Origin: Massilibacillus massiliensis | GTDB lineage: Bacteria; Bacillota; Negativicutes; FLKF01 | NCBI RefSeq assembly: GCF_900086705.1 | Contig: NZ_LT575483.1 | Coordinates: forward strand, 2,201,894 to 2,265,893 | Reading direction: 5' to 3' | DNA: 64,000 nucleotides | Shown here: piece by piece, positions 1 through 64,000 of the stretch | Position numbering within the stretch: the first letter of the stretch is position 1 | Layout of the letters: each line of letters begins with the position of its first letter | Notes under the pieces: model-generated | The model's database searches: none | Told to the model about the DNA's origin: nothing | What the model saw: only the letters and a program-made list of their open reading frames with translations | Translations under genes and position numbers: made by a program

Positions 1-1
1 T

Positions 2-1324
2 GAAGCAATCAAGCGAATTCGCCTCAATCAAAAAATTATTAATATCAATCTTGAGAAAATTAAAAAAGAATTTGCCAAAGAGTATGCAGTCTGTTTAGAA
101 TTTGCTAAGAAGGTTGAAGAGAGTGAAGGGGTAAAAATTCCTGCGGATGAAGTTGGGTTTATTACTTTGTATCTCAAATCTGCGCTGAGTCAAGATACAT
201 TGAAGAAAAGAGTCGGATTGATCATGATTTCACATGGCTATATCGCGACTGAAACTGTAAAGGTCATTAAAGAACTTTTAGGTACGAATTTTCCAATCGC
301 AATTGATATGCCATTAAATGAAAAGCCGATTCATATTTATAATAAGGCGATTGAACTGGCAAAAGTCATCGATCAAGGAAGAGGCGTATTGTTTTTAGTA
401 GATATGGGCTCATTGAGTAATATTGGTGATATCGTATACAATCAGACCAATATAAAAGCAAAAACTTTAGATCGAGTCGATGTCGTGCTTGCACTTGAGG
501 CTACAAGACGCGTATCCTTGGGGGAGGATACTTTAGAAGAAATTTATTTTTATTTGAAAAAAGATAAGTTCGAATATCTGTATGTCAATGAAAAAGAAAG
601 CGACCAAAAACCGGATCTTGTTGTCACCATTTGTCTGACTGGGGAAGGGAATGCAAAACAAATCAGCCGTATGATTGAGAGTAAATATAAAGATTTACCT
701 TGCCATGCAATCAGTGCGATGGATGAGCTTTTGGTCACGAAAATTACAGAATTGCAAAAGGACTATCATGTGCTCGTGGTTGGAACGATTAATCCGAAAA
801 TTCCGGGAATATGCTTTATTGATTATGATGAAAATCTGTTGAAAAATATTGATATTCATCTATCTGCAAAAAAAGAATTGCAAAACGTGCAGCAACATCA
901 TCGAATGATTGATCAAGATTTAATGATCTTTGAACCGGAAATTTACTTTAAATCGGATTTGTTAGAATATATTTGTTCATTGTTAATTAACAAAGGGTAT
1001 GTAGAAAAAGAATATTTGCAATCTGTTTTAGACAGAGAAGCGCTTTTACCGACATTTACTGAAGGTAATACAGCTGTTCCACATGGAAATTCTATTGGTG
1101 TAAATCGGACGAGTTTTGTATTTGTCAAACTTAAAAATCCAATTGATTGGGGCGTTGGAAATGTTAATTTTGTCTTTATGCCAGTATTTAAATCAACCGA
1201 TAAAGAAAATGTAAAAGACATGCTTAAAATTTTGCGCGATCATGTGTTTATGACAAAGATAAAGGGGTGTGTAGATAAAGAGAGTTTCCAGACAATTATT
1301 TTGGACAAGCTTGCTGCAATGTAG
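2..1324 (+). CDS. LevR-type sigma-54-dependent PTS regulator, C-terminal part (5' end outside window)
   Basis: The frame is open from base 2, so the start and the expected DNA-binding and AAA+ parts lie upstream of the window. Seen in order: the end of a PRD-like helical region (to about base 185), a mannose-type EIIA-like domain (ISHG near base 227, VDMGSL near 400), a GatB-like EIIB segment (about bases 600-860), and from about base 920 a fructose/mannitol-type EIIA domain with the active-site motif VPHG near base 1078. The first two PTS modules match the same modules of the complete LevR-type protein at 15364-18195. There, however, the C-terminus is a second PRD, while here it is an EIIA-2 domain. 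It ends 227 bases before a galactitol-type PTS operon that has sigma-54 promoters, so it is very likely that operon's activator. The sigma-54 link is inferred because the AAA+ domain cannot be seen. Confidence 0.8.
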   Translation, partial: EAIKRIRLNQKIININLEKIKKEFAKEYAVCLEFAKKVEESEGVKIPADEVGFITLYLKSALSQDTLKKRVGLIMISHGYIATETVKVIKELLGTNFPIAIDMPLNEKPIHIYNKAIELAKVIDQGRGVLFLVDMGSLSNIGDIVYNQTNIKAKTLDRVDVVLALEATRRVSLGEDTLEEIYFYLKKDKFEYLYVNEKESDQKPDLVVTICLTGEGNAKQISRMIESKYKDLPCHAISAMDELLVTKITELQKDYHVLVVGTINPKIPGICFIDYDENLLKNIDIHLSAKKELQNVQQHHRMIDQDLMIFEPEIYFKSDLLEYICSLLINKGYVEKEYLQSVLDREALLPTFTEGNTAVPHGNSIGVNRTSFVFVKLKNPIDWGVGNVNFVFMPVFKSTDKENVKDMLKILRDHVFMTKIKGCVDKESFQTIILDKLAAM

Positions 1325-1367
1325 TATGTAGTTTTAAAAGCAGAAACCTAACCGTGGGGGCAATCTC

Positions 1368-1375
1368 ACATAATG
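1368..1375. promoter_or_regulatory. Possible activator half-site ACATAATG
   Basis: The 8-mer lies about 105 bases upstream of the -24 element at 1481. The same 8-mer occurs as an inverted pair (3941-3948 and 3963-3970) upstream of the second sigma-54 promoter of this gene group. This suggests a shared upstream activating sequence for the regulator encoded at the left edge. The motif is short and AT-rich, so chance is possible. Confidence 0.35.
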
Positions 1376-1480
1376 TTGAACAAGATTTCAAAAATGTACG
1401 TTTATGGCTTAAATGTATGAGATGAGATGGAACGCTTGAAAATTCAAGTCTTGATTCAGAAAAATGAAGAAAATTTTGTT

Positions 1481-1495
1481 TGGCACGGTTCTTGC
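1481..1495 (+). promoter_or_regulatory. Sigma-54 (-24/-12) promoter of the gatABC-like PTS operon
   Basis: TGGCAC (1481-1486), five bases, then TTGC (1492-1495) is an exact match to the sigma-54 consensus with correct GG-N10-GC spacing. It sits 56 bases before the EIIA start codon, and the preceding gene encodes a PTS-domain regulator of the family that works with sigma-54. Confidence 0.88.
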
Positions 1496-1550
1496 TTAAT
1501 AGTAAAGTGTAAAGATTTATTCCTTAAGAATTGAGAAAGGAGGATATGAA

Positions 1551-2000
1551 ATGGATTTAGATTTAATCGCATTAGATGTTGAGGCACTGAATAGTGAAAG
1601 CATCATTAAAGAACTAGGACAAAGAATGTTAGCAAAAAATTACGTGAAAGATTCTTATATTACAGCGGTACTCAATCGAGAAAGTAAACTACCGACCGGA
1701 CTAGATCTGGGAGCGTTTTGTGTAGCGATTCCGCATACGGATTCTGAACACGTGAATAAATCTAATTTTGCTGTAGGTATATTAAAAAATCCAGTAGCTT
1801 TTCATTCCATGAGTGATCCAACAAAGGAATTGGAGATTGGATTAGTTTTTTTACTGGCAGTAAAAGATGCAAAAGCGCAAGTTGGTTTATTGGGAAGCTT
1901 GATGAAGGTCTTTCAAAATGTGGAACTAATGAAGCAAATAAAAAGCGCAAAAAGCAAAGACGAAATTGGAGAATTATTAAATTTTATTAAAGTCGAATAA
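1551..2000 (+). CDS. PTS EIIA component, galactitol/fructose type
   Basis: A 149-residue stand-alone EIIA of the fructose/mannitol superfamily (PTS_EIIA_2). It takes phosphate from HPr-His and passes it to the EIIB encoded next. The active-site histidine is in AIPHTD (about residue 62), the form found in GatA-like proteins. Length fits the family (about 150). A strong ribosome site (GAAAGGAGG) precedes the ATG. It is first in an operon with EIIB 16 bases downstream, led by a sigma-54 promoter at 1481. The sugar cannot be read from EIIA; downstream enzymes point to a pentitol. Confidence 0.9.
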   Translation: MDLDLIALDVEALNSESIIKELGQRMLAKNYVKDSYITAVLNRESKLPTGLDLGAFCVAIPHTDSEHVNKSNFAVGILKNPVAFHSMSDPTKELEIGLVFLLAVKDAKAQVGLLGSLMKVFQNVELMKQIKSAKSKDEIGELLNFIKVE

Positions 2001-2016
2001 AAGAGGGGGCGTTATC

Positions 2017-2319
2017 ATGATTCAGGTTAATGTTTTATCGGTATGTGGTTCTGGAACTGTAACATCATCTATGGTAGCAGGCAAATTAAAAGAAACTTTA
2101 GAGAAACAAGGAATCAAAGTTTCCACGACGGAAGCAAGACCAACAGAAGCGTTAAATTTAGCACAATCCGGACGTTTTGACTTTATCACGTATACGAGTC
2201 CACTACAGTCAGGTGATTATGGAATTCCAACGATTAATGCTTTTGCTTGCTTAACTGGCATGGGAGAAGATGAATTCTTTGAGGAAGTGCTTAAAGTGGT
2301 TCGTGAACTGAAAAAGTAA
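2017..2319 (+). CDS. PTS EIIB component, galactitol family
   Basis: A 100-residue cytoplasmic EIIB. The phospho-acceptor cysteine is in the N-terminal P-loop-like VCGSGTVTSS (about residues 9-18), as in GatB. It transfers phosphate from the EIIA at 1551 to the sugar carried by the EIIC at 2370. A GAGGGGG ribosome site lies just before the ATG. Size and motif agree with the galactitol/pentitol EIIB group. Confidence 0.9.
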   Translation: MIQVNVLSVCGSGTVTSSMVAGKLKETLEKQGIKVSTTEARPTEALNLAQSGRFDFITYTSPLQSGDYGIPTINAFACLTGMGEDEFFEEVLKVVRELKK

Positions 2320-2369
2320 ATATTGATTGATAAATTCAAGATTTATCAGAACTTAAGGAGGTTGTACCC

Positions 2370-3785
2370 ATGTTGGAATTTATGAAGTCTATTATTGATT
2401 CATTTGGTTCGGCGATTATTGTGCCATTTATTATCTTTATTATCGCTAAAGTATTTAAAGTTACCACAAAAAAATCTTTTCTTTCGGCAATCTATGCTGG
2501 GGTAGCACTGCAGGGCTTTGTATTGATTCTAAATTCGTTTACTCCTATTATTACACCGGTTATTAATCAAATGGTGCAAAGTACAGGAGTACAGTTACCA
2601 GTATTTGATGTTGGCTGGCAGGCGACATCTTTAGTAGCTTTTTCTACAAGTGCTGGGATGATTTATCTAGGATTAGGTATTGCTTTACAGACGATCTTAT
2701 TTTTAGTTAAGTGGACAGATGTTTTTCAGCCATCAGATTTATGGAACAATTACTCCTATATGGTTTGGGGTGCTATGGTAATTGGGGTGACAGGAAGTTT
2801 CGCATTAGGGATTGCCTGCATGGTTTTACTCAATTTATATAGTTTGCTAATTTCAGAATTGGTAGCAAAAAGATGGTCTACCTATTATAAGTATCCAAAC
2901 TGTACAATTATTGCAATGCATAATGTTGAACCATCCATTTTTGCAGTGATTGCTGATCCAATTTATAATGCATTAGGATTAAATAAAATTAAATTAAATC
3001 CAGCTGAATTAGAGAAAAAATTTGGCTTTCTTGGTGAACCGATGACATTGGGGCTTTTCCTTGGGATGTTTATTGGTATTTTAGGTAATGTAAATAGAAT
3101 TGATACATTGGCTGCTTGGGGCGAAATCATGAAGGTAGGTATATCTACCAGTGCTGTTATGGCTATTTTCCCTAAAGTTGCAAGTATGTTTGCGCAAGCA
3201 TTTGCACCAATTACTGAAGCTGCAAGAAAAATGATGCAAAAAGCAGGGAACAGAGAATGGTATATTGCGGTAAACGATGCAGTGGGATATGGTGAACCAG
3301 CGACATTGATGTCAGGTTTAATTTTGATTCCAATTATGCTCGTTGTAGCGATTCTATTGCCGGGTAACCAAGTTTTACCGGTTGTTGACTTGTTGGCGAT
3401 TCCTTATATGGTGCAAGGACTTGTTGCGGTTCATAATGGGAATATTGCGAAAATTCTTTTTTCCGGAACAATTTGGTTTGCACTAGGCTTGTATATTTGT
3501 ACGTTAACTGCTCCTTTATTTACTGATATGGCATTGGCAATTGGTGTTGCGATTCCAGCCGGTGCAATGTTAATTACAAGCTTTAATATCTTAGGAAAAC
3601 CTTTGATGGGATTAGTATTCTTTGCGTTTTTAACAGCAAGCCCAGTTCTTATTGGAATTACAGTAGTTGTTTATGCTGTGCTATGGGTTTTATACAAAAA
3701 GAACAAATCCAAGGTTTCCGATTATTTGGATCAACAAGCATTAAAGAATGTTGCGGATGAACCACAAAATCAAGTGAGTGCTTAA
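2370..3785 (+). CDS. PTS EIIC component, galactitol family (probable pentitol permease)
   Basis: A 471-residue polytopic membrane protein with about ten hydrophobic segments, similar in length and style to GatC/SgcC. It translocates and phosphorylates the sugar alcohol with the EIIA and EIIB encoded just upstream. The start is fixed by AAGGAGG eight bases before the ATG. A strong terminator follows at 3815-3878, yet the catabolic genes resume after a second sigma-54 promoter. Galactitol itself is unlikely because the downstream enzymes are for pentulose phosphates and no tagatose-bisphosphate aldolase is present. Confidence 0.88.
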   Translation: MLEFMKSIIDSFGSAIIVPFIIFIIAKVFKVTTKKSFLSAIYAGVALQGFVLILNSFTPIITPVINQMVQSTGVQLPVFDVGWQATSLVAFSTSAGMIYLGLGIALQTILFLVKWTDVFQPSDLWNNYSYMVWGAMVIGVTGSFALGIACMVLLNLYSLLISELVAKRWSTYYKYPNCTIIAMHNVEPSIFAVIADPIYNALGLNKIKLNPAELEKKFGFLGEPMTLGLFLGMFIGILGNVNRIDTLAAWGEIMKVGISTSAVMAIFPKVASMFAQAFAPITEAARKMMQKAGNREWYIAVNDAVGYGEPATLMSGLILIPIMLVVAILLPGNQVLPVVDLLAIPYMVQGLVAVHNGNIAKILFSGTIWFALGLYICTLTAPLFTDMALAIGVAIPAGAMLITSFNILGKPLMGLVFFAFLTASPVLIGITVVVYAVLWVLYKKNKSKVSDYLDQQALKNVADEPQNQVSA

Positions 3786-3814
3786 ATCGCATTAAATATT
3801 CAATTGATTTGAGG

Positions 3815-3878
3815 AAATACCGATTTACAAAGTGCTGTAAAATCATTTACAGGCTTTAACGTAAATCGGTATTTTTTA
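3815..3878 (+). terminator. Rho-independent terminator after the EIIC gene
   Basis: A 14-bp stem (3815-3828 with 3861-3874) containing a second small hairpin (CTGTAAA/TTTACAG), followed by a T-run. It separates the transporter genes from the dehydrogenase operon, which has its own promoter. Confidence 0.8.
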
Positions 3879-3940
3879 TTTTATGTAAGATCGCTTCTAA
3901 TAAAATTTCTAAAAAGCAGTACATGATGTTGTAACTATAA

Positions 3941-3970
3941 ACATAATGCGAAAGCATACTTTCATTATGT
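3941..3970. promoter_or_regulatory. Inverted repeat ACATAATG-N14-CATTATGT, candidate upstream activating sequence
   Basis: Perfect 8-bp arms (3941-3948 and 3963-3970) lie about 85-115 bases before the -24/-12 promoter at 4055, a usual place for a sigma-54 activator site. One arm also occurs at 1368 before the other promoter of this gene group. The binding protein is inferred to be the regulator at the left edge. Confidence 0.5.
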
Positions 3971-4054
3971 AATAGAGTTGTATTAAATGTATTGTGATTT
4001 GCAAGAGCAGATGAATCGTCAAGGTATGGCAGGTTTTTTTATTTTATTTTTGTT

Positions 4055-4069
4055 TGGCATGAGATTTGC
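4055..4069 (+). promoter_or_regulatory. Sigma-54 promoter of the dehydrogenase-epimerase-transketolase operon
   Basis: TGGCAT (4055-4060), five bases, then TTGC (4066-4069), correctly spaced, 52 bases before the start codon at 4121. With the promoter at 1481 it gives transporter and enzyme genes separate but co-ordinated sigma-54 control. Confidence 0.85.
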
Positions 4070-4120
4070 TATATTAATTTGCTATAAGAGTTTTATCGCT
4101 TATTTATGGAAGGAGAAATT

Positions 4121-5185
4121 ATGATGTCAAACAAAATGAAAGCTTCAGTATTACATGGAATTGCTGATGTTAAATGTGAAATGGTAGATATACCGGAAAT
4201 TGCTGTCGATGAGGCATTGATTAAGGTTAAATATGCAGGAATTTGCGGATCTGATTTACCGCGTTCTATGGTGAGTGGTCTAAGTGGGAATGCAGCATAT
4301 CCTTTAATCTTAGGTCATGAATTTTCAGGACAAATTGTAAAAACTGGTGAAGAAGTTACCGCTTTCCAAGTTGGTGACAAAGTAGCGGTTGCACCACTTG
4401 TTCCATGCGGACATTGTGAATATTGTAAATCCGGGGATTTTGGCTTATGTGGGGATTATGAAATTATTGGAACTAGAGTAAATGGAGCATTTGCTGAGTT
4501 TGTTAAAGTAAAATCTGAGCATCTGCTTAAATTACCTGAAGGACTTGATTATGAGACTGCAGCGGGTATTGAACCAGCGACAATTGCTTATCACGGGGTT
4601 GCTAAGGCTGAAATTAAAGTCGGTGATCAAGTCGTTGTCTTAGGATGCGGTCCGATTGGACAATTTGCCGTGCAATGGGCAAAAATCTTTGGTGCAGCAA
4701 AAGTAATCGCTGTGGATATTTTTAATGACAAGTTGGAACTTGCGAAAAAATTGGGTGCAACAGATAGTGTAAATGCAAAAGAAGTAGATGCTGTAGCTGC
4801 AATCAAAGAGATGACGCATGGTGGTGCTGATGTCGTGATTGAAACTGCTGGCAGTAGATTTACGCAAGAGCAGTCTTTGACGATTGCTAGGAAAAAGGGC
4901 ACGATTGTTTTTGTTGGAATTTCTCATACAGAATTACCTTTAAGTGCGAATGCTGCAGAAAGTATTTTGCGTGGAGAATTGACGATTAAGGGATCTTGGA
5001 ATTCTTATACGCAGCCTTATCCAGGCAGAGCTTGGACGGCGACTTTAGACTTTATGCATAAAGGTGAGATTGCTTTTAAACCGATGATTTCGCATATCAT
5101 TTCCCTTGAAGAATTGGGTGATTATTTGAAGAAGATGGCGAAACGTGAAATTGAATTTAATAAAGTTTTAGTAAAGATTGACTAA
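4121..5185 (+). CDS. Zinc-dependent sugar-alcohol-phosphate dehydrogenase (GatD-like)
   Basis: A 354-residue medium-chain dehydrogenase. Catalytic-zinc ligands are visible in GICGSDLP and GHEFSG, the structural-zinc cysteines in a PCGHCEYC...C loop, and the NAD site in LGCGPIG. The sequence resembles E. coli galactitol-1-phosphate 5-dehydrogenase over its length, including the GSWNSY region. The start is taken at 4121 because GGAAGGAG lies five bases upstream; an in-frame ATG at 4106 precedes that ribosome site. The next gene encodes an L-ribulose-5-phosphate 4-epimerase, so the likely reaction is oxidation of a pentitol phosphate (L-arabitol or ribitol phosphate) to L-ribulose 5-phosphate. 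That substrate is inferred. Confidence 0.85.
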
Positions 5186-5256
5186 GAAAAAAGATAGGTT
5201 ATTTGTCTGCAGTCCGTTTGATTGATTTAAAAATTTATTGGAGAGAGGTAAGTTAT

Positions 5257-5943
5257 ATGTTAGAAACGTTAAAAAAAGAAGTCTTGGCAGCAAATTTAGA
5301 ATTGCCAGCTAGAGGATTGATTACGTATACATGGGGCAATGTAAGCGGAATTGATCGGGAAAAAGGGTTGGTTGTCATCAAACCAAGTGGCGTTGAATAC
5401 AATGCTATGACCATTGACGATCTAGTTGTCGTTGATTTAGAAGGAAATCGTGTGGAAGGGAAACTCAATCCTTCTTCAGATACGGCTACACATCTGGCGT
5501 TATATAGAGAATTTGAAGAAGTGGGAGGGATCGTGCATACACATTCCAGCTGGGCTACGATTTGGGCACAGATCGGAAAATCTATTCCTGCTTGTGGTAC
5601 AACACACGCAGATTATTTTTATGGCGAAATCCCTTGTACAAGAAAATTGAATAAAGAAGAAATTCAACACAATTATGAACTGGAAACAGGCAATGTAATC
5701 ATTGAAACTTTCATGGGAAGAAATCCAATTCATTGTCCAGGCGTAGTTGTCAATGATCATGGACCATTTGCTTGGGGCAAAAGTGCAAACGAAGCAGTGC
5801 ATAATGCGGTCGTTTTGGAAGAAGTATCGCGTATGGCTTATTATACAGAATTAATGTCACCGAATAATGTAATGGATAAAATTTTAATGAATAAACATTT
5901 TTCAAGAAAACATGGGAAAAATGCATATTACGGACAAAAATAG
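5257..5943 (+). CDS. araD: L-ribulose-5-phosphate 4-epimerase
   Basis: A 228-residue class II aldolase-fold enzyme that interconverts L-ribulose 5-phosphate and D-xylulose 5-phosphate. It follows E. coli AraD closely: TWGNVS near the start, KPSGV, SSDTATH, the zinc histidines in HTHSSW, HADYFYG with [14 protein letters not shown], and the C-terminal [10 protein letters not shown]. UlaF and SgbE catalyse the same reaction and cannot be excluded as the nearest relatives. The start at 5257 follows GGAGAGAGG. It lies between the dehydrogenase and transketolase genes, as expected if its product D-xylulose 5-phosphate enters the pentose phosphate pathway. Confidence 0.92.
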
Positions 5944-6039
5944 ACGCTTAAAACGCTTTATCTAAGCATATGAGGAAGCATAACAAATAGAATAATGAAA
6001 TAATGTGTAGAAAAAGATTTAGATAGATGAGGGGAAACT

Positions 6040-6864
6040 ATGGAAACTGATGCATTGAAAAAATTAGCACAATCCATTCGGATCAATGTGATTGATATGC
6101 TAGCTGCCGCTGGTTCTGGACATCCGGGCGGGTCATTGTCGATGATCGATATTTTGACTGTCTTATATTTTGAGAAAATGGCGATACGCCCAGATGCACC
6201 TAAATGGGAAGACCGCGATCGTTTTGTATTGTCCAAAGGACATGCAGCACCTGGCCTGTATAGTGTGTTAGCGGAACGGGGTTATTTCTCTAAAGCAGAA
6301 CTCATGAATTTGAGAAAAACAAATGCAATGTTACAAGGGCATCCGGATATGAAACGGACACCGGGAATCGATATGTCAACGGGGTCTTTAGGTCAAGGAC
6401 TATCTGTAGCGAATGGTATGGCATTATCGGCTAAATTAGATAAAAAGGCATATCAAGTATATGTAATTGCTGGTGACGGAGAGTTACAAGAAGGTCAAAT
6501 ATGGGAAGCAGCAATGAGCAGCGCACATTATCATTTGGATAACATTACGTTATTTGTCGATCATAATGGCTTGCAAATTGATGGTACAAATGAAGAAGTA
6601 ATGAATGTGGAGTCCATAGGGGATAAGTTTAAAGCCTTTGGCTGGCATGTAATCGAAATTGACGGACATGATTTTGCGCAAATAAGAGCGGCGATTGATT
6701 TAGCCAAGAATTTGACATGTAAACCAACCGCAATTATTGCTAAAACCATAAAAGGAAAAGGTGTTCCTTTTATGGAAAATCAGGTGAGCTGGCATGGCTC
6801 TGCACCGAACCAACAGCAGAAAGAAGAAGCGATTGCCGCGTTGAAAGGGAGTGTTACAAAATGA
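6040..6864 (+). CDS. Transketolase, N-terminal (thiamine diphosphate-binding) subunit
   Basis: A 274-residue protein equal to the N-terminal third of transketolase, with GHPGGSLS, SKGHAAPGLY, the thiamine diphosphate motif GDGELQEGQ and HNGLQIDG. The split form, encoded with a separate C-terminal subunit, is common in Firmicutes. It overlaps the next gene by four bases (ATGA), so the two are translationally coupled. In this operon it would consume D-xylulose 5-phosphate made by the epimerase. GAGGGGAAA precedes the ATG. Confidence 0.93.
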   Translation: METDALKKLAQSIRINVIDMLAAAGSGHPGGSLSMIDILTVLYFEKMAIRPDAPKWEDRDRFVLSKGHAAPGLYSVLAERGYFSKAELMNLRKTNAMLQGHPDMKRTPGIDMSTGSLGQGLSVANGMALSAKLDKKAYQVYVIAGDGELQEGQIWEAAMSSAHYHLDNITLFVDHNGLQIDGTNEEVMNVESIGDKFKAFGWHVIEIDGHDFAQIRAAIDLAKNLTCKPTAIIAKTIKGKGVPFMENQVSWHGSAPNQQQKEEAIAALKGSVTK

Positions 6865-7781
6865 GTAAAGCGACAAGAGATGCATATGGTGAAACTTTAG
6901 CTGAACTTAGTAAAAACCCTCAGGTGGTAGTGCTCGATGCTGATTTGGCAAAGGCCACAAAAACGATTGCATTTAAAAAAGTATGTCCGGAAAGATTTTT
7001 TGATATGGGAATTTCAGAGCAGGACATGCTGGGAACAGCGGCTGGATTTGCAACTTGCGGCAAAATACCTTTTGCTAGTACTTTTGCGATTTTCGCAGCA
7101 GGCAGAGCCTTTGAACAAGTTCGTAATTCAATTGCTTATCCGAATTTAAACGTAAAAATTGCTGCAACACATGCGGGGCTCACAGTTGGTGAAGATGGCG
7201 GAAGTCATCAGGCGATTGAAGATATTTCTTTAATGAGAAGCATTCCGAATATGGTTGTTTTAAATCCAGCCGATGAAGTTGAGGCAAAACAAGCAATTTT
7301 AGCAGCAGTTGCACATTATGGTCCTATGTATATCCGCTTAGGCAGAGCGGCAACTCCGAAAATTTATGATGAAAATTATAAATTTGAGATCGGAAAAGGA
7401 GATGTACTGCGTGAGGGCAGTGACGTAGCCATTATAGCAACTGGAATTATGGTAGCAAAAGCTTTAGAAGCCGCAGAGCGGTTACAAGAAGAAAATATAG
7501 CGGCAACCGTTATTAATATGCATACCATTAAACCAATAGACAGAGAATTAATTGTAAAAACTGCAAAATTGACAGGGAAGATTGTAACAGCTGAGGAACA
7601 TAGTGTGATCGGTGGCTTAGGTTCTGCGGTATGTGAAGTGTTGTCACAAGAATATCCAACCAAAGTGGCAATGGTCGGAATCAAGGATCAATTCGGAACT
7701 TCAGGGAAACCGGATGAGTTGTTGAAACAGTACGGCTTAACAACAAATGATATCATTGATGCAGTAAAAACGATAAAATAA
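6861..7781 (+). CDS. Transketolase, C-terminal subunit
   Basis: A 306-residue partner of the preceding subunit, carrying the transketolase pyrimidine-binding domain (MGISEQDMLGTAAGFA, THAGLTVGEDGGSHQ) and the C-terminal domain (AEEHSVIGGLGSAV). It is the last gene of the putative pentitol operon and is followed by a terminator at 7902-7946. A dedicated split transketolase inside a PTS operon points to a five-carbon substrate. Confidence 0.93.
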   Translation: MSKATRDAYGETLAELSKNPQVVVLDADLAKATKTIAFKKVCPERFFDMGISEQDMLGTAAGFATCGKIPFASTFAIFAAGRAFEQVRNSIAYPNLNVKIAATHAGLTVGEDGGSHQAIEDISLMRSIPNMVVLNPADEVEAKQAILAAVAHYGPMYIRLGRAATPKIYDENYKFEIGKGDVLREGSDVAIIATGIMVAKALEAAERLQEENIAATVINMHTIKPIDRELIVKTAKLTGKIVTAEEHSVIGGLGSAVCEVLSQEYPTKVAMVGIKDQFGTSGKPDELLKQYGLTTNDIIDAVKTIK

Positions 7782-7901
7782 AGGAACGTTACTTCAGATC
7801 GTGTTTTAACGTCACCTGAATTAAGGTTGAAATTATTCGCAATTTAACCATTCTTTGCGCTTTGTGTACAAAAGCAAGCGCGTTAGAGGCCAGATAAAAT
7901 C

Positions 7902-7946
7902 AAAATAGGACAAATAGGCTGACATAGTCTATTTGTCCTATTTTTT
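7902..7946 (+). terminator. Rho-independent terminator of the pentitol operon
   Basis: A perfect 16-bp stem (7902-7917 with 7929-7944) around an 11-base loop, ending in a T-run. Confidence 0.9.
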
Positions 7947-8109
7947 ATGGGAGCTAAATAGGATTTTGATTTTTAAATCATTTGAATCTCGTAGAACCAG
8001 ATATTTGGCGAATCATCGGGTGGTTAATAAAATATATGATTTGTGACGATGGTCTAATATGACAGAATATTTAAATGATAAAAATAAATATACATTTATA
8101 TTGTAGTAT

Positions 8110-8130
8110 GGTATTATTGATAATAATACC
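8110..8130. promoter_or_regulatory. Perfect inverted repeat upstream of the c-di-GMP riboswitch
   Basis: GGTATTATT and AATAATACC, nine bases each, are separated by GAT. The element lies about 65 bases before the riboswitch aptamer, where the promoter of the chemoreceptor gene is expected, so it may be an operator. It has no T-run. The remainder of 7947-8190 shows nothing else that I can name. Confidence 0.35.
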
Positions 8131-8193
8131 AAAGTAATAGACGTTCTTAGCAACTTACATAATGGAATAAGGATACAAAAAAATATAGGATAG

Positions 8194-8266
8194 TTGGCAA
8201 ATTTATCGAAAGGTAAAGACGCAAAGCTATGGGTCTAAAGATGATTAAGTCAATGACTGCCAAGCC
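8194..8266 (+). promoter_or_regulatory. Cyclic di-GMP-I (GEMM-I) riboswitch aptamer
   Basis: The GEMM-I landmarks are all present in order: TTGGCAAA, a GAAA tetraloop-like turn, the highly conserved GACGCAAAGC, GGGTC, and AATGACTGCCA. TTGGCA (8194-8199) and TGCCAA (8258-8263) form P1. The aptamer lies in the leader of a chemoreceptor gene, one of the classic targets of this class. Confidence 0.93.
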
Positions 8267-8308
8267 GCATTTATGTATATGCTTTGTAGTTTGTTGACTT
8301 ATTTTTTA
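8247..8308 (+). terminator. Riboswitch-controlled terminator (expression platform)
   Basis: AAGTCAA (8247-8253) pairs with TTGACTT (8294-8300). Inside that, ACTGCCAAGC (8256-8265) pairs with GCTTTGTAGT (8281-8290) apart from one mismatch, and T residues follow. This stem uses the same bases as the 3' arm of aptamer P1. Ligand binding should therefore prevent termination, so the arrangement reads as a genetic ON switch. Confidence 0.8.
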
Positions 8309-8405
8309 TAAACAAATATAGATGAAGAGGTGAAGATCAAACGCATCGCTGTAATGTTAATAATTACATTTGTAGTTACAAGAGCTTAGAAGGGAGTATT
8401 GGAAG

Positions 8406-10094
8406 ATGAAAATTACAGTAGGAAAAAAGATTACAGGAGGCTTTTTAATTGTTGTAGTACTTGTTGCAATGATGAGCCTGTTTACGTATTTTAAAATAGG
8501 AAATATCAATGATTCTTATGAAGATCTTATTGCGGTAGAGCTGCAAAAGATTGAATTGACGCAAGGGATTTCTCTGGCTGTTGCAAATGAGGCAGTTGCT
8601 ATGCGTCGATTTAATTTTACAGGAGATCTTTCTGATATAGATTTGTTTAATACATATCGTAAAAAAGCGGATGAAGGAATTGCTGAACTAGAGAAAACCA
8701 CAAAGGATGAAAAAGGTAAAAAAATTATCGCAAATATTAAGATTTTGAAGGCAGAATATGAGGGGATCGCCGAAAAATCTATTGCGGCGAAAAAAATAAA
8801 TGATATTGCTATGGTAGGACAATATATGCAGGAAGCCGGAACTCCGTACAAAGCAACTATGGAGTCTGCAGAACAATTTTTGCAAGTTGTCAAAGAAACG
8901 ATTCAAAAAGAACAAAAAGTTCAGTCAGATAAGGCTGATCAGATGCAATCTATGCTGCTGGGCATCAATCTTGTTGTGTTGATTTTTGCCTTAGTACTTG
9001 GTACTTGGATTAGTAAATCAATTGCAGGACCAATTCGCAGACTAACGGTGTCAGCGAATACCTTGGCGGATGGCAATTTACAAGAGGATGACCTTGTAGT
9101 GAATTCAGCCGATGAGATCGGTGAATTGGCAAGTGCTTTTAATCAGATGAAAGATAATCTGCAAACGATAATTCGTAAGGTTATGATTACGACAGAGCAG
9201 GTCGCTGCATCTTCCGAAGAATTGACGGCTAGCGCAGAACAATCTGCACTAGCGACAAATCAGGTAGCTGAGTCTATTTCTGAGGTTGCGCAAGGTGCTG
9301 AAAAACAGGCATCTACAGTGAATGTGACAACGGAAATTGTTGAAGAAATGTCAAATAATATTCAACAAGTCGCAACGAATGCTGATGCTGCTTCGAGTAT
9401 GGCTAACAAGACTTCAGAGGCTGCTGCAGAGGGAGAAAAAGCTGTTGAAGCGGCGATGGATCAGATGCAGAGTATTGAGCATACTGTGGTTAATTCAGCC
9501 GAGGTTGTTACAAAATTAGGACAGCGTTCATCAGAAATCGGGCAAATTGTTGAGACGATCTCTGGAATCGCAGGGCAGACCAATCTATTAGCGTTAAATG
9601 CTGCGATTGAAGCAGCACGGGCAGGTGAACAGGGAAAAGGCTTTGCTGTAGTTGCAGAAGAAGTTAGAAAATTAGCAGAGCAATCACAAGAAGCAGCGCA
9701 TAAAATCGCTACACTTATATCAGAAATACAATCGGAGACAGACAGTGCTGTGAGTGCAATGCAAAAAGGGACACAAGAAGTGAGTTATGGCAGTGAAGTC
9801 GTGAATCATGCAGGTCGTGCCTTCAAAGATATTGTATCTTTGGTTGATGATGTTTCCGCACAACTTGAAGAAAGTAAAGAAGCGATTCAAAAAATGGTAT
9901 TTGGCAGTAAAAAGATTGTTTCTGCGGTACGTGATATTGAGCAAATCAGTCAAAATGCTGCTGCCGAAACCGAAAATGTTTCAGCTGCGACACAGCAGCA
10001 ATCTGCTTCGATGGAAGAAATCGCATCTTCTAGCCAAGCACTGGCAAAAATGGCAGAGGAATTGCAAAATGTCGTTCAAAGATTTAAAATTTAG
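8406..10094 (+). CDS. Methyl-accepting chemotaxis protein under c-di-GMP control
   Basis: A 562-residue chemoreceptor. It has an N-terminal membrane helix, a four-helix-bundle type sensor (about residues 30-180), a second membrane helix (about 182-202), a HAMP domain (about 205-260) and a long cytoplasmic signalling coil. The tip motif, near residues 388-408, includes [21 protein letters not shown] ribosome site (GAAGGGAG) precedes the ATG. The leader carries a c-di-GMP-I riboswitch, so its synthesis is tied to the second messenger. The signal it senses is unknown. Confidence 0.93.
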
Positions 10095-10196
10095 CGACAT
10101 GGTTTTTCAAAAGTAAAATATGTGGTGCATAAAGTTCCTCTTATCATATTTTTTGTTAAATTATATAGGATAAGAGGAATTTTGCACGTCGCTAAA
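10090..10196 (+). terminator. Terminator structure after the chemoreceptor gene
   Basis: The inner stem TTCCTCTTATC/GATAAGAGGAA (10135-10145 with 10169-10179), extended by GTGCA/TGCAC, is followed by TTTT. An outer perfect 9-bp repeat, TTTAGCGAC (10090-10098, overlapping the stop codon) and GTCGCTAAA (10188-10196), encloses it. Confidence 0.65.
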
Positions 10197-10316
10197 TAAC
10201 AATTTATGGCGAAAGACATACCAAAAGGTGTCCCCTATGTATTTTGATAAAAGTTTATATACAATGATTGCATTTAATGATAAAATGGAGACAAGTTTTA
10301 AGCGAGGTGTAAGGTG

Positions 10317-10589
10317 ATGACCAACGAGGAATTCCAAAGACTCGTATTAGAAAAATTAGGCGGAATAGATACGCGTTTAGATCGCCTAGAAGAGCAAGTT
10401 AGAGAAAATACGGATATTATTAAGGCTGTTCGGCATAATCAAGAGTTTGGTATTGCAAAGTTAGAGGCATTGGAAATGGGGACGGCAAACAAAGAATCCA
10501 TTGTAAAACTGGATGCAAAGTTTGATGTATTGAATGACCGATTGTTTCAACAAGAAGCCGATTTGCGCGTTTTAAAGGCAGTAAAATAA
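10317..10589 (+). CDS. Small coiled-coil protein of unknown function
   Basis: A 90-residue protein with heptad-like spacing and alternating charges (LGGIDTRLDRLEEQVRENTD, and a second stretch near KLDAKFDVLNDRL). It has no membrane segment and no signal peptide. It looks like the short coiled-coil proteins found singly in many Firmicutes, to which I cannot give a function. The ATG at 10317 is preferred over a GTG at 10314 because GAGGTG lies seven bases upstream. It is flanked by terminators, so it is probably a single-gene unit. Confidence 0.65.
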   Translation: MTNEEFQRLVLEKLGGIDTRLDRLEEQVRENTDIIKAVRHNQEFGIAKLEALEMGTANKESIVKLDAKFDVLNDRLFQQEADLRVLKAVK

Positions 10590-10684
10590 AAAAATTAATC
10601 ATTGTAATGCACACAAGGTATTGGCATGGGGCCGATATCTTTATTTTTTGTTTTAATATAGTTACAATTCTAAGACATGAGAAA

Positions 10685-10730
10685 AACTACCTCATAGGCG
10701 TTTTATCGTTTAAGAGGTAGTTTGTTTTTT
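10685..10730. terminator. Terminator between the coiled-coil gene and the convergent aldolase gene
   Basis: AACTACCTC (10685-10693) pairs with GAGGTAGTT (10714-10722) and is followed by TGTTTTTT on the plus strand. It may serve both converging transcripts. Confidence 0.7.
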
Positions 10731-10731
10731 A

Positions 10732-11619
10732 TTATCTATATTTAATTTTGTAAAAATCTAGCATTGTTTTAATCTCTTTCACGATCTCCTCTGTAGGTGC
10801 AATGGACGGTAGTCTTGCATCACCTACAGGAATGCCTGTGAGTGAAATTGCTTTTTTTATGACGGAAGGCACGGTTCCCATATGCAGTACATGGCGTAAT
10901 TTTTCAATGGATTGTTGACTTTTCTCTGCGGCCTCGATATTACCAGCTTTAAAGTTTTTATAGATTGAAATATCCAGCTCTGTAATTAAATTAGAAGTAG
11001 CAGCAATCGCGGCAGTCGCGCCGAGTTTGAAAGCGGGGAGAATAAGCGAATCGGAACCAGTGATTACGGAAAAAGCTTGATTCTTTGTAAGTTCTATATA
11101 TTTTTTCATATTTTCGAGTTTTCCACTGCTATCTTTTATGGCAATAATATTTTTAACTCTAGCTAGTTCTGTAACTGTTTCTGGCTCGAGATTTATGCCA
11201 GTATTTTTAGGAATATTATACATTACAATGGGGATAGATACTGCGTCTGCGATTGCTTGATAATGTCGAAGAAGTTCGGCTTGAGACGGTACGATAAAAT
11301 AGGGTGTTATGACAGATAAGGCATCGGCGCCCAGTGTCTCCATTTTTTTTGATAAGGTGATGACTTGGCTGGTGCTGTTTCCTCCTGTTCCAACAAAAAC
11401 AGGTACACGTTTGTTGGCTGTTTTTATGACCGTTTCGGCGAATTTAAGTTTTTCTTCTTCATTAAGTACGTGAAACTCACCGTTAGAGCCGAGTATGAAC
11501 AGACCATTTATACCTTTATCTATCAGTGTGTTCACGAGTTGTTTTGTTGCTGTTAAATTTAAATTTTGATTTTGGTCAAATGGTGTGACCATCGCTGTGA
11601 TGATTCCTTTGATTTCCAT
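10732..11619 (-). CDS. DapA/NanA-family aldolase (Schiff-base lyase)
   Basis: A 295-residue TIM-barrel enzyme of the dihydrodipicolinate synthase / N-acetylneuraminate lyase family. The Schiff-base lysine is in IIAIKDSSG, the catalytic tyrosine in YNIPKNTG, and GSNGEF replaces the usual GTTGE loop. Length is normal for the family. AAGGAGG precedes the ATG. It is the last gene of a mannose-type PTS operon on the minus strand. That position suggests a catabolic lyase, such as one for a 2-keto-3-deoxy sugar acid or a sialic-acid-like compound, and not lysine biosynthesis. The exact substrate is not readable from sequence. Confidence 0.8.
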   Translation of the reverse strand: MEIKGIITAMVTPFDQNQNLNLTATKQLVNTLIDKGINGLFILGSNGEFHVLNEEEKLKFAETVIKTANKRVPVFVGTGGNSTSQVITLSKKMETLGADALSVITPYFIVPSQAELLRHYQAIADAVSIPIVMYNIPKNTGINLEPETVTELARVKNIIAIKDSSGKLENMKKYIELTKNQAFSVITGSDSLILPAFKLGATAAIAATSNLITELDISIYKNFKAGNIEAAEKSQQSIEKLRHVLHMGTVPSVIKKAISLTGIPVGDARLPSIAPTEEIVKEIKTMLDFYKIKYR

Positions 11620-11631
11620 GGAAAGACCTCC

Positions 11632-12573
11632 TTATATCAATTCATTTTCTAACATTTGCAATAAATTTTTCGTGGCTAAATCAATTGTATTTTTTTCAGC
11701 CGCCAAAGTTAAAGAAGCAATATGGGGTGAAAGAAAAAAATTCTTTAGCGTCAAAAGTTTTGCGTTTTTATCGGGTGGTTCGGTGGCTAAGACATCTGCG
11801 GCTGCGCCGGCGATTTTGTAATCTGCAAGCGCATCGTATAAATCATCTTCATTGATAAGACCGCCGCGTGCCGTATTGATCAAATAAGCAGAATTTTTCA
11901 TCAACGCAAAAGAGGCTTTGTTCATAATGCCTTCGGTATTGGTATTTAGCGGCAGGTGCAAAGAAATATAGTCGCTTTTTCTTAAGACATCGTTAAAGTC
12001 CAAAACATCAATGTTAGATTGTTGTTTTACTTCGTCCTTATCAACAAAAGGATCATAGCCGATCGTTTCCATACCCAGCCCTTGTGTTATAGCGGCAACT
12101 TTGCGACCGATTGCACCGAGCCCAATCAGTCCGATTGTTTTACCGCAAAGTTCATTGCCGGAGTTTTTTTCCCACAGACCAGTTTTGACAGCATTGACGT
12201 TGTCAATGAGGTTGCGAGCCAGCATAAAAAGAAAGCCGACGGTTAATTCTGCAACGGAAGTACTGTTAGAGCCAACCGCTCTTGCAATTTTAATTCCCAA
12301 CTGATTGGCAGTTTCTACATCGATATTATCGATACCGACACCAAATCGTGATATGGCTCGCAGATTTTTTGCTTTTTGTAGCATTGGCTTATCGACAAGA
12401 TCAACGCCGAGAATAATACCTTCCACATCAGAGGCAAGTTTGCAAAATTCTTCATAAGAATAGGGGGCGCCTGTTTGATTTATGATCACCTCATATCCTT
12501 TTGACTGTATGTATTGAACGGACTGATTTCCATACCGAGAAAAAGATCTTGGTGTTATAAGGATTTTTTTCAT
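11632..12573 (-). CDS. D-isomer-specific 2-hydroxyacid dehydrogenase (SerA-like)
   Basis: A 313-residue NAD-dependent dehydrogenase of the phosphoglycerate dehydrogenase family without the C-terminal ACT domain. Seen: FGVGIDNID, the NAD motif GLIGLGAIG, the substrate arginine in NTARGG, the catalytic glutamate in ATEPP and histidine in SPHIAS. It lies 12 bases upstream of the aldolase gene and downstream of the PTS genes, so it probably acts on a 2-keto or 2-hydroxy acid in the same pathway. A role in serine synthesis is unlikely from this context. Confidence 0.82.
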   Translation of the reverse strand: MKKILITPRSFSRYGNQSVQYIQSKGYEVIINQTGAPYSYEEFCKLASDVEGIILGVDLVDKPMLQKAKNLRAISRFGVGIDNIDVETANQLGIKIARAVGSNSTSVAELTVGFLFMLARNLIDNVNAVKTGLWEKNSGNELCGKTIGLIGLGAIGRKVAAITQGLGMETIGYDPFVDKDEVKQQSNIDVLDFNDVLRKSDYISLHLPLNTNTEGIMNKASFALMKNSAYLINTARGGLINEDDLYDALADYKIAGAAADVLATEPPDKNAKLLTLKNFFLSPHIASLTLAAEKNTIDLATKNLLQMLENELI

Positions 12574-12642
12574 ATAATTTCACACCTTTGATTTATAGTC
12601 GTATAAAGTAAATTTACTGTTTAAAATGAGGTTTGTTGTATC

Positions 12643-13515
12643 TTAAAAAAGGCCAATCGCAGCACCAACTAGGCTAAATACGATTAAGAATCCTACGATA
12701 CGAACATATTTTGGCCCAACTTTTAATAAGAAAATATACACGCCCATAACGGCAAGCAGCGGCAGCAGCTTAGGTGCTAAAGAATCAATGAGAGCCTGTA
12801 ATTTCAGCGGTTCTACTGCTGTGTGAATCATGAGTGGGGTTGAAAGTTTGACATAAGAGGCGGACAATGCACCCATCATGAACATACCTAAAACACTGGC
12901 GCTGGTAATGACTTGCTGAATTTTTCCGGATTGTAAGATATCGATAATTGATTTTTTCCCTGTGGAATAGCCTTGATGAAATAATGTGTAGCCAATGATT
13001 GCGGTTGTTGTCGTTTGAATGATGAGTGGCATGAGTGCGGCAATGATAGATCCATTTAAGGCGAAGGGAATAAAGATTCCCATGAGGATTGGCCGCAGTG
13101 TTCCATAATCAAGCGTGTCGCCTATACCGGCAAGCGGTCCCATAAGACCGGTTTTAATACCAACAATCGCTTCCCCGGAGACTGCATCACTATCTTCCTC
13201 ATCGTCATCTTCCGCTTCATTCGCTGCCGCTTTTTCTTCAAGGGCAATCGTGATGCCTGGAATAATGGAGCCCCAGTTCGCTTGTGTATTGAACATGCCT
13301 AGATGCCGCGATAGAGCCGCTGATAAATCTTCTTTCTTTTTATAAAGTTTTTCTAATATTCCTGTCATCGCGCCGCAAAAAGCTAGTGCCTGTAAACGCT
13401 CGTAGTTATTAGATACTTCAGAATAAGCAAACCAACGAATCCATGCTAAAGTGACGTCGCGCTTTGTAATTTTTTCAGGTTGTGAATTTTGTGTGGTTTC
13501 AATTTGCTGTTCCAT
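12643..13515 (-). CDS. PTS EIID component, mannose family
   Basis: A 290-residue membrane protein of the EIID-Man family, with the usual soluble N-terminal half (ITKRDVTLAWIRW, RLQALAFCGAM) and several hydrophobic C-terminal helices. It carries an acidic insert (EAEDDDEEDSD, about residue 100), which is not universal in the family. GAGG precedes the ATG. With the EIIC it forms the membrane part of the transporter. Confidence 0.92.
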   Translation of the reverse strand: MEQQIETTQNSQPEKITKRDVTLAWIRWFAYSEVSNNYERLQALAFCGAMTGILEKLYKKKEDLSAALSRHLGMFNTQANWGSIIPGITIALEEKAAANEAEDDDEEDSDAVSGEAIVGIKTGLMGPLAGIGDTLDYGTLRPILMGIFIPFALNGSIIAALMPLIIQTTTTAIIGYTLFHQGYSTGKKSIIDILQSGKIQQVITSASVLGMFMMGALSASYVKLSTPLMIHTAVEPLKLQALIDSLAPKLLPLLAVMGVYIFLLKVGPKYVRIVGFLIVFSLVGAAIGLF

Positions 13516-13529
13516 AATGATGCCTCCTT

Positions 13530-14264
13530 TTATTGTTTAACTGGCTGAAAATGCGTGTAAAGCATTGCTATACAGAATCCGAAGATTGCAACACCGACTA
13601 CGCTGATACCTGAATAAGCAACAAAGAAAAATCCCATGATAAAAAACGGCAGAAGATTTTTTTTGCCGATGATAACAATTGTTAAGGCAAAGCCCAATGC
13701 TGGCAAAAGACCACCGGCAATGCTGAGTCCTTGTGTAACCCAATGCGGGACATTGCTCATAAAGAGTTGAACGGCATCTACGCCGAATACATTTGCCAAA
13801 AATGCGGGAATAAAACGCAATGGAAATACCATGAGAAGGGGATAAATAAAGGCTAGTCTGCGTATTTTAGCTGCATTTGCTTCTAGCGCGGCTTTATCAG
13901 CGACATGCATAAAACCTGTGCAGAGTGTTCTTCTTAATTGATCAAGCATTACGCCGAGCAGACCGACAGGAACTGCAATTGCAATTGCCATTTCAGGAGA
14001 AACATTTGCCAAGATTGCAATAGGAATTGCGACACAAGCGGCAAGGGCTTCATCAGCAGGAATATTTCCGCCGGGTGCGATTGCTCCTAAATACATCATT
14101 TGCAGGCTGGCACCGGTAATGAGTGCTGTCGTCATATCACCATAAATCAGGCCAATAAAAACAGACAAAGATAATGGTTGGCGGATCAGCATAGACCAGC
14201 CATACCAAATGCGATTCGTTGCTAAAAAATATAAAATTCCAACTAACGCTGCTTGTATAATCAT
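13530..14264 (-). CDS. PTS EIIC component, mannose family
   Basis: A 244-residue hydrophobic protein with the EIIC-Man features LIYGDMTTALITGASLQ and APGGNIPADE. I start it at 14264, because AAAAGGA lies nine bases upstream; an in-frame ATG at 14273 is too close to that site. It is in an operon with EIID 14 bases downstream. Confidence 0.92.
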   Translation of the reverse strand: MIIQAALVGILYFLATNRIWYGWSMLIRQPLSLSVFIGLIYGDMTTALITGASLQMMYLGAIAPGGNIPADEALAACVAIPIAILANVSPEMAIAIAVPVGLLGVMLDQLRRTLCTGFMHVADKAALEANAAKIRRLAFIYPLLMVFPLRFIPAFLANVFGVDAVQLFMSNVPHWVTQGLSIAGGLLPALGFALTIVIIGKKNLLPFFIMGFFFVAYSGISVVGVAIFGFCIAMLYTHFQPVKQ

Positions 14265-14281
14265 CTGAATCATTCCTTTTA

Positions 14282-14767
14282 TTATAATTTTTTCAGGATT
14301 TTTTCTAAGGTTGCGGGCGTTTCCTCTGGAACCGTTTGAAATATAACTTCGATACCTTGTTCTTCAATTGTTGCCAGCGCATCGGCATCTTTTTGATCCA
14401 GTGTAATTTGATTATATACGACTTTTCTTCCAGGTCCGGCACCGAGTCCGCCCACTTGAAGTTTATTGAGCGGAAAGCCTTTCTCTACAGCCTGCAATGC
14501 AGTTTTTACTGTTTTGAAGAGAACGAGTAGCTTTCCTTTGCCTAACTGATCTTTTTCCCAACCGGCTACGGCATCTTCTATAGAGATCATTTCTACCTGC
14601 ACACCCGGTGGTGCTGCCATAACATAAACTTGGCTCATGAAGGGATCTTTTGAAAGTTTATTATCTATGACAAGGATGCGATCAGCGTTTGTTTGTTTTA
14701 ACCAACGGGTAATAACCTGCCCATGGATGAGCCTAAAATCAATTCTTGTAAATACGATTTGTGCCAT
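14282..14767 (-). CDS. PTS EIIB component, mannose family
   Basis: A 161-residue cytoplasmic EIIB with the phospho-histidine in RLIHGQV (about residue 14), as in LevE/ManX. The ATG at 14767 aligns with the usual family start. A GTG at 14776 overlapping the stop of the upstream EIIA gene is the alternative. It receives phosphate from the EIIA at 14773-15189. Confidence 0.92.
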   Translation of the reverse strand: MAQIVFTRIDFRLIHGQVITRWLKQTNADRILVIDNKLSKDPFMSQVYVMAAPPGVQVEMISIEDAVAGWEKDQLGKGKLLVLFKTVKTALQAVEKGFPLNKLQVGGLGAGPGRKVVYNQITLDQKDADALATIEEQGIEVIFQTVPEETPATLEKILKKL

Positions 14768-14772
14768 TTGAA

Positions 14773-15189
14773 TCACGCTTCTTTCGCTTGTATTTTATTA
14801 GGCAGTGTTGCTACGCAGCAGGCTTCGCTGCCAACTTTTTGTACGGCTTCAGCGAGAGCTTTGCCATATAAGGTAGTTCGTAATAGGTCGCCTTCAATAA
14901 TCATTGATAAGTTTAGTCCGCAGATCAGCTGAATATCGTAGGTTTGTGATAAAGCCATAGCGACATTAAAGGGTGTTCCTCCATATAAATCTGTGAGAAT
15001 GAGAACAGGGCTTTGAATTTCATTGAGCTTTTTTTGCACTTGCTGTATGAGAGTTTCTGGTGACATGCCGGGTGCAAGAGAAAAACTTGCTGCATTGTTT
15101 AATTTTCCCATGATCATTTCTGCACTTTCGATGAGTGCTTCTCCTGCATGCCCATGTGTTATGACAAAAATCCATGATTTTTTTCCCAT
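14773..15189 (-). CDS. PTS EIIA component, mannose family
   Basis: A 138-residue EIIA with the active histidine in VITHGHAGEAL (about residue 12) and the family motif DLYGGTPFNVA. Stand-alone EIIA and EIIB genes are typical of LevDEFG-like and DgaABCD-like systems. AAAGGAG precedes the ATG. It is the first gene of the minus-strand operon and follows a sigma-54 promoter (15243-15257). Confidence 0.92.
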   Translation of the reverse strand: MGKKSWIFVITHGHAGEALIESAEMIMGKLNNAASFSLAPGMSPETLIQQVQKKLNEIQSPVLILTDLYGGTPFNVAMALSQTYDIQLICGLNLSMIIEGDLLRTTLYGKALAEAVQKVGSEACCVATLPNKIQAKEA

Positions 15190-15242
15190 CGTATCCGCTC
15201 CTTTCTTCTACTAGTTTGCAAATCCTCACACTGCATTAAAGA

Positions 15243-15257
15243 GCAAGAAGTATGCCA
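15243..15257 (-). promoter_or_regulatory. Sigma-54 promoter of the mannose-family PTS operon
   Basis: Read on the minus strand: TGGCAT (15257-15252), five bases, TTGC (15246-15243), with exact -24/-12 spacing. It lies 54 bases before the EIIA start and immediately downstream of the gene for the LevR-type activator. Confidence 0.85.
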
Positions 15258-15287
15258 ACTAAAGTGCGCGCATTAGAAAATAAAAGA

Positions 15288-15340
15288 AGAAAACGTGTAA
15301 GGCCTGTAAAACATAGTCTTGTCGGCGCTTCACGTTTTCT
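15288..15340 (-). terminator. Terminator after the LevR-type regulator gene
   Basis: AGAAAACGTG/CACGTTTTCT arms (15288-15297 with 15331-15340) enclose a 33-base loop. On the minus strand T-rich sequence follows. It isolates the regulator transcript from the sigma-54 promoter of the PTS operon. Confidence 0.6.
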
Positions 15341-15363
15341 TTTTTTACGAGCATAGTTTTATT

Positions 15364-18195
15364 TTAAACAATTTTATTGATAGTGCGCTCTTCTGTATCG
15401 AGCATATCAATGACATAACAGATCTCTGTATCGGAAATGATCGTACCGAAATTTTCTTCGATTGTTTTGAAAACTTTACGTAAATGATGGTAGAGCTCTT
15501 GATGGTGTGCAATGTGCGTATCGGCGCCCTTATAAGGAAGATATTCTTTGCGGATGGAGCGCTCAATCATGCAAGTGCAATGCATAAAAAATGCCGTCTT
15601 TAAATGATTATTTTTTTCGATACCTGCAAGGGCAACGATTTCTTGTAAAGCTGTTTCTAAGAGTGGATAAGCCTTTTGCGGGTTGAGAAAATCTAAGGTT
15701 TCTTCGATGATATCCATGGTGAGGTTTGGGATCGCCTTTTGTTCAGAACTGATATATTTACCTTCAATCATTGTTCGAATTCGTTCTAACCCATGATCGA
15801 TGACAATTTCATCTGTGGAGATATAAGGAATAGATGGAATTCTTGGATTTAAGCTGCCTACAAATAAAAATATAGTCTCTAATTTTTCATTGCTTAAAGT
15901 TTGGATTTTATCGATTGTCATTGGCTGCACAGTGATATTGCGCTGGATCATATTGGGAATGGAGGTCTGGATGAGTTCGGCAAGTTTAACTGCAGTTCCT
16001 TTTGAAGTCATGCATACAGTAACAATCGTCTTTGCATAAATGCCTGAAAATTCTGTGGGGATTGGCACAGTTGTTGTGGTCCTTTTTGATCCTATGAGTT
16101 CATATAAATCAGCTGTGAGCTGCGGCAAGGTCATGCCGGGAATCAAACTTTTTCGCACCGCATCAAGTGCTAAAGGGGTAGAAACCATATCAATCGTTTC
16201 TACTCTGATACCGGTTCTCTCAGTGATAATTTTATCGAAAGCAGCGAGTGAGCCCATATCAACTAAAAGTAGAACACCATGACCCTCATCAATTGATTTT
16301 ACATAATCCATTGTTTTTTCAAAAATGGTTTCAATTTTTTCATCTAATGCCATATCAATTGCTTTACAATGGTTTGTGCCCAACAAATTATTGCAAACCT
16401 CAGCAATACTAGAAGCAGTGCTGCGTCCATGTGTCACGATTAATACACCGATGTGACGTTCCCTATGCTCTAAATTAACTGTTGTAAGGAACATCGTAAT
16501 GAAAGCTTCTTCAATTTCGGGGATAGAAATTTGCAATAACGATTCCAAGGCACTACGGACTGCTTTAGCCGCTGCATATTCCGTCGGATTTGTTACGGCA
16601 ATTTTTCTGAGGCGTTCCATAGGATAGGTATTGTTTTCTGTTTTTCGTTTGGATAGTGCATCAATGTGCATCGCTAAGGCAATGATTACTTTTTTTTGAA
16701 TTGGTTTTTTTAACATATCAGCTGCGATTTTTAATGCAGATTGTACGGCATCATATACGCGGGGACTGATGAATTTAAATAATTTTTCGTTTTCATGATT
16801 TGATTCATTTGCATCTAATTTATGTAAAAGTTTTTGCAAGTATTTCTCGACAACTTTATTCATTTTTCTGTTGATTTTTTCTTGAGAATATCCACGGTTG
16901 CTGTATAGTTGATACGTTTCAGTCAGTTCAAAATAAACTTTGTCAGAGCCGAGATCATTATCATTTAAGTAGGTTCGATTAAAATTATCTTGGGGAAAAT
17001 CATAATAAGTTTGATGATCGGATCCCATGATTTCAAAGATGCGATTACGTTTTTTCTGATTATGCAATAATCCATTATATACATGTTCGGGTAATAGCGG
17101 GGTATCAATTTCAATTCTAGCTTTTCCATGCGTCTTATATTCAAGAAAGCCGCGCGCACAAATAAGCTGTATATCGCTTTTGAGCTGACCGATATTTCCT
17201 TTGCATTCATAAAGCAGTAATGCTTTCATGACTTCTCGATAAACGCGTATTTTTGCCTGGATGATTTCCGATTGAACAGAAAAAAATTTACTGATAAGTT
17301 CATAACGCTCTTCCAGTGTGCGTTCTGGAAGAGAAGGGAGCTTAATTACCATGGGAATTCGTCGTAGAAATGTCTTTAATAGAACAGATTCTACATCTTC
17401 CGTCGTTGCGGCAATAAAAAGCACATCAGCAGAGCGTGTCGTATTTGTTTCTCCCACGCGACGATATTTATGTTTGTCCATGAGCGTGAACAGCATTTCC
17501 TGCCCTTCAGGCGGGAGGCGATGAACTTCATCTAATAGGAGAATGCCGCCATCTGCTTTTTCAATGAGCCCCGGATTATCTTTCACTGCACTTGTAAAGG
17601 CACCTTTTACATGACCAAACAGCTGAGATAGAATGAGCTGTGGATTATCTGCATACTCTGCACAGTTGAAAATCACAAACTGAGCATCTTCTTTTAGGGT
17701 TTTGGATTGCAAGGCATATTGATACATAATTTCTGCAAAGGTTGTTTTGCCGCTGCCCGTTGGGCCGATTAAAATGGAATGAAGGCCGTGCGGAGGATAA
17801 AAGATCGCCGCTTTTGCTTGTTTTATCGCCAGATCAAGACTCATGTTTGCACCAATGATCTGGTGAAATATATCAAGATCTATTTGAGAAAAATTTGGGC
17901 GGCTGTGGATCATTTCTTGGATAGATTCTACTTCAGTTTTTTCTATAGTTATGTTTCCTAGCAAGTATTCGAGTCGTTTACGGTCAAAAAAATAAACGGG
18001 ATGTCCTTTCACTTTTAGTATCTTTTTTTCTCGTGTTAATTGATTTAAGTCCTTGCTGACATTGTTGCGAATGATGCCGCATATTTTGCTGATTTGTGCT
18101 GCATCAAAGCCGGAAAATCCTTGCTTGAAATTTTCAAGATTAACTTTTTGGCATAATCCATATAGTGCATCATATATCATCTGTTTTCTTGACAT
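15364..18195 (-). CDS. LevR-type sigma-54-dependent PTS activator
   Basis: A 943-residue activator. Order: N-terminal winged-helix region (about 1-75), AAA+ sigma-54 interaction domain (Walker A GPTGSGKTT near residue 140, sigma-54 loop GAFTSA near 200, Walker B LLLDEVHR near 220), PRD1 (about 430-570), EIIA-Man-like domain (VTHGRS near 590), GatB-like segment (about 700-790) and a C-terminal PRD2 (about 815-940). The start is fixed by AAGGAGG five bases before the ATG at 18195; a longer upstream frame lacks such a site. It surely activates the divergent-looking but co-directional PTS operon downstream via the promoter at 15243. The loop has S in place of the usual second G of GAFTGA. Confidence 0.93.
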   Translation of the reverse strand: MSRKQMIYDALYGLCQKVNLENFKQGFSGFDAAQISKICGIIRNNVSKDLNQLTREKKILKVKGHPVYFFDRKRLEYLLGNITIEKTEVESIQEMIHSRPNFSQIDLDIFHQIIGANMSLDLAIKQAKAAIFYPPHGLHSILIGPTGSGKTTFAEIMYQYALQSKTLKEDAQFVIFNCAEYADNPQLILSQLFGHVKGAFTSAVKDNPGLIEKADGGILLLDEVHRLPPEGQEMLFTLMDKHKYRRVGETNTTRSADVLFIAATTEDVESVLLKTFLRRIPMVIKLPSLPERTLEERYELISKFFSVQSEIIQAKIRVYREVMKALLLYECKGNIGQLKSDIQLICARGFLEYKTHGKARIEIDTPLLPEHVYNGLLHNQKKRNRIFEIMGSDHQTYYDFPQDNFNRTYLNDNDLGSDKVYFELTETYQLYSNRGYSQEKINRKMNKVVEKYLQKLLHKLDANESNHENEKLFKFISPRVYDAVQSALKIAADMLKKPIQKKVIIALAMHIDALSKRKTENNTYPMERLRKIAVTNPTEYAAAKAVRSALESLLQISIPEIEEAFITMFLTTVNLEHRERHIGVLIVTHGRSTASSIAEVCNNLLGTNHCKAIDMALDEKIETIFEKTMDYVKSIDEGHGVLLLVDMGSLAAFDKIITERTGIRVETIDMVSTPLALDAVRKSLIPGMTLPQLTADLYELIGSKRTTTTVPIPTEFSGIYAKTIVTVCMTSKGTAVKLAELIQTSIPNMIQRNITVQPMTIDKIQTLSNEKLETIFLFVGSLNPRIPSIPYISTDEIVIDHGLERIRTMIEGKYISSEQKAIPNLTMDIIEETLDFLNPQKAYPLLETALQEIVALAGIEKNNHLKTAFFMHCTCMIERSIRKEYLPYKGADTHIAHHQELYHHLRKVFKTIEENFGTIISDTEICYVIDMLDTEERTINKIV

Positions 18196-18390
18196 CGTGA
18201 TCCTCCTTATTGCATGACCGTGTTTGCAAGTATTATTGCAGTTCAGACTTTGATTTTTAGAAAATTTTCTTCTTAATATCAACACGATAACACAATTTGA
18301 AGATTTTTAGCAATCTTTAATTGACAGAAAAAACTGAATTTTTAGCGGCTAAAGATTTTTTATTAAGAAATCTAGTCATAATTAAATAAA

Positions 18391-18427
18391 AACAGGAAAA
18401 ATCTTTTTAATTAAGATTTTTCCTGTT
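18391..18427. terminator. Bidirectional terminator near the XRE gene end
   Basis: A perfect 15-bp stem (18391-18405 with 18413-18427), with T-rich tracts on both strands. The right arm overlaps the last codons of the XRE gene. Confidence 0.75.
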
Positions 18428-18785
18428 TGTTTTTTCTGGCATCCCAGAAAATTATATCAAGTGAAGCCTTTATTTTGGCTTTGTCTTCTTCAGTTAATGG
18501 TGTTCCGTTACAAAAGACTTCTGGTTGTTCAAGTACTTTGATAATGTCATTTGCAGGTTTATATCGTTGGTGAACGTTTTGCAATTTACTCGTATCATTA
18601 TTTAAGAGAAAATCAACGCTGACTTTAAAGAAATTAGCGAGCAGCAATAATGTCGCATGATCAGGTTCTCGTTTGCCGATTTCATAATGTGCATATGTCC
18701 CGCGCGGAATACCTAAAATTTCAGCTAACTTCTGTTGTGTTAAGCCTTTGCCCAATCTTAAATTTTTCAAATTTTTTCCTAACAA
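18411..18785 (-). CDS. XRE-family DNA-binding regulator
   Basis: A 124-residue protein with an N-terminal Cro/CI helix-turn-helix (residues 1-65, LTQQKLAEILGIPRGTYAHYE) and a C-terminal tail of unknown role. It starts at a TTG, as an in-frame TGA lies just upstream and there is no ATG. It is divergent from the HD-GYP gene, whose promoter contains a GCGT-A-ACGC repeat that this protein might bind. That link is inferred. Confidence 0.85.
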   Translation of the reverse strand: MLGKNLKNLRLGKGLTQQKLAEILGIPRGTYAHYEIGKREPDHATLLLLANFFKVSVDFLLNNDTSKLQNVHQRYKPANDIIKVLEQPEVFCNGTPLTEEDKAKIKASLDIIFWDARKNKQEKS

Positions 18786-18879
18786 AGCTCATCACAACCT
18801 TTCCTGTAATTATTATATAGGCAGCAGTTTCGTACTAAAATGTTTTGTCGCAATAAGGCACGATAAAGAATGATAAGCA

Positions 18880-18908
18880 TTGACATAGTTGCGTAACGCT
18901 ACTATAAT
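18880..18908 (+). promoter_or_regulatory. Consensus sigma-A promoter of the HD-GYP gene, with internal inverted repeat
   Basis: TTGACA (18880-18885), 17 bases, TATAAT (18903-18908): perfect -35, spacing and -10. The spacer holds GCGT-A-ACGC (18891-18899), well placed for repression. Confidence 0.8.
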
Positions 18909-19038
18909 TTAAGCGTGATTACTTGGAAAATATAATAAAATTGTAATTTAATTACTCATTATGATTGTTTTACGAACGTTTTCTAAAGATTGGCATGGAG
19001 GCATGCATGGATTGTTGAAGTTGAGGATGTGTAAAATC

Positions 19039-20124
19039 ATGAACAAGATCAATATTGCCTTATCGGAAGTTATTCCTGGAATGGTTACTGCAGAAGCTGT
19101 TTTTTCAAGAGATGGAGCGCTTATTTTGGAACGTGATATAAGCATGACAAGTCATATCATTCATCTGCTGAATATGTGGAGGATAGAATCTATTTGGATA
19201 GAAAGTTTTGATGAAACGCAAATTCTAAGTTGCGGAGATATGCCTTTTTTAAAGAAAAATTTAGAAGATGTGGATACCTGTTTTATTGAAAAATATGCTG
19301 TTGTATGTAATAAAAGTAAAAGCCTTTTTACCTATACACGAAAAAATCAATATTTGCCGTATGATATTTTTCGTGAGTTGGCAGACCGGGATTTGTATGA
19401 ACTTTTGCATGAGAAAAAAATATTGGCTTATTTGTATAGATTGAAACCAATGCTAGATGATGTATATTTTCATGCGGTAAACGTAGGACTCATAGCGGGG
19501 CTTATCGCGCGTTGGAATGATTTTCCCGAGCGTATTGTGCGCGCTTTAATTTTAGGCGGGTTACTGCATGATATCGGCAAGGTGAAAATACCTAAATTTA
19601 TTTTAGATAATTTTGGTGCGCTAGATGCTGATGAACAGACCTTGTTTAGATTGCATCCACTCTACAGCTACACGATGATCAAAAGTGTTCGTCATAGTAT
19701 GCCAGCGCTTCAGCGAGCTGTTTTAGAGCAGCATGAGTGCCGTGATGGGAGTGGGTATCCTATGGGAATAGGCGAGGAGAAAATCAGTGATTTTGCAAAA
19801 ATTCTTGCAATAGCCAATGTCTATGATGAGATGACTTCAAATTTTTTTTACCAGAAAAGTATGACACCCTTTCAAGCTTTAGAAAATTTACAGAGCCAGA
19901 TGTTTACAAAACTTGATTTAAAATATTGTGGGGTTTTTATCCAAAACGCGATATCTACATTCATCAATACAACGGTTATACTAAATGATAAAACACAAGC
20001 AGAGGTGCTTCACTTCGATAACTTCATGTCAATGAAACCGACCATAAAAGATACGCGGGGGACTTTATTGGATTTAAATAAAATAGAGCATTTATCCATT
20101 ATTGAGATTATAAAATTCATATGA
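19039..20124 (+). CDS. HD-GYP domain protein (probable c-di-GMP phosphodiesterase)
   Basis: A 361-residue soluble protein with an uncharacterised N-terminal 130 residues and a C-terminal HD-GYP domain. Seen: LLHDIGK (about residue 174), the downstream HP and H residues, and RDGSGYPMG (about 234). These metal-binding and GYP residues suggest hydrolysis of c-di-GMP. Start options are ATG 19039 or upstream codons at 18961 or 19027; I chose 19039 because of GAGG upstream and the usual N-terminal pattern (INIALSEVIPGM). It is driven by the promoter at 18880. Confidence 0.87.
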   Translation: MNKINIALSEVIPGMVTAEAVFSRDGALILERDISMTSHIIHLLNMWRIESIWIESFDETQILSCGDMPFLKKNLEDVDTCFIEKYAVVCNKSKSLFTYTRKNQYLPYDIFRELADRDLYELLHEKKILAYLYRLKPMLDDVYFHAVNVGLIAGLIARWNDFPERIVRALILGGLLHDIGKVKIPKFILDNFGALDADEQTLFRLHPLYSYTMIKSVRHSMPALQRAVLEQHECRDGSGYPMGIGEEKISDFAKILAIANVYDEMTSNFFYQKSMTPFQALENLQSQMFTKLDLKYCGVFIQNAISTFINTTVILNDKTQAEVLHFDNFMSMKPTIKDTRGTLLDLNKIEHLSIIEIIKFI

Positions 20125-20294
20125 CGTTTCAGACACGCCCTAATAAAAGATGATCAATTAAAATAGGTCGTTGTATTGGAATTTAAAAGGCTGCTATTTA
20201 CAAGAGAACTGTTTTTTATTGTCTGCATATTATGTAATATAAGTTCGGTCGTAAAGACCAATTTAAATTTATAAATTCATTTAGGAGGAGAATC

Positions 20295-20576
20295 ATGCCA
20301 TCTCTTATCTATAATGCAACAGAGGGAATTAGCAGTGAAAATCAGGGCTCGATTATTCAAATCACACTAACCAATAATAATGCTGCGGGAGGAGCAGCAG
20401 TTGCGAACTTTATTGTAACTGCCATTTATGCGGGAACTACGACAGAGTATATTTGGTCAGAATCGGTAACTACCCTAGCAGCAGAAGCATCTACGTCCTT
20501 TAATTTATCAATTGACAATGAAACATATGATGCAAATAATCTACATGTTGGAATTAGTTTTCTTAATACAATTTAA
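20295..20576 (+). CDS. Small beta-rich protein of unknown function
   Basis: A 93-residue protein, rich in N, A, S and T, with alternating hydrophobic stretches (IIQITLTNN, ANFIVTAIY) typical of a beta-sandwich. There is no signal peptide or membrane helix. A strong AGGAGGAG ribosome site precedes the ATG, so it is a real gene. It stands before another structural-looking gene at 20718 in the same direction. I do not recognise the family. Confidence 0.7.
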   Translation: MPSLIYNATEGISSENQGSIIQITLTNNNAAGGAAVANFIVTAIYAGTTTEYIWSESVTTLAAEASTSFNLSIDNETYDANNLHVGISFLNTI

Positions 20577-20717
20577 CTTTTTTGGGGGGGTGAAAAACAA
20601 TTTCAAACCCTCTTACATAGAATAACTGTATAATTTCTTATGCCCGCTGAAGGCGTGGGATGCGTCTGATGATAAGAAGTTAAAATTGAGAGATTTTTAT
20701 ACAAGGAGTGCTGATAA

Positions 20718-21326
20718 ATGGCAGTTATCAACATCCCGGCAAGTAAAAGCTTAACACTGACGAATAAGATTCCTACGGGGAATATACAAGATAAAAAGAT
20801 CATCGTTGGCAGTGAAGGAAAGTACACGTATTTTAGTTATCTTTTTTTTGATATGAATGGAATCGCTGGTGATATTGTAGTATTGTCGGCAGTGCTCGTA
20901 TTATTTAAACTTGCTGATTTCTTTAATTCTCCAACACAGCGATTTTTGATGAATCCTTTACGTGAACAATTCAGTTCCTTTTCAACCTATGAAAATGATT
21001 GTTTAATAGATTCAGATCCAGAACTAAAACGAGAGTTTCTACCGTTCACGAAAAAAGTTGCCATTGAAATTGACATAACGACTATCTTTCGAAAATGGCT
21101 GGAAAACACTTTAGTCAATAGAGGCGTTGTTATAAAGGATGGTGTATATACGAAACCCTGTATTTTAAGTCATACTTGTTTTGGGTCGGCGTACAATAAA
21201 GATAATATGCTAATACCATTTATAAGAGTGCATTTTAAATCAAATTCTGGTGGTGTTCTTCCAGTGCCTAATTTGACTTATACTGCGATGCAAATACCGG
21301 AGCAAACGGATTACTACAATTTATAA
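20718..21326 (+). CDS. DNRLRE-like beta-sandwich protein
   Basis: A 202-residue protein. The order of a 'FFDMNGI...VLSAVLVLFKL' segment, an 'IEIDITTIFRKWLE' segment and a final 'IPFIRVHFKS' strand resembles the DNRLRE family of extracellular carbohydrate-associated or structural modules. No signal peptide is visible, which is odd for that family. AAGGAG precedes the ATG. It may work with the small protein at 20295. Function is unknown; a surface or spore-coat role would be a guess. Confidence 0.65.
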   Translation: MAVINIPASKSLTLTNKIPTGNIQDKKIIVGSEGKYTYFSYLFFDMNGIAGDIVVLSAVLVLFKLADFFNSPTQRFLMNPLREQFSSFSTYENDCLIDSDPELKREFLPFTKKVAIEIDITTIFRKWLENTLVNRGVVIKDGVYTKPCILSHTCFGSAYNKDNMLIPFIRVHFKSNSGGVLPVPNLTYTAMQIPEQTDYYNL

Positions 21327-21618
21327 GTTGTAGCAAACCTTTAAATCAGTGTTATATGTTTTTGATAAGATTATATACTAGGATACAACATGTTTACATA
21401 AAAATTTATTAAATTTGTTTTGCAATTGGATATAAGGTGTTTAGATCGAACTAAAAAGTTTACGAATTTCTCATAATTTGTTAATAAATTGATGTATAGT
21501 GTATACATTAGGCAATTTTATTGCAAAGGATAGTTCGTATTGATATGATATATCATATTAATATAAAGAGATAATGAAGGATCTTTAGCAAACAAAAATT
21601 AGATAGCGTTTATTCAGC

Positions 21619-21674
21619 AAAGAAGCTGGCAGACCTCAGATGATGGATTTTTAGGTTTGTGGCTTCTTTTTGTT
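21619..21674 (+). terminator. Leader terminator (candidate attenuator) before the amino-acid ABC operon
   Basis: AAAGAAGC (21619-21626) pairs with GCTTCTTT (21662-21669), with inner AGACCT/AGGTTT pairs, followed by a T-rich run. It sits 31 bases before the first start codon and well after the likely promoter, so it must be read through for expression. No T-box or known amino-acid riboswitch consensus is visible in 21327-21618. Confidence 0.6.
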
Positions 21675-21704
21675 TTGTTGAAAGCAGAAAGGGAGGGGTG
21701 CAGC

Positions 21705-22436
21705 TTGATAAACTTAGATCATATTCATAAATATTTTGGCGAGTTGCATGTATTAAATGGAGTCAGTCTCCGGGTGGCTGAGGGCGAGAAGGTGGTTATT
21801 ATTGGACCAAGCGGTTCAGGAAAAAGTACATTGATTCGGTGTATAAATCTTTTGGAAACACCAGAAGAAGGTAGTGTTGTGGTGGATCAGATAGATTTAC
21901 TATCTACTCCGGGGGCCATTGCGAAAGTAAGGCAGTCGATGGGAATGGTATTTCAACAGTTCAATTTGTATCCGCATATGACTGTATTGGAGAACTTGAT
22001 TTTAGCGCCCATGAAACTGAAAGGAATTCGACGTGAAGAAGCGATTGCTTCAGGAATGCATTATTTAGAACGTGTAGGTTTAAAAGACAAGGCAAACGCC
22101 TATCCGGCGCAGCTTTCCGGTGGGCAGCAGCAGCGGGTGGCGATTGCCAGAGCTTTAAATATGAAGCCGAAGATTATGCTGTTTGATGAACCGACTTCGG
22201 CGCTAGACCCAGAGATGATTCAGGAAGTTTTGGATGTTATGATTCAATTAGCAGATGAAGGGATTACGATGGTTGTGGTAACACATGAAATGGGATTTGC
22301 ACGAAGAGTTGCTGATCGCGTGATTTTCATGGCAGATGGCGGTATCGTAGAAGAGAATACGCCCGAGAAATTTTTTACAAATCCTGCGCATGATAGAACG
22401 AAACAGTTTTTAAGCAGAATTGCACACGCGGTTTAA
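21705..22436 (+). CDS. glnQ: Polar amino-acid ABC transporter ATP-binding protein (GlnQ-like)
   Basis: A 243-residue ABC ATPase: Walker [10 protein letters not shown] (about residue 34), Q-loop FQQFNL, signature LSGGQQQR, Walker [13 protein letters not shown]-loop THE. The start is a TTG at 21705 with GGGAGGGG just upstream; an earlier in-frame codon at 21657 lies inside the leader terminator. It is first of four genes with a binding protein and two permeases, so the unit is a complete importer. Confidence 0.92.
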
Positions 22437-22462
22437 TTTAATTTTAGGAAGGGTGATTGAAC

Positions 22463-23287
22463 ATGAAAAAGGTATTTATTTTAGGAATTGTATTGATGAT
22501 GGGGCTTAGTCTGGTGTTTACAGCTGGATGTGGTGGAACAGACAATTCTAAGGCAGCATCTTCTAATGGCAGTGGAGAAAGTGTCGATATAAAAACGGTA
22601 AAAGAGCGTGGTGTCTTGAAAGTAGGCGTTAAAGTGGATGTGCCTAAGTTTGGCTTTAAAGATCCTTCTACTGGTCAAATCGATGGGATGGAAATTGATA
22701 TTGCAAAAACGATTGCGAAAAAGATTTTGGGGGATGAAACAAAAGTAGAGTTCCAGCCAGTTACGGCTAAGACACGCGGGCCGCTTTTAGATAATGGTGA
22801 AGTTGATTATGTAATTGCAACGTTTACAATTACGGAAGAACGTAAACAAAGTTATAATTTTTCGGAAGCCTATTTTAAAGATGGCGTAGCGCTCATGGTG
22901 AAAAAAGATGCTGGAATTACAGATTTAGCAGGGCTGAATGGTAAAAAAATCGGTGTTGCACAAAGCGCAACAAGTAAAAAAGCATTGTTGGATGAAATTA
23001 AACAACAAAATTTAAAAGTTGATATTCTTGAATTTGGTACGTATCCGGAAATTAAAACAGCTTTGGATTCTGGACGCGTGGATTGCTTTTCTGTAGATGC
23101 AGCAATTTTGGCGGGGTATGTTGATGATAGTACGGTTATCTTACCGGCACGTTATGCACCGCAACTTTATGGCATTGCATCGAAAAAAAGCAATGAAGGC
23201 TTGGCTAAAATTGCAAACGACAGCGTAAAAGAAATGCAGTCCTCGGGTGACTTGGATAAAATTATCACGAAATGGGGGTTGAAGTAA
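22463..23287 (+). CDS. Amino-acid ABC transporter substrate-binding lipoprotein
   Basis: A 274-residue solute-binding protein of family 3. The N-terminus has a lipoprotein signal (KKVFILG... then lipobox FTAGC, cysteine near residue 23), then a Ser/Gly linker, then the binding fold (GVLKVGVKVD, DVDYVIATFT-like region, RVDCFSVD). The start is the ATG at 22463; a TTG six bases earlier is less likely. Resemblance is to aspartate/glutamate/glutamine binders, but cyst(e)ine is also possible. Confidence 0.9.
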   Translation: MKKVFILGIVLMMGLSLVFTAGCGGTDNSKAASSNGSGESVDIKTVKERGVLKVGVKVDVPKFGFKDPSTGQIDGMEIDIAKTIAKKILGDETKVEFQPVTAKTRGPLLDNGEVDYVIATFTITEERKQSYNFSEAYFKDGVALMVKKDAGITDLAGLNGKKIGVAQSATSKKALLDEIKQQNLKVDILEFGTYPEIKTALDSGRVDCFSVDAAILAGYVDDSTVILPARYAPQLYGIASKKSNEGLAKIANDSVKEMQSSGDLDKIITKWGLK

Positions 23288-23959
23288 GTGTCTGGCCCGT
23301 TTGCCCTTTTTAAGTGGCAGGCAGTTTTTGCAGATTGGCGGATTTTCGCAGAGGGGTTTGGTATGACGTTGCTTGTGGCTGCATTGGCTTTATTGCTGGC
23401 TCTAGCTTTGGGGATTTTATTCGGAATTATGGGAACAGCGCACCAAAAGTTGCTGCGTTATATCAATCGAGTCTATGTAGAGTTTATTCAAAATACACCG
23501 CTCGTAATTCAGATTTTTTTCCTTTATAATGGGTTACCTTATTTAGGTTTGATGCTGCCAGTGTTTTGGGTAGGTATGCTTGGTATTGGTATTTATCATG
23601 GTGCTTATGTAGCTGAGGTTGTACGCGCGGGAATATTGTCAATTCCTAAGGGGCAGTTTGAATCAGCTTCTGCGCAAGGGTTTTCCTATTGGAGTGCGAT
23701 GCGTTATATTATTTTGCCGCAGGCTAAAAGGATGGCGTATCCGCCACTCACCAATTTAGCGGTCAATTTAATTAAAAATACTTCGGTTATGGCGATGATT
23801 GCCGGTGGCGAATTGATGTATCATGCGGATTCTTGGGCCAGTGCAAACTTATATTACGGCCCAGCTTATATCGTAACAGGTTTACTTTATATTGCAATTT
23901 GTCTTCCTTTAGCCACCTATGCAAAACGCCTGGAACGCCGGTTGGAGGTAACAGCATGA
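23288..23959 (+). CDS. Amino-acid ABC transporter permease 1 (GlnM/GlnP-like)
   Basis: A 223-residue His/Glu/Gln-type inner-membrane permease with about five helices and the EAA-like loop [22 protein letters not shown]. It begins at a GTG that directly follows the binding-protein stop codon. Its last bases overlap the start of the second permease (ATGA). Confidence 0.9.
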
Positions 23960-24600
23960 ATGAACTTTTCCAACCATCTGTACTGCTCTTTCTAGGGCAA
24001 GGACTATTAACTACAATTTATATCGCAGCTGCCTCCATAATTCTAAGCTTAATTCTCGGCATATTCTTTGGAATTATGAGATTTCATGGTGGATTACAGG
24101 GGCATTTAGCGACTTTTTATATTGAGATCGTTCGAAATACACCCTTATTATTGTTCATTTTGGTATTTCGTTTCATGACACCGCTGCCACCCGTGCAGGC
24201 TGGTATTGTGGCGATGACGGTATTTACAACAGCGATTATTGCTGAAATTGTTCGCGGCGGGTTGAAATCCATTCATAAAGGGCAGTGGGAAGCTGCAATT
24301 GCGCAAGGCTTTAGTGCTTGGGAAACTTTACGTTATATTGTTTTGCCGCAGGCGTTGCGTAATGTGATTCCGCCGCTTGTTTCCCAATGTACAACGGTGA
24401 TTAAAGATACTTCTTTTGTATGGGCGGTAGGAATCGAGGATCTTACAGGAAAAGGTATGATTATTATGGGACGTTATGGAACAACGGAACAGGTATTCAC
24501 GTTGTTTGGTATGATTGCAACTGCATATTTTGTGATCAATTATGCACTTTCTTGCTATTCGCGCCGGGTACAAAGCAGGTTGGTATGCAAAAGTTATTAA
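23956..24600 (+). CDS. Amino-acid ABC transporter permease 2 (GlnM/GlnP-like)
   Basis: A 214-residue partner permease with the loop [22 protein letters not shown]. The start at 23956 is set by GGAGG and the ATGA overlap with the previous gene. It ends just before the repeat element at 24605, after which the operon terminator lies at 24739. Confidence 0.9.
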
Positions 24601-24604
24601 TTTT

Positions 24605-24737
24605 AGCGTGTAGACAAATCATATATTTATGTTGATAACTTAGAAAAAACCGAAATTCGTTCCACTTATAAACTAGTACGAAGATGAGTGCTTATCGCCG
24701 ACCCGCAACCTATCTGTCCATAGTTTGTCTACACGCT
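24605..24737. repeat. Structured repeat element, short form, bounded by 14-bp inverted repeats
   Basis: AGCGTGTAGACAAA (24605-24618) and TTTGTCTACACGCT (24724-24737) are a perfect inverted pair. The core between them matches the core of the longer element at 43221-43450 (GTTGATAA...TTAGAAAA, TAGTACGAAGAT, then GAGTGCTTATC-CCGACCCGC and ATCTGTC). The short form lacks 108 bases present in the long one. It contains no open frame. It could be a mobile repeat or a folded RNA. Confidence 0.75.
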
Positions 24738-24738
24738 G

Positions 24739-24777
24739 GGCGTTGTATTTCTTGTTAAAGAAATGCAACGCCTTTTT
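24739..24777 (+). terminator. Terminator of the amino-acid ABC operon
   Basis: GGCGTTGTATTTC (24739-24751) pairs with GAAATGCAACGCC (24760-24772) with one mismatch, followed by TTTTT. Confidence 0.88.
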
Positions 24778-24813
24778 ATATGAAAATAATACATTGTTTT
24801 CATATATGTTTTA

Positions 24814-24842
24814 TTGACCACGAACTTTCTTTGTGATATAGT
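24814..24842 (+). promoter_or_regulatory. Sigma-A promoter of the TcyP-like gene
   Basis: TTGACC (24814-24819), 17 bases, TATAGT (24837-24842). It lies about 80 bases before the chosen start codon. Confidence 0.65.
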
Positions 24843-24864
24843 TTTGTAGTAAAAATTTGTTAGT

Positions 24865-24891
24865 GTTTCATTTCGGATACTGGAATGAAAC
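24865..24891. promoter_or_regulatory. Inverted repeat GTTTCATT-N11-AATGAAAC, candidate operator
   Basis: Perfect 8-bp arms (24865-24872 and 24884-24891) lie just downstream of the promoter and before the ribosome site of the symporter gene. They could bind a repressor responding to sulfur or amino acids, or form a small hairpin in the leader. Confidence 0.4.
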
Positions 24892-24922
24892 AAAATTTAG
24901 ATCGGTTAGGGAGGGAAAGTTT

Positions 24923-26257
24923 ATGGTTCTTATCAATATTATTTTTATTGGATTGGTGTTTTACGCAATTTATTATATGCAAAAAAAACAAGTGGATTTT
25001 GGAAAACGTGTAATTTTTGGACTGTTTGCAGGTGTAGTACTCGGCATAGGACTTCAATGGATTTTCGGCGGAACATCACCTGTTGTGAAAGAAATCAATC
25101 GTTGGATTGATATTGTAGGTACGGGTTATGTACGATTACTGAAAATGATCGTTGTTCCATTGGTTCTTGTTTCCATAACATCGTCGATCATTCATATTAA
25201 GGATTTGAAAACATTTAGAAAAACAGGCGTTCTTGTGATTGCAATTTTATTATTTACGACTGCGATTGCTGCATCGATTGGTGCTGCATCGGCACTTGGG
25301 TTTCAGCTATCTGCCAATGGGATGGAAGCTGGTGATGCACAACTTGGAGCAGCAAAAAAAATTGAAACAAAGCTTGATTCTTTTCAGGCCAAACCAATAC
25401 AGCAGCAACTCATTGAGATTATTCCTACAAATATTTTTCAGTCTATGACCGGGCAAGGTGGTGCGGATACATTGTCTGTTGTATTTATCGCAGCAATTCT
25501 CGGAATTAGTATTTTAAAAATCAGACAATATAAGCCAGAGACCGCAGAGTTTTTGACAAAGGGTATGCAGGCGCTGCAGGATATTGTAATGCAAGTTGTT
25601 GATTTCGTACTTTTGCTCACGCCGTATGGTGTGCTTGCATTGATTACAAAATTTGTTTCAACAAGTAATATGGAGGAAATATTGAAATTAGTTCAATTTG
25701 TATTTGCTTCTTATGTGGCACTTATCCTTATGTTTGGTGTACATTTACTTTTACTAATCGCTGCAGGTTTTAGTCCGGTACAATATATAAAGAAGTCATT
25801 TCCTGTGTTGGCCTTTGCTTTTACTTCGCGAACAAGTGCAGGCACATTACCGCTTACCGTAGATGCGCTGATCAAGAAATTAAATGTTTCACAGGGAATT
25901 GCCAATTTGGCTGCTTCTTTTGGTGTAAGTATTGGGCAAAATGGCTGTGCGGGAATCTATCCGGCGATGTTGGCGGTTATGATTGCACCAACGGTTGGAA
26001 TTGATCCGTTGACCCCAATGTTTTTAATTAAACTGGTGATTGTCGTTGCACTAAGTTCTTTTGGAATTGCCGGTGTGGGCGGGGGAGCAACATTTGCGGC
26101 ACTGGTTGTGCTTTCGACGATGGGATTACCAGTGGCTCTTGTAGGACTACTAATTGCAATTGAGCCACTAATTGATATGGGAAGAACTGCATTAAATGTC
26201 AGTGGGGCAATGACAACAGCATTGCTTGCCGAAAAATTATCCGGAGAGAAAAAATAA
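24923..26257 (+). CDS. tcyP: Sodium:dicarboxylate-family symporter, TcyP-like (cystine uptake)
   Basis: A 444-residue polytopic symporter of the DAACS family. It begins with a helix followed by YYMQKKQVDFGKRV, as in L-cystine symporter TcyP. It has the serine-rich re-entrant loop (AFTSRTSAGTLPLT) and a C-terminal GIAGVGGGA region and NVSGAM motif. The start at 24923 follows GGGAGGGAAAG; an in-frame codon at 24857 is upstream of that site. Substrate by family resemblance is cystine, with other amino acids possible. Confidence 0.82.
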   Translation: MVLINIIFIGLVFYAIYYMQKKQVDFGKRVIFGLFAGVVLGIGLQWIFGGTSPVVKEINRWIDIVGTGYVRLLKMIVVPLVLVSITSSIIHIKDLKTFRKTGVLVIAILLFTTAIAASIGAASALGFQLSANGMEAGDAQLGAAKKIETKLDSFQAKPIQQQLIEIIPTNIFQSMTGQGGADTLSVVFIAAILGISILKIRQYKPETAEFLTKGMQALQDIVMQVVDFVLLLTPYGVLALITKFVSTSNMEEILKLVQFVFASYVALILMFGVHLLLLIAAGFSPVQYIKKSFPVLAFAFTSRTSAGTLPLTVDALIKKLNVSQGIANLAASFGVSIGQNGCAGIYPAMLAVMIAPTVGIDPLTPMFLIKLVIVVALSSFGIAGVGGGATFAALVVLSTMGLPVALVGLLIAIEPLIDMGRTALNVSGAMTTALLAEKLSGEKK

Positions 26258-26360
26258 ATACAAAAATAGACTGCTGTAAAACATTTACCGCAGTCTATTT
26301 TTATGCTCGTAAATTAAATCTTGGCAACAAGTTGTATGACAAAAGATAATTTTCATTTAC

Positions 26361-26389
26361 TTGATCAGGTTTATATCATGGATTATAGT
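26361..26389 (+). promoter_or_regulatory. Candidate sigma-A promoter of the mannitol operon
   Basis: TTGATC (26361-26366), 17 bases, TATAGT (26384-26389). No sigma-54 motif is visible here, unlike the other two PTS operons. Confidence 0.5.
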
Positions 26390-26450
26390 TATAGATATAA
26401 AAAGTATTTAAAATTTGTCAACAAGGGCAAAATAAAAGGGGGTATATCAA

Positions 26451-27860
26451 ATGCAGAATGCTTCAATTGCGCAAACGGAAAGAGTTGGAGCTCGTATTGT
26501 AATTCAAAAGTTTGGTAGATTTTTGAGTGGAATGGTTATGCCGAATATTGCTGCTTTTATTGCTTGGGGATTTATTACGGCCTTATTTATTCCTACTGGG
26601 TGGCTGCCGAATGAAGATTTGGCTAAGTTGGTTGGCCCAATGATCCAGTTTCTTTTACCGCTGCTGATCGCGTATACTGGTGGTAAAATGATTTATGATG
26701 TCAGAGGCGGTGTCGTTGCAGCTGTAGCGACAATGGGAATTATCGTTGGTGCATCCCAGCCGATGTTTTTAGGTGCTATGGTAATGGGGCCGTTTGCCGG
26801 CTGGGCCATGAAAAAGGTTGATAAATTATTTGAAGGAAATATTCCTTCTGGTTTTGAAATGTTAGTGAACAATTTTTCAGCCGGAATTTTGGGTGCTATT
26901 TTAGCTGTTTTAGCGTTTCTTGGTATCAGCCCAATTATGTTGGGAATTACCAAAGCTTTAGTAGCTGCTGTAGATGTGGTTGTTGCGGCAGGGTTATTGC
27001 CATTGGCGAATTTATTTGTAGAACCTGCAAAAATTCTATTCTTAAATAATGCCATCAATCACGGGATTTTTAGTCCAATTGGAATGGATCAGGCAGCAAG
27101 TGCAGGCAGTTCGATCATTTTCTTGCTTGAACCGAATCCGGGACCTGGTTTAGGTGTATTATTAGCGTATTATTTCGTCGGAAAAGGCAATGCACGTCAA
27201 TCTGCACCGGGTGCGATGATTATTCACTTCCTTGGTGGTATTCATGAAATTTATTTCCCTTATGTTTTAATGAATCCTAGACTTCTTTTAGCTGTTATGG
27301 GCGGCGGAGTTGCAGGGACTTTGACATTCCAATTATTAGGCGCTGGTTTAGTCGCGGTTCCTGCACCAGGGAGTATCTTTGCACTGATTGCAATGGCACC
27401 TAAAGGCGGTTTATTTGCCGTACTAGCCGGTGTTGCAGTGGCGTCAATTGTATCTTTCTTGATTGCATCTGCTCTGCTTAAAATGAGCGGGCAGAATGAA
27501 GATGAAGATTTAGAACAAGCAAGTGCAAAAATGCAAGCGTTAAAAGGTACGAAAGTACAAGAGAGTGCAGCTACTGCTGCAGTAAATGTGAACAAGGTCG
27601 TTTTTGCTTGTGATGCGGGCATGGGGTCTAGTGCGATGGGGGCTTCGATTTTGCGTAAAAAATTTAAAGAAGCCGGTTTAGAAAGCATTACAGTAATTAA
27701 TACGGCAATTAATGAGATACCGGCAGACGCAGATATTGTGGTTACGCAGAAAACTTTAACAGATCGGGCAAGAGAAAGAGTTCCGCAAGCTGAACATATC
27801 TCAATTGAAAATTTCTTAAATAGTCCGGAATATGAAGCACTCGTTCAGCGGTTATCTTAA
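26451..27860 (+). CDS. mtlA: PTS mannitol-specific EIICB component
   Basis: A 469-residue fusion. The EIIC membrane domain (about 1-340) has the mannitol-type N-terminus (KFGRFLSGMVMPNIAAFIAW) and NHGIFSPIG. A charged linker follows, then a C-terminal EIIB domain with phospho-cysteine in FACDAGMGSSAMG (about residue 385). The EIIA is separate (30020). AAAGGGGG precedes the ATG. It imports D-mannitol as mannitol 1-phosphate. Confidence 0.95.
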   Translation: MQNASIAQTERVGARIVIQKFGRFLSGMVMPNIAAFIAWGFITALFIPTGWLPNEDLAKLVGPMIQFLLPLLIAYTGGKMIYDVRGGVVAAVATMGIIVGASQPMFLGAMVMGPFAGWAMKKVDKLFEGNIPSGFEMLVNNFSAGILGAILAVLAFLGISPIMLGITKALVAAVDVVVAAGLLPLANLFVEPAKILFLNNAINHGIFSPIGMDQAASAGSSIIFLLEPNPGPGLGVLLAYYFVGKGNARQSAPGAMIIHFLGGIHEIYFPYVLMNPRLLLAVMGGGVAGTLTFQLLGAGLVAVPAPGSIFALIAMAPKGGLFAVLAGVAVASIVSFLIASALLKMSGQNEDEDLEQASAKMQALKGTKVQESAATAAVNVNKVVFACDAGMGSSAMGASILRKKFKEAGLESITVINTAINEIPADADIVVTQKTLTDRARERVPQAEHISIENFLNSPEYEALVQRLS

Positions 27861-27867
27861 ATAAAAA

Positions 27868-27894
27868 TCACGCTAGTTAAATTAACTAGCGTGA
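27868..27894. promoter_or_regulatory. 27-bp perfect palindrome between mtlA and mtlR
   Basis: TCACGCTAGTTAA and TTAACTAGCGTGA are mirrored around one A. It could be a weak terminator or an mRNA processing hairpin that lowers mtlR relative to mtlA. It lacks a clear T-run. Confidence 0.55.
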
Positions 27895-27921
27895 ACTCTT
27901 TGCTTATGAGGAGTTATAACG

Positions 27922-30027
27922 ATGAGTGTCAGTTCGAGACAACGCATGATTTTGAATATTTTATTAACGGAACCCGGGGAGATTACGATTAAGCAGATTG
28001 CAGATCGCATCGCTGTAAGCACGCGTACTGTGCATCGGGAGCTCAATGATATTGATTTTGTGTTAAACCCGTTTCAGTTGCAGTTGGTTAAAAAATCTGG
28101 AATCGGTGTTGTAATCGAGGGAAGTGCTGTACAAAAAGAGAATTTACGATTGTCGCTGTTTAATCAAACGACAGTAGAATATTTACCAGAAGAAAGAAAA
28201 TTATTAATCCTTTGCCAGTTACTAGAGGCGACCGAGCCGGTCAAACTGATTTCTCTAGCTTATGATTTAAAGGTTACAACAGCAACAATCAGTTATGATT
28301 TAGATGAAATTGCGCGTTGGATGGATCATTATAAATTACGTTTAATTCGGAGACGTGGGTATGGGGTAGAATTAACGGGCGACGAATCGGCGAAACGCAA
28401 GGCGATGAGTGATCTTATCGCTGAAAATTTAGATGAGTTTGAGCTTTTAGGGTTTATAAAAGACAATATCCAGAGTAAATCAACGAAGAATATCAATACG
28501 GTCTCTGAACGGTTATTGACTTTAATAGAAAAAGAAAAATTAATTATGATTGAAAACGCCCTGCGTAACTTGGAGAATGAGCTGCCTTATCCATTGGCGG
28601 ATAGTTCTTTTATCGGGTTAGTCATTCATTTGGCACTAGCGATTGAACGCATTGAAAAAGGTGAACAAATTGTTTTTGCCGAGGAACATTTGCAGGAGCT
28701 TAAAGGTACACCGGAATTTGAAGCGGCCAGCGTGATGATTGAAAGATTGCGGAATCTATTTCAAATGGATATTCCAGATTCTGAAATCGGATATATCACG
28801 ATGCATTTAAGAGGCGCTAAGTTGCGAAACTCTTATGATGATGGTTTTGAATTTAAAAACGCTGCATTGATTGCTAAAGTTCACCAATTGATAGCATATT
28901 GTGAAGAAGCGTTCAATGTCTCATTTCATGAGGATACTGTTTTGGTGCAGGGACTGCTGACGCATATTGAGCCAGCGTTATTTCGCATTAAAAAAAATAT
29001 GAATATCAGAAATCCGCTTTTAGAAGAGATTAAAGAGCGGTATCATACGTTGTTTTTGGTACTCGAATCAGCGGTGGAAGAGGTTTTCACTGAACTTGAG
29101 GTTCCAGAAGCGGAAATTGGCTATTTGGTCATGCATATAGGTGCAGCTTTAGAGAGAATGGGGCAGGTGAATCGGCTCCAATATCGTGCATTGGTTGTTT
29201 GTTCAAGCGGAATTGGATCTTCGCGAATTTTGGCTAGCCGCATTGAAAAGGAATTGCCCTATATCGGAATTGCAAAAAATATTTCATTATTTGATATTCA
29301 GAAGATACCAGAGGAAACGTATGATTTAATTATATCCACAGTACCGCTATCTTTAGGAAAAAAAGAGTATGTTTTGGTTACACCGCTTTTGACAAAAGAA
29401 GATATTCACAATATCAATCTGTTTATTAGTCAAATTAAGCAACCTAAAAACTTAAAGACGATACATCATCTAAACAGTGATTGCCTGCTAGGCAATTTAA
29501 AAGGCTGGCAGCAATATATATCTGTTACCTGTTCGATGATTGAGAAATTTCGCTTTGACACCATAGCGAACCAAAATATGCAGATGGAAGATTTGATTTA
29601 TTGGATTTGTAAGCAGATGGAAGACGAACATATCCTCAGTGATAAAAATGAAGTAATTGAAAAACTCATGGAACGGAAGAAGTTAGGTGGGTTGGGAATC
29701 CCCAATGCACAGATCGCATTACTGCATGGCAAAATCGCAATGATAAGCGAACCCGTAGTTCGATTATATTATTTAGAGAATTCGTTGTGTATTGAATCTA
29801 TGGATGATCAATATGTCAGTGTGGATAAGATTCTTCTCTTATTGGCACCGACACATATTAAAAAAGAGGGATTAGAAGTTTTAAGTGAGATGAGTTCACT
29901 GTTAATCGAGAGTGAATTTATCGACGTTTTAAACGGTAAAAATCATCAGCAGATCACTTCATATTGCCTTACGCATTTATATAAACATATCGTAACAAAA
30001 ATAAAAAAGGGAGATCATTATGAGTAA
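27922..30027 (+). CDS. mtlR: Mannitol operon transcriptional activator MtlR
   Basis: A 701-residue PRD regulator: two N-terminal helix-turn-helix regions (about 1-170), PRD1 and PRD2 (about 175-400, with MHLRGAKLR and LVMHIGAALERM), a GatB-like EIIB domain with cysteine in VVCSSGIGSSR (about residue 420) and a C-terminal EIIA-like domain with the histidine in ALLHGK (about 603). The family is controlled by phosphorylation of PRD2 and EIIB. It sits between mtlA and mtlF and overlaps mtlF by eight bases. Confidence 0.93.
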   Translation: MSVSSRQRMILNILLTEPGEITIKQIADRIAVSTRTVHRELNDIDFVLNPFQLQLVKKSGIGVVIEGSAVQKENLRLSLFNQTTVEYLPEERKLLILCQLLEATEPVKLISLAYDLKVTTATISYDLDEIARWMDHYKLRLIRRRGYGVELTGDESAKRKAMSDLIAENLDEFELLGFIKDNIQSKSTKNINTVSERLLTLIEKEKLIMIENALRNLENELPYPLADSSFIGLVIHLALAIERIEKGEQIVFAEEHLQELKGTPEFEAASVMIERLRNLFQMDIPDSEIGYITMHLRGAKLRNSYDDGFEFKNAALIAKVHQLIAYCEEAFNVSFHEDTVLVQGLLTHIEPALFRIKKNMNIRNPLLEEIKERYHTLFLVLESAVEEVFTELEVPEAEIGYLVMHIGAALERMGQVNRLQYRALVVCSSGIGSSRILASRIEKELPYIGIAKNISLFDIQKIPEETYDLIISTVPLSLGKKEYVLVTPLLTKEDIHNINLFISQIKQPKNLKTIHHLNSDCLLGNLKGWQQYISVTCSMIEKFRFDTIANQNMQMEDLIYWICKQMEDEHILSDKNEVIEKLMERKKLGGLGIPNAQIALLHGKIAMISEPVVRLYYLENSLCIESMDDQYVSVDKILLLLAPTHIKKEGLEVLSEMSSLLIESEFIDVLNGKNHQQITSYCLTHLYKHIVTKIKKGDHYE

Positions 30028-30457
30028 TTTTGTGTTATCAAAAGAGCAAATCAAGTTAAATGCCAGTGTAAAAAATAAAAGCGAAGCAATTGCTTTGGCA
30101 GGCGATCTGCTTGTACAAGGGCAGTATGTAACGAAAGAATATATTGATAAAATGCAGGATCGTGAGGCGTTGTCGACAACGTATATTGGCAATGGAGTTG
30201 CGATACCGCATGGAACAAATGAATCTAAAGCGTTTATTAAGTCTTCCGGCATTTCTATTGTGCAAATACCAGAAGGTGTAGATTTTGGCGGCGGCAATAT
30301 GGCGTATTTATTAATTGGTATCGCCGGTGTTGGTGATGAACATTTGGAAATGCTGTCAAGCATTGCAATTGTATGTTCGGAAGAAGAAAATGTAAAAAAA
30401 CTTGTGCAGGCAACACGAGACGAAGAGGTTATAGCAATCCTCAAAGGGGGGCTATAA
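30020..30457 (+). CDS. mtlF: PTS mannitol-specific EIIA component
   Basis: A 145-residue EIIA of the mannitol type, with the active histidine in VAIPHGTNESK (about residue 65). GGGAG within the end of mtlR serves as ribosome site. It passes phosphate to the EIIB domain of MtlA. Confidence 0.95.
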   Translation: MSNFVLSKEQIKLNASVKNKSEAIALAGDLLVQGQYVTKEYIDKMQDREALSTTYIGNGVAIPHGTNESKAFIKSSGISIVQIPEGVDFGGGNMAYLLIGIAGVGDEHLEMLSSIAIVCSEEENVKKLVQATRDEEVIAILKGGL

Positions 30458-30458
30458 T

Positions 30459-31616
30459 ATGTTAGCAGTTCATTATGGTGCCGGTAATATTGGCAGAGGA
30501 TTTATTGGACAATTGTTGTATCAAGCAGGCTATGAAGTTTGTTTTGTCGATGTGAATCAAGAATTGGTTGAAGAAATCAATGCAAAAAAAGAGTATACGG
30601 TTATGCTTGCTTCGGAAGAAAAAACTGCTTCTGTTGTAAAAAACGTAAAAGCAATTGATGGGAAAAATGAAGAAGCAGTGGTAAAAGCAATTGCTGAGGC
30701 TGATCTTGTTACAACAGCGATTGGCCCTAATATTCTTAAATTTATTGCACCGATTATTGCAAAGGGAATTTCGTTAAGAGTGAAGCAGAATCGTAAACCA
30801 TTGAATGTAATTGCCTGTGAAAATATGATTGGCGGCAGTTCTGCACTGAAATCTTTTGTATATGAACATCTAAGTGATACGGATAAACAAGCAGCGCAAG
30901 AAAATATAGGGTTTCCTGATGCTGCAGTAGATCGTATTGTTCCTTTGCAGAAAAACGAGGATAAACTATTTGTATCGGTAGAACCATTTTATGAATGGGT
31001 CGTAAATCGCTCGCAAATGGTCGGCGTAGTTCCTGTGATTGAAGGTGTTACGTACGTCGATGATTTAAAACCTTTTATTGAGCGGAAATTATTTACAGTG
31101 AATACTGGGCATGCAACGGTTGCTTATCTAGGTTATTTACACGGGCTCAAGAGCATTGATCAAGCAATCAAAAATACCGATGTTTTAAAGATAACCGAAA
31201 CTGTTTTACAAGAAACCGGTAGTCTCTTAGTAAAAAAATATCAGTTTGCAGAAGAGAAGCATGCAGCTTATATTAAAAAGATTATAAGTCGTTTCAAAAA
31301 CCCTTATATTTCTGATGAGGTTACGCGTGTGGGGCGGTCCCCAATTCGGAAATTATCTGCAAAGGATCGTTTGGTTAGCCCGGCTACGCAAGCGATGCAA
31401 TTTGGAATTGATTTAATCGGTCTGCCAGTCGTTATTGCAGCAGCATTATTATTTGATTATAAAGAGGATCAAGATGCTGTAGAAATCCAAGCTTCTATTT
31501 GTAAAGTCGGTCTTGAAAAGACGATTGAAGCATATACAGGCATTGCAAAAGATACGCAGCTTTTTAAATCAATCGTGGAAAACTATCAAATGTTGCGCAG
31601 ATTGTCAGAAAAATAA
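30459..31616 (+). CDS. mtlD: Mannitol-1-phosphate 5-dehydrogenase
   Basis: A 385-residue long-chain dehydrogenase that oxidises mannitol 1-phosphate to fructose 6-phosphate with NAD. Seen: HYGAGNIGRGFIG at the start, ACENMIGGS, the catalytic-loop region FTVNTGHATVAYLGY and RVGRSPIRKLS. Length is normal. It starts one base after the mtlF stop codon. Confidence 0.96.
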   Translation: MLAVHYGAGNIGRGFIGQLLYQAGYEVCFVDVNQELVEEINAKKEYTVMLASEEKTASVVKNVKAIDGKNEEAVVKAIAEADLVTTAIGPNILKFIAPIIAKGISLRVKQNRKPLNVIACENMIGGSSALKSFVYEHLSDTDKQAAQENIGFPDAAVDRIVPLQKNEDKLFVSVEPFYEWVVNRSQMVGVVPVIEGVTYVDDLKPFIERKLFTVNTGHATVAYLGYLHGLKSIDQAIKNTDVLKITETVLQETGSLLVKKYQFAEEKHAAYIKKIISRFKNPYISDEVTRVGRSPIRKLSAKDRLVSPATQAMQFGIDLIGLPVVIAAALLFDYKEDQDAVEIQASICKVGLEKTIEAYTGIAKDTQLFKSIVENYQMLRRLSEK

Positions 31617-31674
31617 AATAGATAGATTCTCTTCCTCTCACCGCTAGTGAATGGTCCTGTTTTTACAAAATAAC

Positions 31675-31714
31675 CAGAAAGAGCCTCCTGCATGATACAG
31701 GAAGGCTCTTTCTG
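31675..31714 (+). terminator. Terminator of the mannitol operon
   Basis: CAGAAAGAGCCT pairs with AGGCTCTTTCTG, and CCTG with CAGG inside it. A T-rich tail follows. Confidence 0.85.
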
Positions 31715-31835
31715 CTTGTTCTTATAAATCTTTTTCTTAAAGTGGAAAGGAATTAGGGTCCTTACTTATTATAATAGTACGAATTTCCAAAAAATACAAT
31801 GGTGTATTTTGTCTAAATTTGTCAAACAGGAAAAT

Positions 31836-31884
31836 TATTTTTCGACATTCGTCGGTTTGTCGGAAACAACGTCGAAGAAAAATA
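31836..31884 (-). terminator. Possible terminator after the PHP-domain gene
   Basis: TATTTTTCGAC (31836-31846) pairs with GTCGAAGAAAAATA (31871-31884) apart from a bulge, with a GTCGG-rich inner part. It is 30 bases past the PHP stop codon on the minus strand. The rest of 31715-31913 shows nothing else that I can name. Confidence 0.45.
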
Positions 31885-31913
31885 GGAAATAGGTAGTAAA
31901 TTTCAAATAATTT

Positions 31914-32627
31914 TTAAGGTTTCTTCAAAAAGGATTTAAATTTTTGTACAGAAGTGTTTACAACCAGTTCTTCAGGAAAATGAATTTTTTCCAAGAGTTT
32001 TTTTGCATATTTGTGATCTCCTACAGCCGTTTCTGCATGTGCATCGCTGTTCATGACGATTGATGTTCCATATTGTTTGCAAAAATTGAGCATGGTTGTG
32101 TCATTTTCCCAGGCGTTAACGCGATGGCTGTCAGGGCGTAAAGAGCTATTGTTAATTTCGAGCAGCACATGATGTTCCTTGGCTGCTCGAGCAATTGCTT
32201 CATAGTCGAGCGGATAGAAACCGTCATCAGGGTGTCCGATGATATTGACGTAAGGATTTTTGATGGCACCGATGATTGCAGCTGTATTTTCTTCTCTTGT
32301 GCCGGAATCTATACATAAGTCATGCATGCTGGCAACTGCATAATCCAGTTTTTTTAATTTGTCTTCTGCCAAGTCGATATTGCCGCAGTAGTCGAGGATA
32401 TTCAGTTCAGCGCCTAAAATCAATTCAACACCATAAGCCGTCCGATCAACGGCACGAAGGTTGGCAAAGTAGAATTCATGACAGGTTCCTGGCATGGAAG
32501 GGGCATGTTCTGTAATACCCAGCAGTTCGAGTTTCTTATCAGCAGCGGATAATGCCATCTCTTTTAATGTATTGTAGGCATGCCCGCTGACGATCGTATG
32601 CGTGTGTGTATCTAAAACATCTTTCAT
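31914..32627 (-). CDS. PHP-domain phosphoesterase (YcdX-like)
   Basis: A 237-residue PHP-fold metal-dependent phosphatase. Metal ligands are visible in DTHTHTI, ITEHAP, GAELN, ASMHD, IGHPDDG, LEINNSS and NSDAH, as in E. coli YcdX. The natural substrate of that family is not settled. It is transcribed alone, away from the HutP-like gene. An A/G-rich ribosome site (AAAGAAGG) lies upstream of the ATG. Confidence 0.87.
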   Translation of the reverse strand: MKDVLDTHTHTIVSGHAYNTLKEMALSAADKKLELLGITEHAPSMPGTCHEFYFANLRAVDRTAYGVELILGAELNILDYCGNIDLAEDKLKKLDYAVASMHDLCIDSGTREENTAAIIGAIKNPYVNIIGHPDDGFYPLDYEAIARAAKEHHVLLEINNSSLRPDSHRVNAWENDTTMLNFCKQYGTSIVMNSDAHAETAVGDHKYAKKLLEKIHFPEELVVNTSVQKFKSFLKKP

Positions 32628-33005
32628 AGAAGGCCTTCTTTCTGTAATTCATCTTTGTATATAAATAATACTAGGAGCTTTTTTTTATTTTGTCAATTTT
32701 ATGTTGTTATGAATTGTTTAAAGTTTTGTAAGGTTCTTGTAATATTGTTTTATTACATAAGGAATACTTTTTTTGTAGGATTTGCTATAATGAGATTAAT
32801 AGCTGTCGATTGCAATTGTGTTAAATTTTATATCTATATTAATGATACGAATTTAAAAAGTTTCTTGTTTTGTGAAGTTGTTTTATTGTGCCTGCGACAT
32901 GCAGCATTGTATGGTGATTTTTGTTGAAAAAAATTTTTTTTATATGGAGTTTATACTTTCAGTCGTAAAAATAGAGCGGACAGTAGGATAAGGAGACGAT
33001 CGTAG
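32628..33005. other. 378-base divergent intergenic region (PHP gene and HutP-like gene)
   Basis: Very AT-rich. An extended -10 box TGCTATAAT (32783-32791) on the plus strand could start a long leader for the HutP-like gene. No hairpin with a T-run is obvious. A short hydrophobic open frame inside (32655-32927) has no ribosome site and is not accepted. Confidence 0.5.
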
Positions 33006-33431
33006 ATGGAAGAATCCCAATATACCAGTATTGATATTGGCCGAGCAGCGCTAAAAATTGCTGTGACAGCGAGTCGTACAGAAGAAAATGAGATAAAACA
33101 AATGTTAGCCAAGCAAGGCATCGCAGTTGCAGCTGTCGATTTTGGCGGCGAATTTATTCATTCTATCGTCAAGATTGTTGAGCGTGCAGTAGTAGCCGCA
33201 CAGAGGCAGGGCTTGGTACCGGATACACATGTTGGTTCGGGAGCAGTTGCTGGTGCTGCAGGTGCGGCTTTAGAGCAAATCAAACATAAGGCGATTGGTT
33301 TCAACGTCGGAGGGAAAATTGGTATTGCCCGATATGATGAGCATCTATGTGTAGCCATTTATATGGGGGTCGGTGTACTTAATTTAAACGAGATGTGTGT
33401 TGGTCTCGCGCATCGGTCAATTTATAAATAG
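33006..33431 (+). CDS. HutP-like RNA-binding antiterminator
   Basis: A 141-residue protein that looks like HutP, the B. subtilis RNA-binding protein that uses L-histidine and Mg2+. The resemblance is clearest at the C-terminus (LCVAIYMGVG...MCVGLAHRSI against IAVALYGTIG...GLGINHI) and in overall size (HutP is about 150). AAGGAG lies ten bases before the ATG. No histidine-utilisation genes are in the window, so the RNA target is unknown. The hairpin at 33446-33469 follows it directly. Confidence 0.75.
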   Translation: MEESQYTSIDIGRAALKIAVTASRTEENEIKQMLAKQGIAVAAVDFGGEFIHSIVKIVERAVVAAQRQGLVPDTHVGSGAVAGAAGAALEQIKHKAIGFNVGGKIGIARYDEHLCVAIYMGVGVLNLNEMCVGLAHRSIYK

Positions 33432-33445
33432 AGATTTGTGATCGT

Positions 33446-33469
33446 GCAAAATTTGGCAGAGAATTTTGC
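33446..33469 (+). promoter_or_regulatory. Hairpin GCAAAATT-N8-AATTTTGC after the HutP-like gene
   Basis: Perfect 8-bp arms with loop TGGCAGAG. There is no T-run, so it is not a standard terminator. The loop holds two NAG-type triplets (CAG and GAG), which is the kind of sequence HutP binds; this may be chance. Confidence 0.35.
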
Positions 33470-33489
33470 CGGTGTACAAAATACTTTCG

Positions 33490-33519
33490 TTGACGATTAT
33501 GCGTTTCATCATCTATAAT
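33490..33519 (+). promoter_or_regulatory. Sigma-A promoter of the unknown gene at 33591
   Basis: TTGACG (33490-33495), 18 bases, TATAAT (33514-33519). Confidence 0.7.
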
Positions 33520-33590
33520 ACTTATTGTAAATGAGGTATCGGAATGTTTCCTAAATATAGCCGATTTTTGTTTAGAAAGGAGTTTAAAGA

Positions 33591-34508
33591 ATGAAAATAA
33601 GAATAGCTGTGGCTGGTAGCAATCAATTAAATGCAGAGGAAGTCTTAGGCGCAGCAAAATTAATTATTGGCGATTCGGCAATATTTACAACAGTCATTAC
33701 CAATGAAATAAAATGTGATGATTTTGCGGATTTATTTATTTGTGCTGCAACGCAGGCGGAAACTTTGAAAAAGGTTGTTCCACAAAATAAAATCATCGTG
33801 CTTGATCTTATGCCGACATCCCAATTTTTTGTACAAGTTGCACGAATTCCTGCGGGGGAAGATGTCTATATTTTTAATTCCAACTTACGATATCCTGCTC
33901 GTCTGGCAAAAGCTTGCAAGAAGCTGGGGATTGAAGTGAATTTCATTAGCGTTGCTTATGAGGCAATGCCGCAGGATGAAGTAATTGCCGCATTAAAGAA
34001 GGCGAAATATATCATTGGAATCAAGAGACTGGTGGGTGAAACGATTTTATTGTCAGAAAAATATGCATCGTATCTCCGTGAAGATGTTGTTATTATAGGT
34101 ACGACTCGTGTTGCATCTATGCAATCAGCATGTATGCTGATTCAATGGGTAGCGACTTATTTTCACCAGTTTATTTCAAAGCAGGTAACGACTTTGACCA
34201 ATAAGATGAAGTCATCTGTTGTCCATGCAAAAGAGAGTGATTATGGACGTAAATTAGCAAGTGTTGCCGACGATTTGGAAAAACTTATGGCAGAGAGTAA
34301 TACTTCCATGCTTACGATGCACGATGTTGTTATGAAATCTTTTGCAAATCAAATATCGCCCGATATTATGATGTTCGATCATACCCATGATCAAGCTGAA
34401 GAAAGAAAGAAAAGCGAAGAGAATTCTTCCAGTAATGAAATTGTAAAGACTTTAGAAAATATCAATTGTTTGAGTGATAAGATAACAAATCTTTCACATC
34501 AAATTTAA
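33591..34508 (+). CDS. Protein of unknown function with alpha/beta sensor-like N-terminal region
   Basis: A 305-residue soluble protein. The first 200 residues alternate strands and helices (IRIAVAGSNQL, DLFICAATQ, KIIVLDLMP, KYIIGIKRLVG, VVIIGTTRVAS) and look like a two-lobed ligand-binding or receiver-like fold, as found at the N-terminus of some sigma-54 regulators. The last 100 residues are charged and probably helical. No AAA+, HTH or membrane region is present. GAAAGGAG precedes the ATG. I do not recognise the family. Confidence 0.65.
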   Translation: MKIRIAVAGSNQLNAEEVLGAAKLIIGDSAIFTTVITNEIKCDDFADLFICAATQAETLKKVVPQNKIIVLDLMPTSQFFVQVARIPAGEDVYIFNSNLRYPARLAKACKKLGIEVNFISVAYEAMPQDEVIAALKKAKYIIGIKRLVGETILLSEKYASYLREDVVIIGTTRVASMQSACMLIQWVATYFHQFISKQVTTLTNKMKSSVVHAKESDYGRKLASVADDLEKLMAESNTSMLTMHDVVMKSFANQISPDIMMFDHTHDQAEERKKSEENSSSNEIVKTLENINCLSDKITNLSHQI

Positions 34509-34552
34509 AAGGTCGCAAGTAATAGCAAAACTACTACTTGCGACCTTCTTTA
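34509..34552. terminator. Bidirectional terminator between convergent genes
   Basis: Arms 34509-34525 and 34531-34547 (AAGGTCGCAAGTA core, 17 bp with one mismatch) lie between the unknown gene and the LysR gene. Confidence 0.85.
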
Positions 34553-35434
34553 TTCTGGATTGTAAGAGGTTTTAATAAAATCATAAAGTGTTTGGGCGGC
34601 ATGCGAGAGATGCTTGCTTTTTTTATGTGCGAGATGAATTGGCACGTGAAGCGGTGGAGAGAGAGGAACTCCGACAAAGTTATTGTCGTTTTCAATTGCT
34701 TCCGTTGGTAAGATTGCAATACCGGCTCCACAAACAATCAAACGCTTGATGGTTTGAATTGCATTGGATTCGAAACTGACATGCGGTGTAATATCAAGTG
34801 TTTTGAAAGCTTGCAGAATCAGTTTCTGAATTGGACAATCCTCTTTAAATAAAATAAAGCATTCTTTTTCTAAAGCGGAAAAAGATAAATTCTCTTTACC
34901 CTTTAACATATGATAAGAAGGCAGACAAGCGACCAGCTCTTGTATACCTAGGTCAACCGTTTCGAGCATTTCTGTATTTTCGTTTGCTATGATTAAACCG
35001 AGATCAAGTTTATCCTCCTCAAGCTGTTTTTGAATGCTAGTGGAACCAGCCTCAACAAAAATCAAGTTAAGTGCCGGATACAGATTACGAAATTTGGCAA
35101 GCAAAAAAGACACCACCGATATACCGGTCACAGGTGATATGCCAATTGAAATTGTTCCACTATTGAGATTTTTCAATTCAGTTACTTTTGTGATTGCTTG
35201 CGATACATCATGCATGATAATCTCGATATGATTAAAAAATACTCGCCCTTCTGCGGTTAAAATAGCGTTTTTCTTATTGCGGACAAAAAGTTGAACGCCA
35301 AGCTCTTCTTCTAACTTTTTGATGGCGGTCGTCACACCCGGTTGTGAAATATAAAGTTGTTCGGCAGCAAGTGTGAAACTCTTCAATTTGCTGACCATAA
35401 GAAAGCATTCTAGCTGTTTTAATTCCATAAGCAT
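34550..35434 (-). CDS. LysR-family transcriptional regulator
   Basis: A 294-residue LysR protein: N-terminal winged helix (ELKQLECFLMVSKLKSFTLAAEQLYISQPG) and a two-lobed effector domain. It is divergent from the DcuC-family transporter gene at 35731, which with the M20 amidohydrolase is the probable target. An alternative ATG lies two codons in; both have GGAG in reach. Confidence 0.9.
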   Translation of the reverse strand: MLMELKQLECFLMVSKLKSFTLAAEQLYISQPGVTTAIKKLEEELGVQLFVRNKKNAILTAEGRVFFNHIEIIMHDVSQAITKVTELKNLNSGTISIGISPVTGISVVSFLLAKFRNLYPALNLIFVEAGSTSIQKQLEEDKLDLGLIIANENTEMLETVDLGIQELVACLPSYHMLKGKENLSFSALEKECFILFKEDCPIQKLILQAFKTLDITPHVSFESNAIQTIKRLIVCGAGIAILPTEAIENDNNFVGVPLSPPLHVPIHLAHKKSKHLSHAAQTLYDFIKTSYNPE

Positions 35435-35730
35435 ATTACTCCATTAATAAAAAATGAATTTTAGTGTCAAAATATAATTAAAATCCATATATATTGATTA
35501 TTATAGCATAAGATAAATCAAGTTAAAAAATTTTTTTACTGATAAACTTCATTCTATTTGATTTTATAATGCTAGTATAAAAATATTGTATGTAAATTGT
35601 TTTTATAAATGATAAAATAATAGAGAAATATCTTATAAGAACAGGATTTAGGGCAGAAAATCTTGGATTTTGTAAGATATGGAATTTTAAATATTTATTA
35701 AGAATTATTTTTAAGGGGAGGTCATTTTTT
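35435..35730. other. Divergent promoter region, LysR gene and transporter operon
   Basis: 296 bases, strongly AT-rich, where LysR binding sites and both promoters are expected. I could not single out one convincing T-N11-A box or promoter. Confidence 0.4.
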
Positions 35731-36984
35731 ATGATGACATGGTTGGGACTAGCTATTGTTATAGTCACCATTTATTTTTTATTCAAGCGTTACGATGCAC
35801 GGTTGATCTTATTAGCTTCCGGTATTATTATGGCTTGTATTGCGGGAAATCCGATGGAATCATTAAATTCTTTTGCAAAAAATATGACAAACGGCGGCTT
35901 GATTCAAGCGGTATGTTCGGTAATGGGTTTTGCTATGGTCATGCGGTATACAGAATGTGATAAGCATCTGATTAACTCCATGGCAAAAGGGCTATCAAGA
36001 TTTCGTCCATTTTTAATTCCTGGGGTAGTTATTGGTACGTATGCGGTAAACGTTGCACTTCCGAGTGCGGCAGGAACAGCAGCAGCGGCAGGGGCAATTT
36101 TTGTACCGTTGATGATGTCAACAGGTATTCATCCTGCGATGGCAGCAGCTGCCGTAAAGTGTGGTACTTACGGAAGTATGCTGAATCCAGGATTAGCACA
36201 TAATCCTTTTGTGGCAAAAATCGCTGGTGTGGACGTTATGGATGTTATTAGTTTTCACTATAAAGCGAATATAGCATCCCTTATTGTTGCAGCAATATTA
36301 ATTACATTGACAGCGTATTATTTGAAAGAGCATAAAGGATATAAAGCAGAGGGTCTGCAAGCAGAAGCAAATTTCAAAGTGAATTTTCTATATGCGTTGA
36401 TGCCGATCCTGCCAATTGCAATATTAATTTTGGGTTCAACAGGACTTGTACCAGTGTTTAAAATGGGTGTTCCTCAGGCTATGGTAATCGGCGCAGCTGT
36501 AGCTTTACTTGCGACGAGAAAAAATCCTGTTGAGTTAAGTAATGCATTTTTCGATGGAATGGGAAAAGCATATGGAACAATTTTAGGGATTATTATTTCG
36601 GCAGGTGTATTTGTATCTGGGTTAACAGCTATGGGAGTTGTAAAATCTTTCATGGATGTTATGTTGAACAATCCGGCAATTGTTAAAGTTTGCGCAGCGG
36701 TTGGACCATTCTTACTTGGCTTAGTTGTAGGTTCTGGCGATGCAGCTACCTTTGCTTTCAATGAAGCGATTACGCCGCATGCAGCTGAATTTGGTCTTTC
36801 ACAAGTGCAAATGGGTAGTATGGCGACACTAGGGGGTACATTAGGTCGTACAATGTCACCAATTGCTGGTGCAACAATTATTGTTGCCGGCATCGCAGGT
36901 GTAAATCCGATGGAAATTGCAAAACGCAATTGCTTGCCTATGGTAGGGGCAATGATCGTCGGAATGTTTGTATTGTTAATGTAG
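35731..36984 (+). CDS. DcuC-family C4-dicarboxylate-type transporter
   Basis: A 417-residue polytopic membrane protein similar to DcuC/ArsB-superfamily anaerobic transporters, with LPSAAGTAAAAGAIF, KCGTYGSMLNPGLAHNPF and a C-terminal GGTLGRTMSPIAGA segment. Its neighbour is an AbgA-like hydrolase, so it may carry an N-acyl amino acid or peptide-like compound and not fumarate or succinate. GGGGAGG precedes the ATG. Confidence 0.82.
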   Translation: MMTWLGLAIVIVTIYFLFKRYDARLILLASGIIMACIAGNPMESLNSFAKNMTNGGLIQAVCSVMGFAMVMRYTECDKHLINSMAKGLSRFRPFLIPGVVIGTYAVNVALPSAAGTAAAAGAIFVPLMMSTGIHPAMAAAAVKCGTYGSMLNPGLAHNPFVAKIAGVDVMDVISFHYKANIASLIVAAILITLTAYYLKEHKGYKAEGLQAEANFKVNFLYALMPILPIAILILGSTGLVPVFKMGVPQAMVIGAAVALLATRKNPVELSNAFFDGMGKAYGTILGIIISAGVFVSGLTAMGVVKSFMDVMLNNPAIVKVCAAVGPFLLGLVVGSGDAATFAFNEAITPHAAEFGLSQVQMGSMATLGGTLGRTMSPIAGATIIVAGIAGVNPMEIAKRNCLPMVGAMIVGMFVLLM

Positions 36985-37056
36985 AACCTATCTTAGTACT
37001 AGATTACAAGTAAAACGGTTCTTTTGAAAAAGTAAGAATACGAGGGAAGTTTTATT

Positions 37057-38382
37057 ATGATGAGTGTTTTAGATTTAGACAAGAAAATTAAAGATTTAGC
37101 AGAAAATTTAACTGAGCAGACGGTTGCACGTCGGAGAGATTTGCATCAACATCCAGAAACTGCTTGGACAGAGTTCCGTACGGCTTCTTTCGTTGCGGAT
37201 CAATTAACTGCATTGGGATATGAAGTAAGTCTTGGCGCTGATGTAGTGGATGAAGCGGCAATGATGGGGGTTCCTAAGGGAACTGTGCTCGCAGAGCATG
37301 TCGAACGTGCGATTTCACAAGGCGCAAATCCTAATTGGGTGGAAAAAATGGCTGGTGGTAAGACCGGCGTGGTTGGCGTTTTAAAATTTGCTAAACCTGG
37401 ACCAACGGTAGGGTTACGTTTTGATATGGATTCTAATGATGCCATTGAAACCGAAGATGAAAATCACCGTCCAAGAAAAGATGGATTTTGTTCAATCAAT
37501 AAAGGTGCAATGCATGCCTGCGGTCATGATGGACATACGGCTGTTGGTCTTGCAGTTGCAGAAATCTTGATGCAATTGAAAGATGAATTAACCGGTACAG
37601 TCAAATTGGTTTTCCAACCAGCCGAAGAAGGTGTTCGCGGAGCAAAAGCTATGGTACAAAAAGGTATTGTAGATGATGTTGACTATATGTTGGGAGCACA
37701 TTTTGGTTTCCAAATGAAAAAAACGGGACAACTTGCTTGTAACGTAACTGGATTTTTAGCGACAAGTAAATTTGATGCTGAATTTACAGGTTTGCCAGCG
37801 CATGCTGGTGCAGCACCTGAAACAGGCAAAAATGCTTTGCTTGCGGCAGCAGCGGCAGCATTAAATCTGCATGCGATTTCCCGCCATAGTGATGGCGCTT
37901 CGCGCATTAATGTAGGTATATTAAATGCTGGCAGTGGTCGTAATGTAATTCCGCCAAATGCAATTCTAAAATTAGAAACACGCGGCGCAACAAGCAAAAT
38001 CAACGAATATATGGCAGCGGAAGCAAAGAGAATTATTCAAGCTGCAGCTGTGATGTATGATGTTGATGTCAAAGTTACTGAAATGGGTGGTGCTGCAGGC
38101 GGAAATAATACTGTAGAACTTGCAGATAAAATCACGAAAGTGGCACAGCGTCTTGCAATCTTTCATGAGATTGTACCAGAATGTAATTTTGGTGCGAGCG
38201 AAGACTTCTCTTATTTCATGGAACGCGTTCAGCAAAATGGCGGTCAAGCAGCTTATATGATGGTTGGCGCAGATTTAGCTGCGGGGCATCACGATTCATA
38301 TTTTGATTTTGATGAAAAGGCCCTGGATTTAGCGACGAAATTAATTACGGCATCTGCAGTTGATCTGCTAATAAATAAATAA
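37057..38382 (+). CDS. M20 amidohydrolase, AbgA-like (p-aminobenzoyl-glutamate hydrolase subunit A type)
   Basis: A 441-residue metallo-amidohydrolase of the M20D type. It has RRDLHQHPETAWTEFRTA, the metal motif HACGHDGHTA, QPAEEG, the dimerisation-domain region AHAGAAPETGKNALL and a final AAGHH. It tracks E. coli AbgA closely through these segments, including the 'MMGVP' insert region. AbgA normally needs AbgB, and no second subunit is present here. GAGGGAAG precedes the ATG. Confidence 0.85.
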   Translation: MMSVLDLDKKIKDLAENLTEQTVARRRDLHQHPETAWTEFRTASFVADQLTALGYEVSLGADVVDEAAMMGVPKGTVLAEHVERAISQGANPNWVEKMAGGKTGVVGVLKFAKPGPTVGLRFDMDSNDAIETEDENHRPRKDGFCSINKGAMHACGHDGHTAVGLAVAEILMQLKDELTGTVKLVFQPAEEGVRGAKAMVQKGIVDDVDYMLGAHFGFQMKKTGQLACNVTGFLATSKFDAEFTGLPAHAGAAPETGKNALLAAAAAALNLHAISRHSDGASRINVGILNAGSGRNVIPPNAILKLETRGATSKINEYMAAEAKRIIQAAAVMYDVDVKVTEMGGAAGGNNTVELADKITKVAQRLAIFHEIVPECNFGASEDFSYFMERVQQNGGQAAYMMVGADLAAGHHDSYFDFDEKALDLATKLITASAVDLLINK

Positions 38383-38400
38383 ATATTGTTTTAAATAAGG

Positions 38401-38485
38401 CATCATAAAGTTCAATGCATAAAATTCTAAAGTTTGTTATATCATAAACTTTGGAAAATAAGCGTGTACTTTATGATGTTTTTAT
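38401..38485 (+). terminator. Terminator of the transporter-amidohydrolase operon
   Basis: CATCATAAAGT (38401-38411) pairs with ACTTTATGATG (38468-38478), with AAAGTTT/AAACTTT (38429-38435 with 38446-38452) inside, followed by TTTTTAT. Confidence 0.75.
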
Positions 38486-38489
38486 ATTT

Positions 38490-38525
38490 AACTAGTTGAT
38501 TGAGTCAACTAGTTTGTAGTATAAT
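38490..38525 (+). promoter_or_regulatory. Promoter and overlapping palindromic MarR-type operator
   Basis: TTGATT (38496-38501), 18 bases, TATAAT (38520-38525). A perfect inverted repeat, AACTAGTTGA (38490-38499) and TCAACTAGTT (38505-38514), spaced by five, covers the -35 and spacer. The first gene downstream encodes a MarR protein, so autorepression of the efflux operon is the natural reading. Confidence 0.8.
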
Positions 38526-38557
38526 AAACCTGCAAAAATAAATTGGAGTGAATGGGA

Positions 38558-39034
38558 ATGGATAATTTAGATATTGCGAGACAATTTGGTATTTTAAATC
38601 GGCAATCGCAGACTTTTATTACGAATGCTTGCAGTGATCTGGGCATTGGTTTTTCGGAATGTGTGCTGTTGATGAATTTATATCGCCGTGAAGGAATCAA
38701 CCAGGAAGATATGTCCACAGTTTTATTTATCGATAAAGCTGCCACGGCAAGGACGATTAAATTACTTGAAGAAAAGGGCTTTATCTTACGCAAACAGGAT
38801 AAAGAGGATAAACGAGTTAAAAAATTATATTTAACCGCAAAAGGTGAAGAAACCAAGGCGCCTGTATTTAAAATGTTAAAGCAATGGATGCATTTTCTTA
38901 GTGATGGAATGGATCAAGAAACTTTTGAAACAGTGAGAAAAGGACTGCGTATTTTGGCTGAAAAAGCGAGCAGTAGGGAATGTAGTCTGTTATTTGAAAG
39001 GCAAAATAGAGGAGGGGTGGAAAATGAAGAATAA
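38558..39034 (+). CDS. MarR-family repressor of the efflux operon
   Basis: A 158-residue winged-helix protein with the MarR pattern (INQEDMSTVLFIDKAATARTIKLLEEKGFI, then the wing DKRVKKLYLTAKG). The ATG at 38558 has GGAG nine bases upstream; the ATG at 38552 is too close. Its end overlaps the adaptor gene by 11 bases. Confidence 0.9.
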   Translation: MDNLDIARQFGILNRQSQTFITNACSDLGIGFSECVLLMNLYRREGINQEDMSTVLFIDKAATARTIKLLEEKGFILRKQDKEDKRVKKLYLTAKGEETKAPVFKMLKQWMHFLSDGMDQETFETVRKGLRILAEKASSRECSLLFERQNRGGVENEE

Positions 39035-40115
39035 TTTAGTGAAATTAGGTCTTATTTTTTGTTTAATCAGTGTATTTATTGTAAGTGGTTGCGGTAAAAA
39101 GTCAGAAGCGGAGCAGGATATTCCACTTGTAAAGACAGAGAAGGTTGTTATGGGAAATCTAGCAACTACAATGAATTATGCTGGGGAGGTTCATGGGCGT
39201 TATGAGTCGCAATTGGCATTTCAGGTAAGTGGAAAGATCATTGCACGTCATGTAGATCTCGGCAGCAGTGTAAATGCTGGTGAGGTGCTCATGGAAATAG
39301 ATCGTAAAGATATTCTTCAAAATGTAAATATTGGCTCGGCGCAAGTTGATGCTGCAAGGGCGCAATTGAATTTAGCAGAGGCAAATTTAAATCGTTATCG
39401 GCAGCTCTATGAACAATCAGCAGTGAGTGCAGCGCAGTATGAGCAATATCAGACGTCCTATGAGTCTGCACTGGCTGCGCTAAGGCAAGCAGAGGCACAG
39501 TATACACAAGGAAATAATAGTTTGGAATATAGTAAATTGGTTGCAGATAGCACGGGTGTTATTTCTGCAGTTCATGCAGAAGTTGGGCAAGTCGTTTCCG
39601 CGGGGCAAGCTATGGTTACGCTTGTCAAAGCCGGAGACTTAGAAGTGGAAATCAGTGTTCCCGAAAATCGTTTGGAAGAATTAAAGGCCAGTCAACATGT
39701 TGCAGTATCTTTTTGGGCACTCAATGATATGGTTATTGATGGCACGATTCGTGAGATTGCTCCAATGGCAGATAAAGTATCACGTACTTATAAAGTTCGA
39801 ATAGGGTTAGTGAATCCTTCCGAGCAAATTAAACTAGGTATGACAGCAAATGTAGCAATTGCTGTTGGTGATGCACAGCTCTTAGGGATAACTACGATTC
39901 CTTTGACGGCAATTTATCAGACCGGGGATGTGCCGCAGGTTTGGGTCGTGCAAGATGGCGTGGTCAATTTACAGCCTGTAACGATAGAAGCATTCGGAAA
40001 TAATCAGGTTAAAGTAACCTCTGGGCTAAATCATGGCGATGTAATTGTTACTGCCGGTATACACAAATTAAGGGCTGGGCAGGAAGTGAGAGTGTTAGAA
40101 GGTGAAGGTAAATGA
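39024..40115 (+). CDS. RND efflux periplasmic adaptor lipoprotein
   Basis: A 363-residue membrane fusion protein. It has a lipoprotein signal (lipobox IVSGC, cysteine about residue 23), a lipoyl-like region (AFQVSGKIIARHVDLGSSV), a coiled-coil hairpin rich in A, E and Q, and a beta-barrel. It would bridge the RND pump and an outer-membrane channel, which implies a diderm envelope. No TolC-like gene is in the window. GAGGAGGGG precedes the ATG at 39024. Confidence 0.9.
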   Translation: MKNNLVKLGLIFCLISVFIVSGCGKKSEAEQDIPLVKTEKVVMGNLATTMNYAGEVHGRYESQLAFQVSGKIIARHVDLGSSVNAGEVLMEIDRKDILQNVNIGSAQVDAARAQLNLAEANLNRYRQLYEQSAVSAAQYEQYQTSYESALAALRQAEAQYTQGNNSLEYSKLVADSTGVISAVHAEVGQVVSAGQAMVTLVKAGDLEVEISVPENRLEELKASQHVAVSFWALNDMVIDGTIREIAPMADKVSRTYKVRIGLVNPSEQIKLGMTANVAIAVGDAQLLGITTIPLTAIYQTGDVPQVWVVQDGVVNLQPVTIEAFGNNQVKVTSGLNHGDVIVTAGIHKLRAGQEVRVLEGEGK

Positions 40116-43100
40116 AAAAGTTTAACCTGACAGAGATCGCTTTAAAAAATAAATCACTTGTCTGTTATTTTATTCTTGTCATTTTTTTGATGGGGTGTTT
40201 TTCCTATACGAAATTAGGACGGATGGAAGATCCCGAGTTTACGATTCGGCAAATGGTAGTGACGGTTGCATGGCCGGGGGCAAGTGCGAAGCAAATTGAA
40301 GAACAAGTTACAGATAAAATAGAAAAGAAGCTGCAGGATTTACCGGGAATGGATTATCTGAAAAGTTATTCTCGTCCGGGGGCATCTGTTATTTATGTGA
40401 CTTTGCGTGAAGATACAAAGGCAAGTACGATTCGTTCCACCTGGCTAGAGGCTAGAAATTTAGTCAATGATATGAAAGCTGATTTGCCACAAGGGGTAAT
40501 CGGGCCAACTTTTAATGATCGGTTTGATGATGTCTATGGATCGATTTATGCAATTACAGCAGACGGGTATAGTTATGAAGAAATGCGCGTAGAAGCAGAA
40601 AAAATTCGTCAGATGTTGTTTGATATAGACAATGTTAAAAAAGTTGAATTAATTGGTCAGCAGGCGGAAAAAATTTATATTGAAATCGAAAATAGCAAAC
40701 TTGCGCAATTGGGGATAAATCCAAGCACGATTGCAAATGTTATAGCAAAGCAAAATGCGATGACCCCGGCTGGTATGCTTGATACGAGTACGGATAATGT
40801 TTATTTGAGAATGACAGGGCAATTTGATGATATCGAAGCAATTCGTAATTTGCCGATTCAAGCCAATGAAAGAATCTTCCGTTTGGGTGATATTGCAACG
40901 GTAGAACGTAAATATGTAGAGCCGGCAGAGCCTAAAATGTATTTTAATGGTCAACCTGCCGTTGGCATTGCGGTGTCGATGGAAAGTGGCGGCAATGTTT
41001 TAGATTTGGGTGATGATTTAAAGAAAACAGTTAATTTAATAAAAAAGGATTTGCCATTAGGACTTGAAATTCATCAGGCTTCTGATCAGCCTGAAGTGGT
41101 AAAGGATGCAATTGATGATTTTATTAGCACCTTGCGTGAAGCAATTATCATTGTACTTGTTGTGAGTTTCTTAAGCTTAGGTGTGCGCACCGGGCTTGTG
41201 GTAGCACTATGTATACCATTGGTTATTACAGGTGTTTTTCTAGCGATGGAAATGCTGGGGATTGATCTGCATAAGGTTTCGCTAGGTGCACTCATTATTT
41301 CACTGGGGCTTTTGGTCGACGATGCAATTATTGCCGTGGAAATGATGGCAGTCAAACTGGAAGAAGGATACGATCGATTTAAAGCGGCATGCTACGCGTA
41401 TACAGTAACTGCATTGCCAATGCTGACTGGAACTTTGATTACTTGTGCCGGGTTTATCCCCGTTGGATTTTCTAAGGGTATGGCAGCTGAGTTTACAAGC
41501 AGTCTTTTCCCGGTAATTGCCATTGCTTTGATTATATCTTGGGTTGTATCAGTGATGGTAGCACCCTTATTTGGTTATCATTTAATCAAAGTAAAAGTGC
41601 ATGATACATCAAAAGAAAATAAAGCATATCAAAGTAAGTTTTATAAAATGTTTCGCAGGATTTTAACTTGGTGTCTGCAGCACCGCAGAATTGTTTTAGT
41701 CGGTACAGCAATATGCTTTTTTGTGTCGATCTTTATGATGAAATTTATTAAGCAAGAATTCTTTCCGCCATCGATTCGACCAGAAGTAATTGTAGAATTA
41801 AATCTGCCGGAGGGCGCTTCAATAAAAGCAACAGAAGATGCAGCTAAACAATTTGCTGCACGACTTGATGGCGATGCGGCAATTAAAAATTACAGTTTTT
41901 ACGTGGGAAAAGGGGCGCCAAGATTTGTCTTGACAACGGAGCCGGTGTTACCTGCAAATAATTATGCGCAATTTATTATCGTTGCCAAAGATTTGGACGC
42001 AAGAAAACAGCTCACAGAAAAGATTCAGACGATTATGGCAGAAGATATGCCAGGTGTTCGCAGCAATGTGAAATTAATTCAAACGGGTCCGCCGGCAGCG
42101 TATCCGGTGATGCTTCGTGTTTCAGGATACGATCATGAAAAAGTTCGTGAAATTGCCAATCAAGTTGCGGAGAAAATGACGGCCAATCCAAATCTACGTC
42201 AAGTGCACTTTGACTGGAATGAAAAAAGCAAAGTGATGCAGCTTGATTTAGACCAAGATAAGCTAAGAGTGTTAGGGATTGATGGACAGTCTCTGGCCAC
42301 AGCATTGCAGACACAATTGTCAGGTGCTGCGGTTGCCGAGTATTATGAACAAGATAAAACAATTGATATTGTGTTTAGAATGCATGATGAAGATCGCAGC
42401 GATTTATCAAAAGTCAAAGATATGCCGATCGCAATCGGCAATGGCAGCTATGTTCCACTTGAACAAATTGCCAAAATTCGTTATGGGGCGGAGGATGGAC
42501 TTATTTGGCGGCGGGATTTAAAGCCAACGATTACTGTGAGAGCTAATATTATGGATGGAATCACGGGCAATGATGCAACACAACAAGTGTATGATGCAAC
42601 GAAAGAGCTTCGTGACAGCCTGCCAATGGGATATACTGTGAAAGTGGATGGTGCATTGGAAAACAGCGGAAAGGCAATGCGGTTAATGTTGGCTCCAGTT
42701 CCTGCGATGATCATCGTCATTGTTACATTGTTGATGCTGCAACTGAAGCGAATGTCTCTTATGTTCCTGACTTTAATGACTGCTCCGCTTGGAATTATCG
42801 GCGTTAGTTTTGGCATGTTATTGACGAATCAATCCATGGGATTTGTTGCTGAACTTGGAATTTTGGCACTGAGTGGAATGATTATTCGAAATTCGGTTAT
42901 TTTGGTGGATCAAATTGAAAAACATATTGCCGATGGGCAGGATGTGTGGCAGGCAATTATTGATTCAGCAATTCTTCGTTTCAGACCGATTATGTTAACT
43001 GCCGCAGCGGCAATTTTAGGTATGATTCCATTGATGCGCAATAATTTCTGGGGACCAATGGCAGTAGCAATTGCCAGCGGCTTGTTTTGTGCCACTGTGT

Positions 43101-43171
43101 TAACACTGCTTGTTTTACCAACCATGTATGCTGCTTGGTTTAAAGTAAAAGAACCGAATGAAAAAGGCTAG
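40112..43171 (+). CDS. RND multidrug/solute efflux transporter
   Basis: A 1019-residue AcrB-family pump with 12 expected helices and two large periplasmic loops. Seen: a first helix near residue 14, FTIRQMVVTVAWPGAS, GLLVDDAIIAVE with the proton-relay acidic residues in TM4, and a C-terminal LRFRPIMLTAAAAILGMIPL. Length is slightly under the HAE1 norm, closer to the HAE2/YerP-like or Firmicute AcrB group. Its ATG overlaps the adaptor stop codon. Substrates are unknown. Confidence 0.93.
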   Translation: MKKFNLTEIALKNKSLVCYFILVIFLMGCFSYTKLGRMEDPEFTIRQMVVTVAWPGASAKQIEEQVTDKIEKKLQDLPGMDYLKSYSRPGASVIYVTLREDTKASTIRSTWLEARNLVNDMKADLPQGVIGPTFNDRFDDVYGSIYAITADGYSYEEMRVEAEKIRQMLFDIDNVKKVELIGQQAEKIYIEIENSKLAQLGINPSTIANVIAKQNAMTPAGMLDTSTDNVYLRMTGQFDDIEAIRNLPIQANERIFRLGDIATVERKYVEPAEPKMYFNGQPAVGIAVSMESGGNVLDLGDDLKKTVNLIKKDLPLGLEIHQASDQPEVVKDAIDDFISTLREAIIIVLVVSFLSLGVRTGLVVALCIPLVITGVFLAMEMLGIDLHKVSLGALIISLGLLVDDAIIAVEMMAVKLEEGYDRFKAACYAYTVTALPMLTGTLITCAGFIPVGFSKGMAAEFTSSLFPVIAIALIISWVVSVMVAPLFGYHLIKVKVHDTSKENKAYQSKFYKMFRRILTWCLQHRRIVLVGTAICFFVSIFMMKFIKQEFFPPSIRPEVIVELNLPEGASIKATEDAAKQFAARLDGDAAIKNYSFYVGKGAPRFVLTTEPVLPANNYAQFIIVAKDLDARKQLTEKIQTIMAEDMPGVRSNVKLIQTGPPAAYPVMLRVSGYDHEKVREIANQVAEKMTANPNLRQVHFDWNEKSKVMQLDLDQDKLRVLGIDGQSLATALQTQLSGAAVAEYYEQDKTIDIVFRMHDEDRSDLSKVKDMPIAIGNGSYVPLEQIAKIRYGAEDGLIWRRDLKPTITVRANIMDGITGNDATQQVYDATKELRDSLPMGYTVKVDGALENSGKAMRLMLAPVPAMIIVIVTLLMLQLKRMSLMFLTLMTAPLGIIGVSFGMLLTNQSMGFVAELGILALSGMIIRNSVILVDQIEKHIADGQDVWQAIIDSAILRFRPIMLTAAAAILGMIPLMRNNFWGPMAVAIASGLFCATVLTLLVLPTMYAAWFKVKEPNEKG

Positions 43172-43183
43172 GTAAAAAACTAA

Positions 43184-43215
43184 GGGGTATGTCACATCTT
43201 AATGTGGCATACCCC
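43184..43215 (+). terminator. Hairpin after the efflux operon
   Basis: GGGGTATGTCACAT pairs with ATGTGGCATACCCC with one mismatch. No T-run follows, so it may protect mRNA or end transcription weakly. Confidence 0.5.
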
Positions 43216-43220
43216 AAACT

Positions 43221-43450
43221 CTAGAAAAATAACATATTCATGTTGATAATTTAGAAAATAACGAAAGCCGTTCTACTTAAAAATTAGTACGAAGATAGGT
43301 TGCCGGTTGGTGAGAAGTGCTCAGATGCTAGGCACAGAAAGAGGTTGTGAAGAAGTCGTACTTCTGTACTAGGGCGAGCAGCATCTTTCTGTAACGACGC
43401 AGATGAGTGCTTATCACCGACCCGCTGCCGATCTGTCTATGTTTCTTAGG
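43221..43450. repeat. Structured repeat element, long form
   Basis: Shares its flanking core with the element at 24605-24737 but has 108 additional bases (43297-43404). Arms 43298-43323 and 43404-43429 form a 26-position hairpin in which 19 positions are Watson-Crick and four are G-U. Inside, GATGCT/AGCATC (43324-43329 with 43380-43385) and ACAGAAAGA/TCTTTCTGT (43334-43342 with 43384-43392) are mutually exclusive or form a pseudoknot. G-U pairing suggests a functional RNA. No coding frame is present. Confidence 0.75.
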
Positions 43451-43489
43451 AACAGGATAATATGGTATGATATAATATAGGGAGAATTT

Positions 43490-43759
43490 TTGATTGGATG
43501 TGCAGGTATGTTGAGTGAAAAAGTGAGTTATTTTATTATTGCGTTTTCGATTTATTTGTTGGGTAAGTCGATCATTTTCTTTCATAGTTTACCGTTGTAT
43601 TCTGTGTTATTTGATATTTTCATGGCGATTTCATTATTGTGCAGTAATATTCCGCGCGTTTTACCAATAAAATTGGAATATTTATATTATATGAAAAAGA
43701 TAGAATACGGTACCTTAGGACTGGCTCTACTGATGTTTGCTGTTCTTATTATTCGTTGA
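43490..43759 (+). CDS. Small membrane protein of unknown function
   Basis: An 89-residue protein with two or three hydrophobic segments (near residues 11-30, 33-50 and 72-88). The start is a TTG at 43490 with GGAG five bases upstream; an ATG seven codons in has no usable ribosome site. TATAAT at 43471-43476 may be its -10 box. Its last 11 bases overlap the convergent alkylation-repair gene. Confidence 0.6.
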   Translation: MIGCAGMLSEKVSYFIIAFSIYLLGKSIIFFHSLPLYSVLFDIFMAISLLCSNIPRVLPIKLEYLYYMKKIEYGTLGLALLMFAVLIIR

Positions 43760-44456
43760 TTTTCTTTAGGGTAGGGGTATTACGTTTCATCTTGCGAATG
43801 ATTTCTTTGGTTTGCCGGTCGATACGAAGCGAGTCTGTTATTTTTTGTAGTGCTTTGTTGTAAGTAAAATCGTCTAAGGTATTGTGGTCTAAATAATGCA
43901 TTGTTTTCTCCGCATATTTTATAAAGCAAATAGAAATTGCCCAAGCTACGGCCATTTTAACATAGTAGCCATCATGCCGAATCTCGTCTAACGCAGAAAG
44001 CGTTTCAGTAACATAGGAATCGGTAATATAAAATTGCAGTAATATGACAACGGCAAACCGTATTTCGAATTCTTGATTCGATTGTAAATAAGGTTGCAAA
44101 AATGTTCTAACGCGCGCAGGATGTTTTTTTATAATTTTTAGGTTACTGCAAAAGCTATCGCAGATTGCCCAATTGTCTATTTTAGGAATAAAAGAAGTGG
44201 TGTACGCTAATATTTCTTCAATATCAGCTTTGGCATAGCCAATGATCAAGCCTTGTAGTAAGATTTCTTCATAATATGTATCTTCGGCTGTTTTTAAATA
44301 AGTACGCCAGTCTTCTCTAGCCAGTTCTTTGGCCAGATTTTTTAGTAATGGCATTCGAACGCCAATGATATTCTTTGTGTTTGGGCATAATTTGCTATGA
44401 AATTGGCGATAGGTTTCATCGGATAAGGAAAATAAACGTGTTTGAATGGATTGCAT
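43749..44456 (-). CDS. DNA alkylation repair protein, AlkD-like
   Basis: A 235-residue all-helical HEAT-like repeat protein of the AlkD family of DNA glycosylases that remove N3- and N7-alkylpurines. Seen: GVRMPLLKNLAKEL, EEILLQGLIIGYAK, IDNWAICDSFC and MAVAWAISICF. The start at 44456 is fixed by AAGGAG seven bases upstream; a longer upstream frame has no such site. Confidence 0.82.
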   Translation of the reverse strand: MQSIQTRLFSLSDETYRQFHSKLCPNTKNIIGVRMPLLKNLAKELAREDWRTYLKTAEDTYYEEILLQGLIIGYAKADIEEILAYTTSFIPKIDNWAICDSFCSNLKIIKKHPARVRTFLQPYLQSNQEFEIRFAVVILLQFYITDSYVTETLSALDEIRHDGYYVKMAVAWAISICFIKYAEKTMHYLDHNTLDDFTYNKALQKITDSLRIDRQTKEIIRKMKRNTPTLKKINE

Positions 44457-44571
44457 GATTGTACTCCTTATTTTTATTGAATAAATTATAGCATATTGAA
44501 TAAAAAGCATGCAGTATAAATCTGTAGGGAATGATATAATCAAGATAGATAATTTGAGGGGAGTGATTGTC

Positions 44572-45153
44572 CTGAGTATTTTAGAAATTATGAAAAAACG
44601 TAGAAGTGTAAGAAAGTTTAAGCAGGAGCCAATTACAGATCAGGAAATGAAACAGATCGTTGAAGCTGGACAGCTTGCACCAAGCGGCAGTAACAATCAA
44701 ACTTCGCACTTCGTTGTGATTCAAAAAGTAGAAATTTTAGACGAATTACGGGAATTGGTGAAACATGAATTTGCCAAAATGGAGATTGATGAAAATACAT
44801 ATGGTAGCATTAAAACTTCCATTACCTTATCAAAAAAGGGAAAATATAATTTTATGTATAATGCACCCGCTTTCATTATTGCAACAAATCTTCGCGGGTA
44901 TGGCAATGCAATGGCAGATTGTTCACTTGCATTAGGCAATATGATGCTTATGGCGGCGGAATTGAATATCGGAACATGTTGGATTAATCAATTAAAATGG
45001 TTAGCAGATAACGAAGCCATAAAAACATATCTTGAGAAATTGGGAATTGGAAAACAAGAAACAGTGTGTGGGTGCTTAGCCGTTGGATATTCTGATCAGC
45101 CTGATCTTCCACCTATCATTCGAAAGGGAAATATTGCTGATTTTATAAAATAA
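44572..45153 (+). CDS. Nitroreductase-family flavoprotein, probable CTG start
   Basis: A 193-residue nitroreductase-like enzyme using FMN. It has KKRRSVRKFK, APSGSNNQ, ADCSLALGNMMLMAAELNIGTCWI and VCGCLAVGY. The family usually starts a few residues before the KKRRS motif. The only ribosome site, AGGGGAG (44557-44563), is eight bases before CTG at 44572. ATG at 44590 has no site. I therefore propose CTG as start. Physiological substrate is unknown. Confidence 0.82.
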   Translation: MSILEIMKKRRSVRKFKQEPITDQEMKQIVEAGQLAPSGSNNQTSHFVVIQKVEILDELRELVKHEFAKMEIDENTYGSIKTSITLSKKGKYNFMYNAPAFIIATNLRGYGNAMADCSLALGNMMLMAAELNIGTCWINQLKWLADNEAIKTYLEKLGIGKQETVCGCLAVGYSDQPDLPPIIRKGNIADFIK

Positions 45154-45233
45154 ATGGAGCTTTTATAAGTGAAATGAGATTCGATAGCGCGTATTTACGC
45201 TTGTAAATATTTTGCTATGGATTGTAGTTTTGG

Positions 45234-45267
45234 TCTCCCGCCGATTATTTGGCGGGAGATTTTTATA
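45234..45267 (+). terminator. Terminator of the nitroreductase gene
   Basis: TCTCCCGCC (45234-45242), eight-base loop, GGCGGGAGA (45251-45259), then TTTTTATA. Confidence 0.9.
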
Positions 45268-45374
45268 TACATAAAAATGTGGCCTACAATAGGGATACGT
45301 TTAATTTTGTATTTACATGCTTGGTGATTTATGTTAATTTTAACACAACAAAAGAAAGATAGAAGGAGAAAAAA

Positions 45375-45665
45375 ATGTTTTTCAATATTTCTGTTAGTAA
45401 GACAATTAAATATTTTGAAGAAGTAGATGACATCACTGCAATGAATGTACGTTTGTCGATGAAATATTTTGGTTGGAATTCAAAAGATTACATTGATGCG
45501 TCAGGTGTAGAAGATCGCTATGTATATCGTATTGAATTTATGCGAGATGATCAACAAGGCGGTTTTTTTAAAGCACAAACAAATGATGTGGGAAAAATAA
45601 ATAGTATAACGAAAGAATGTGCATTAAAAGCATTGAAATCGTATCTCGACAAAGGCTGTAGTTAG
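45375..45665 (+). CDS. Small protein of unknown function
   Basis: A 96-residue soluble protein with mixed charge (KTIKYFEEVDDITAMN, then DRYVYRIEFMRDDQQGG). A clear AGAAGGAG site precedes the ATG. No motif or neighbour identifies a role. Confidence 0.65.
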   Translation: MFFNISVSKTIKYFEEVDDITAMNVRLSMKYFGWNSKDYIDASGVEDRYVYRIEFMRDDQQGGFFKAQTNDVGKINSITKECALKALKSYLDKGCS

Positions 45666-45715
45666 GAGTAGTATAGTTTCATATTGTATTGTAGTTATAG
45701 AAAGTAGGAGATATG

Positions 45716-46654
45716 ATGATACTATTGCACGCAATTGAAGGAGTTCTTAGTTTACTTTTAATGGGGCTTGTTGGCTATATATTGGCAAGAAAAGGCTGGT
45801 TTAATAAAGAGACTTCCGCTTTACTTCCAAAACTCGTTACGTATGTGTCATTGCCATTGTTTTTGCTATGTAATCTAATTACAACATTTCACCGTGATGA
45901 TTTGATTCACATGATGTACGGTGTAATTGTGCCAATGTTGTCGATGATGATGTGTTTTGTAGTTAGTTTAGTATTAGGAAAATTGTGTAAAGTAAATAAA
46001 CGGCACATTGGAATCTTTCATAGCACTTTTGTTACATCCAATTCTATATTTGTTGGGATTCCGGTAAATATTGCATTGTTTGGCGAAGAGTCTTTACCAT
46101 ATACGTTGTTATATTTCTTTGCCAATACGCTATTTTTTTGGACGGTTGGTAATTATTATATTAGTTCAGATGGTGAAAAGCATAAGGCGATGCTGTTTAG
46201 TATGGAAACTGTTAAAAAGGTATTCTCTGCACCGATACTTGGATTTTTATTTGCTATTTTTCTTATTATGTTAGAGTTATCTTTACCTGATTTTTTGCTT
46301 AAAACGGCAAGGTATATGGGGAATATGACAACACCGCTTGCCATTATTTTTATCGGTGTTATTTTGCATGGCGTTGATTTGAAAAAGATTAGACTGGATA
46401 AAGATATTTTGCTGGTAATGTTGGGTAGATTTGTGATCAGCCCGCTTAGTATTGTCGTGATTACTTATTTTATTCCGATTCCTGAACTTATGCGTAAGGT
46501 GTTCATTATACAAGCGTCTCTGCCAGCTATGGCGCAGACTGTTATTTTAGCAAGTTTTTACAAGGCAGATAGTGAATATGCGACAATTTTGGTGTCGCTT
46601 AGTACACTGGCATCTATTCTAACCATTCCTTTGTTTATGGAGATTATATCTTAA
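45716..46654 (+). CDS. AEC-family (auxin efflux carrier) transporter
   Basis: A 312-residue protein with about ten membrane helices, similar to the AEC family that exports or imports carboxylates. Seen: GYILARKGWF near residue 25, SLPLFLLCNL, FVTSNSIFVGIP, and a C-terminal ASLPAMAQTVILASFYKADSE. GGAG lies five bases before ATG 45716 and two before ATG 45713, so the former is preferred. Confidence 0.85.
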   Translation: MILLHAIEGVLSLLLMGLVGYILARKGWFNKETSALLPKLVTYVSLPLFLLCNLITTFHRDDLIHMMYGVIVPMLSMMMCFVVSLVLGKLCKVNKRHIGIFHSTFVTSNSIFVGIPVNIALFGEESLPYTLLYFFANTLFFWTVGNYYISSDGEKHKAMLFSMETVKKVFSAPILGFLFAIFLIMLELSLPDFLLKTARYMGNMTTPLAIIFIGVILHGVDLKKIRLDKDILLVMLGRFVISPLSIVVITYFIPIPELMRKVFIIQASLPAMAQTVILASFYKADSEYATILVSLSTLASILTIPLFMEIIS

Positions 46655-46832
46655 ATATTTTGACGTCGCAGAATGAAACATAACATAGTTCACTTGATGA
46701 TAGTTTTTACCTATATATGATATAACTATTACTAATAAGGAAATACAGGAAAATATAGTATAATCTATGTATAGGATTATGATAAGATAATTAAGAAATA
46801 AAACAGATATGTAGAGTTTTAGGAGCAAAAGG

Positions 46833-46945
46833 GTTTATTGTGACCGTTTAATGAAGCGCTGCAAGTCTGTAAGAAATCTATAGGGCATCAAGGTTTCACA
46901 TTAAAACGGTTGCACTGGTCAATCTGGACTCAATGATGCATAAAC
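46833..46945 (+). ncRNA. Folded leader RNA of unknown class upstream of a chemoreceptor
   Basis: Nested pairings: GTTTAT (46833-46838) with ATAAAC (46940-46945), and ACCGTTTAATG (46843-46853) with CATTAAAACGGT (46899-46910, one bulge), extended by GTG with CAC. A TATAAT box lies upstream near 46760. The region does not match c-di-GMP-I, c-di-GMP-II, cobalamin or other riboswitch motifs that I can recall. It occupies the place where the other chemoreceptor gene has its riboswitch. Confidence 0.45.
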
Positions 46946-47027
46946 GTTTATTGCTGAATTTTGTTTTAAACCAAACAAAAAATCTTATTTATATTTTCAT
47001 AGTGTATGATAAAGGAGAGTGAAATTT

Positions 47028-49052
47028 TTGCGATTTCAGAATGTTAAAACAAAATTTCTAGTAGTTTTATTACCGTTATTTATTCTTAGTTTTGTTGTTT
47101 TATCTGTAGTAAGTTATTACTTAGCAAATGAAGCTTTGAATGAAGCAGCAGATGAAACGATAAGAACAATGGGAAGAGAATCTTCGATGCAGGTACAGGA
47201 AGGCATCAATGAGCGTATTATCAGATTGGAAGAGTTAGGTGTTGATAGCGTCCTGCGGGGCAATGATGAGCAGGCAAAAGTTGCGTATCTGGCAAATTCG
47301 CAAAAGCGATTAGGCTTTGATTCTTTATATTATTCAGATTTAAAAGGAAATTGTATTCGTGCCGATGGTAAAAAATTTAATCGTGCAGATCGTGAATATT
47401 TCAAAAAAGTGCTGGATACACAAAAAGCATATGTACCGCAGCCTGTTGTATCAGGTGTTACGGGTAAATTAATCCTTGTATTAACTGCACCTGCCTTTGA
47501 AAATGGACAGTTTGTTGGCATGATGATGGGGAGTATTACCTTAGAGAAATTATCTAAAGTTTTAGATCAGGTAAAATTCAGAGATTCTGGGTATGGTTAT
47601 ATTGTGGAAAACAAAGGGAAGGTAATTGCAAACAATAAAGCACCAGAATTTATCAACAAATTGGACTTGTCAGAAAAAACAATTAACCCAGAACTTAAAA
47701 CAGTGGCGACGGAGTTAGATGAGGACTTAATGCGAACTTTTAAACAAGTCGTTGAAACTGGTGAAGCGATGAGCTGTTATTACAAAAATGTACTGGGAAG
47801 AGACGATGTTGCAGTATTGACGCCGATCGATCTTTTTGGACAACGCTGGGTTATGGTAATTACTGCGCCAGAGTCTGAAGTGACGGCGCCTGTAAAACGA
47901 TTGGCAAACTATATGTTTGGCATTTCCATCTTCTTTATATTGTTAGCTATTATTTGTATTTATGTGTTTGCTAAAAATATTTCTAAACCGATAGAGATCA
48001 TTCGTGATGATTGTATGCGTTTAAAAGATGGCGACTTTAAAGATAGACCAGTTAGTGTTGATAGTGATGATGAAATTGGTCAATTGGCAAAAGGTTTCCA
48101 TGAAATGAGAAACAATTTACGAGATTTAATAAAGAAAATACAAGGGGAAGCTGAAGAGGTCGCAGCATCGAGTGAAATGCTGCATGAAAGTGCAGGGCAA
48201 TCTGCAGAAGCATCAAATCAGGTCGCGGTATCAATTACGGATATTGCGCAAGGCGTAGAAAAACAATCGTTATCTGCAAAAAATGTAAATGGTGTGGCAA
48301 AGGAAGTCGCCAACATTTCTGAGGAAATTGCACATAAATCAAAAAATGTAGCAGAAGTTGCGCACACAGCAAATGACGATGTGGAGCTTGGGCGTACGGC
48401 GATTGCGAGTGCAGTGGAGCAAATGCAGCAAATTGGATCAGGTGCTGAAGAAGTACAGCAAGCCATACATAAATTGGAACAAGGGTCTCAAGAAATCAGT
48501 AATATCGTTGATTTGATTTCTAATATTGCCGGACAAACAAATCTTTTAGCGTTGAATGCTGCAATTGAAGCAGCACGTGCTGGAGAACAAGGGCGCGGTT
48601 TTGCGGTCGTTGCTGAAGAAGTAAGAAAGTTGGCTGAGGAATCCCATCTTTCATCGCAAAAGATCGGCGAATTGGTGAAACGCAATCAAATTGATATGGA
48701 AAAGGCTGTTTCGGCAAGTCAGGCCGGTACGGTTGGTATTGGCAAAGGAATTGAAGCGGTGAATTCGGCCGATGAAACATTTAAAAACATTGTGAATGTG
48801 ATCAGCCATTTGTCAGATGAGATCGCTGATATATCAAAATCAATCAATACGATGGCAATCGGCAGCAACGATATGTTAACAGCGATGCAGCAAATTGATG
48901 AAGTAAGTAAGAAAAATGCAGCTGAAGTGCAGTCTGTATCGGCTGCGACGGAAGAACAATCAGCAGCAATGCAAGAGATTGCATCAGCAAGTCAAAATTT
49001 AGCCAATCTTTCTACTGAATTGAAGAGAGCAATTTCTAGATTTAAAATTTAA
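47028..49052 (+). CDS. Methyl-accepting chemotaxis protein with dCache-type sensor
   Basis: A 674-residue chemoreceptor: N-terminal membrane helix (about 10-30), a large extracellular dCache-like sensor (about 35-280, with [11 protein letters not shown] and [17 protein letters not shown]), a second helix (about 290-312), HAMP, and a signalling domain with the tip [27 protein letters not shown] is ten bases before the TTG at 47028 but only one base before the GTG at 47019, so TTG is preferred. Cache sensors commonly bind amino or carboxylic acids. Confidence 0.92.
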
Positions 49053-49060
49053 ATAAGATA

Positions 49061-49100
49061 AAAATTAAAGCTGAGGGGATTATCCCTCAGCTTTAATTTT
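49061..49100. terminator. Bidirectional terminator between chemoreceptor and VanW genes
   Basis: A perfect 17-bp stem (49061-49077 with 49084-49100) with AT-rich tails on both sides. It ends one base before the VanW stop codon. Confidence 0.88.
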
Positions 49101-50519
49101 TTATTTTTTTGTAGATCTTTTTCGATCGCTTTTTTTGGGGGAAAACGTTTCTTCAGATAATTTCGTTCCTACAACAACGATTTGATCTTCCGGACTGTAT
49201 TCATCGACATAAAGTAACTCACGGCTTATTTCCTGTCCATTGATACTTTTAATACGGTAAGACGAGACAATATAGCCCGTTAATCCTTTATCCTCAACAA
49301 CCATCTTGCCGGCAGGTAAATTTGGATCATATTTATTTACGGTACCAGGTGAGAGGGTTTTATCTACATTTGAGGTCAACGTGATTGTTTCCTTGCTGCG
49401 ATCGCTTAAGTTTCCTAAAATAGCAATGGTTAAAGTTCCGTCTGCCACTTTTGCTATAATATACGCGTTGTTGGCTAGCGTATTTTTAAACTTAAAATCG
49501 AGTAAATGATCTGCAACCGTTGCATCTAGTCCAATTGGAACGTAACCCAGTGGATGAAAATGCGGGGTCCGTTCAACGGGTTTCATGTCGGCAAGCAGGA
49601 TAGAATTGTATAGAGTGCTGCTGACTTGGCAAACGCCTCCGCCGATATCAGGGACAGTTTTCCCCTCGATGATAACAGGTGCTTCTTTAAAACCAGCCTC
49701 GGCAATGCGTAAGCCTGTCAAATCATTAAAAGATATAACTTCATCTGGTCTTAATAGCAAATGATTGATACTATTGGCAGCAATGCGGATGTTTTCACTG
49801 CGATTTGTGTTAAAATGATTAAAATTAGAGCTGTATACAGATAAAACCGTATCAATCTTTTCTAGAGCGGTTTTCGTTACATTTGGCACATCTTCTACAA
49901 CTGGCAATTCAAGTGAAACAGGAAGCTCAAAGTCAAAAAGTTTTTGTGCAAGTGTAGAAAGTAAATCTTCATGATTCAATTTCTGCCCGGTAACTTCAGG
50001 CACGATGGAAATGATATCATTTTCTAATTCTATGTAAGCGTCTTTTCTTTCTGTTGCCGTTTCAAGACCAATCTGCCAGAGGATTGCTCTTAATTTTGTT
50101 TCGTCGTAAGTGATCACATAAGGAATTTTAATTCCATGATGTGCGCTCCTGAATCTTTCCCAGAAACTTTGCAATATGTTGTTTCCACGACCAATTTGAT
50201 AAGCATTTTTTGCAGTTTGTTCAAAATTTATATAGAAATCAATATCGCTTGGCATGATATTCCAAGATTTATCTTTATAATGAAGTCGAATGATTGCTTT
50301 TTTATCTAATTTACTATGATAGATTTGCTCCAGCTTAGTTTGGGCTTCTTGTACAGTGTGTCCGCCAATTGGTATATCTGCTGCTGTTACGCCATAGAAA
50401 ATACGTTCAGATACAGATAAAGCCATACTGAAGCTAATGAGAATGATGGAAGAGAATAAAAGAATAATAATAGAGAAAATGAGACACATTTTTGCATTTT
50501 GAGAAATTTTATTAAAAAT
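49101..50519 (-). CDS. VanW-family membrane-anchored wall protein, possible ATT start
   Basis: A 472-residue protein. An N-terminal membrane helix (about 12-35) is followed by a peptidoglycan-binding-type region with repeats, the VanW domain (RPDEVISFNDLTG, GGGVCQVSSTLYN, HFHPLGYVPIGLDATV) and a C-terminal G5-like domain. It is probably an extracytoplasmic cell-wall protein. AAGGAGG lies eight bases before an ATT at 50517-50519 in frame. The first ATG (50487-50489) has no ribosome site, and a GTG upstream lies past a terminator. ATT is thus the best-supported start. Confidence 0.8.
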   Translation of the reverse strand: MFNKISQNAKMCLIFSIIILLFSSIILISFSMALSVSERIFYGVTAADIPIGGHTVQEAQTKLEQIYHSKLDKKAIIRLHYKDKSWNIMPSDIDFYINFEQTAKNAYQIGRGNNILQSFWERFRSAHHGIKIPYVITYDETKLRAILWQIGLETATERKDAYIELENDIISIVPEVTGQKLNHEDLLSTLAQKLFDFELPVSLELPVVEDVPNVTKTALEKIDTVLSVYSSNFNHFNTNRSENIRIAANSINHLLLRPDEVISFNDLTGLRIAEAGFKEAPVIIEGKTVPDIGGGVCQVSSTLYNSILLADMKPVERTPHFHPLGYVPIGLDATVADHLLDFKFKNTLANNAYIIAKVADGTLTIAILGNLSDRSKETITLTSNVDKTLSPGTVNKYDPNLPAGKMVVEDKGLTGYIVSSYRIKSINGQEISRELLYVDEYSPEDQIVVVGTKLSEETFSPKKSDRKRSTKK

Positions 50520-50561
50520 ACTATATTCCTCCTTTTGCAGTAATAGACAGCGTGAGCATAG

Positions 50562-50586
50562 AAAACCCCTGCATGAGCAGGGGTTT
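50562..50586 (-). terminator. Terminator after the PRC-barrel gene
   Basis: AAACCCCTGC (50563-50572) pairs with GCAGGGGTTT (50577-50586) around a four-base loop. On the minus strand TTTTCT follows. Confidence 0.85.
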
Positions 50587-50612
50587 ATTATTACCAAAAG
50601 GCTGGCATTTTA

Positions 50613-51485
50613 TTATTGAATATTCATAGAAAGTTCAACGAATTTATTTGCTAATTTCGCTTTTTGTAAAACTTCTTCAGTAATATCTGCGCCCGCTTCA
50701 ACAATAACAATACCATTATCAGTTGTAATGCGACGACTTGCTTTTTTGCCAAGCAAGAAACGACGATGTCTGTCATCTGCTATTTTATCTGCTGGTTGTT
50801 TAGCTGCTGTTACTTTTGGATCAGCTGCAGGTTCTTCAGTTTTCGTTTCAGTTTTAGGTGGTTCTGCCTTTGGTGCTTCCACTTTTTCTATTGGATTAGG
50901 TGTCTCTGGCTTAACTTCCACTTTAGAAGTTGTCGCCGTCACCGATTGTTGTTCTTTTTCGACTGCAACAGTTGTTTCAGCTGGTTTTACAGTTTTTATT
51001 TGCTCACTAAGATCTCTTTCAGGGACTTCGCTGTCGATTACGGTAACTTGTTTACCGAAAACGGATACCTGCTCGGCAGAGACTTCGCTGATTTCATTTG
51101 AAGGCGTCATGATTTCACATTTGGCAATTTTTCCATTGTCGTCAACAATGATTTCATTTACAATTCCGTGAATACTACCTGCTTTCGTAATTGCCTTTGT
51201 ACCGATTACTTTGATGTTTGCTGTCAGTAATGGTTCGAATTCAGTAGCTTCGTCTACAGTTAAAATACTTTCACTGCTTGTAATTGTAATCGCATCGTCA
51301 CCAATTGCGATTACGGAAGTATAAGGTAATATTTTAACGCCGCGGTACCAATCTTCATCTTCAATGATCAGAGCGGTAATGATACCATTTGCAGCATCGA
51401 TTACCAACGATTTACTGATTCCTAATTCTTTACCTTCAGTAATACTTATGATTGGCAATCCTAAAATATGTACACTTTTTTTCAT
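50613..51485 (-). CDS. PRC-barrel domain protein with low-complexity linker
   Basis: A 290-residue protein. Two PRC-barrel-like repeats (about residues 5-75 and 85-150, each with an 'ITALIIEDE' or 'VNEIIVDDN' type strand) are followed by a K/E/P/T-rich linker (about 160-240) and a short conserved-looking tail. There is no signal peptide. PRC barrels occur in RNA maturation and photosynthetic reaction-centre proteins and as generic adaptors. Function here is unknown. Its ATG directly follows the stop of the TPR gene. Confidence 0.75.
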   Translation of the reverse strand: MKKSVHILGLPIISITEGKELGISKSLVIDAANGIITALIIEDEDWYRGVKILPYTSVIAIGDDAITITSSESILTVDEATEFEPLLTANIKVIGTKAITKAGSIHGIVNEIIVDDNGKIAKCEIMTPSNEISEVSAEQVSVFGKQVTVIDSEVPERDLSEQIKTVKPAETTVAVEKEQQSVTATTSKVEVKPETPNPIEKVEAPKAEPPKTETKTEEPAADPKVTAAKQPADKIADDRHRRFLLGKKASRRITTDNGIVIVEAGADITEEVLQKAKLANKFVELSMNIQ

Positions 51486-52607
51486 TTATAATCCCCCTAG
51501 ATTCTGAATTTGTAAGTCGTTTTTGGTTCGCCAGCTTTGAAACTCGCGTTCGATTTCACCAAACATATTCTGTGAAATATCTTTAAATGGCTTGCGTGTA
51601 ATATTGCGCCTAAGCAAAGCATTTTTTATAATACGCAAATACGCAATGTTATTAATAAACTCTCTTTTTAAATCCTCATTTTGAATTAAGGCTGGTAATT
51701 TAAGAGCTTTATTATATATTACAATGGCATCGTCATATAAACCAGCAGTTTTATAAATATTTCCTATTTCAATAACGATAAATGGAGCATACGCATCATG
51801 CTGATATAATTTTAATGCCTTTTTAAAAGCATAAAGTGCGCAGTCATGCTCGTTTTTGCTTACTTGATCAAAAGCATAGTCTAATAAATCGTCTAGCGCT
51901 TCAAGCTTAGAAATTTGATTCATTGTGGAGATTTTTTTCTGATTTTTCACATCTGGTGATTCTGTATCCACGAAAGTTTTTTCTGTGTTTAAAGCCGTAA
52001 TCAACGGTGGGCTGATCACTGTAGTTTTTTGTTCATTTGAGACTAAATATAAAGTGGGCTTACTTTCCGATGGTTCTTGTTTCTTAAGTGTCGGCATTTT
52101 CTGACTTTTTGCAAGTTTCATTGCAGTCTTTTCAATGAAACTATCGCAATTGGTCCCAACTTCAGATTTAGTAGGCATCGGCTCTTTGACTGCTGACAAA
52201 GGCTTTGCCAGATTCATGCTTTCTGTTTGCACATTTTTTGTTTTTATAGGAGCAAAGGTTTTCATTATTTCAGCTTTTTTCGGCATAGGGATTTCATTAT
52301 CTAGCGTAGTTTGCGCCTCTGCTGTTTCTAAAACTAAATTCTGTACAGTTGCTTTATGTGAAATAAGATGTGAATTGTAACGGGCGATAAAATACGCCAA
52401 TAAAATTGTAACGCCTAAAATCACAAGGTCATGATACGGATTCAAATATGTTCTGCTCATTGGCAGTGTGCTAATCAATAAAATCGCACAGAGAACGCAT
52501 AACAACAAAGGTTTTGCATTTAATTCGAGTCCAATATATTTTGCAATTTTAAATGCACCAAAAAGGCCGATTGCGATTGACAAGAATGTAATTATGATAT
52601 AGTCCAC
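51486..52607 (-). CDS. Membrane protein with TPR-like C-terminal region
   Basis: A 373-residue protein: two or three N-terminal membrane helices (about 3-80), a long polar linker, and C-terminal helical repeats of TPR type (YAFKKALKLYQHD, GNIYKTAGLYDDAIVIYNKALKLP). The start is probably GTG at 52607, with GGTGAT six bases upstream; the frame is open to 52688 without a better site. Co-transcribed with the PRC-barrel gene. Probably a scaffold or assembly factor, but the role is unknown. Confidence 0.7.
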   Translation of the reverse strand: MDYIIITFLSIAIGLFGAFKIAKYIGLELNAKPLLLCVLCAILLISTLPMSRTYLNPYHDLVILGVTILLAYFIARYNSHLISHKATVQNLVLETAEAQTTLDNEIPMPKKAEIMKTFAPIKTKNVQTESMNLAKPLSAVKEPMPTKSEVGTNCDSFIEKTAMKLAKSQKMPTLKKQEPSESKPTLYLVSNEQKTTVISPPLITALNTEKTFVDTESPDVKNQKKISTMNQISKLEALDDLLDYAFDQVSKNEHDCALYAFKKALKLYQHDAYAPFIVIEIGNIYKTAGLYDDAIVIYNKALKLPALIQNEDLKREFINNIAYLRIIKNALLRRNITRKPFKDISQNMFGEIEREFQSWRTKNDLQIQNLGGL

Positions 52608-52756
52608 TTTCACATCACCATATAAATAAATTATCTTGATTTTGGTTTGAATTCGACAAAATTTACAGAAATCCTGTAATTTTTGCAATAAATTTTGAAT
52701 TATATAAAAAAAGTAAAAAAAATCAAGAGGACTTTTGCACTATGTATAAAAATTTT

Positions 52757-52786
52757 TTGGTATAAAAGTATCGTATGCGGTATAAT
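52757..52786 (+). promoter_or_regulatory. Sigma-A promoter of the HPr-domain activator gene
   Basis: TTGGTA (52757-52762), 18 bases, TATAAT (52781-52786), 47 bases before the ATG. Confidence 0.6.
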
Positions 52787-52833
52787 AAAAGCTAGTTTAT
52801 ACGTAACATCTTGCTTGGAAAGAGGTTTGACAT

Positions 52834-54852
52834 ATGTTGTTTGAAAGACAAGCGACAATTAAGCATAAAAGTGGTGTTCATGCGCGTGTTGCTGCGATGA
52901 TCGTGCAAAAATCAATTGAAATTTATCAAAAATATAAGTGCAAAATGCAGCTGCGAACCAGACAAAGTGAACGATTGGAAATACAAGCACTTATGCCGAT
53001 TGTGGCATTGAAAATCGTTTGCGGAGATGTTGTGTGGGTTTCGGCAAAGGGAGAAAAAGCCGAGCAAGCTGTGGAAGCAATGGTTGTATTTCTTGAAAGT
53101 GATTTTACGGTGCATACACCAAATGAAATGCGTGCTGTAGATCAACTATTACATGAGAATGCGTTTACGGCAGAGCAAATTTTTGCAAACATGGCAAATG
53201 GTTTAATTGTTACCAATCAGCACGATATCATTACGGTTTGTAACCCCGCTGCAGCAAGAATTATCGGTATTCACGAGTCTGCTGCGATTGGTAAGAATGT
53301 GGAAGATGTTGTGCCAAATACTCGGTTGAATATTGTCAATAAGACTGGTGAAGGTGAAATTGCATCTAGACAAATGATGGGCAAGTCGTTGACGATAACG
53401 AATCGTACCCCGATTGTGATTAATGGTGAGGTGCGAGGCGCAATTGCCGTTTTTGAAGATATTTCTGCATTGGAAAAAATTAAATGGGAATTTTACGAAG
53501 TAAAAGAATTGCAAGAACGCTTACAATTGATTTTAGAGTCTGTGCAGGATGGAATTTGTGTTGTAAGTAAGACTGGTGAAGTTAATTATGTAAATTCTTC
53601 ATATTTGCGGATTGTTCATCGAGAACGTGAACAGGTTCTTGGTACCAATGTCTATGAAGTTGCGCCAAATGGTACAAGATGCAGCGTGCTGAAGACTGGA
53701 AAACCAGAAATCAATAGCTTTAGTAAAAAGCGTGATGGGACGATGGTTGTAGCGAATGTAAATCCGATTATGATAGATGGCGAAATTTCCGGTGTTGTCT
53801 CGGTTATTAAAAATATTACTGAAGTCCAGAATTTGATGGAAAAGCTGAGCACGATGTCAGCAAAAGCCGAATACTTAGAGCAAGAGCTGATGAGAACAAA
53901 GAAAACCAATAAGGCATTTGAAAATTATATTGGTTCAAGCGGACGTATTTTGGACGTGCTTGCAATGGCAACAAAAGCTGCTGAGAGTACAGCGACTGTG
54001 CTAATTCGTGGTGAAAGTGGTACGGGGAAAGAACTTGTTGCTGAGGGGATTCATTATGCCAGTCATCGATCAAAAGGACCGTTTATTCGTGTAAATTGCG
54101 GGGCGATTCCTTCTGCTTTATTAGAGAGTGAACTTTTCGGACATGAAAAAGGTGCTTTTACAGGTGCGGTGAAGCGCAAACTTGGTAAATTTGAACTTGC
54201 AAATCACGGAACGATTTTTCTTGATGAAATTGGTGAAATGGATAAAAATATGCAGGTTAAATTATTACGCGCTTTACAACAGAAAGAGTTCGACCGTGTG
54301 GGCGGAGAAAATACAATCAAAGTCGATGTACGTATTATTGCAGCAACGAATCGATCTTTAGAAGAAATGGTTCGGCAGGGAACTTTTCGTGATGATCTTT
54401 ATTATCGTTTAAATGTTATTCCTTTATTTTTGCCACCTCTTCGCGAGCGAGTGGAAGATATTCCGCTATTGACAGAACATTTTATAAAGAAAATAAATGA
54501 ACAATCCGGCAAACAGGTGAGATCGATTACACCGGAGGCATTGGAAGTTCTCATGGCCTATAAATGGCCGGGAAACGTTCGAGAATTAGAGAACATCATT
54601 GAACGCGTTATTACGCTGATGGAATCTGATTATATTGCAATTGAACATCTACCTTCCTATATAACTGGTGAAACCGTTAAAAGGGAAGTTAAAAAATTTG
54701 AATGTGGTGCGGTTCTTCCTTGGGAAGAATATGAGAAACAGATTATCAGCAACGCATTAAAACGATGTGGTAGTTTTAATGCGGCGAGTAAAATGCTAAA
54801 GCTAACGCATAAAACAGTAGCGACAAAAGCCAAAAAATACGGTTTGGTATAA
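52834..54852 (+). CDS. Sigma-54-dependent activator with N-terminal HPr domain and two PAS domains
   Basis: A 672-residue regulator: HPr-like domain (1-90; SGVHARVAAMIV keeps the phospho-histidine near residue 17 and its arginine), PAS 1 (about 108-215), PAS 2 (about 232-340), AAA+ domain (Walker A GESGTGKE near 395, GAFTGA near 440, Walker B IFLDEIGEM near 463) and a C-terminal Fis-type helix-turn-helix (about 630-672). The stretch matching the Ser46 site of HPr reads IQALMPIV, so the serine regulated by HPr kinase is replaced by alanine. The gene precedes ptsHI, which has a sigma-54 promoter at 55080, and is the obvious candidate activator. Confidence 0.92.
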   Translation: MLFERQATIKHKSGVHARVAAMIVQKSIEIYQKYKCKMQLRTRQSERLEIQALMPIVALKIVCGDVVWVSAKGEKAEQAVEAMVVFLESDFTVHTPNEMRAVDQLLHENAFTAEQIFANMANGLIVTNQHDIITVCNPAAARIIGIHESAAIGKNVEDVVPNTRLNIVNKTGEGEIASRQMMGKSLTITNRTPIVINGEVRGAIAVFEDISALEKIKWEFYEVKELQERLQLILESVQDGICVVSKTGEVNYVNSSYLRIVHREREQVLGTNVYEVAPNGTRCSVLKTGKPEINSFSKKRDGTMVVANVNPIMIDGEISGVVSVIKNITEVQNLMEKLSTMSAKAEYLEQELMRTKKTNKAFENYIGSSGRILDVLAMATKAAESTATVLIRGESGTGKELVAEGIHYASHRSKGPFIRVNCGAIPSALLESELFGHEKGAFTGAVKRKLGKFELANHGTIFLDEIGEMDKNMQVKLLRALQQKEFDRVGGENTIKVDVRIIAATNRSLEEMVRQGTFRDDLYYRLNVIPLFLPPLRERVEDIPLLTEHFIKKINEQSGKQVRSITPEALEVLMAYKWPGNVRELENIIERVITLMESDYIAIEHLPSYITGETVKREVKKFECGAVLPWEEYEKQIISNALKRCGSFNAASKMLKLTHKTVATKAKKYGLV

Positions 54853-54883
54853 TTTGGCAAGAGATAAGTCCTAGTAAAAAAGT

Positions 54884-54955
54884 AGCAACACCTAGTAAAA
54901 AGTATCAACTTATTATGAAAAATTGATACTTTTTACTAGGTGTTGCTTGTTTTTT
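54884..54955 (+). terminator. Very strong terminator after the activator gene
   Basis: A perfect 25-bp stem (54884-54908 with 54923-54947) followed by TGTTTTTT. Confidence 0.93.
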
Positions 54956-55006
54956 ATATTATGATATAAGCGATATTAATTGCAAAGTTTTATAATTTAG
55001 GTTGTA

Positions 55007-55056
55007 TTTTCGCGAAAAATGTAGAAAAACTAAGGGTAATGTAAATGTTTTTCTGC
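55007..55056. promoter_or_regulatory. Two inverted repeats, candidate activator sites for ptsHI
   Basis: A perfect palindrome TTTTCGCGAAAA (55007-55018), and GTAGAAAAAC (55021-55030) with GTTTTTCTGC (55047-55056), lie 24-74 bases upstream of the -24 element. Either could bind the helix-turn-helix of the HPr-domain activator. Confidence 0.5.
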
Positions 55057-55079
55057 AGTTTTAATTTTTTCTAAAGAGT

Positions 55080-55094
55080 TGGCATAACACTTGC
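55080..55094 (+). promoter_or_regulatory. Sigma-54 promoter of ptsHI
   Basis: TGGCAT (55080-55085), five bases, TTGC (55091-55094), exact spacing. It lies 150 bases before ptsH; I see no good sigma-A promoter in between. Sigma-54 control of the general PTS genes is unusual. Confidence 0.85.
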
Positions 55095-55244
55095 ATATAA
55101 ATAACATAGGTTGTACATTGAAGTTTTTGAATTTAATAAATTTAGAAATATCGCAAATAATACATGATGTTATTTAAAATGTATGACAGGTTCGTTTCAT
55201 TAAAAATTTTAAAATATTAAATTTGGAATGGAGAGATTTGAATT

Positions 55245-55508
55245 ATGGAAGCAAAAGTAGTTATCGCAAATAAAGCAGGAATTCATGCAAGACCAGCATC
55301 TATGTTGGTGCAAGCAGCAACAAAATTTCAAAGCAAAATTAAATTAGAGGCAAAAGGCAAAAGCATTGATGCAAAAAGCATTTTAATGATCATGAGTCTT
55401 GGCTTAGTAAAAGGTACAGAAGTTGTAATTAGTGCAGAAGGCGCAGATGCAGACGCAGCAGTAAAAGCACTTAAAGAATTAGTGGAATCAAAATTCGGCG
55501 AAGAATAA
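55245..55508 (+). CDS. ptsH: Phosphocarrier protein HPr
   Basis: An 87-residue HPr with the phospho-histidine in AGIHARPASMLV (about residue 15) and the regulatory serine in AKSILMIMSLG (about 46), so it is suited to both enzyme I and HPr kinase. It supplies phosphate to all three PTS of this window. ATGGAGAG precedes the ATG; ptsI follows after 14 bases. Confidence 0.97.
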   Translation: MEAKVVIANKAGIHARPASMLVQAATKFQSKIKLEAKGKSIDAKSILMIMSLGLVKGTEVVISAEGADADAAVKALKELVESKFGEE

Positions 55509-55522
55509 GGAGGCTCACAAGT

Positions 55523-57229
55523 ATGCCAGAAGTGTTACGAGGGAAAGGTGTTATTTCTGGAATTGCTATTGGCAAAATTATGCTTGTAAGTCAGAATATC
55601 GATGGTTATCTTTCTGCTTATGGAGCAGGCGATATACAAGCGGAACTTGAAAAAGTTAAAAAAGCTTTAAAAGATGTTACAGAAATATTACAAACCAATG
55701 TAAAAACTTTACAAGAAAAAAACATGCCTGAGCAGGCTGCAATTATGGAAGCGCATCGTATGATGGCGCAGGATCCGATGATGGAAGAATCGATTCTGGC
55801 AAAAGTACAAGATGGTGTGAATGCACCGCGTGCTGTACTTGCGGCAAGCGAAGAATCTGCGACTTTGTTTGAAAATATGGATGATGCATATTTTCGTGAA
55901 CGCGCAGTTGATATCCGTGATGTAGGCAGAAGGATTGCGAAATATATTCTAGGGGTTAAGGAACCAGAGCTTGGTGATGAAGCTGTGATTCTTTGCGGTA
56001 ATGAAATTGAACCTTCTGTCATTGCCAATATCCCAACTGAAAAAATTCAAGGGGTTATTCTGGGGCAAGGCAGTACAACCTGTCATGCTGTTATTATTGC
56101 GAAGGCAAGAGCGATTGCAACGGTTGTTGGACTTGGTGAAAAAGTAAAGGGGATTGCAGATGGTTCAAGTGTTTTACTTGACGGTGAAACTGGCGAAATC
56201 GTTTTGAATCCATCCGATGAGATTGTAGAAACTTATCAAGAAAAACTGAAAAAGCAACAAGAGTTAAAGGCATATTATGCGAAACTTGCTCCATTGCCAG
56301 CAGAAACTACAGATGGTGTTAAGGTACAACTGGCAGCAAATATTGGTGCGCATACCGATATGGACAGCGCGTTATCTTATGGCTGTGAAGGTGTAGGTTT
56401 ATTTAGAACTGAATTTGTATTTATGGGCAGAGAAGATATCCCAACAGAGGAAGATCAATATAAAGCTTATAAAGAAGCAATTGAAAAATGCGCCGGCAAT
56501 ATTTGCGTAATTCGTACAATGGATATCGGTGGTGATAAACCACTTGCTTATTTAGATATTCCAAAGGAAGAAAATCCATTTCTAGGTTGGCGGGCGATCC
56601 GTATTAGTTTGGCTAGACGTGAACTGTTTATGCCGCAGTTAAAAGCAATTCTTCGTGCGGGTGTTTTTGGTAAAGCTGCAATTATGTTACCTATGGTGAT
56701 TAGTGTAGCAGAAGTAAAACAAGTCAAAGAATTAATCGCACAAGCAAAATTAGAATTAGCGCATGAAGGTAAAGCATTTTCTGATACTGTTCCATTAGGA
56801 ATCATGGTAGAAACGCCAGCAGCTGCTGTTTTGACACCTGTGTTGGCAAAACACGTTGATTTCTTTAGTATTGGAACCAATGATTTAGTGCAATATACAC
56901 TTGCAGTTGATCGTGTGAATCATAATGTAAGTTATTTATATAGCCATTTTCATCCTGCTGTTTTACGTCTTATTCATACAACGATTCAGTCCGCGCGGGA
57001 AAATGGTATTTGGGCTGGAATGTGCGGCGAAATGGCAAGCGACCCATATGCTGCTGTTATCTTAATGGCAATGGGTATCCATGAGCTTAGTATGAGTGCA
57101 CCGTCAATTCCAAGAGTAAAAGAAAAAATCCGTTCCATAAGCTCAACGAAAGCGAAAGAGATTTTGGATGAAGTTCTTACCTTGGAAGATAGTGAAGCTG
57201 TGAAAGAATATTTATACAAGAATTTGTGA
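55523..57229 (+). CDS. ptsI: Phosphoenolpyruvate-protein phosphotransferase, enzyme I
   Basis: A 568-residue enzyme that moves phosphate from phosphoenolpyruvate to HPr. Active histidine is in GQGSTTCHAVIIAKA (about residue 187), near GLFRTEF, and the catalytic cysteine in AGMCGEMASD near 500. Length is normal. Ribosome site AAGGAGG. Terminator at 57241. Confidence 0.97.
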   Translation: MPEVLRGKGVISGIAIGKIMLVSQNIDGYLSAYGAGDIQAELEKVKKALKDVTEILQTNVKTLQEKNMPEQAAIMEAHRMMAQDPMMEESILAKVQDGVNAPRAVLAASEESATLFENMDDAYFRERAVDIRDVGRRIAKYILGVKEPELGDEAVILCGNEIEPSVIANIPTEKIQGVILGQGSTTCHAVIIAKARAIATVVGLGEKVKGIADGSSVLLDGETGEIVLNPSDEIVETYQEKLKKQQELKAYYAKLAPLPAETTDGVKVQLAANIGAHTDMDSALSYGCEGVGLFRTEFVFMGREDIPTEEDQYKAYKEAIEKCAGNICVIRTMDIGGDKPLAYLDIPKEENPFLGWRAIRISLARRELFMPQLKAILRAGVFGKAAIMLPMVISVAEVKQVKELIAQAKLELAHEGKAFSDTVPLGIMVETPAAAVLTPVLAKHVDFFSIGTNDLVQYTLAVDRVNHNVSYLYSHFHPAVLRLIHTTIQSARENGIWAGMCGEMASDPYAAVILMAMGIHELSMSAPSIPRVKEKIRSISSTKAKEILDEVLTLEDSEAVKEYLYKNL

Positions 57230-57240
57230 TTTTTATGATA

Positions 57241-57280
57241 AAAAAGACAAGACATTTGCAAAAATGTCTTGTCTTTTTTT
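57241..57280 (+). terminator. Terminator of the ptsHI operon
   Basis: GACAAGACATTT (57246-57257) pairs with AAATGTCTTGTC (57262-57273), followed by seven T. Confidence 0.92.
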
Positions 57281-57631
57281 GTTTGCGAGAAATAGTGGAA
57301 TATGGTGTAAAAAATAACAAGAAAATAGTTGAAAAAGCAGATAAACACTAGGGATTAAGAGATTTATTAGGAAAATAATGCAATAGGATGTATGAAAAAA
57401 CAGGGATAAAAGTATTTTATGATTGAATTTATTTTAAATAAATTTACAAATAGGATAGATTTTTATAGCGTTATTTGTTATTATTGTTTATAGCATTTTA
57501 ATACAGGGAAATGTGTAATTTTATAAATGGATCGTTCATCTTTATGAGGAAGAGCGCGAGCTGGAAAGTTTCGTTATGGCTGGAAGTTTTTATCGGACTT
57601 AATTTATTGTAGTGTGTAAGGAGGCTGCTCT
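57281..57631. other. 351-base intergenic region before korDABC
   Basis: AT-rich, with no open frame and no convincing hairpin or riboswitch motif. The promoter of the oxidoreductase operon must lie here, but I could not choose one. Confidence 0.4.
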
Positions 57632-57832
57632 ATGAAAGCGGAGATACGAATTAAAAAAGAGAGATGCAAAGGTTGTAATATCTGTGTTGCATTTTGCCCA
57701 AAAGAGGTTCTGCAATTAGATACTTTGGGGAAAGTTCAGGTAATCAGAGCGGAGGCATGTATTGCCTGTGGACAATGTGAGCTGCGTTGTCCGGACTATG
57801 CAATTTATGTAGATAAGAAGGTGCATGCATAA
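57632..57832 (+). CDS. korD: 2-oxoacid:ferredoxin oxidoreductase delta (ferredoxin-like) subunit
   Basis: A 66-residue protein with two 4Fe-4S motifs (CKGCNICVAFCP and CIACGQCELRCP). It relays electrons from the alpha/beta catalytic core to ferredoxin. AAGGAGG precedes the ATG. It overlaps korA by one base (TAATG). Confidence 0.93.
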   Translation: MKAEIRIKKERCKGCNICVAFCPKEVLQLDTLGKVQVIRAEACIACGQCELRCPDYAIYVDKKVHA

Positions 57833-58983
57833 TGGGAAAAATAAAACTTATGCAAGGAAATGAAGCTTGTGCTGAAGGTGCAATTGCAGCAGGGGTTCGT
57901 TTTTTTGGTGGATATCCGATCACGCCGTCTACAGAGATTGCTGAATCTATGGCGGTTATGTTGCCAAAAGTGGGCGGTAAATTTATTCAAATGGAAGATG
58001 AAATTGCAGGAATTGCAGTCGTTTTGGGCGCATCGCTTGCCGGAAAGAAAGTTTTAACTGCAACATCGGGACCAGGTTTTTCTTTGAAACAAGAATTGAT
58101 CGGCTATGCAGCCATTGCTGAAATTCCGCTTGTAATTGCCAATGTACAGCGTGTCGGTCCTTCCACTGGGCAGCCAACGTCGCCAGCGCAAGGTGATGTG
58201 ATGCAAGCCCGTTGGGGAACACATGGCGACCATCCAATGATTGCATTGTCACCATGGTCTGTAAAAGAAAGTTTTGAAGTGGCAATAAAAGCCGTGAATT
58301 ATGCGGAACGCTTTAGAACACCGGTGATCATTTTACTTGATGAAATTATCGGACATTTACGCGAAAAAGTAGAGCTTCCTGAAGCGGAAGATATTATAAT
58401 TTATCCGCGCAGAAAACCTGAGTGTACACGTGATGAAGGCTATCAACCATTCAGACCTGCGGCTGATTTAGTGCCGAATGTTGCGGATTTTGGCACAGGC
58501 AATCGTATTCATGTTACGGGTCTTGTGCATGATGAAACCGGCTTCCCATCCGGCAGCCCAAAAGTTACAGAAGAGTGTATTCGTCGGCTGCATGAAAAAA
58601 TTGAAATCGCGCAAGACGAAATTACGCATTATGATGCATTTTTTATGGAAGATGCCGAATATGCCGTAGTTGCGTATGGTGGTACGGCGCGTACTGCCTA
58701 TGCCGCAGTAGAAAAAGCACGGCAAAATGGCATAAAGGTAGGCATGATTCGCTTAATGACAATATGGCCTTTTGCTGATAAAGTCATTCGAGATACTGCT
58801 GAAAAAGTCAAGGCAATTTTGGTTCCTGAATTGAATTATGGACAGCTTGTCAATGAAGTCGAACGTGTTGCAGGCGGGAGAGCGAAAGTAAAACTTCTAG
58901 CCAAATATAATACAGAAATCTTTACACCAGATGAGATTTGCAATGCAGTTGAAGCTTTGACTGTGGAGGTGGCTGAATCATGA
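57832..58983 (+). CDS. korA: 2-oxoacid:ferredoxin oxidoreductase alpha subunit
   Basis: A 383-residue subunit with GGYPITPST near the N-terminus, MEDEIAGIAVVLGAS and TATSGPGFSLKQE, as in 2-oxoglutarate and branched-chain 2-oxoacid ferredoxin oxidoreductases. The four-gene order D-A-B-C is typical of KorDABC. The enzyme decarboxylates 2-oxoglutarate (or a relative) to the CoA ester and reduces ferredoxin, or runs the reverse reaction in anaerobes. It overlaps korB by four bases. Confidence 0.92.
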   Translation: MGKIKLMQGNEACAEGAIAAGVRFFGGYPITPSTEIAESMAVMLPKVGGKFIQMEDEIAGIAVVLGASLAGKKVLTATSGPGFSLKQELIGYAAIAEIPLVIANVQRVGPSTGQPTSPAQGDVMQARWGTHGDHPMIALSPWSVKESFEVAIKAVNYAERFRTPVIILLDEIIGHLREKVELPEAEDIIIYPRRKPECTRDEGYQPFRPAADLVPNVADFGTGNRIHVTGLVHDETGFPSGSPKVTEECIRRLHEKIEIAQDEITHYDAFFMEDAEYAVVAYGGTARTAYAAVEKARQNGIKVGMIRLMTIWPFADKVIRDTAEKVKAILVPELNYGQLVNEVERVAGGRAKVKLLAKYNTEIFTPDEICNAVEALTVEVAES

Positions 58984-59795
58984 GAAGCTATGATAAATAT
59001 TTTCGTGAAAATAGGTTGCCGCATATGTGGTGTCCCGGCTGTGGCAATGGGATAGTGATGAAGGCAATTGTACAGGCGATTGAGCAAAAAGGTTTAGATC
59101 AAGATAAAACCGTAATTGTTTCTGGTATTGGTTGTTCGTCTAGAGCATCCGGGTATATGAATTTTGATACTTTGCATACCGCGCATGGCAGAGCGATTCC
59201 TTTTGCAACGGGAATTAAACTGGCAAATCCAGAATTAAATGTAATTGTAATCACTGGGGACGGTGACTGTACCGCAATTGGCGGTAATCATTTTATTCAT
59301 GGTGCTAGGAGAAATGTTGATTTAACAGTTATTTTATTTAATAATAATATTTATGGTATGACTGGCGGGCAGGCATCTCCGTTAACGCCACTAGATAAAA
59401 AAGCTACGACTGCGCCTTATGGGACGGTAGACAGACCATTTGATCCTTGTCATCTGGCAGAGGCAGCTGGTGCAACCTATGTGGCTCGCAGTACGGCTTT
59501 TCACGTGAAGCATTTAAGTGATATGATTTCAACTGGTATGGATAATGCAGGTTTTTCCTTTATTGAAGCAATTACGCAGTGTCCGATTTCTTACGGCCGT
59601 AAAAATAAGTTGGGTGATGCTGCTGAGATGCTTAAATGGATGCGTGATACAGCGGTAATGAAAGCAGCTTACGATAAATTGCCAGCGGAGAAAAAAGAAG
59701 GGAAGTTCCCGATCGGTATATTTTATAATAGTTCATTTACTGAATACACAACTGCGTATCAAAAAGTAATTGACTTGGCTGGAGGTGCGAAATAA
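58980..59795 (+). CDS. korB: 2-oxoacid:ferredoxin oxidoreductase beta subunit (thiamine diphosphate-binding)
   Basis: A 271-residue subunit with MWCPGCGNGIV (cluster cysteines), GIGCSSRASGY, thiamine diphosphate-binding GDGDCTAIGG and NNNIYGMTGGQ. Its stop codon overlaps the korC start codon. Confidence 0.93.
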   Translation: MRSYDKYFRENRLPHMWCPGCGNGIVMKAIVQAIEQKGLDQDKTVIVSGIGCSSRASGYMNFDTLHTAHGRAIPFATGIKLANPELNVIVITGDGDCTAIGGNHFIHGARRNVDLTVILFNNNIYGMTGGQASPLTPLDKKATTAPYGTVDRPFDPCHLAEAAGATYVARSTAFHVKHLSDMISTGMDNAGFSFIEAITQCPISYGRKNKLGDAAEMLKWMRDTAVMKAAYDKLPAEKKEGKFPIGIFYNSSFTEYTTAYQKVIDLAGGAK

Positions 59796-60316
59796 TGAAG
59801 CAAATACGGTTATCTGGATCAGGCGGACAGGGCGTGATTACGGCAGCCATTATTTTTGCCGAAGGTGCAGTCAAAGAGGGTAAAGAAGCTGTACAATCGC
59901 AATCTTATGGTCCGGAAGCTCGCGGCGGGGCATCAAAAGCAGAAGTGATTATTTCAGATCGTACGATCTATCATCCTAAAGTTACAACGCCGGACATTGT
60001 TCTTGCGATGACACAACAAGCAGCAGATAAATATTATGGTGATTTGCATGGAGATGGAATTTTAATCGTTGACGAGGATTTAGTGCCGAATGTGCCGGAT
60101 TTTCCAAATGTAATTAAAGTGCCTATTACACGGATTGCTGTTGAACAAGTTGGAAAAGTACTGTTTGCGAATATGGTTGCTTTAGGTTTACTTGTAAAAG
60201 TATCAAAATTAGTTTCTTTTGATGTCATTAAGGAAACTGTAGCAAATCGTGTGCCGCCAGCGACGATTGAAAAAAATACAACAGCTTTAAAGCTTGGCTT
60301 TGATGCGGTTAAATAA
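59795..60316 (+). CDS. korC: 2-oxoacid:ferredoxin oxidoreductase gamma subunit
   Basis: A 173-residue subunit with GSGGQGVITAA near the N-terminus and QSYGPEARGGASKAEV, the conserved gamma motifs. Last gene of the operon, followed by a terminator at 60325-60372. Confidence 0.93.
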   Translation: MKQIRLSGSGGQGVITAAIIFAEGAVKEGKEAVQSQSYGPEARGGASKAEVIISDRTIYHPKVTTPDIVLAMTQQAADKYYGDLHGDGILIVDEDLVPNVPDFPNVIKVPITRIAVEQVGKVLFANMVALGLLVKVSKLVSFDVIKETVANRVPPATIEKNTTALKLGFDAVK

Positions 60317-60324
60317 ATTTATAT

Positions 60325-60372
60325 AAAAAAATCCCATTGCAATATGATAAAATAAGAGCAATGGGATTTTTT
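60325..60372 (+). terminator. Terminator of korDABC
   Basis: AAAAAATCCCATTGC pairs with GCAATGGGATTTTTT around a 17-base loop. Confidence 0.88.
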
Positions 60373-60401
60373 ATTATAATGAGGATAAGGACGGATCGAG
60401 G

Positions 60402-61076
60402 ATGGAGATATTTAAAAATGATTGGGCAAATTATTTAAATGCCGAGCTGGAAGAAACTTATTATATAAAACTGCGGGAATTTTTGATTCGTGAATACAAA
60501 ACACGCACTATATTTCCCAGCATGTATGATATTTTTAATGCACTGCATTACACCAGTTATAAAGATACAAAAGTAGTGATTTTAGGGCAAGATCCCTACC
60601 ATGGACCAAGACAAGCTCATGGACTTAGCTTTTCAGTGCAGCCGGGTGTAGAAGCACCGCCGTCTTTAGTGAATATTTTTAAAGAACTGAAAGACGATTT
60701 AGGTTGTACGATACCGAATAACGGGTGCTTAATTCCATGGGCAAAGCAGGGTGTTTTACTTTTAAATGCAGTACTTACTGTTCGTGAACGTCAGGCAAAC
60801 TCACATCAAGGCCTCGGTTGGGAAACTTTCACGGATAAAGTGATTGCTCTGCTCAACGAACGAACAGATCCTTTGGTGTTTATTCTTTGGGGAAAACCTG
60901 CACAAAAGAAAAAAATGATGATTACAAATCCAAATCATTATATTCTAGAGTCTGTACACCCTAGTCCATTATCGGCACATCGCGGCTTTTTCGGCAGTAA
61001 GCCATTTTCTAAAACAAATGATTTTCTTGTAAACCATCAAAAGACGCCTGTTGATTGGCAATTACCAAATCTATAA
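60402..61076 (+). CDS. ung: Uracil-DNA glycosylase, family 1
   Basis: A 224-residue enzyme that removes uracil from DNA. The catalytic aspartate is in GQDPYHG (about residue 64) and the DNA-binding loop in [11 protein letters not shown]. Length is normal. An AAGG site precedes the ATG. Confidence 0.97.
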
Positions 61077-61185
61077 TTTGTGAAGTTTGCAGATGTTTGA
61101 AGCGTCTGGCAATATAGAAGTTGAAAAATAAGTGGAATTTTGTATGAATAGAGTTGAAAATTATGGATAGAGGAGTATTTTTAGC

Positions 61186-62430
61186 ATGCATTCTTTTGAC
61201 ATACATCCAGTAAATCTAATAAAAGCACTGTCAATGGCACTTGAACTTGCTGTCAATGGTATGTCAATCCACCATTGGCGTACAGCACTGATCAGCGATA
61301 GGATTGCGCGACAAATAAACTTAAATGCAGTTGAACATCAGCAATTAGTCTATGCCGCATTACTACATGATATTGGGGCTGCATCGAGCTGGAGTGAACG
61401 CCAAAAAATCATTGCGCCTGAACAATTTGATCGATATGGAATTTATCGGCATGCTGAAGATGGGTATCAGCTATTAAAAGATTCAGTGCAGTTGGGAGAC
61501 TTAGCAAAACCGATTCGATATCATCACGATAAATGGGCAGGGGAAAATTGTTCTGGTCTTATGGGAGAGCAGATCCCTTTAACAAGTCGCATTATACATA
61601 TTGCGGATCGCATTGAGGTTTTAATCCATGATCATGAATTTATTTTCAATCAATGTAAGCATATTTTGCACTCGATTGAAGCGGGAAGTGGAAGAGATTT
61701 TGATCCATTTTTAGTAGAAGCGGTGAAAAAATTGGCCCAAAAGGAAAGTTTTTGGCTTGATCTTGTGAACCCTAACTATTATGAAGTATTTTTCAGAAAT
61801 ATAGACATATATGGATCCATTCGATATTCATTGGATGACGCAATTCGTATCGCTGAAATTTTTGCAACGATCATTGATAAAATGAGTACTTTTACTGCAA
61901 CACATTCACGAAGTGTTGCTAAAATTGCTGCGTTGTTGGCAGAAGTAAAAGGTTTCAGTGCTGATGAAGTTAAAAACATGAAAATTGCTGGACTTTTGCA
62001 TGATCTGGGGAAGCTGGCAGTACCAAATGAGATTTTAGAGAAACCAGGAAATTTAAATAAAGAAGAAGTTATTATTATTAGGCAGCATACATATTATACA
62101 TATCGTATTTTACAAGAAATTGATGGCTTTGATATGATTGCGAAGTGGGCGGCATATCATCATGAAACTTTGGACGGGCAGGGATATCCTTTTAGAATCG
62201 GGAAGGATTCACTCCCGCTTGGTTCGAGGATCGTTGCCGTTGCAGACATATTTGTTGCGCTTACGGAAGATAGACCCTATCGAAAGAGTTTACCGGAAGA
62301 ACGTGTAAAGAGAATTATTTTAGATCTGGTAGCAAAAGGTAAAATTGATAAATCTATCGTATATGAATTGTTTGAAAACTACCAACAAGCATTGTATCTT
62401 ATGCGTGATTTAAAAGTAGGCACGGTATAG
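61186..62430 (+). CDS. Two-domain HD / HD-GYP protein
   Basis: A 414-residue soluble protein. The first HD domain (about 20-185; HHWRTALISDR, LLHDIGA) has a partial motif set and no GYP. The second, complete HD-GYP domain (about 225-400) has THSRSVAKIA, LLHDLGKLAVP and HHETLDGQGYPF. The second domain probably hydrolyses c-di-GMP and the first may regulate it. GAGGAG lies ten bases before the ATG. It is a paralogue of the protein at 19039 but with different architecture. Confidence 0.88.
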   Translation: MHSFDIHPVNLIKALSMALELAVNGMSIHHWRTALISDRIARQINLNAVEHQQLVYAALLHDIGAASSWSERQKIIAPEQFDRYGIYRHAEDGYQLLKDSVQLGDLAKPIRYHHDKWAGENCSGLMGEQIPLTSRIIHIADRIEVLIHDHEFIFNQCKHILHSIEAGSGRDFDPFLVEAVKKLAQKESFWLDLVNPNYYEVFFRNIDIYGSIRYSLDDAIRIAEIFATIIDKMSTFTATHSRSVAKIAALLAEVKGFSADEVKNMKIAGLLHDLGKLAVPNEILEKPGNLNKEEVIIIRQHTYYTYRILQEIDGFDMIAKWAAYHHETLDGQGYPFRIGKDSLPLGSRIVAVADIFVALTEDRPYRKSLPEERVKRIILDLVAKGKIDKSIVYELFENYQQALYLMRDLKVGTV

Positions 62431-62594
62431 TTAAATGACAGACCAAGGTATTGGTCTTCAGATTCGCTAGTTAGCGGCAAAAATAATTGAGGTTTGTTGC
62501 TGCTAAGATCATTTTTGAGAATTTGCAAATATATTAATATAACCACAATATCATCAAAATATAATCAATATAAAATAAAAATATAACAAAAATA

Positions 62595-62623
62595 TTGTAT
62601 TGTATGAACTAAAATGTTATCAT
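62595..62623 (+). promoter_or_regulatory. Candidate sigma-A promoter of the semialdehyde dehydrogenase gene
   Basis: TTGTAT (62595-62600), 17 bases, TATCAT (62618-62623), 44 bases before the ATG. Confidence 0.5.
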
Positions 62624-62667
62624 GTAGTTAGCGTTTTATTACTTTTGAGGAAGAAGGTTGTATTACT

Positions 62668-64000
62668 ATGCATGAAGTAAAAAGATTGCAGTACTACGTA
62701 AACGGAGAATTCAAAACCTCTAAAACCGAAGTTTATTCGGACGCCTTTGATCCAAGCACGGGAGAGATTATAGCGAAAGTACCACGCTGTACGCCGAGTG
62801 AAGTAGAAGAAGCCATTGCCAGTGCAAAGGCTGCATACCCAGGCTGGTCGGCAACTCCCGTACTGAAAAGAGTTCAGATATTATATAAATTTCGTGAACT
62901 CCTAGTCAAAAATATGGAAGAGCTCACACATTTGGTAGCATTAGAAAATGGAAAAGCATGGGGAGAAGCAGAGGGAGATGTTTTAAAGGCAAAAGAAGGA
63001 ACTGAACAAGCTTTAGCAGCACCTTCTCTCATGATGAGTGAAAGTCTTTTGGATGCTTCAAAAGGCTATGATACTGTTGCTTATCGTGAACCGATTGGTG
63101 TATTCGCCGGAATTGTTCCCTTTAATTTTCCTGCGATGATTCCTATGGGATGGATGACACCAATCTGTATTGCTTGCGGAAATACAATTGTATTAAAAGC
63201 GGCTACGTTTACACCACAAACTTGTATGCGTGTGGCAGAATTATATAAAGAAGCTGGTTTGCCGGATGGTGTCATTAATATTGTCACATGCTCTAGGCAT
63301 GAAGCTGAAATTTTATTGTCTCATCCAGACGTAAAAGGGATTACCTTCGTTGGTTCTACAGACGTTGGGCTACATATCTATGCAACTGCTGCAGCGGCAG
63401 GAAAAAGAGTACAGGCTTTATGTGAAGCAAAAAATCATGCTTTGGTCTTAGAGGATGCACCGATTGAACGGACTGCCGCAGGTATTGTGAATGCTGCGTT
63501 TGGTTGCGCTGGCGAACGTTGTATGGCTTTGCCAGTTGTGGTTGTGCAGGAAAGCATCGCAGATGCGCTGGTGAAAGCGATCATTGAGCAGGCCAAGAAA
63601 TTGACGATAGGACCTGCTTATGATAAAACAACCAGACTTGGACCTGTTATTAATGATGAACATAAAAAATCAGTTTTAAATTGGATTCAGAAAGGGCTTG
63701 ATGAAGGTGCGCAGCTTGTGCTTGATGGACGAGATGTTACCGTAAAAGGGCATGAAAAAGGTTTTTATATTGGGCCAACAATTTTAGATCATGTTAAGGA
63801 AGGGATGAGTGTAGGGACGAGAGAAATTTTCGGGCCTGTACTTTGTATTAAAAGGGTAAAAACCTTTGAAGAAGGATTGTCCATCATGAATGATAATCCT
63901 TATGCAAATGGTTCGGTAATTTTCACGCAAAATGGGTATTATGCTAGAGAATTCGTCCGCCATACAGATGGTGGAATGGTCGGTGTAAATGTTGGTATTC
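62668..64000 (+). CDS. mmsA: Methylmalonate-semialdehyde dehydrogenase (CoA-acylating), 3' end outside window
   Basis: 444 codons are visible and the frame is open at the window edge, so the C-terminal part is missing (the family is about 490 residues). It is an aldehyde dehydrogenase of the MmsA/IolA type that makes acyl-CoA from (methyl)malonate semialdehyde. Seen: VPFNFPAMIP, the family's CEAKNHALVLEDA segment in place of the usual general-base glutamate, the catalytic cysteine in CAGERCMALP, and EIFGPVL. The start codon is preceded by AGAAGG. Neighbouring genes beyond the edge would show whether it belongs to inositol or valine breakdown. Confidence 0.92.
   Translation, partial: MHEVKRLQYYVNGEFKTSKTEVYSDAFDPSTGEIIAKVPRCTPSEVEEAIASAKAAYPGWSATPVLKRVQILYKFRELLVKNMEELTHLVALENGKAWGEAEGDVLKAKEGTEQALAAPSLMMSESLLDASKGYDTVAYREPIGVFAGIVPFNFPAMIPMGWMTPICIACGNTIVLKAATFTPQTCMRVAELYKEAGLPDGVINIVTCSRHEAEILLSHPDVKGITFVGSTDVGLHIYATAAAAGKRVQALCEAKNHALVLEDAPIERTAAGIVNAAFGCAGERCMALPVVVVQESIADALVKAIIEQAKKLTIGPAYDKTTRLGPVINDEHKKSVLNWIQKGLDEGAQLVLDGRDVTVKGHEKGFYIGPTILDHVKEGMSVGTREIFGPVLCIKRVKTFEEGLSIMNDNPYANGSVIFTQNGYYAREFVRHTDGGMVGVNVGI

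Follow-up and report, generated by a model that had tools for sequence, protein, structure and literature searches.

An intergenic hairpin of Massilibacillus massiliensis as a probable member of a family of non-autonomous mobile repeats found across bacterial phyla

What kind of element is the long hairpin at 43221-43450 of the window, the stretch of 64,000 nucleotides of Massilibacillus massiliensis DNA analysed here? A preliminary description had proposed a structured non-coding repeat with mutually exclusive inner helices, possibly an undescribed small RNA or a repeat mobilised in trans. Our analysis indicates that the element probably belongs to a family of non-autonomous mobile repeats, the unit of which is a hairpin whose sense strand must fold. 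The unit inserts discretely, has spread to many copies, is under selection for one folded strand and is sited with a marked bias.

The window copy and its fold

The siting had been described correctly as intergenic and non-coding: an AcrB-type RND gene, ending at 43171, lies on one side and a DNA-alkylation-repair gene on the other. The long outer helix with its G-U pairs is likewise present where it had been placed (Table 1), and the RNA fold of the + strand reaches -76.8 kcal/mol (z = -4.85), a value equalled by 0 of 200 dinucleotide shuffles, against -55 (z = -2.67) for the - strand. As for the two inner helices, which were thought to cross and thereby to form a pseudoknot or alternative states, the one formed by ACAGAAAGA and TCTTTCTGT is genuine, its pairing being kept by compensatory changes among sister copies, but all of GATGCT/AGCATC can pair in no more than 3 of 28 sisters, and the alternative-state reading is therefore rejected. 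Most sister copies have AGCACC, which leaves a mismatch; the pairing in the window copy is a chance match.

Table 1. Parts of the window copy and related pieces in the window
Feature	Position	Strand	Basis
Hairpin GGGGTATGTCACATCTTAATGTGGCATACCCC immediately left of the element	43184..43215	+	sequence
Left end, decayed version of the family end CAGACTGTAGACAAAT	43216..43230	+	copy alignment
Left accessory module (..TTCTACTTAAAAATTAGTACGA), strongly kept among own-genome copies	43231..43292	+	alignment
Outer helix, 5' arm (AGATAGGTTGCCGGTTGGTGAGAAGTGCTC)	43293..43322	+	fold; covariation
Core, match to covariance model R1 (87.0 bits, E 3.8e-22)	43307..43420	+	
Conserved 5' internal-loop motif AGATGCTAGGC, nearly invariant (in part fixed by the exact search pattern)	43323..43333	+	copy comparison
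Inner helix, 5' arm ACAGAAAGA	43334..43342	+	compensatory changes
Tip hairpin CGTAC..GTAC	43357..43369	+	covariation
Inner helix, 3' arm TCTTTCTGT	43384..43392	+	compensatory changes
Conserved 3' motif AACGACGCAGAT, opposite AGATGCTAGGC with tandem G.A	43393..43404	+	
Outer helix, 3' arm, terminating in GATCTGTC	43405..43437	+	fold
Right end, decayed (family version CATAGTTTGTCTACACGCTG)	43438..43455	+	copy alignment
Short copy; left module and both ends kept, core deleted between AGAT repeats	24605..24738	+	
Left-module remnant, 34 bp, 82% match	36985..37018	-	sequence

The reported match of the flanks to 24605-24737 is genuine, with 84% identity across 75 bp and 86% across 49 bp. This short copy lacks the core, and at its join GAAGAT directly meets GAGTGC; the missing part would be bounded by AGAT within GAAGATAGG on one side and within GCAGATGAG on the other. 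To judge from these letters it is apparently an internal-deletion derivative that arose through AGAT microhomology (GAAGAT...CAGAT), and the notion that it supplies a second arm to the window element was rejected in favour of this origin. A terminator-like hairpin, GGCGTTGTATTTCTTGTTAAAGAAATGCAACGCC, followed by a T-run, lies to the right of the short copy (24739-24772, + strand). Elsewhere the window holds a c-di-GMP-I riboswitch (8186-8272, + strand; 69.4 bits, E 1.6e-11). The window copy itself has grown by accretion: it has gained additional arms, and its MITE-like ends have decayed.

In other lineages it is the core, not the ends, that is conserved. The core is an imperfect hairpin of about 115-118 nt with a long outer stem, a nearly invariant tip and two conserved internal loops, AGATGCTAGGC/AACNACGCAGAT and GNAG.CGTAC/GTACG..GA. 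The invariance of AGATGCTAGGC and of CGTACT..GTACG in the first set of copies is in part a product of the search pattern, and the tip also takes the form CATAC/GTATG in copies that the model found in Sporomusa. The preliminary description had proposed a covariance model as a check for compensatory change, and such change is abundant: in 62 diverse copies, 89.8% of the cells pair against 71.4% in shuffles, both sides have changed in 335 cells against 104, and the covariation score of 0.493 drops to 0.155 on shuffling and to at most 0.106 when the partners are slid. The result was repeated on 123 model-selected matches, the alignment of which leans to structure.

The outer helix is moreover asymmetric between the strands, with 118 G-U against 19 A-C across phyla and 148 against 9 in the M. 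massiliensis genome, where the sense strand folds better in 59 of 59 copies (mean -78.1 against -59.0 kcal/mol). The wobble excess and the better sense folds tell which strand is folded, not whether it is RNA or single-stranded DNA; clearly it is the sense strand. The covariation and the G-U to A-C asymmetry support the selection on RNA proposed earlier, or at the least selection acting on a single folded strand. In some copies of Selenomonadales SL1-B47 and of a Bacillota bin (L093, L111 and L131), the 3' arm contains a nested structured insert (GTTCTTAGCGC...CCCCTTGCGGGT) before GCAGATG.

Copy number, spread and siting

The search for further copies in the source genome and its relatives, also suggested at the outset, was productive in both. 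In its own genome, covariance model R1 finds 60 full-length core copies, each with E <= 1.4e-11, and BLAST at least 40; none of the 60 contains a protein-coding ORF of its own, the overlapping frames being few, short and mechanical. On a wider scale, R1 has matches in 32 of the 60 class members sampled, in 8 of the phylum's 119 genomes and in 39 of the 99 from the phylum of Pseudodesulfovibrio pelocollis; P. pelocollis itself has 50 copies, a Methylomirabilota bin at least 148 and a Selenomonadales bin at least 150. A scan of 84,980 species genomes with an exact pattern extended the range to about ten phylum-level groups among the matches listed, which include Negativicutes (Sporomusa, Pelosinus, Massilibacillus), Deltaproteobacteria, P. 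pelocollis, Rokubacteria, Methylomirabilota, Acidobacteria, Gemmatimonadetes, Elusimicrobia, Bacteroidales, Clostridia, Patescibacteria (Zambryskibacteria, Kaiserbacteria) and Betaproteobacteria (Acidovorax, Roseateles); many of these are bins from metagenomes, which may contain binning errors, and several are isolates. The own-genome consensus had no match in plasmids and phages, and an Acidovorax copy used as query gave just two plasmid hits.

The copies are not placed at random with respect to genes. Five own-genome copies lie in rRNA operons, all five in sense orientation, three of them in the 16S-23S spacer or at the start of the 23S gene and two ahead of 5S genes. Of the 55 others, 45 have an opposite-strand gene whose stop codon is at most 90 nt from their right end (at most 40 nt in 35 cases), while a sense gene end at the left is the only nearby gene end for 5 (two-sided p = 4e-9 against the 45); the window copy, behind the RND gene, is one of the sense exceptions. 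In Sporomusa, rRNA and tRNA operons hold 25 of 30 loci, 25 of 25 in sense, which makes 30 of 30 for the operon copies examined in the two. Behind genes in other phyla, 40 sense copies stand against 51 antisense, closer to even than in M. massiliensis. In the latter, the GC skew switches sign near 2.1 Mb and the orientation of the element reverses there as well, so that orientation tracks leading-strand genes. Copies are absent from 3.87 Mb via the contig ends to 0.92 Mb, a stretch of about 1 Mb facing the origin inferred from the skew; all 60 lie elsewhere. To the left of many copies (L228 and L255, for example) stands a second repeat array, composed of CCTTCGGAACGTATTTTTCCGGAAAAGGCC and a long hairpin AAAAATGACCGGCTTAC...GTAAGCCGGTCATTTTT, also with terminators CTGCCGCATTAAAATGCGGCAG, and stacked behind the same gene ends as the element copies.

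Mobility and its possible agents

Does the unit move? When a Sporomusa tRNA cluster was used as query, individual junctions were recovered both with and without the element. In genome G004 the junction reads ...ATTAGTGTCT, 118 bp of element, GTTGTATTG..., twice, in two paralogous clusters; in G023 the same junction is empty (...ATTAGTGTCTGTTGTATTG...), with zero bases duplicated between the two states, this being the one insertion site followed to base level. G060, which is near G023 at the neighbouring junction, retains a remnant of the right arm at the 118-bp junction, so the clean state of G023 could be a precise loss; its junction may thus have been ancestrally empty or precisely emptied. 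Under either history the 118-bp unit acts as a discrete insert. The neighbouring junction shows the reverse distribution, being filled in G023 and G060 and empty in G004 and G053. Mobilisation in trans, one of the two possibilities raised in the preliminary description, is supported by this exact insertion polymorphism between Sporomusa species and by the some 60 own-genome copies without a mobility-protein ORF.

How such a unit might spread can be sketched from these data. A trans-acting enzyme would recognise the folded sense strand, as RNA or single-stranded DNA, by its conserved loops and insert it into non-coding spacers, and selection would then retain the copies at harmless sites. These would be the spacers of rRNA and tRNA operons, in sense, and here mostly the stretch from stop codon to terminator of protein genes, in antisense. 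A sense hairpin in a messenger would presumably be cut, or would part the message from its terminator, while in rRNA and tRNA precursors such cutting would do no harm. No mobilising enzyme or autonomous partner was found among the Y1/RAYT and IS1182 loci of the copy-bearing genomes. The repeat offers a testable route to the putative enzyme, which seems to read a folded strand. It is also conceivable, though we give it little credence, that the sense RNA, which rRNA- and tRNA-operon copies would yield in abundance, is itself the mobile intermediate of a SINE-like, RNA-level parasite across phyla, re-entering transcribed spacers by being copied or spliced back without target duplication.

The same siting invites another explanation, namely that the element is a cis-acting RNA hairpin of the host, such as a processing site (for instance for RNase III) or a 3'-end stabiliser, which is kept and duplicated for the host's benefit and whose dispersal is secondary. 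The uniform sense orientation in all 30 rRNA- and tRNA-operon copies examined, the compensatory changes that preserve the structure and the copies directly behind stop codons would all suit such a role. However, its patchiness, with 8 of 119 genomes of the phylum and from 0 to at least 150 copies inside one class, speaks against it, as do the antisense placement at most 3' ends, where the best-folding strand is not the gene's transcript, and the orthologous tRNA junctions with clean loss or absence. We thus consider a host function of this kind rather unlikely.

A mobile family could also be a MITE of a DDE transposon, for instance of the IS1182 family, inserting at terminators. This possibility is raised by an outer layer of the M. 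massiliensis copies, which carry extra arms and the left module around the core and in a subset have inverted ends, CAGACTGTAGACAAA...TTTGTCTACACGCTG. The leading 8 bases of CAGACTGTAGACAAA resemble the end CAGACTGTGTGAAAA of the resident IS1182, in this genome only, and several end-bearing copies are flanked on both sides by near-identical terminator-like hairpins, in the manner of a long target duplication (AATGTCGCATTGTTCATGCGACACC on either side of L231, 25 bp exact; AAATAAGTCGCACAATGTGCGACTTATTT on either side of L272, 29 bp). Yet the ends are limited to one subset of copies, while the unit conserved across phyla is the internal hairpin; the resolved Sporomusa site has no duplication, and several copy-rich genomes have no IS1182. 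IS1182 loci had no core copies apart from one chance neighbour, and IS1182, present in some hosts, appears an unlikely mobiliser: its ends are only partly alike, and those of Sporomusa IS1182 (GGGGCTGTCGCG) differ from the Sporomusa copies. A MITE origin of the family is therefore improbable, and the ends and duplicated hairpins look like a second, MITE-like layer on the mobile hairpin; as the 25-29-bp duplicated hairpins misfit the duplication-free Sporomusa site, two mechanisms may have been at work. One IS1182 copy (G000:C6:3770154-3771536), with ends CAGACTGTGTGAAAA/TTTTCACACAGTCTG, is interrupted near its right end by an IS256-like element.

Movement of a folded single strand is, in turn, what a RAYT (Y1) transposase would bring about in a REPIN-like element, and the family shares with REPIN/RAYT systems (PMC3116915) a non-autonomous hairpin unit with compensatory changes, as well as conserved mismatches, high copy number, single-strand asymmetry and lack of target duplication; several host genomes have RAYT-sized Y1 genes, and Y1 occurs in 12 of 16 copy-bearing genomes. 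While REPs adjoin their RAYT (PMC3116915), none of 29 Y1 loci has a core copy within about 1.5 kb, and neither P. pelocollis, with 50 copies, nor another bin with 133 copies has any Y1 match. The present element is also larger and asymmetric, with conserved loops, and its halves, the 5' motif AGATGCTAGGC and the 3' motif AACNACGCAGAT, do not represent one short palindrome in two inverted copies, so that this origin appears very improbable. Group IIC introns, considered because of the siting at terminators, were dismissed, as no Rfam intron family gave a match and the copies are mostly antisense.

Relation to known repeats and RNAs

Short dispersed bacterial repeats, such as ERIC, NEMIS, BOX and BRE, are usually described per genus. 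The family characterised here is largely undescribed as a whole. Among small dispersed mobile repeats it is unusual in how far it extends across phyla: its internal loops and fold remain the same from Patescibacteria to Negativicutes and Proteobacteria, with at least 150 copies per chromosome in some, and a single model makes this common, mostly unannotated chromosome component recognisable. A search for its sequence motifs in the text of papers returned nothing relevant. The BRE of Bordetella and relatives, including Acidovorax, are multicopy, chromosomal, intergenic repeats of 75-91 bp, sometimes in tandem, which overlap gene ends by a few bases, vary between strains and give transcripts detected on Northern blots (PMC3110155). 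The family resembles them in size, siting and hosts (Acidovorax), a comparison by description alone that claims no identity; the published account of BRE is restricted to a single class and gives no structure, whereas the present family spans many phyla and has a covarying fold. Correia/NEMIS elements are short non-autonomous hairpins near genes as well, mobile by comparative evidence, with transcripts that RNase III cuts or binds (PMC2649163). They are confined to Neisseria, defined by their ends, inserted at TA (or CA) and of other sequence, while the family has a conserved internal core, differing ends, a distribution over many phyla and a resolved Sporomusa site without duplication. The 'multicopy nucleotide sequences' of Geobacter, compared by description alone, were set aside, no identity being shown.

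The attribute 'undescribed', largely right for the family, does not hold for half of the element in its betaproteobacterial relatives, which is in Rfam as sX9 (RF02228), a Xanthomonas sRNA of 76 nt. Against the window copy, the Rfam covariance models gave chance hits only, and sX9 did not match. In Betaproteobacteria, by contrast, sX9 overlaps family copies in Acidovorax (38.3 and 53.3 bits) and Roseateles (29.7 bits), one place passing its gathering score (53.3 against 44 bits), and R1 independently finds the sX9 places on the opposite strand. While modelled as a small RNA, sX9 is thus the antisense half of the betaproteobacterial relatives, one half of the repeat read backwards, which cautions against annotating pieces of this repeat as sRNAs. 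It ranks among the 20 most prevalent bacterial sRNAs (PMC9029176), a prevalence as expected of a repeat.
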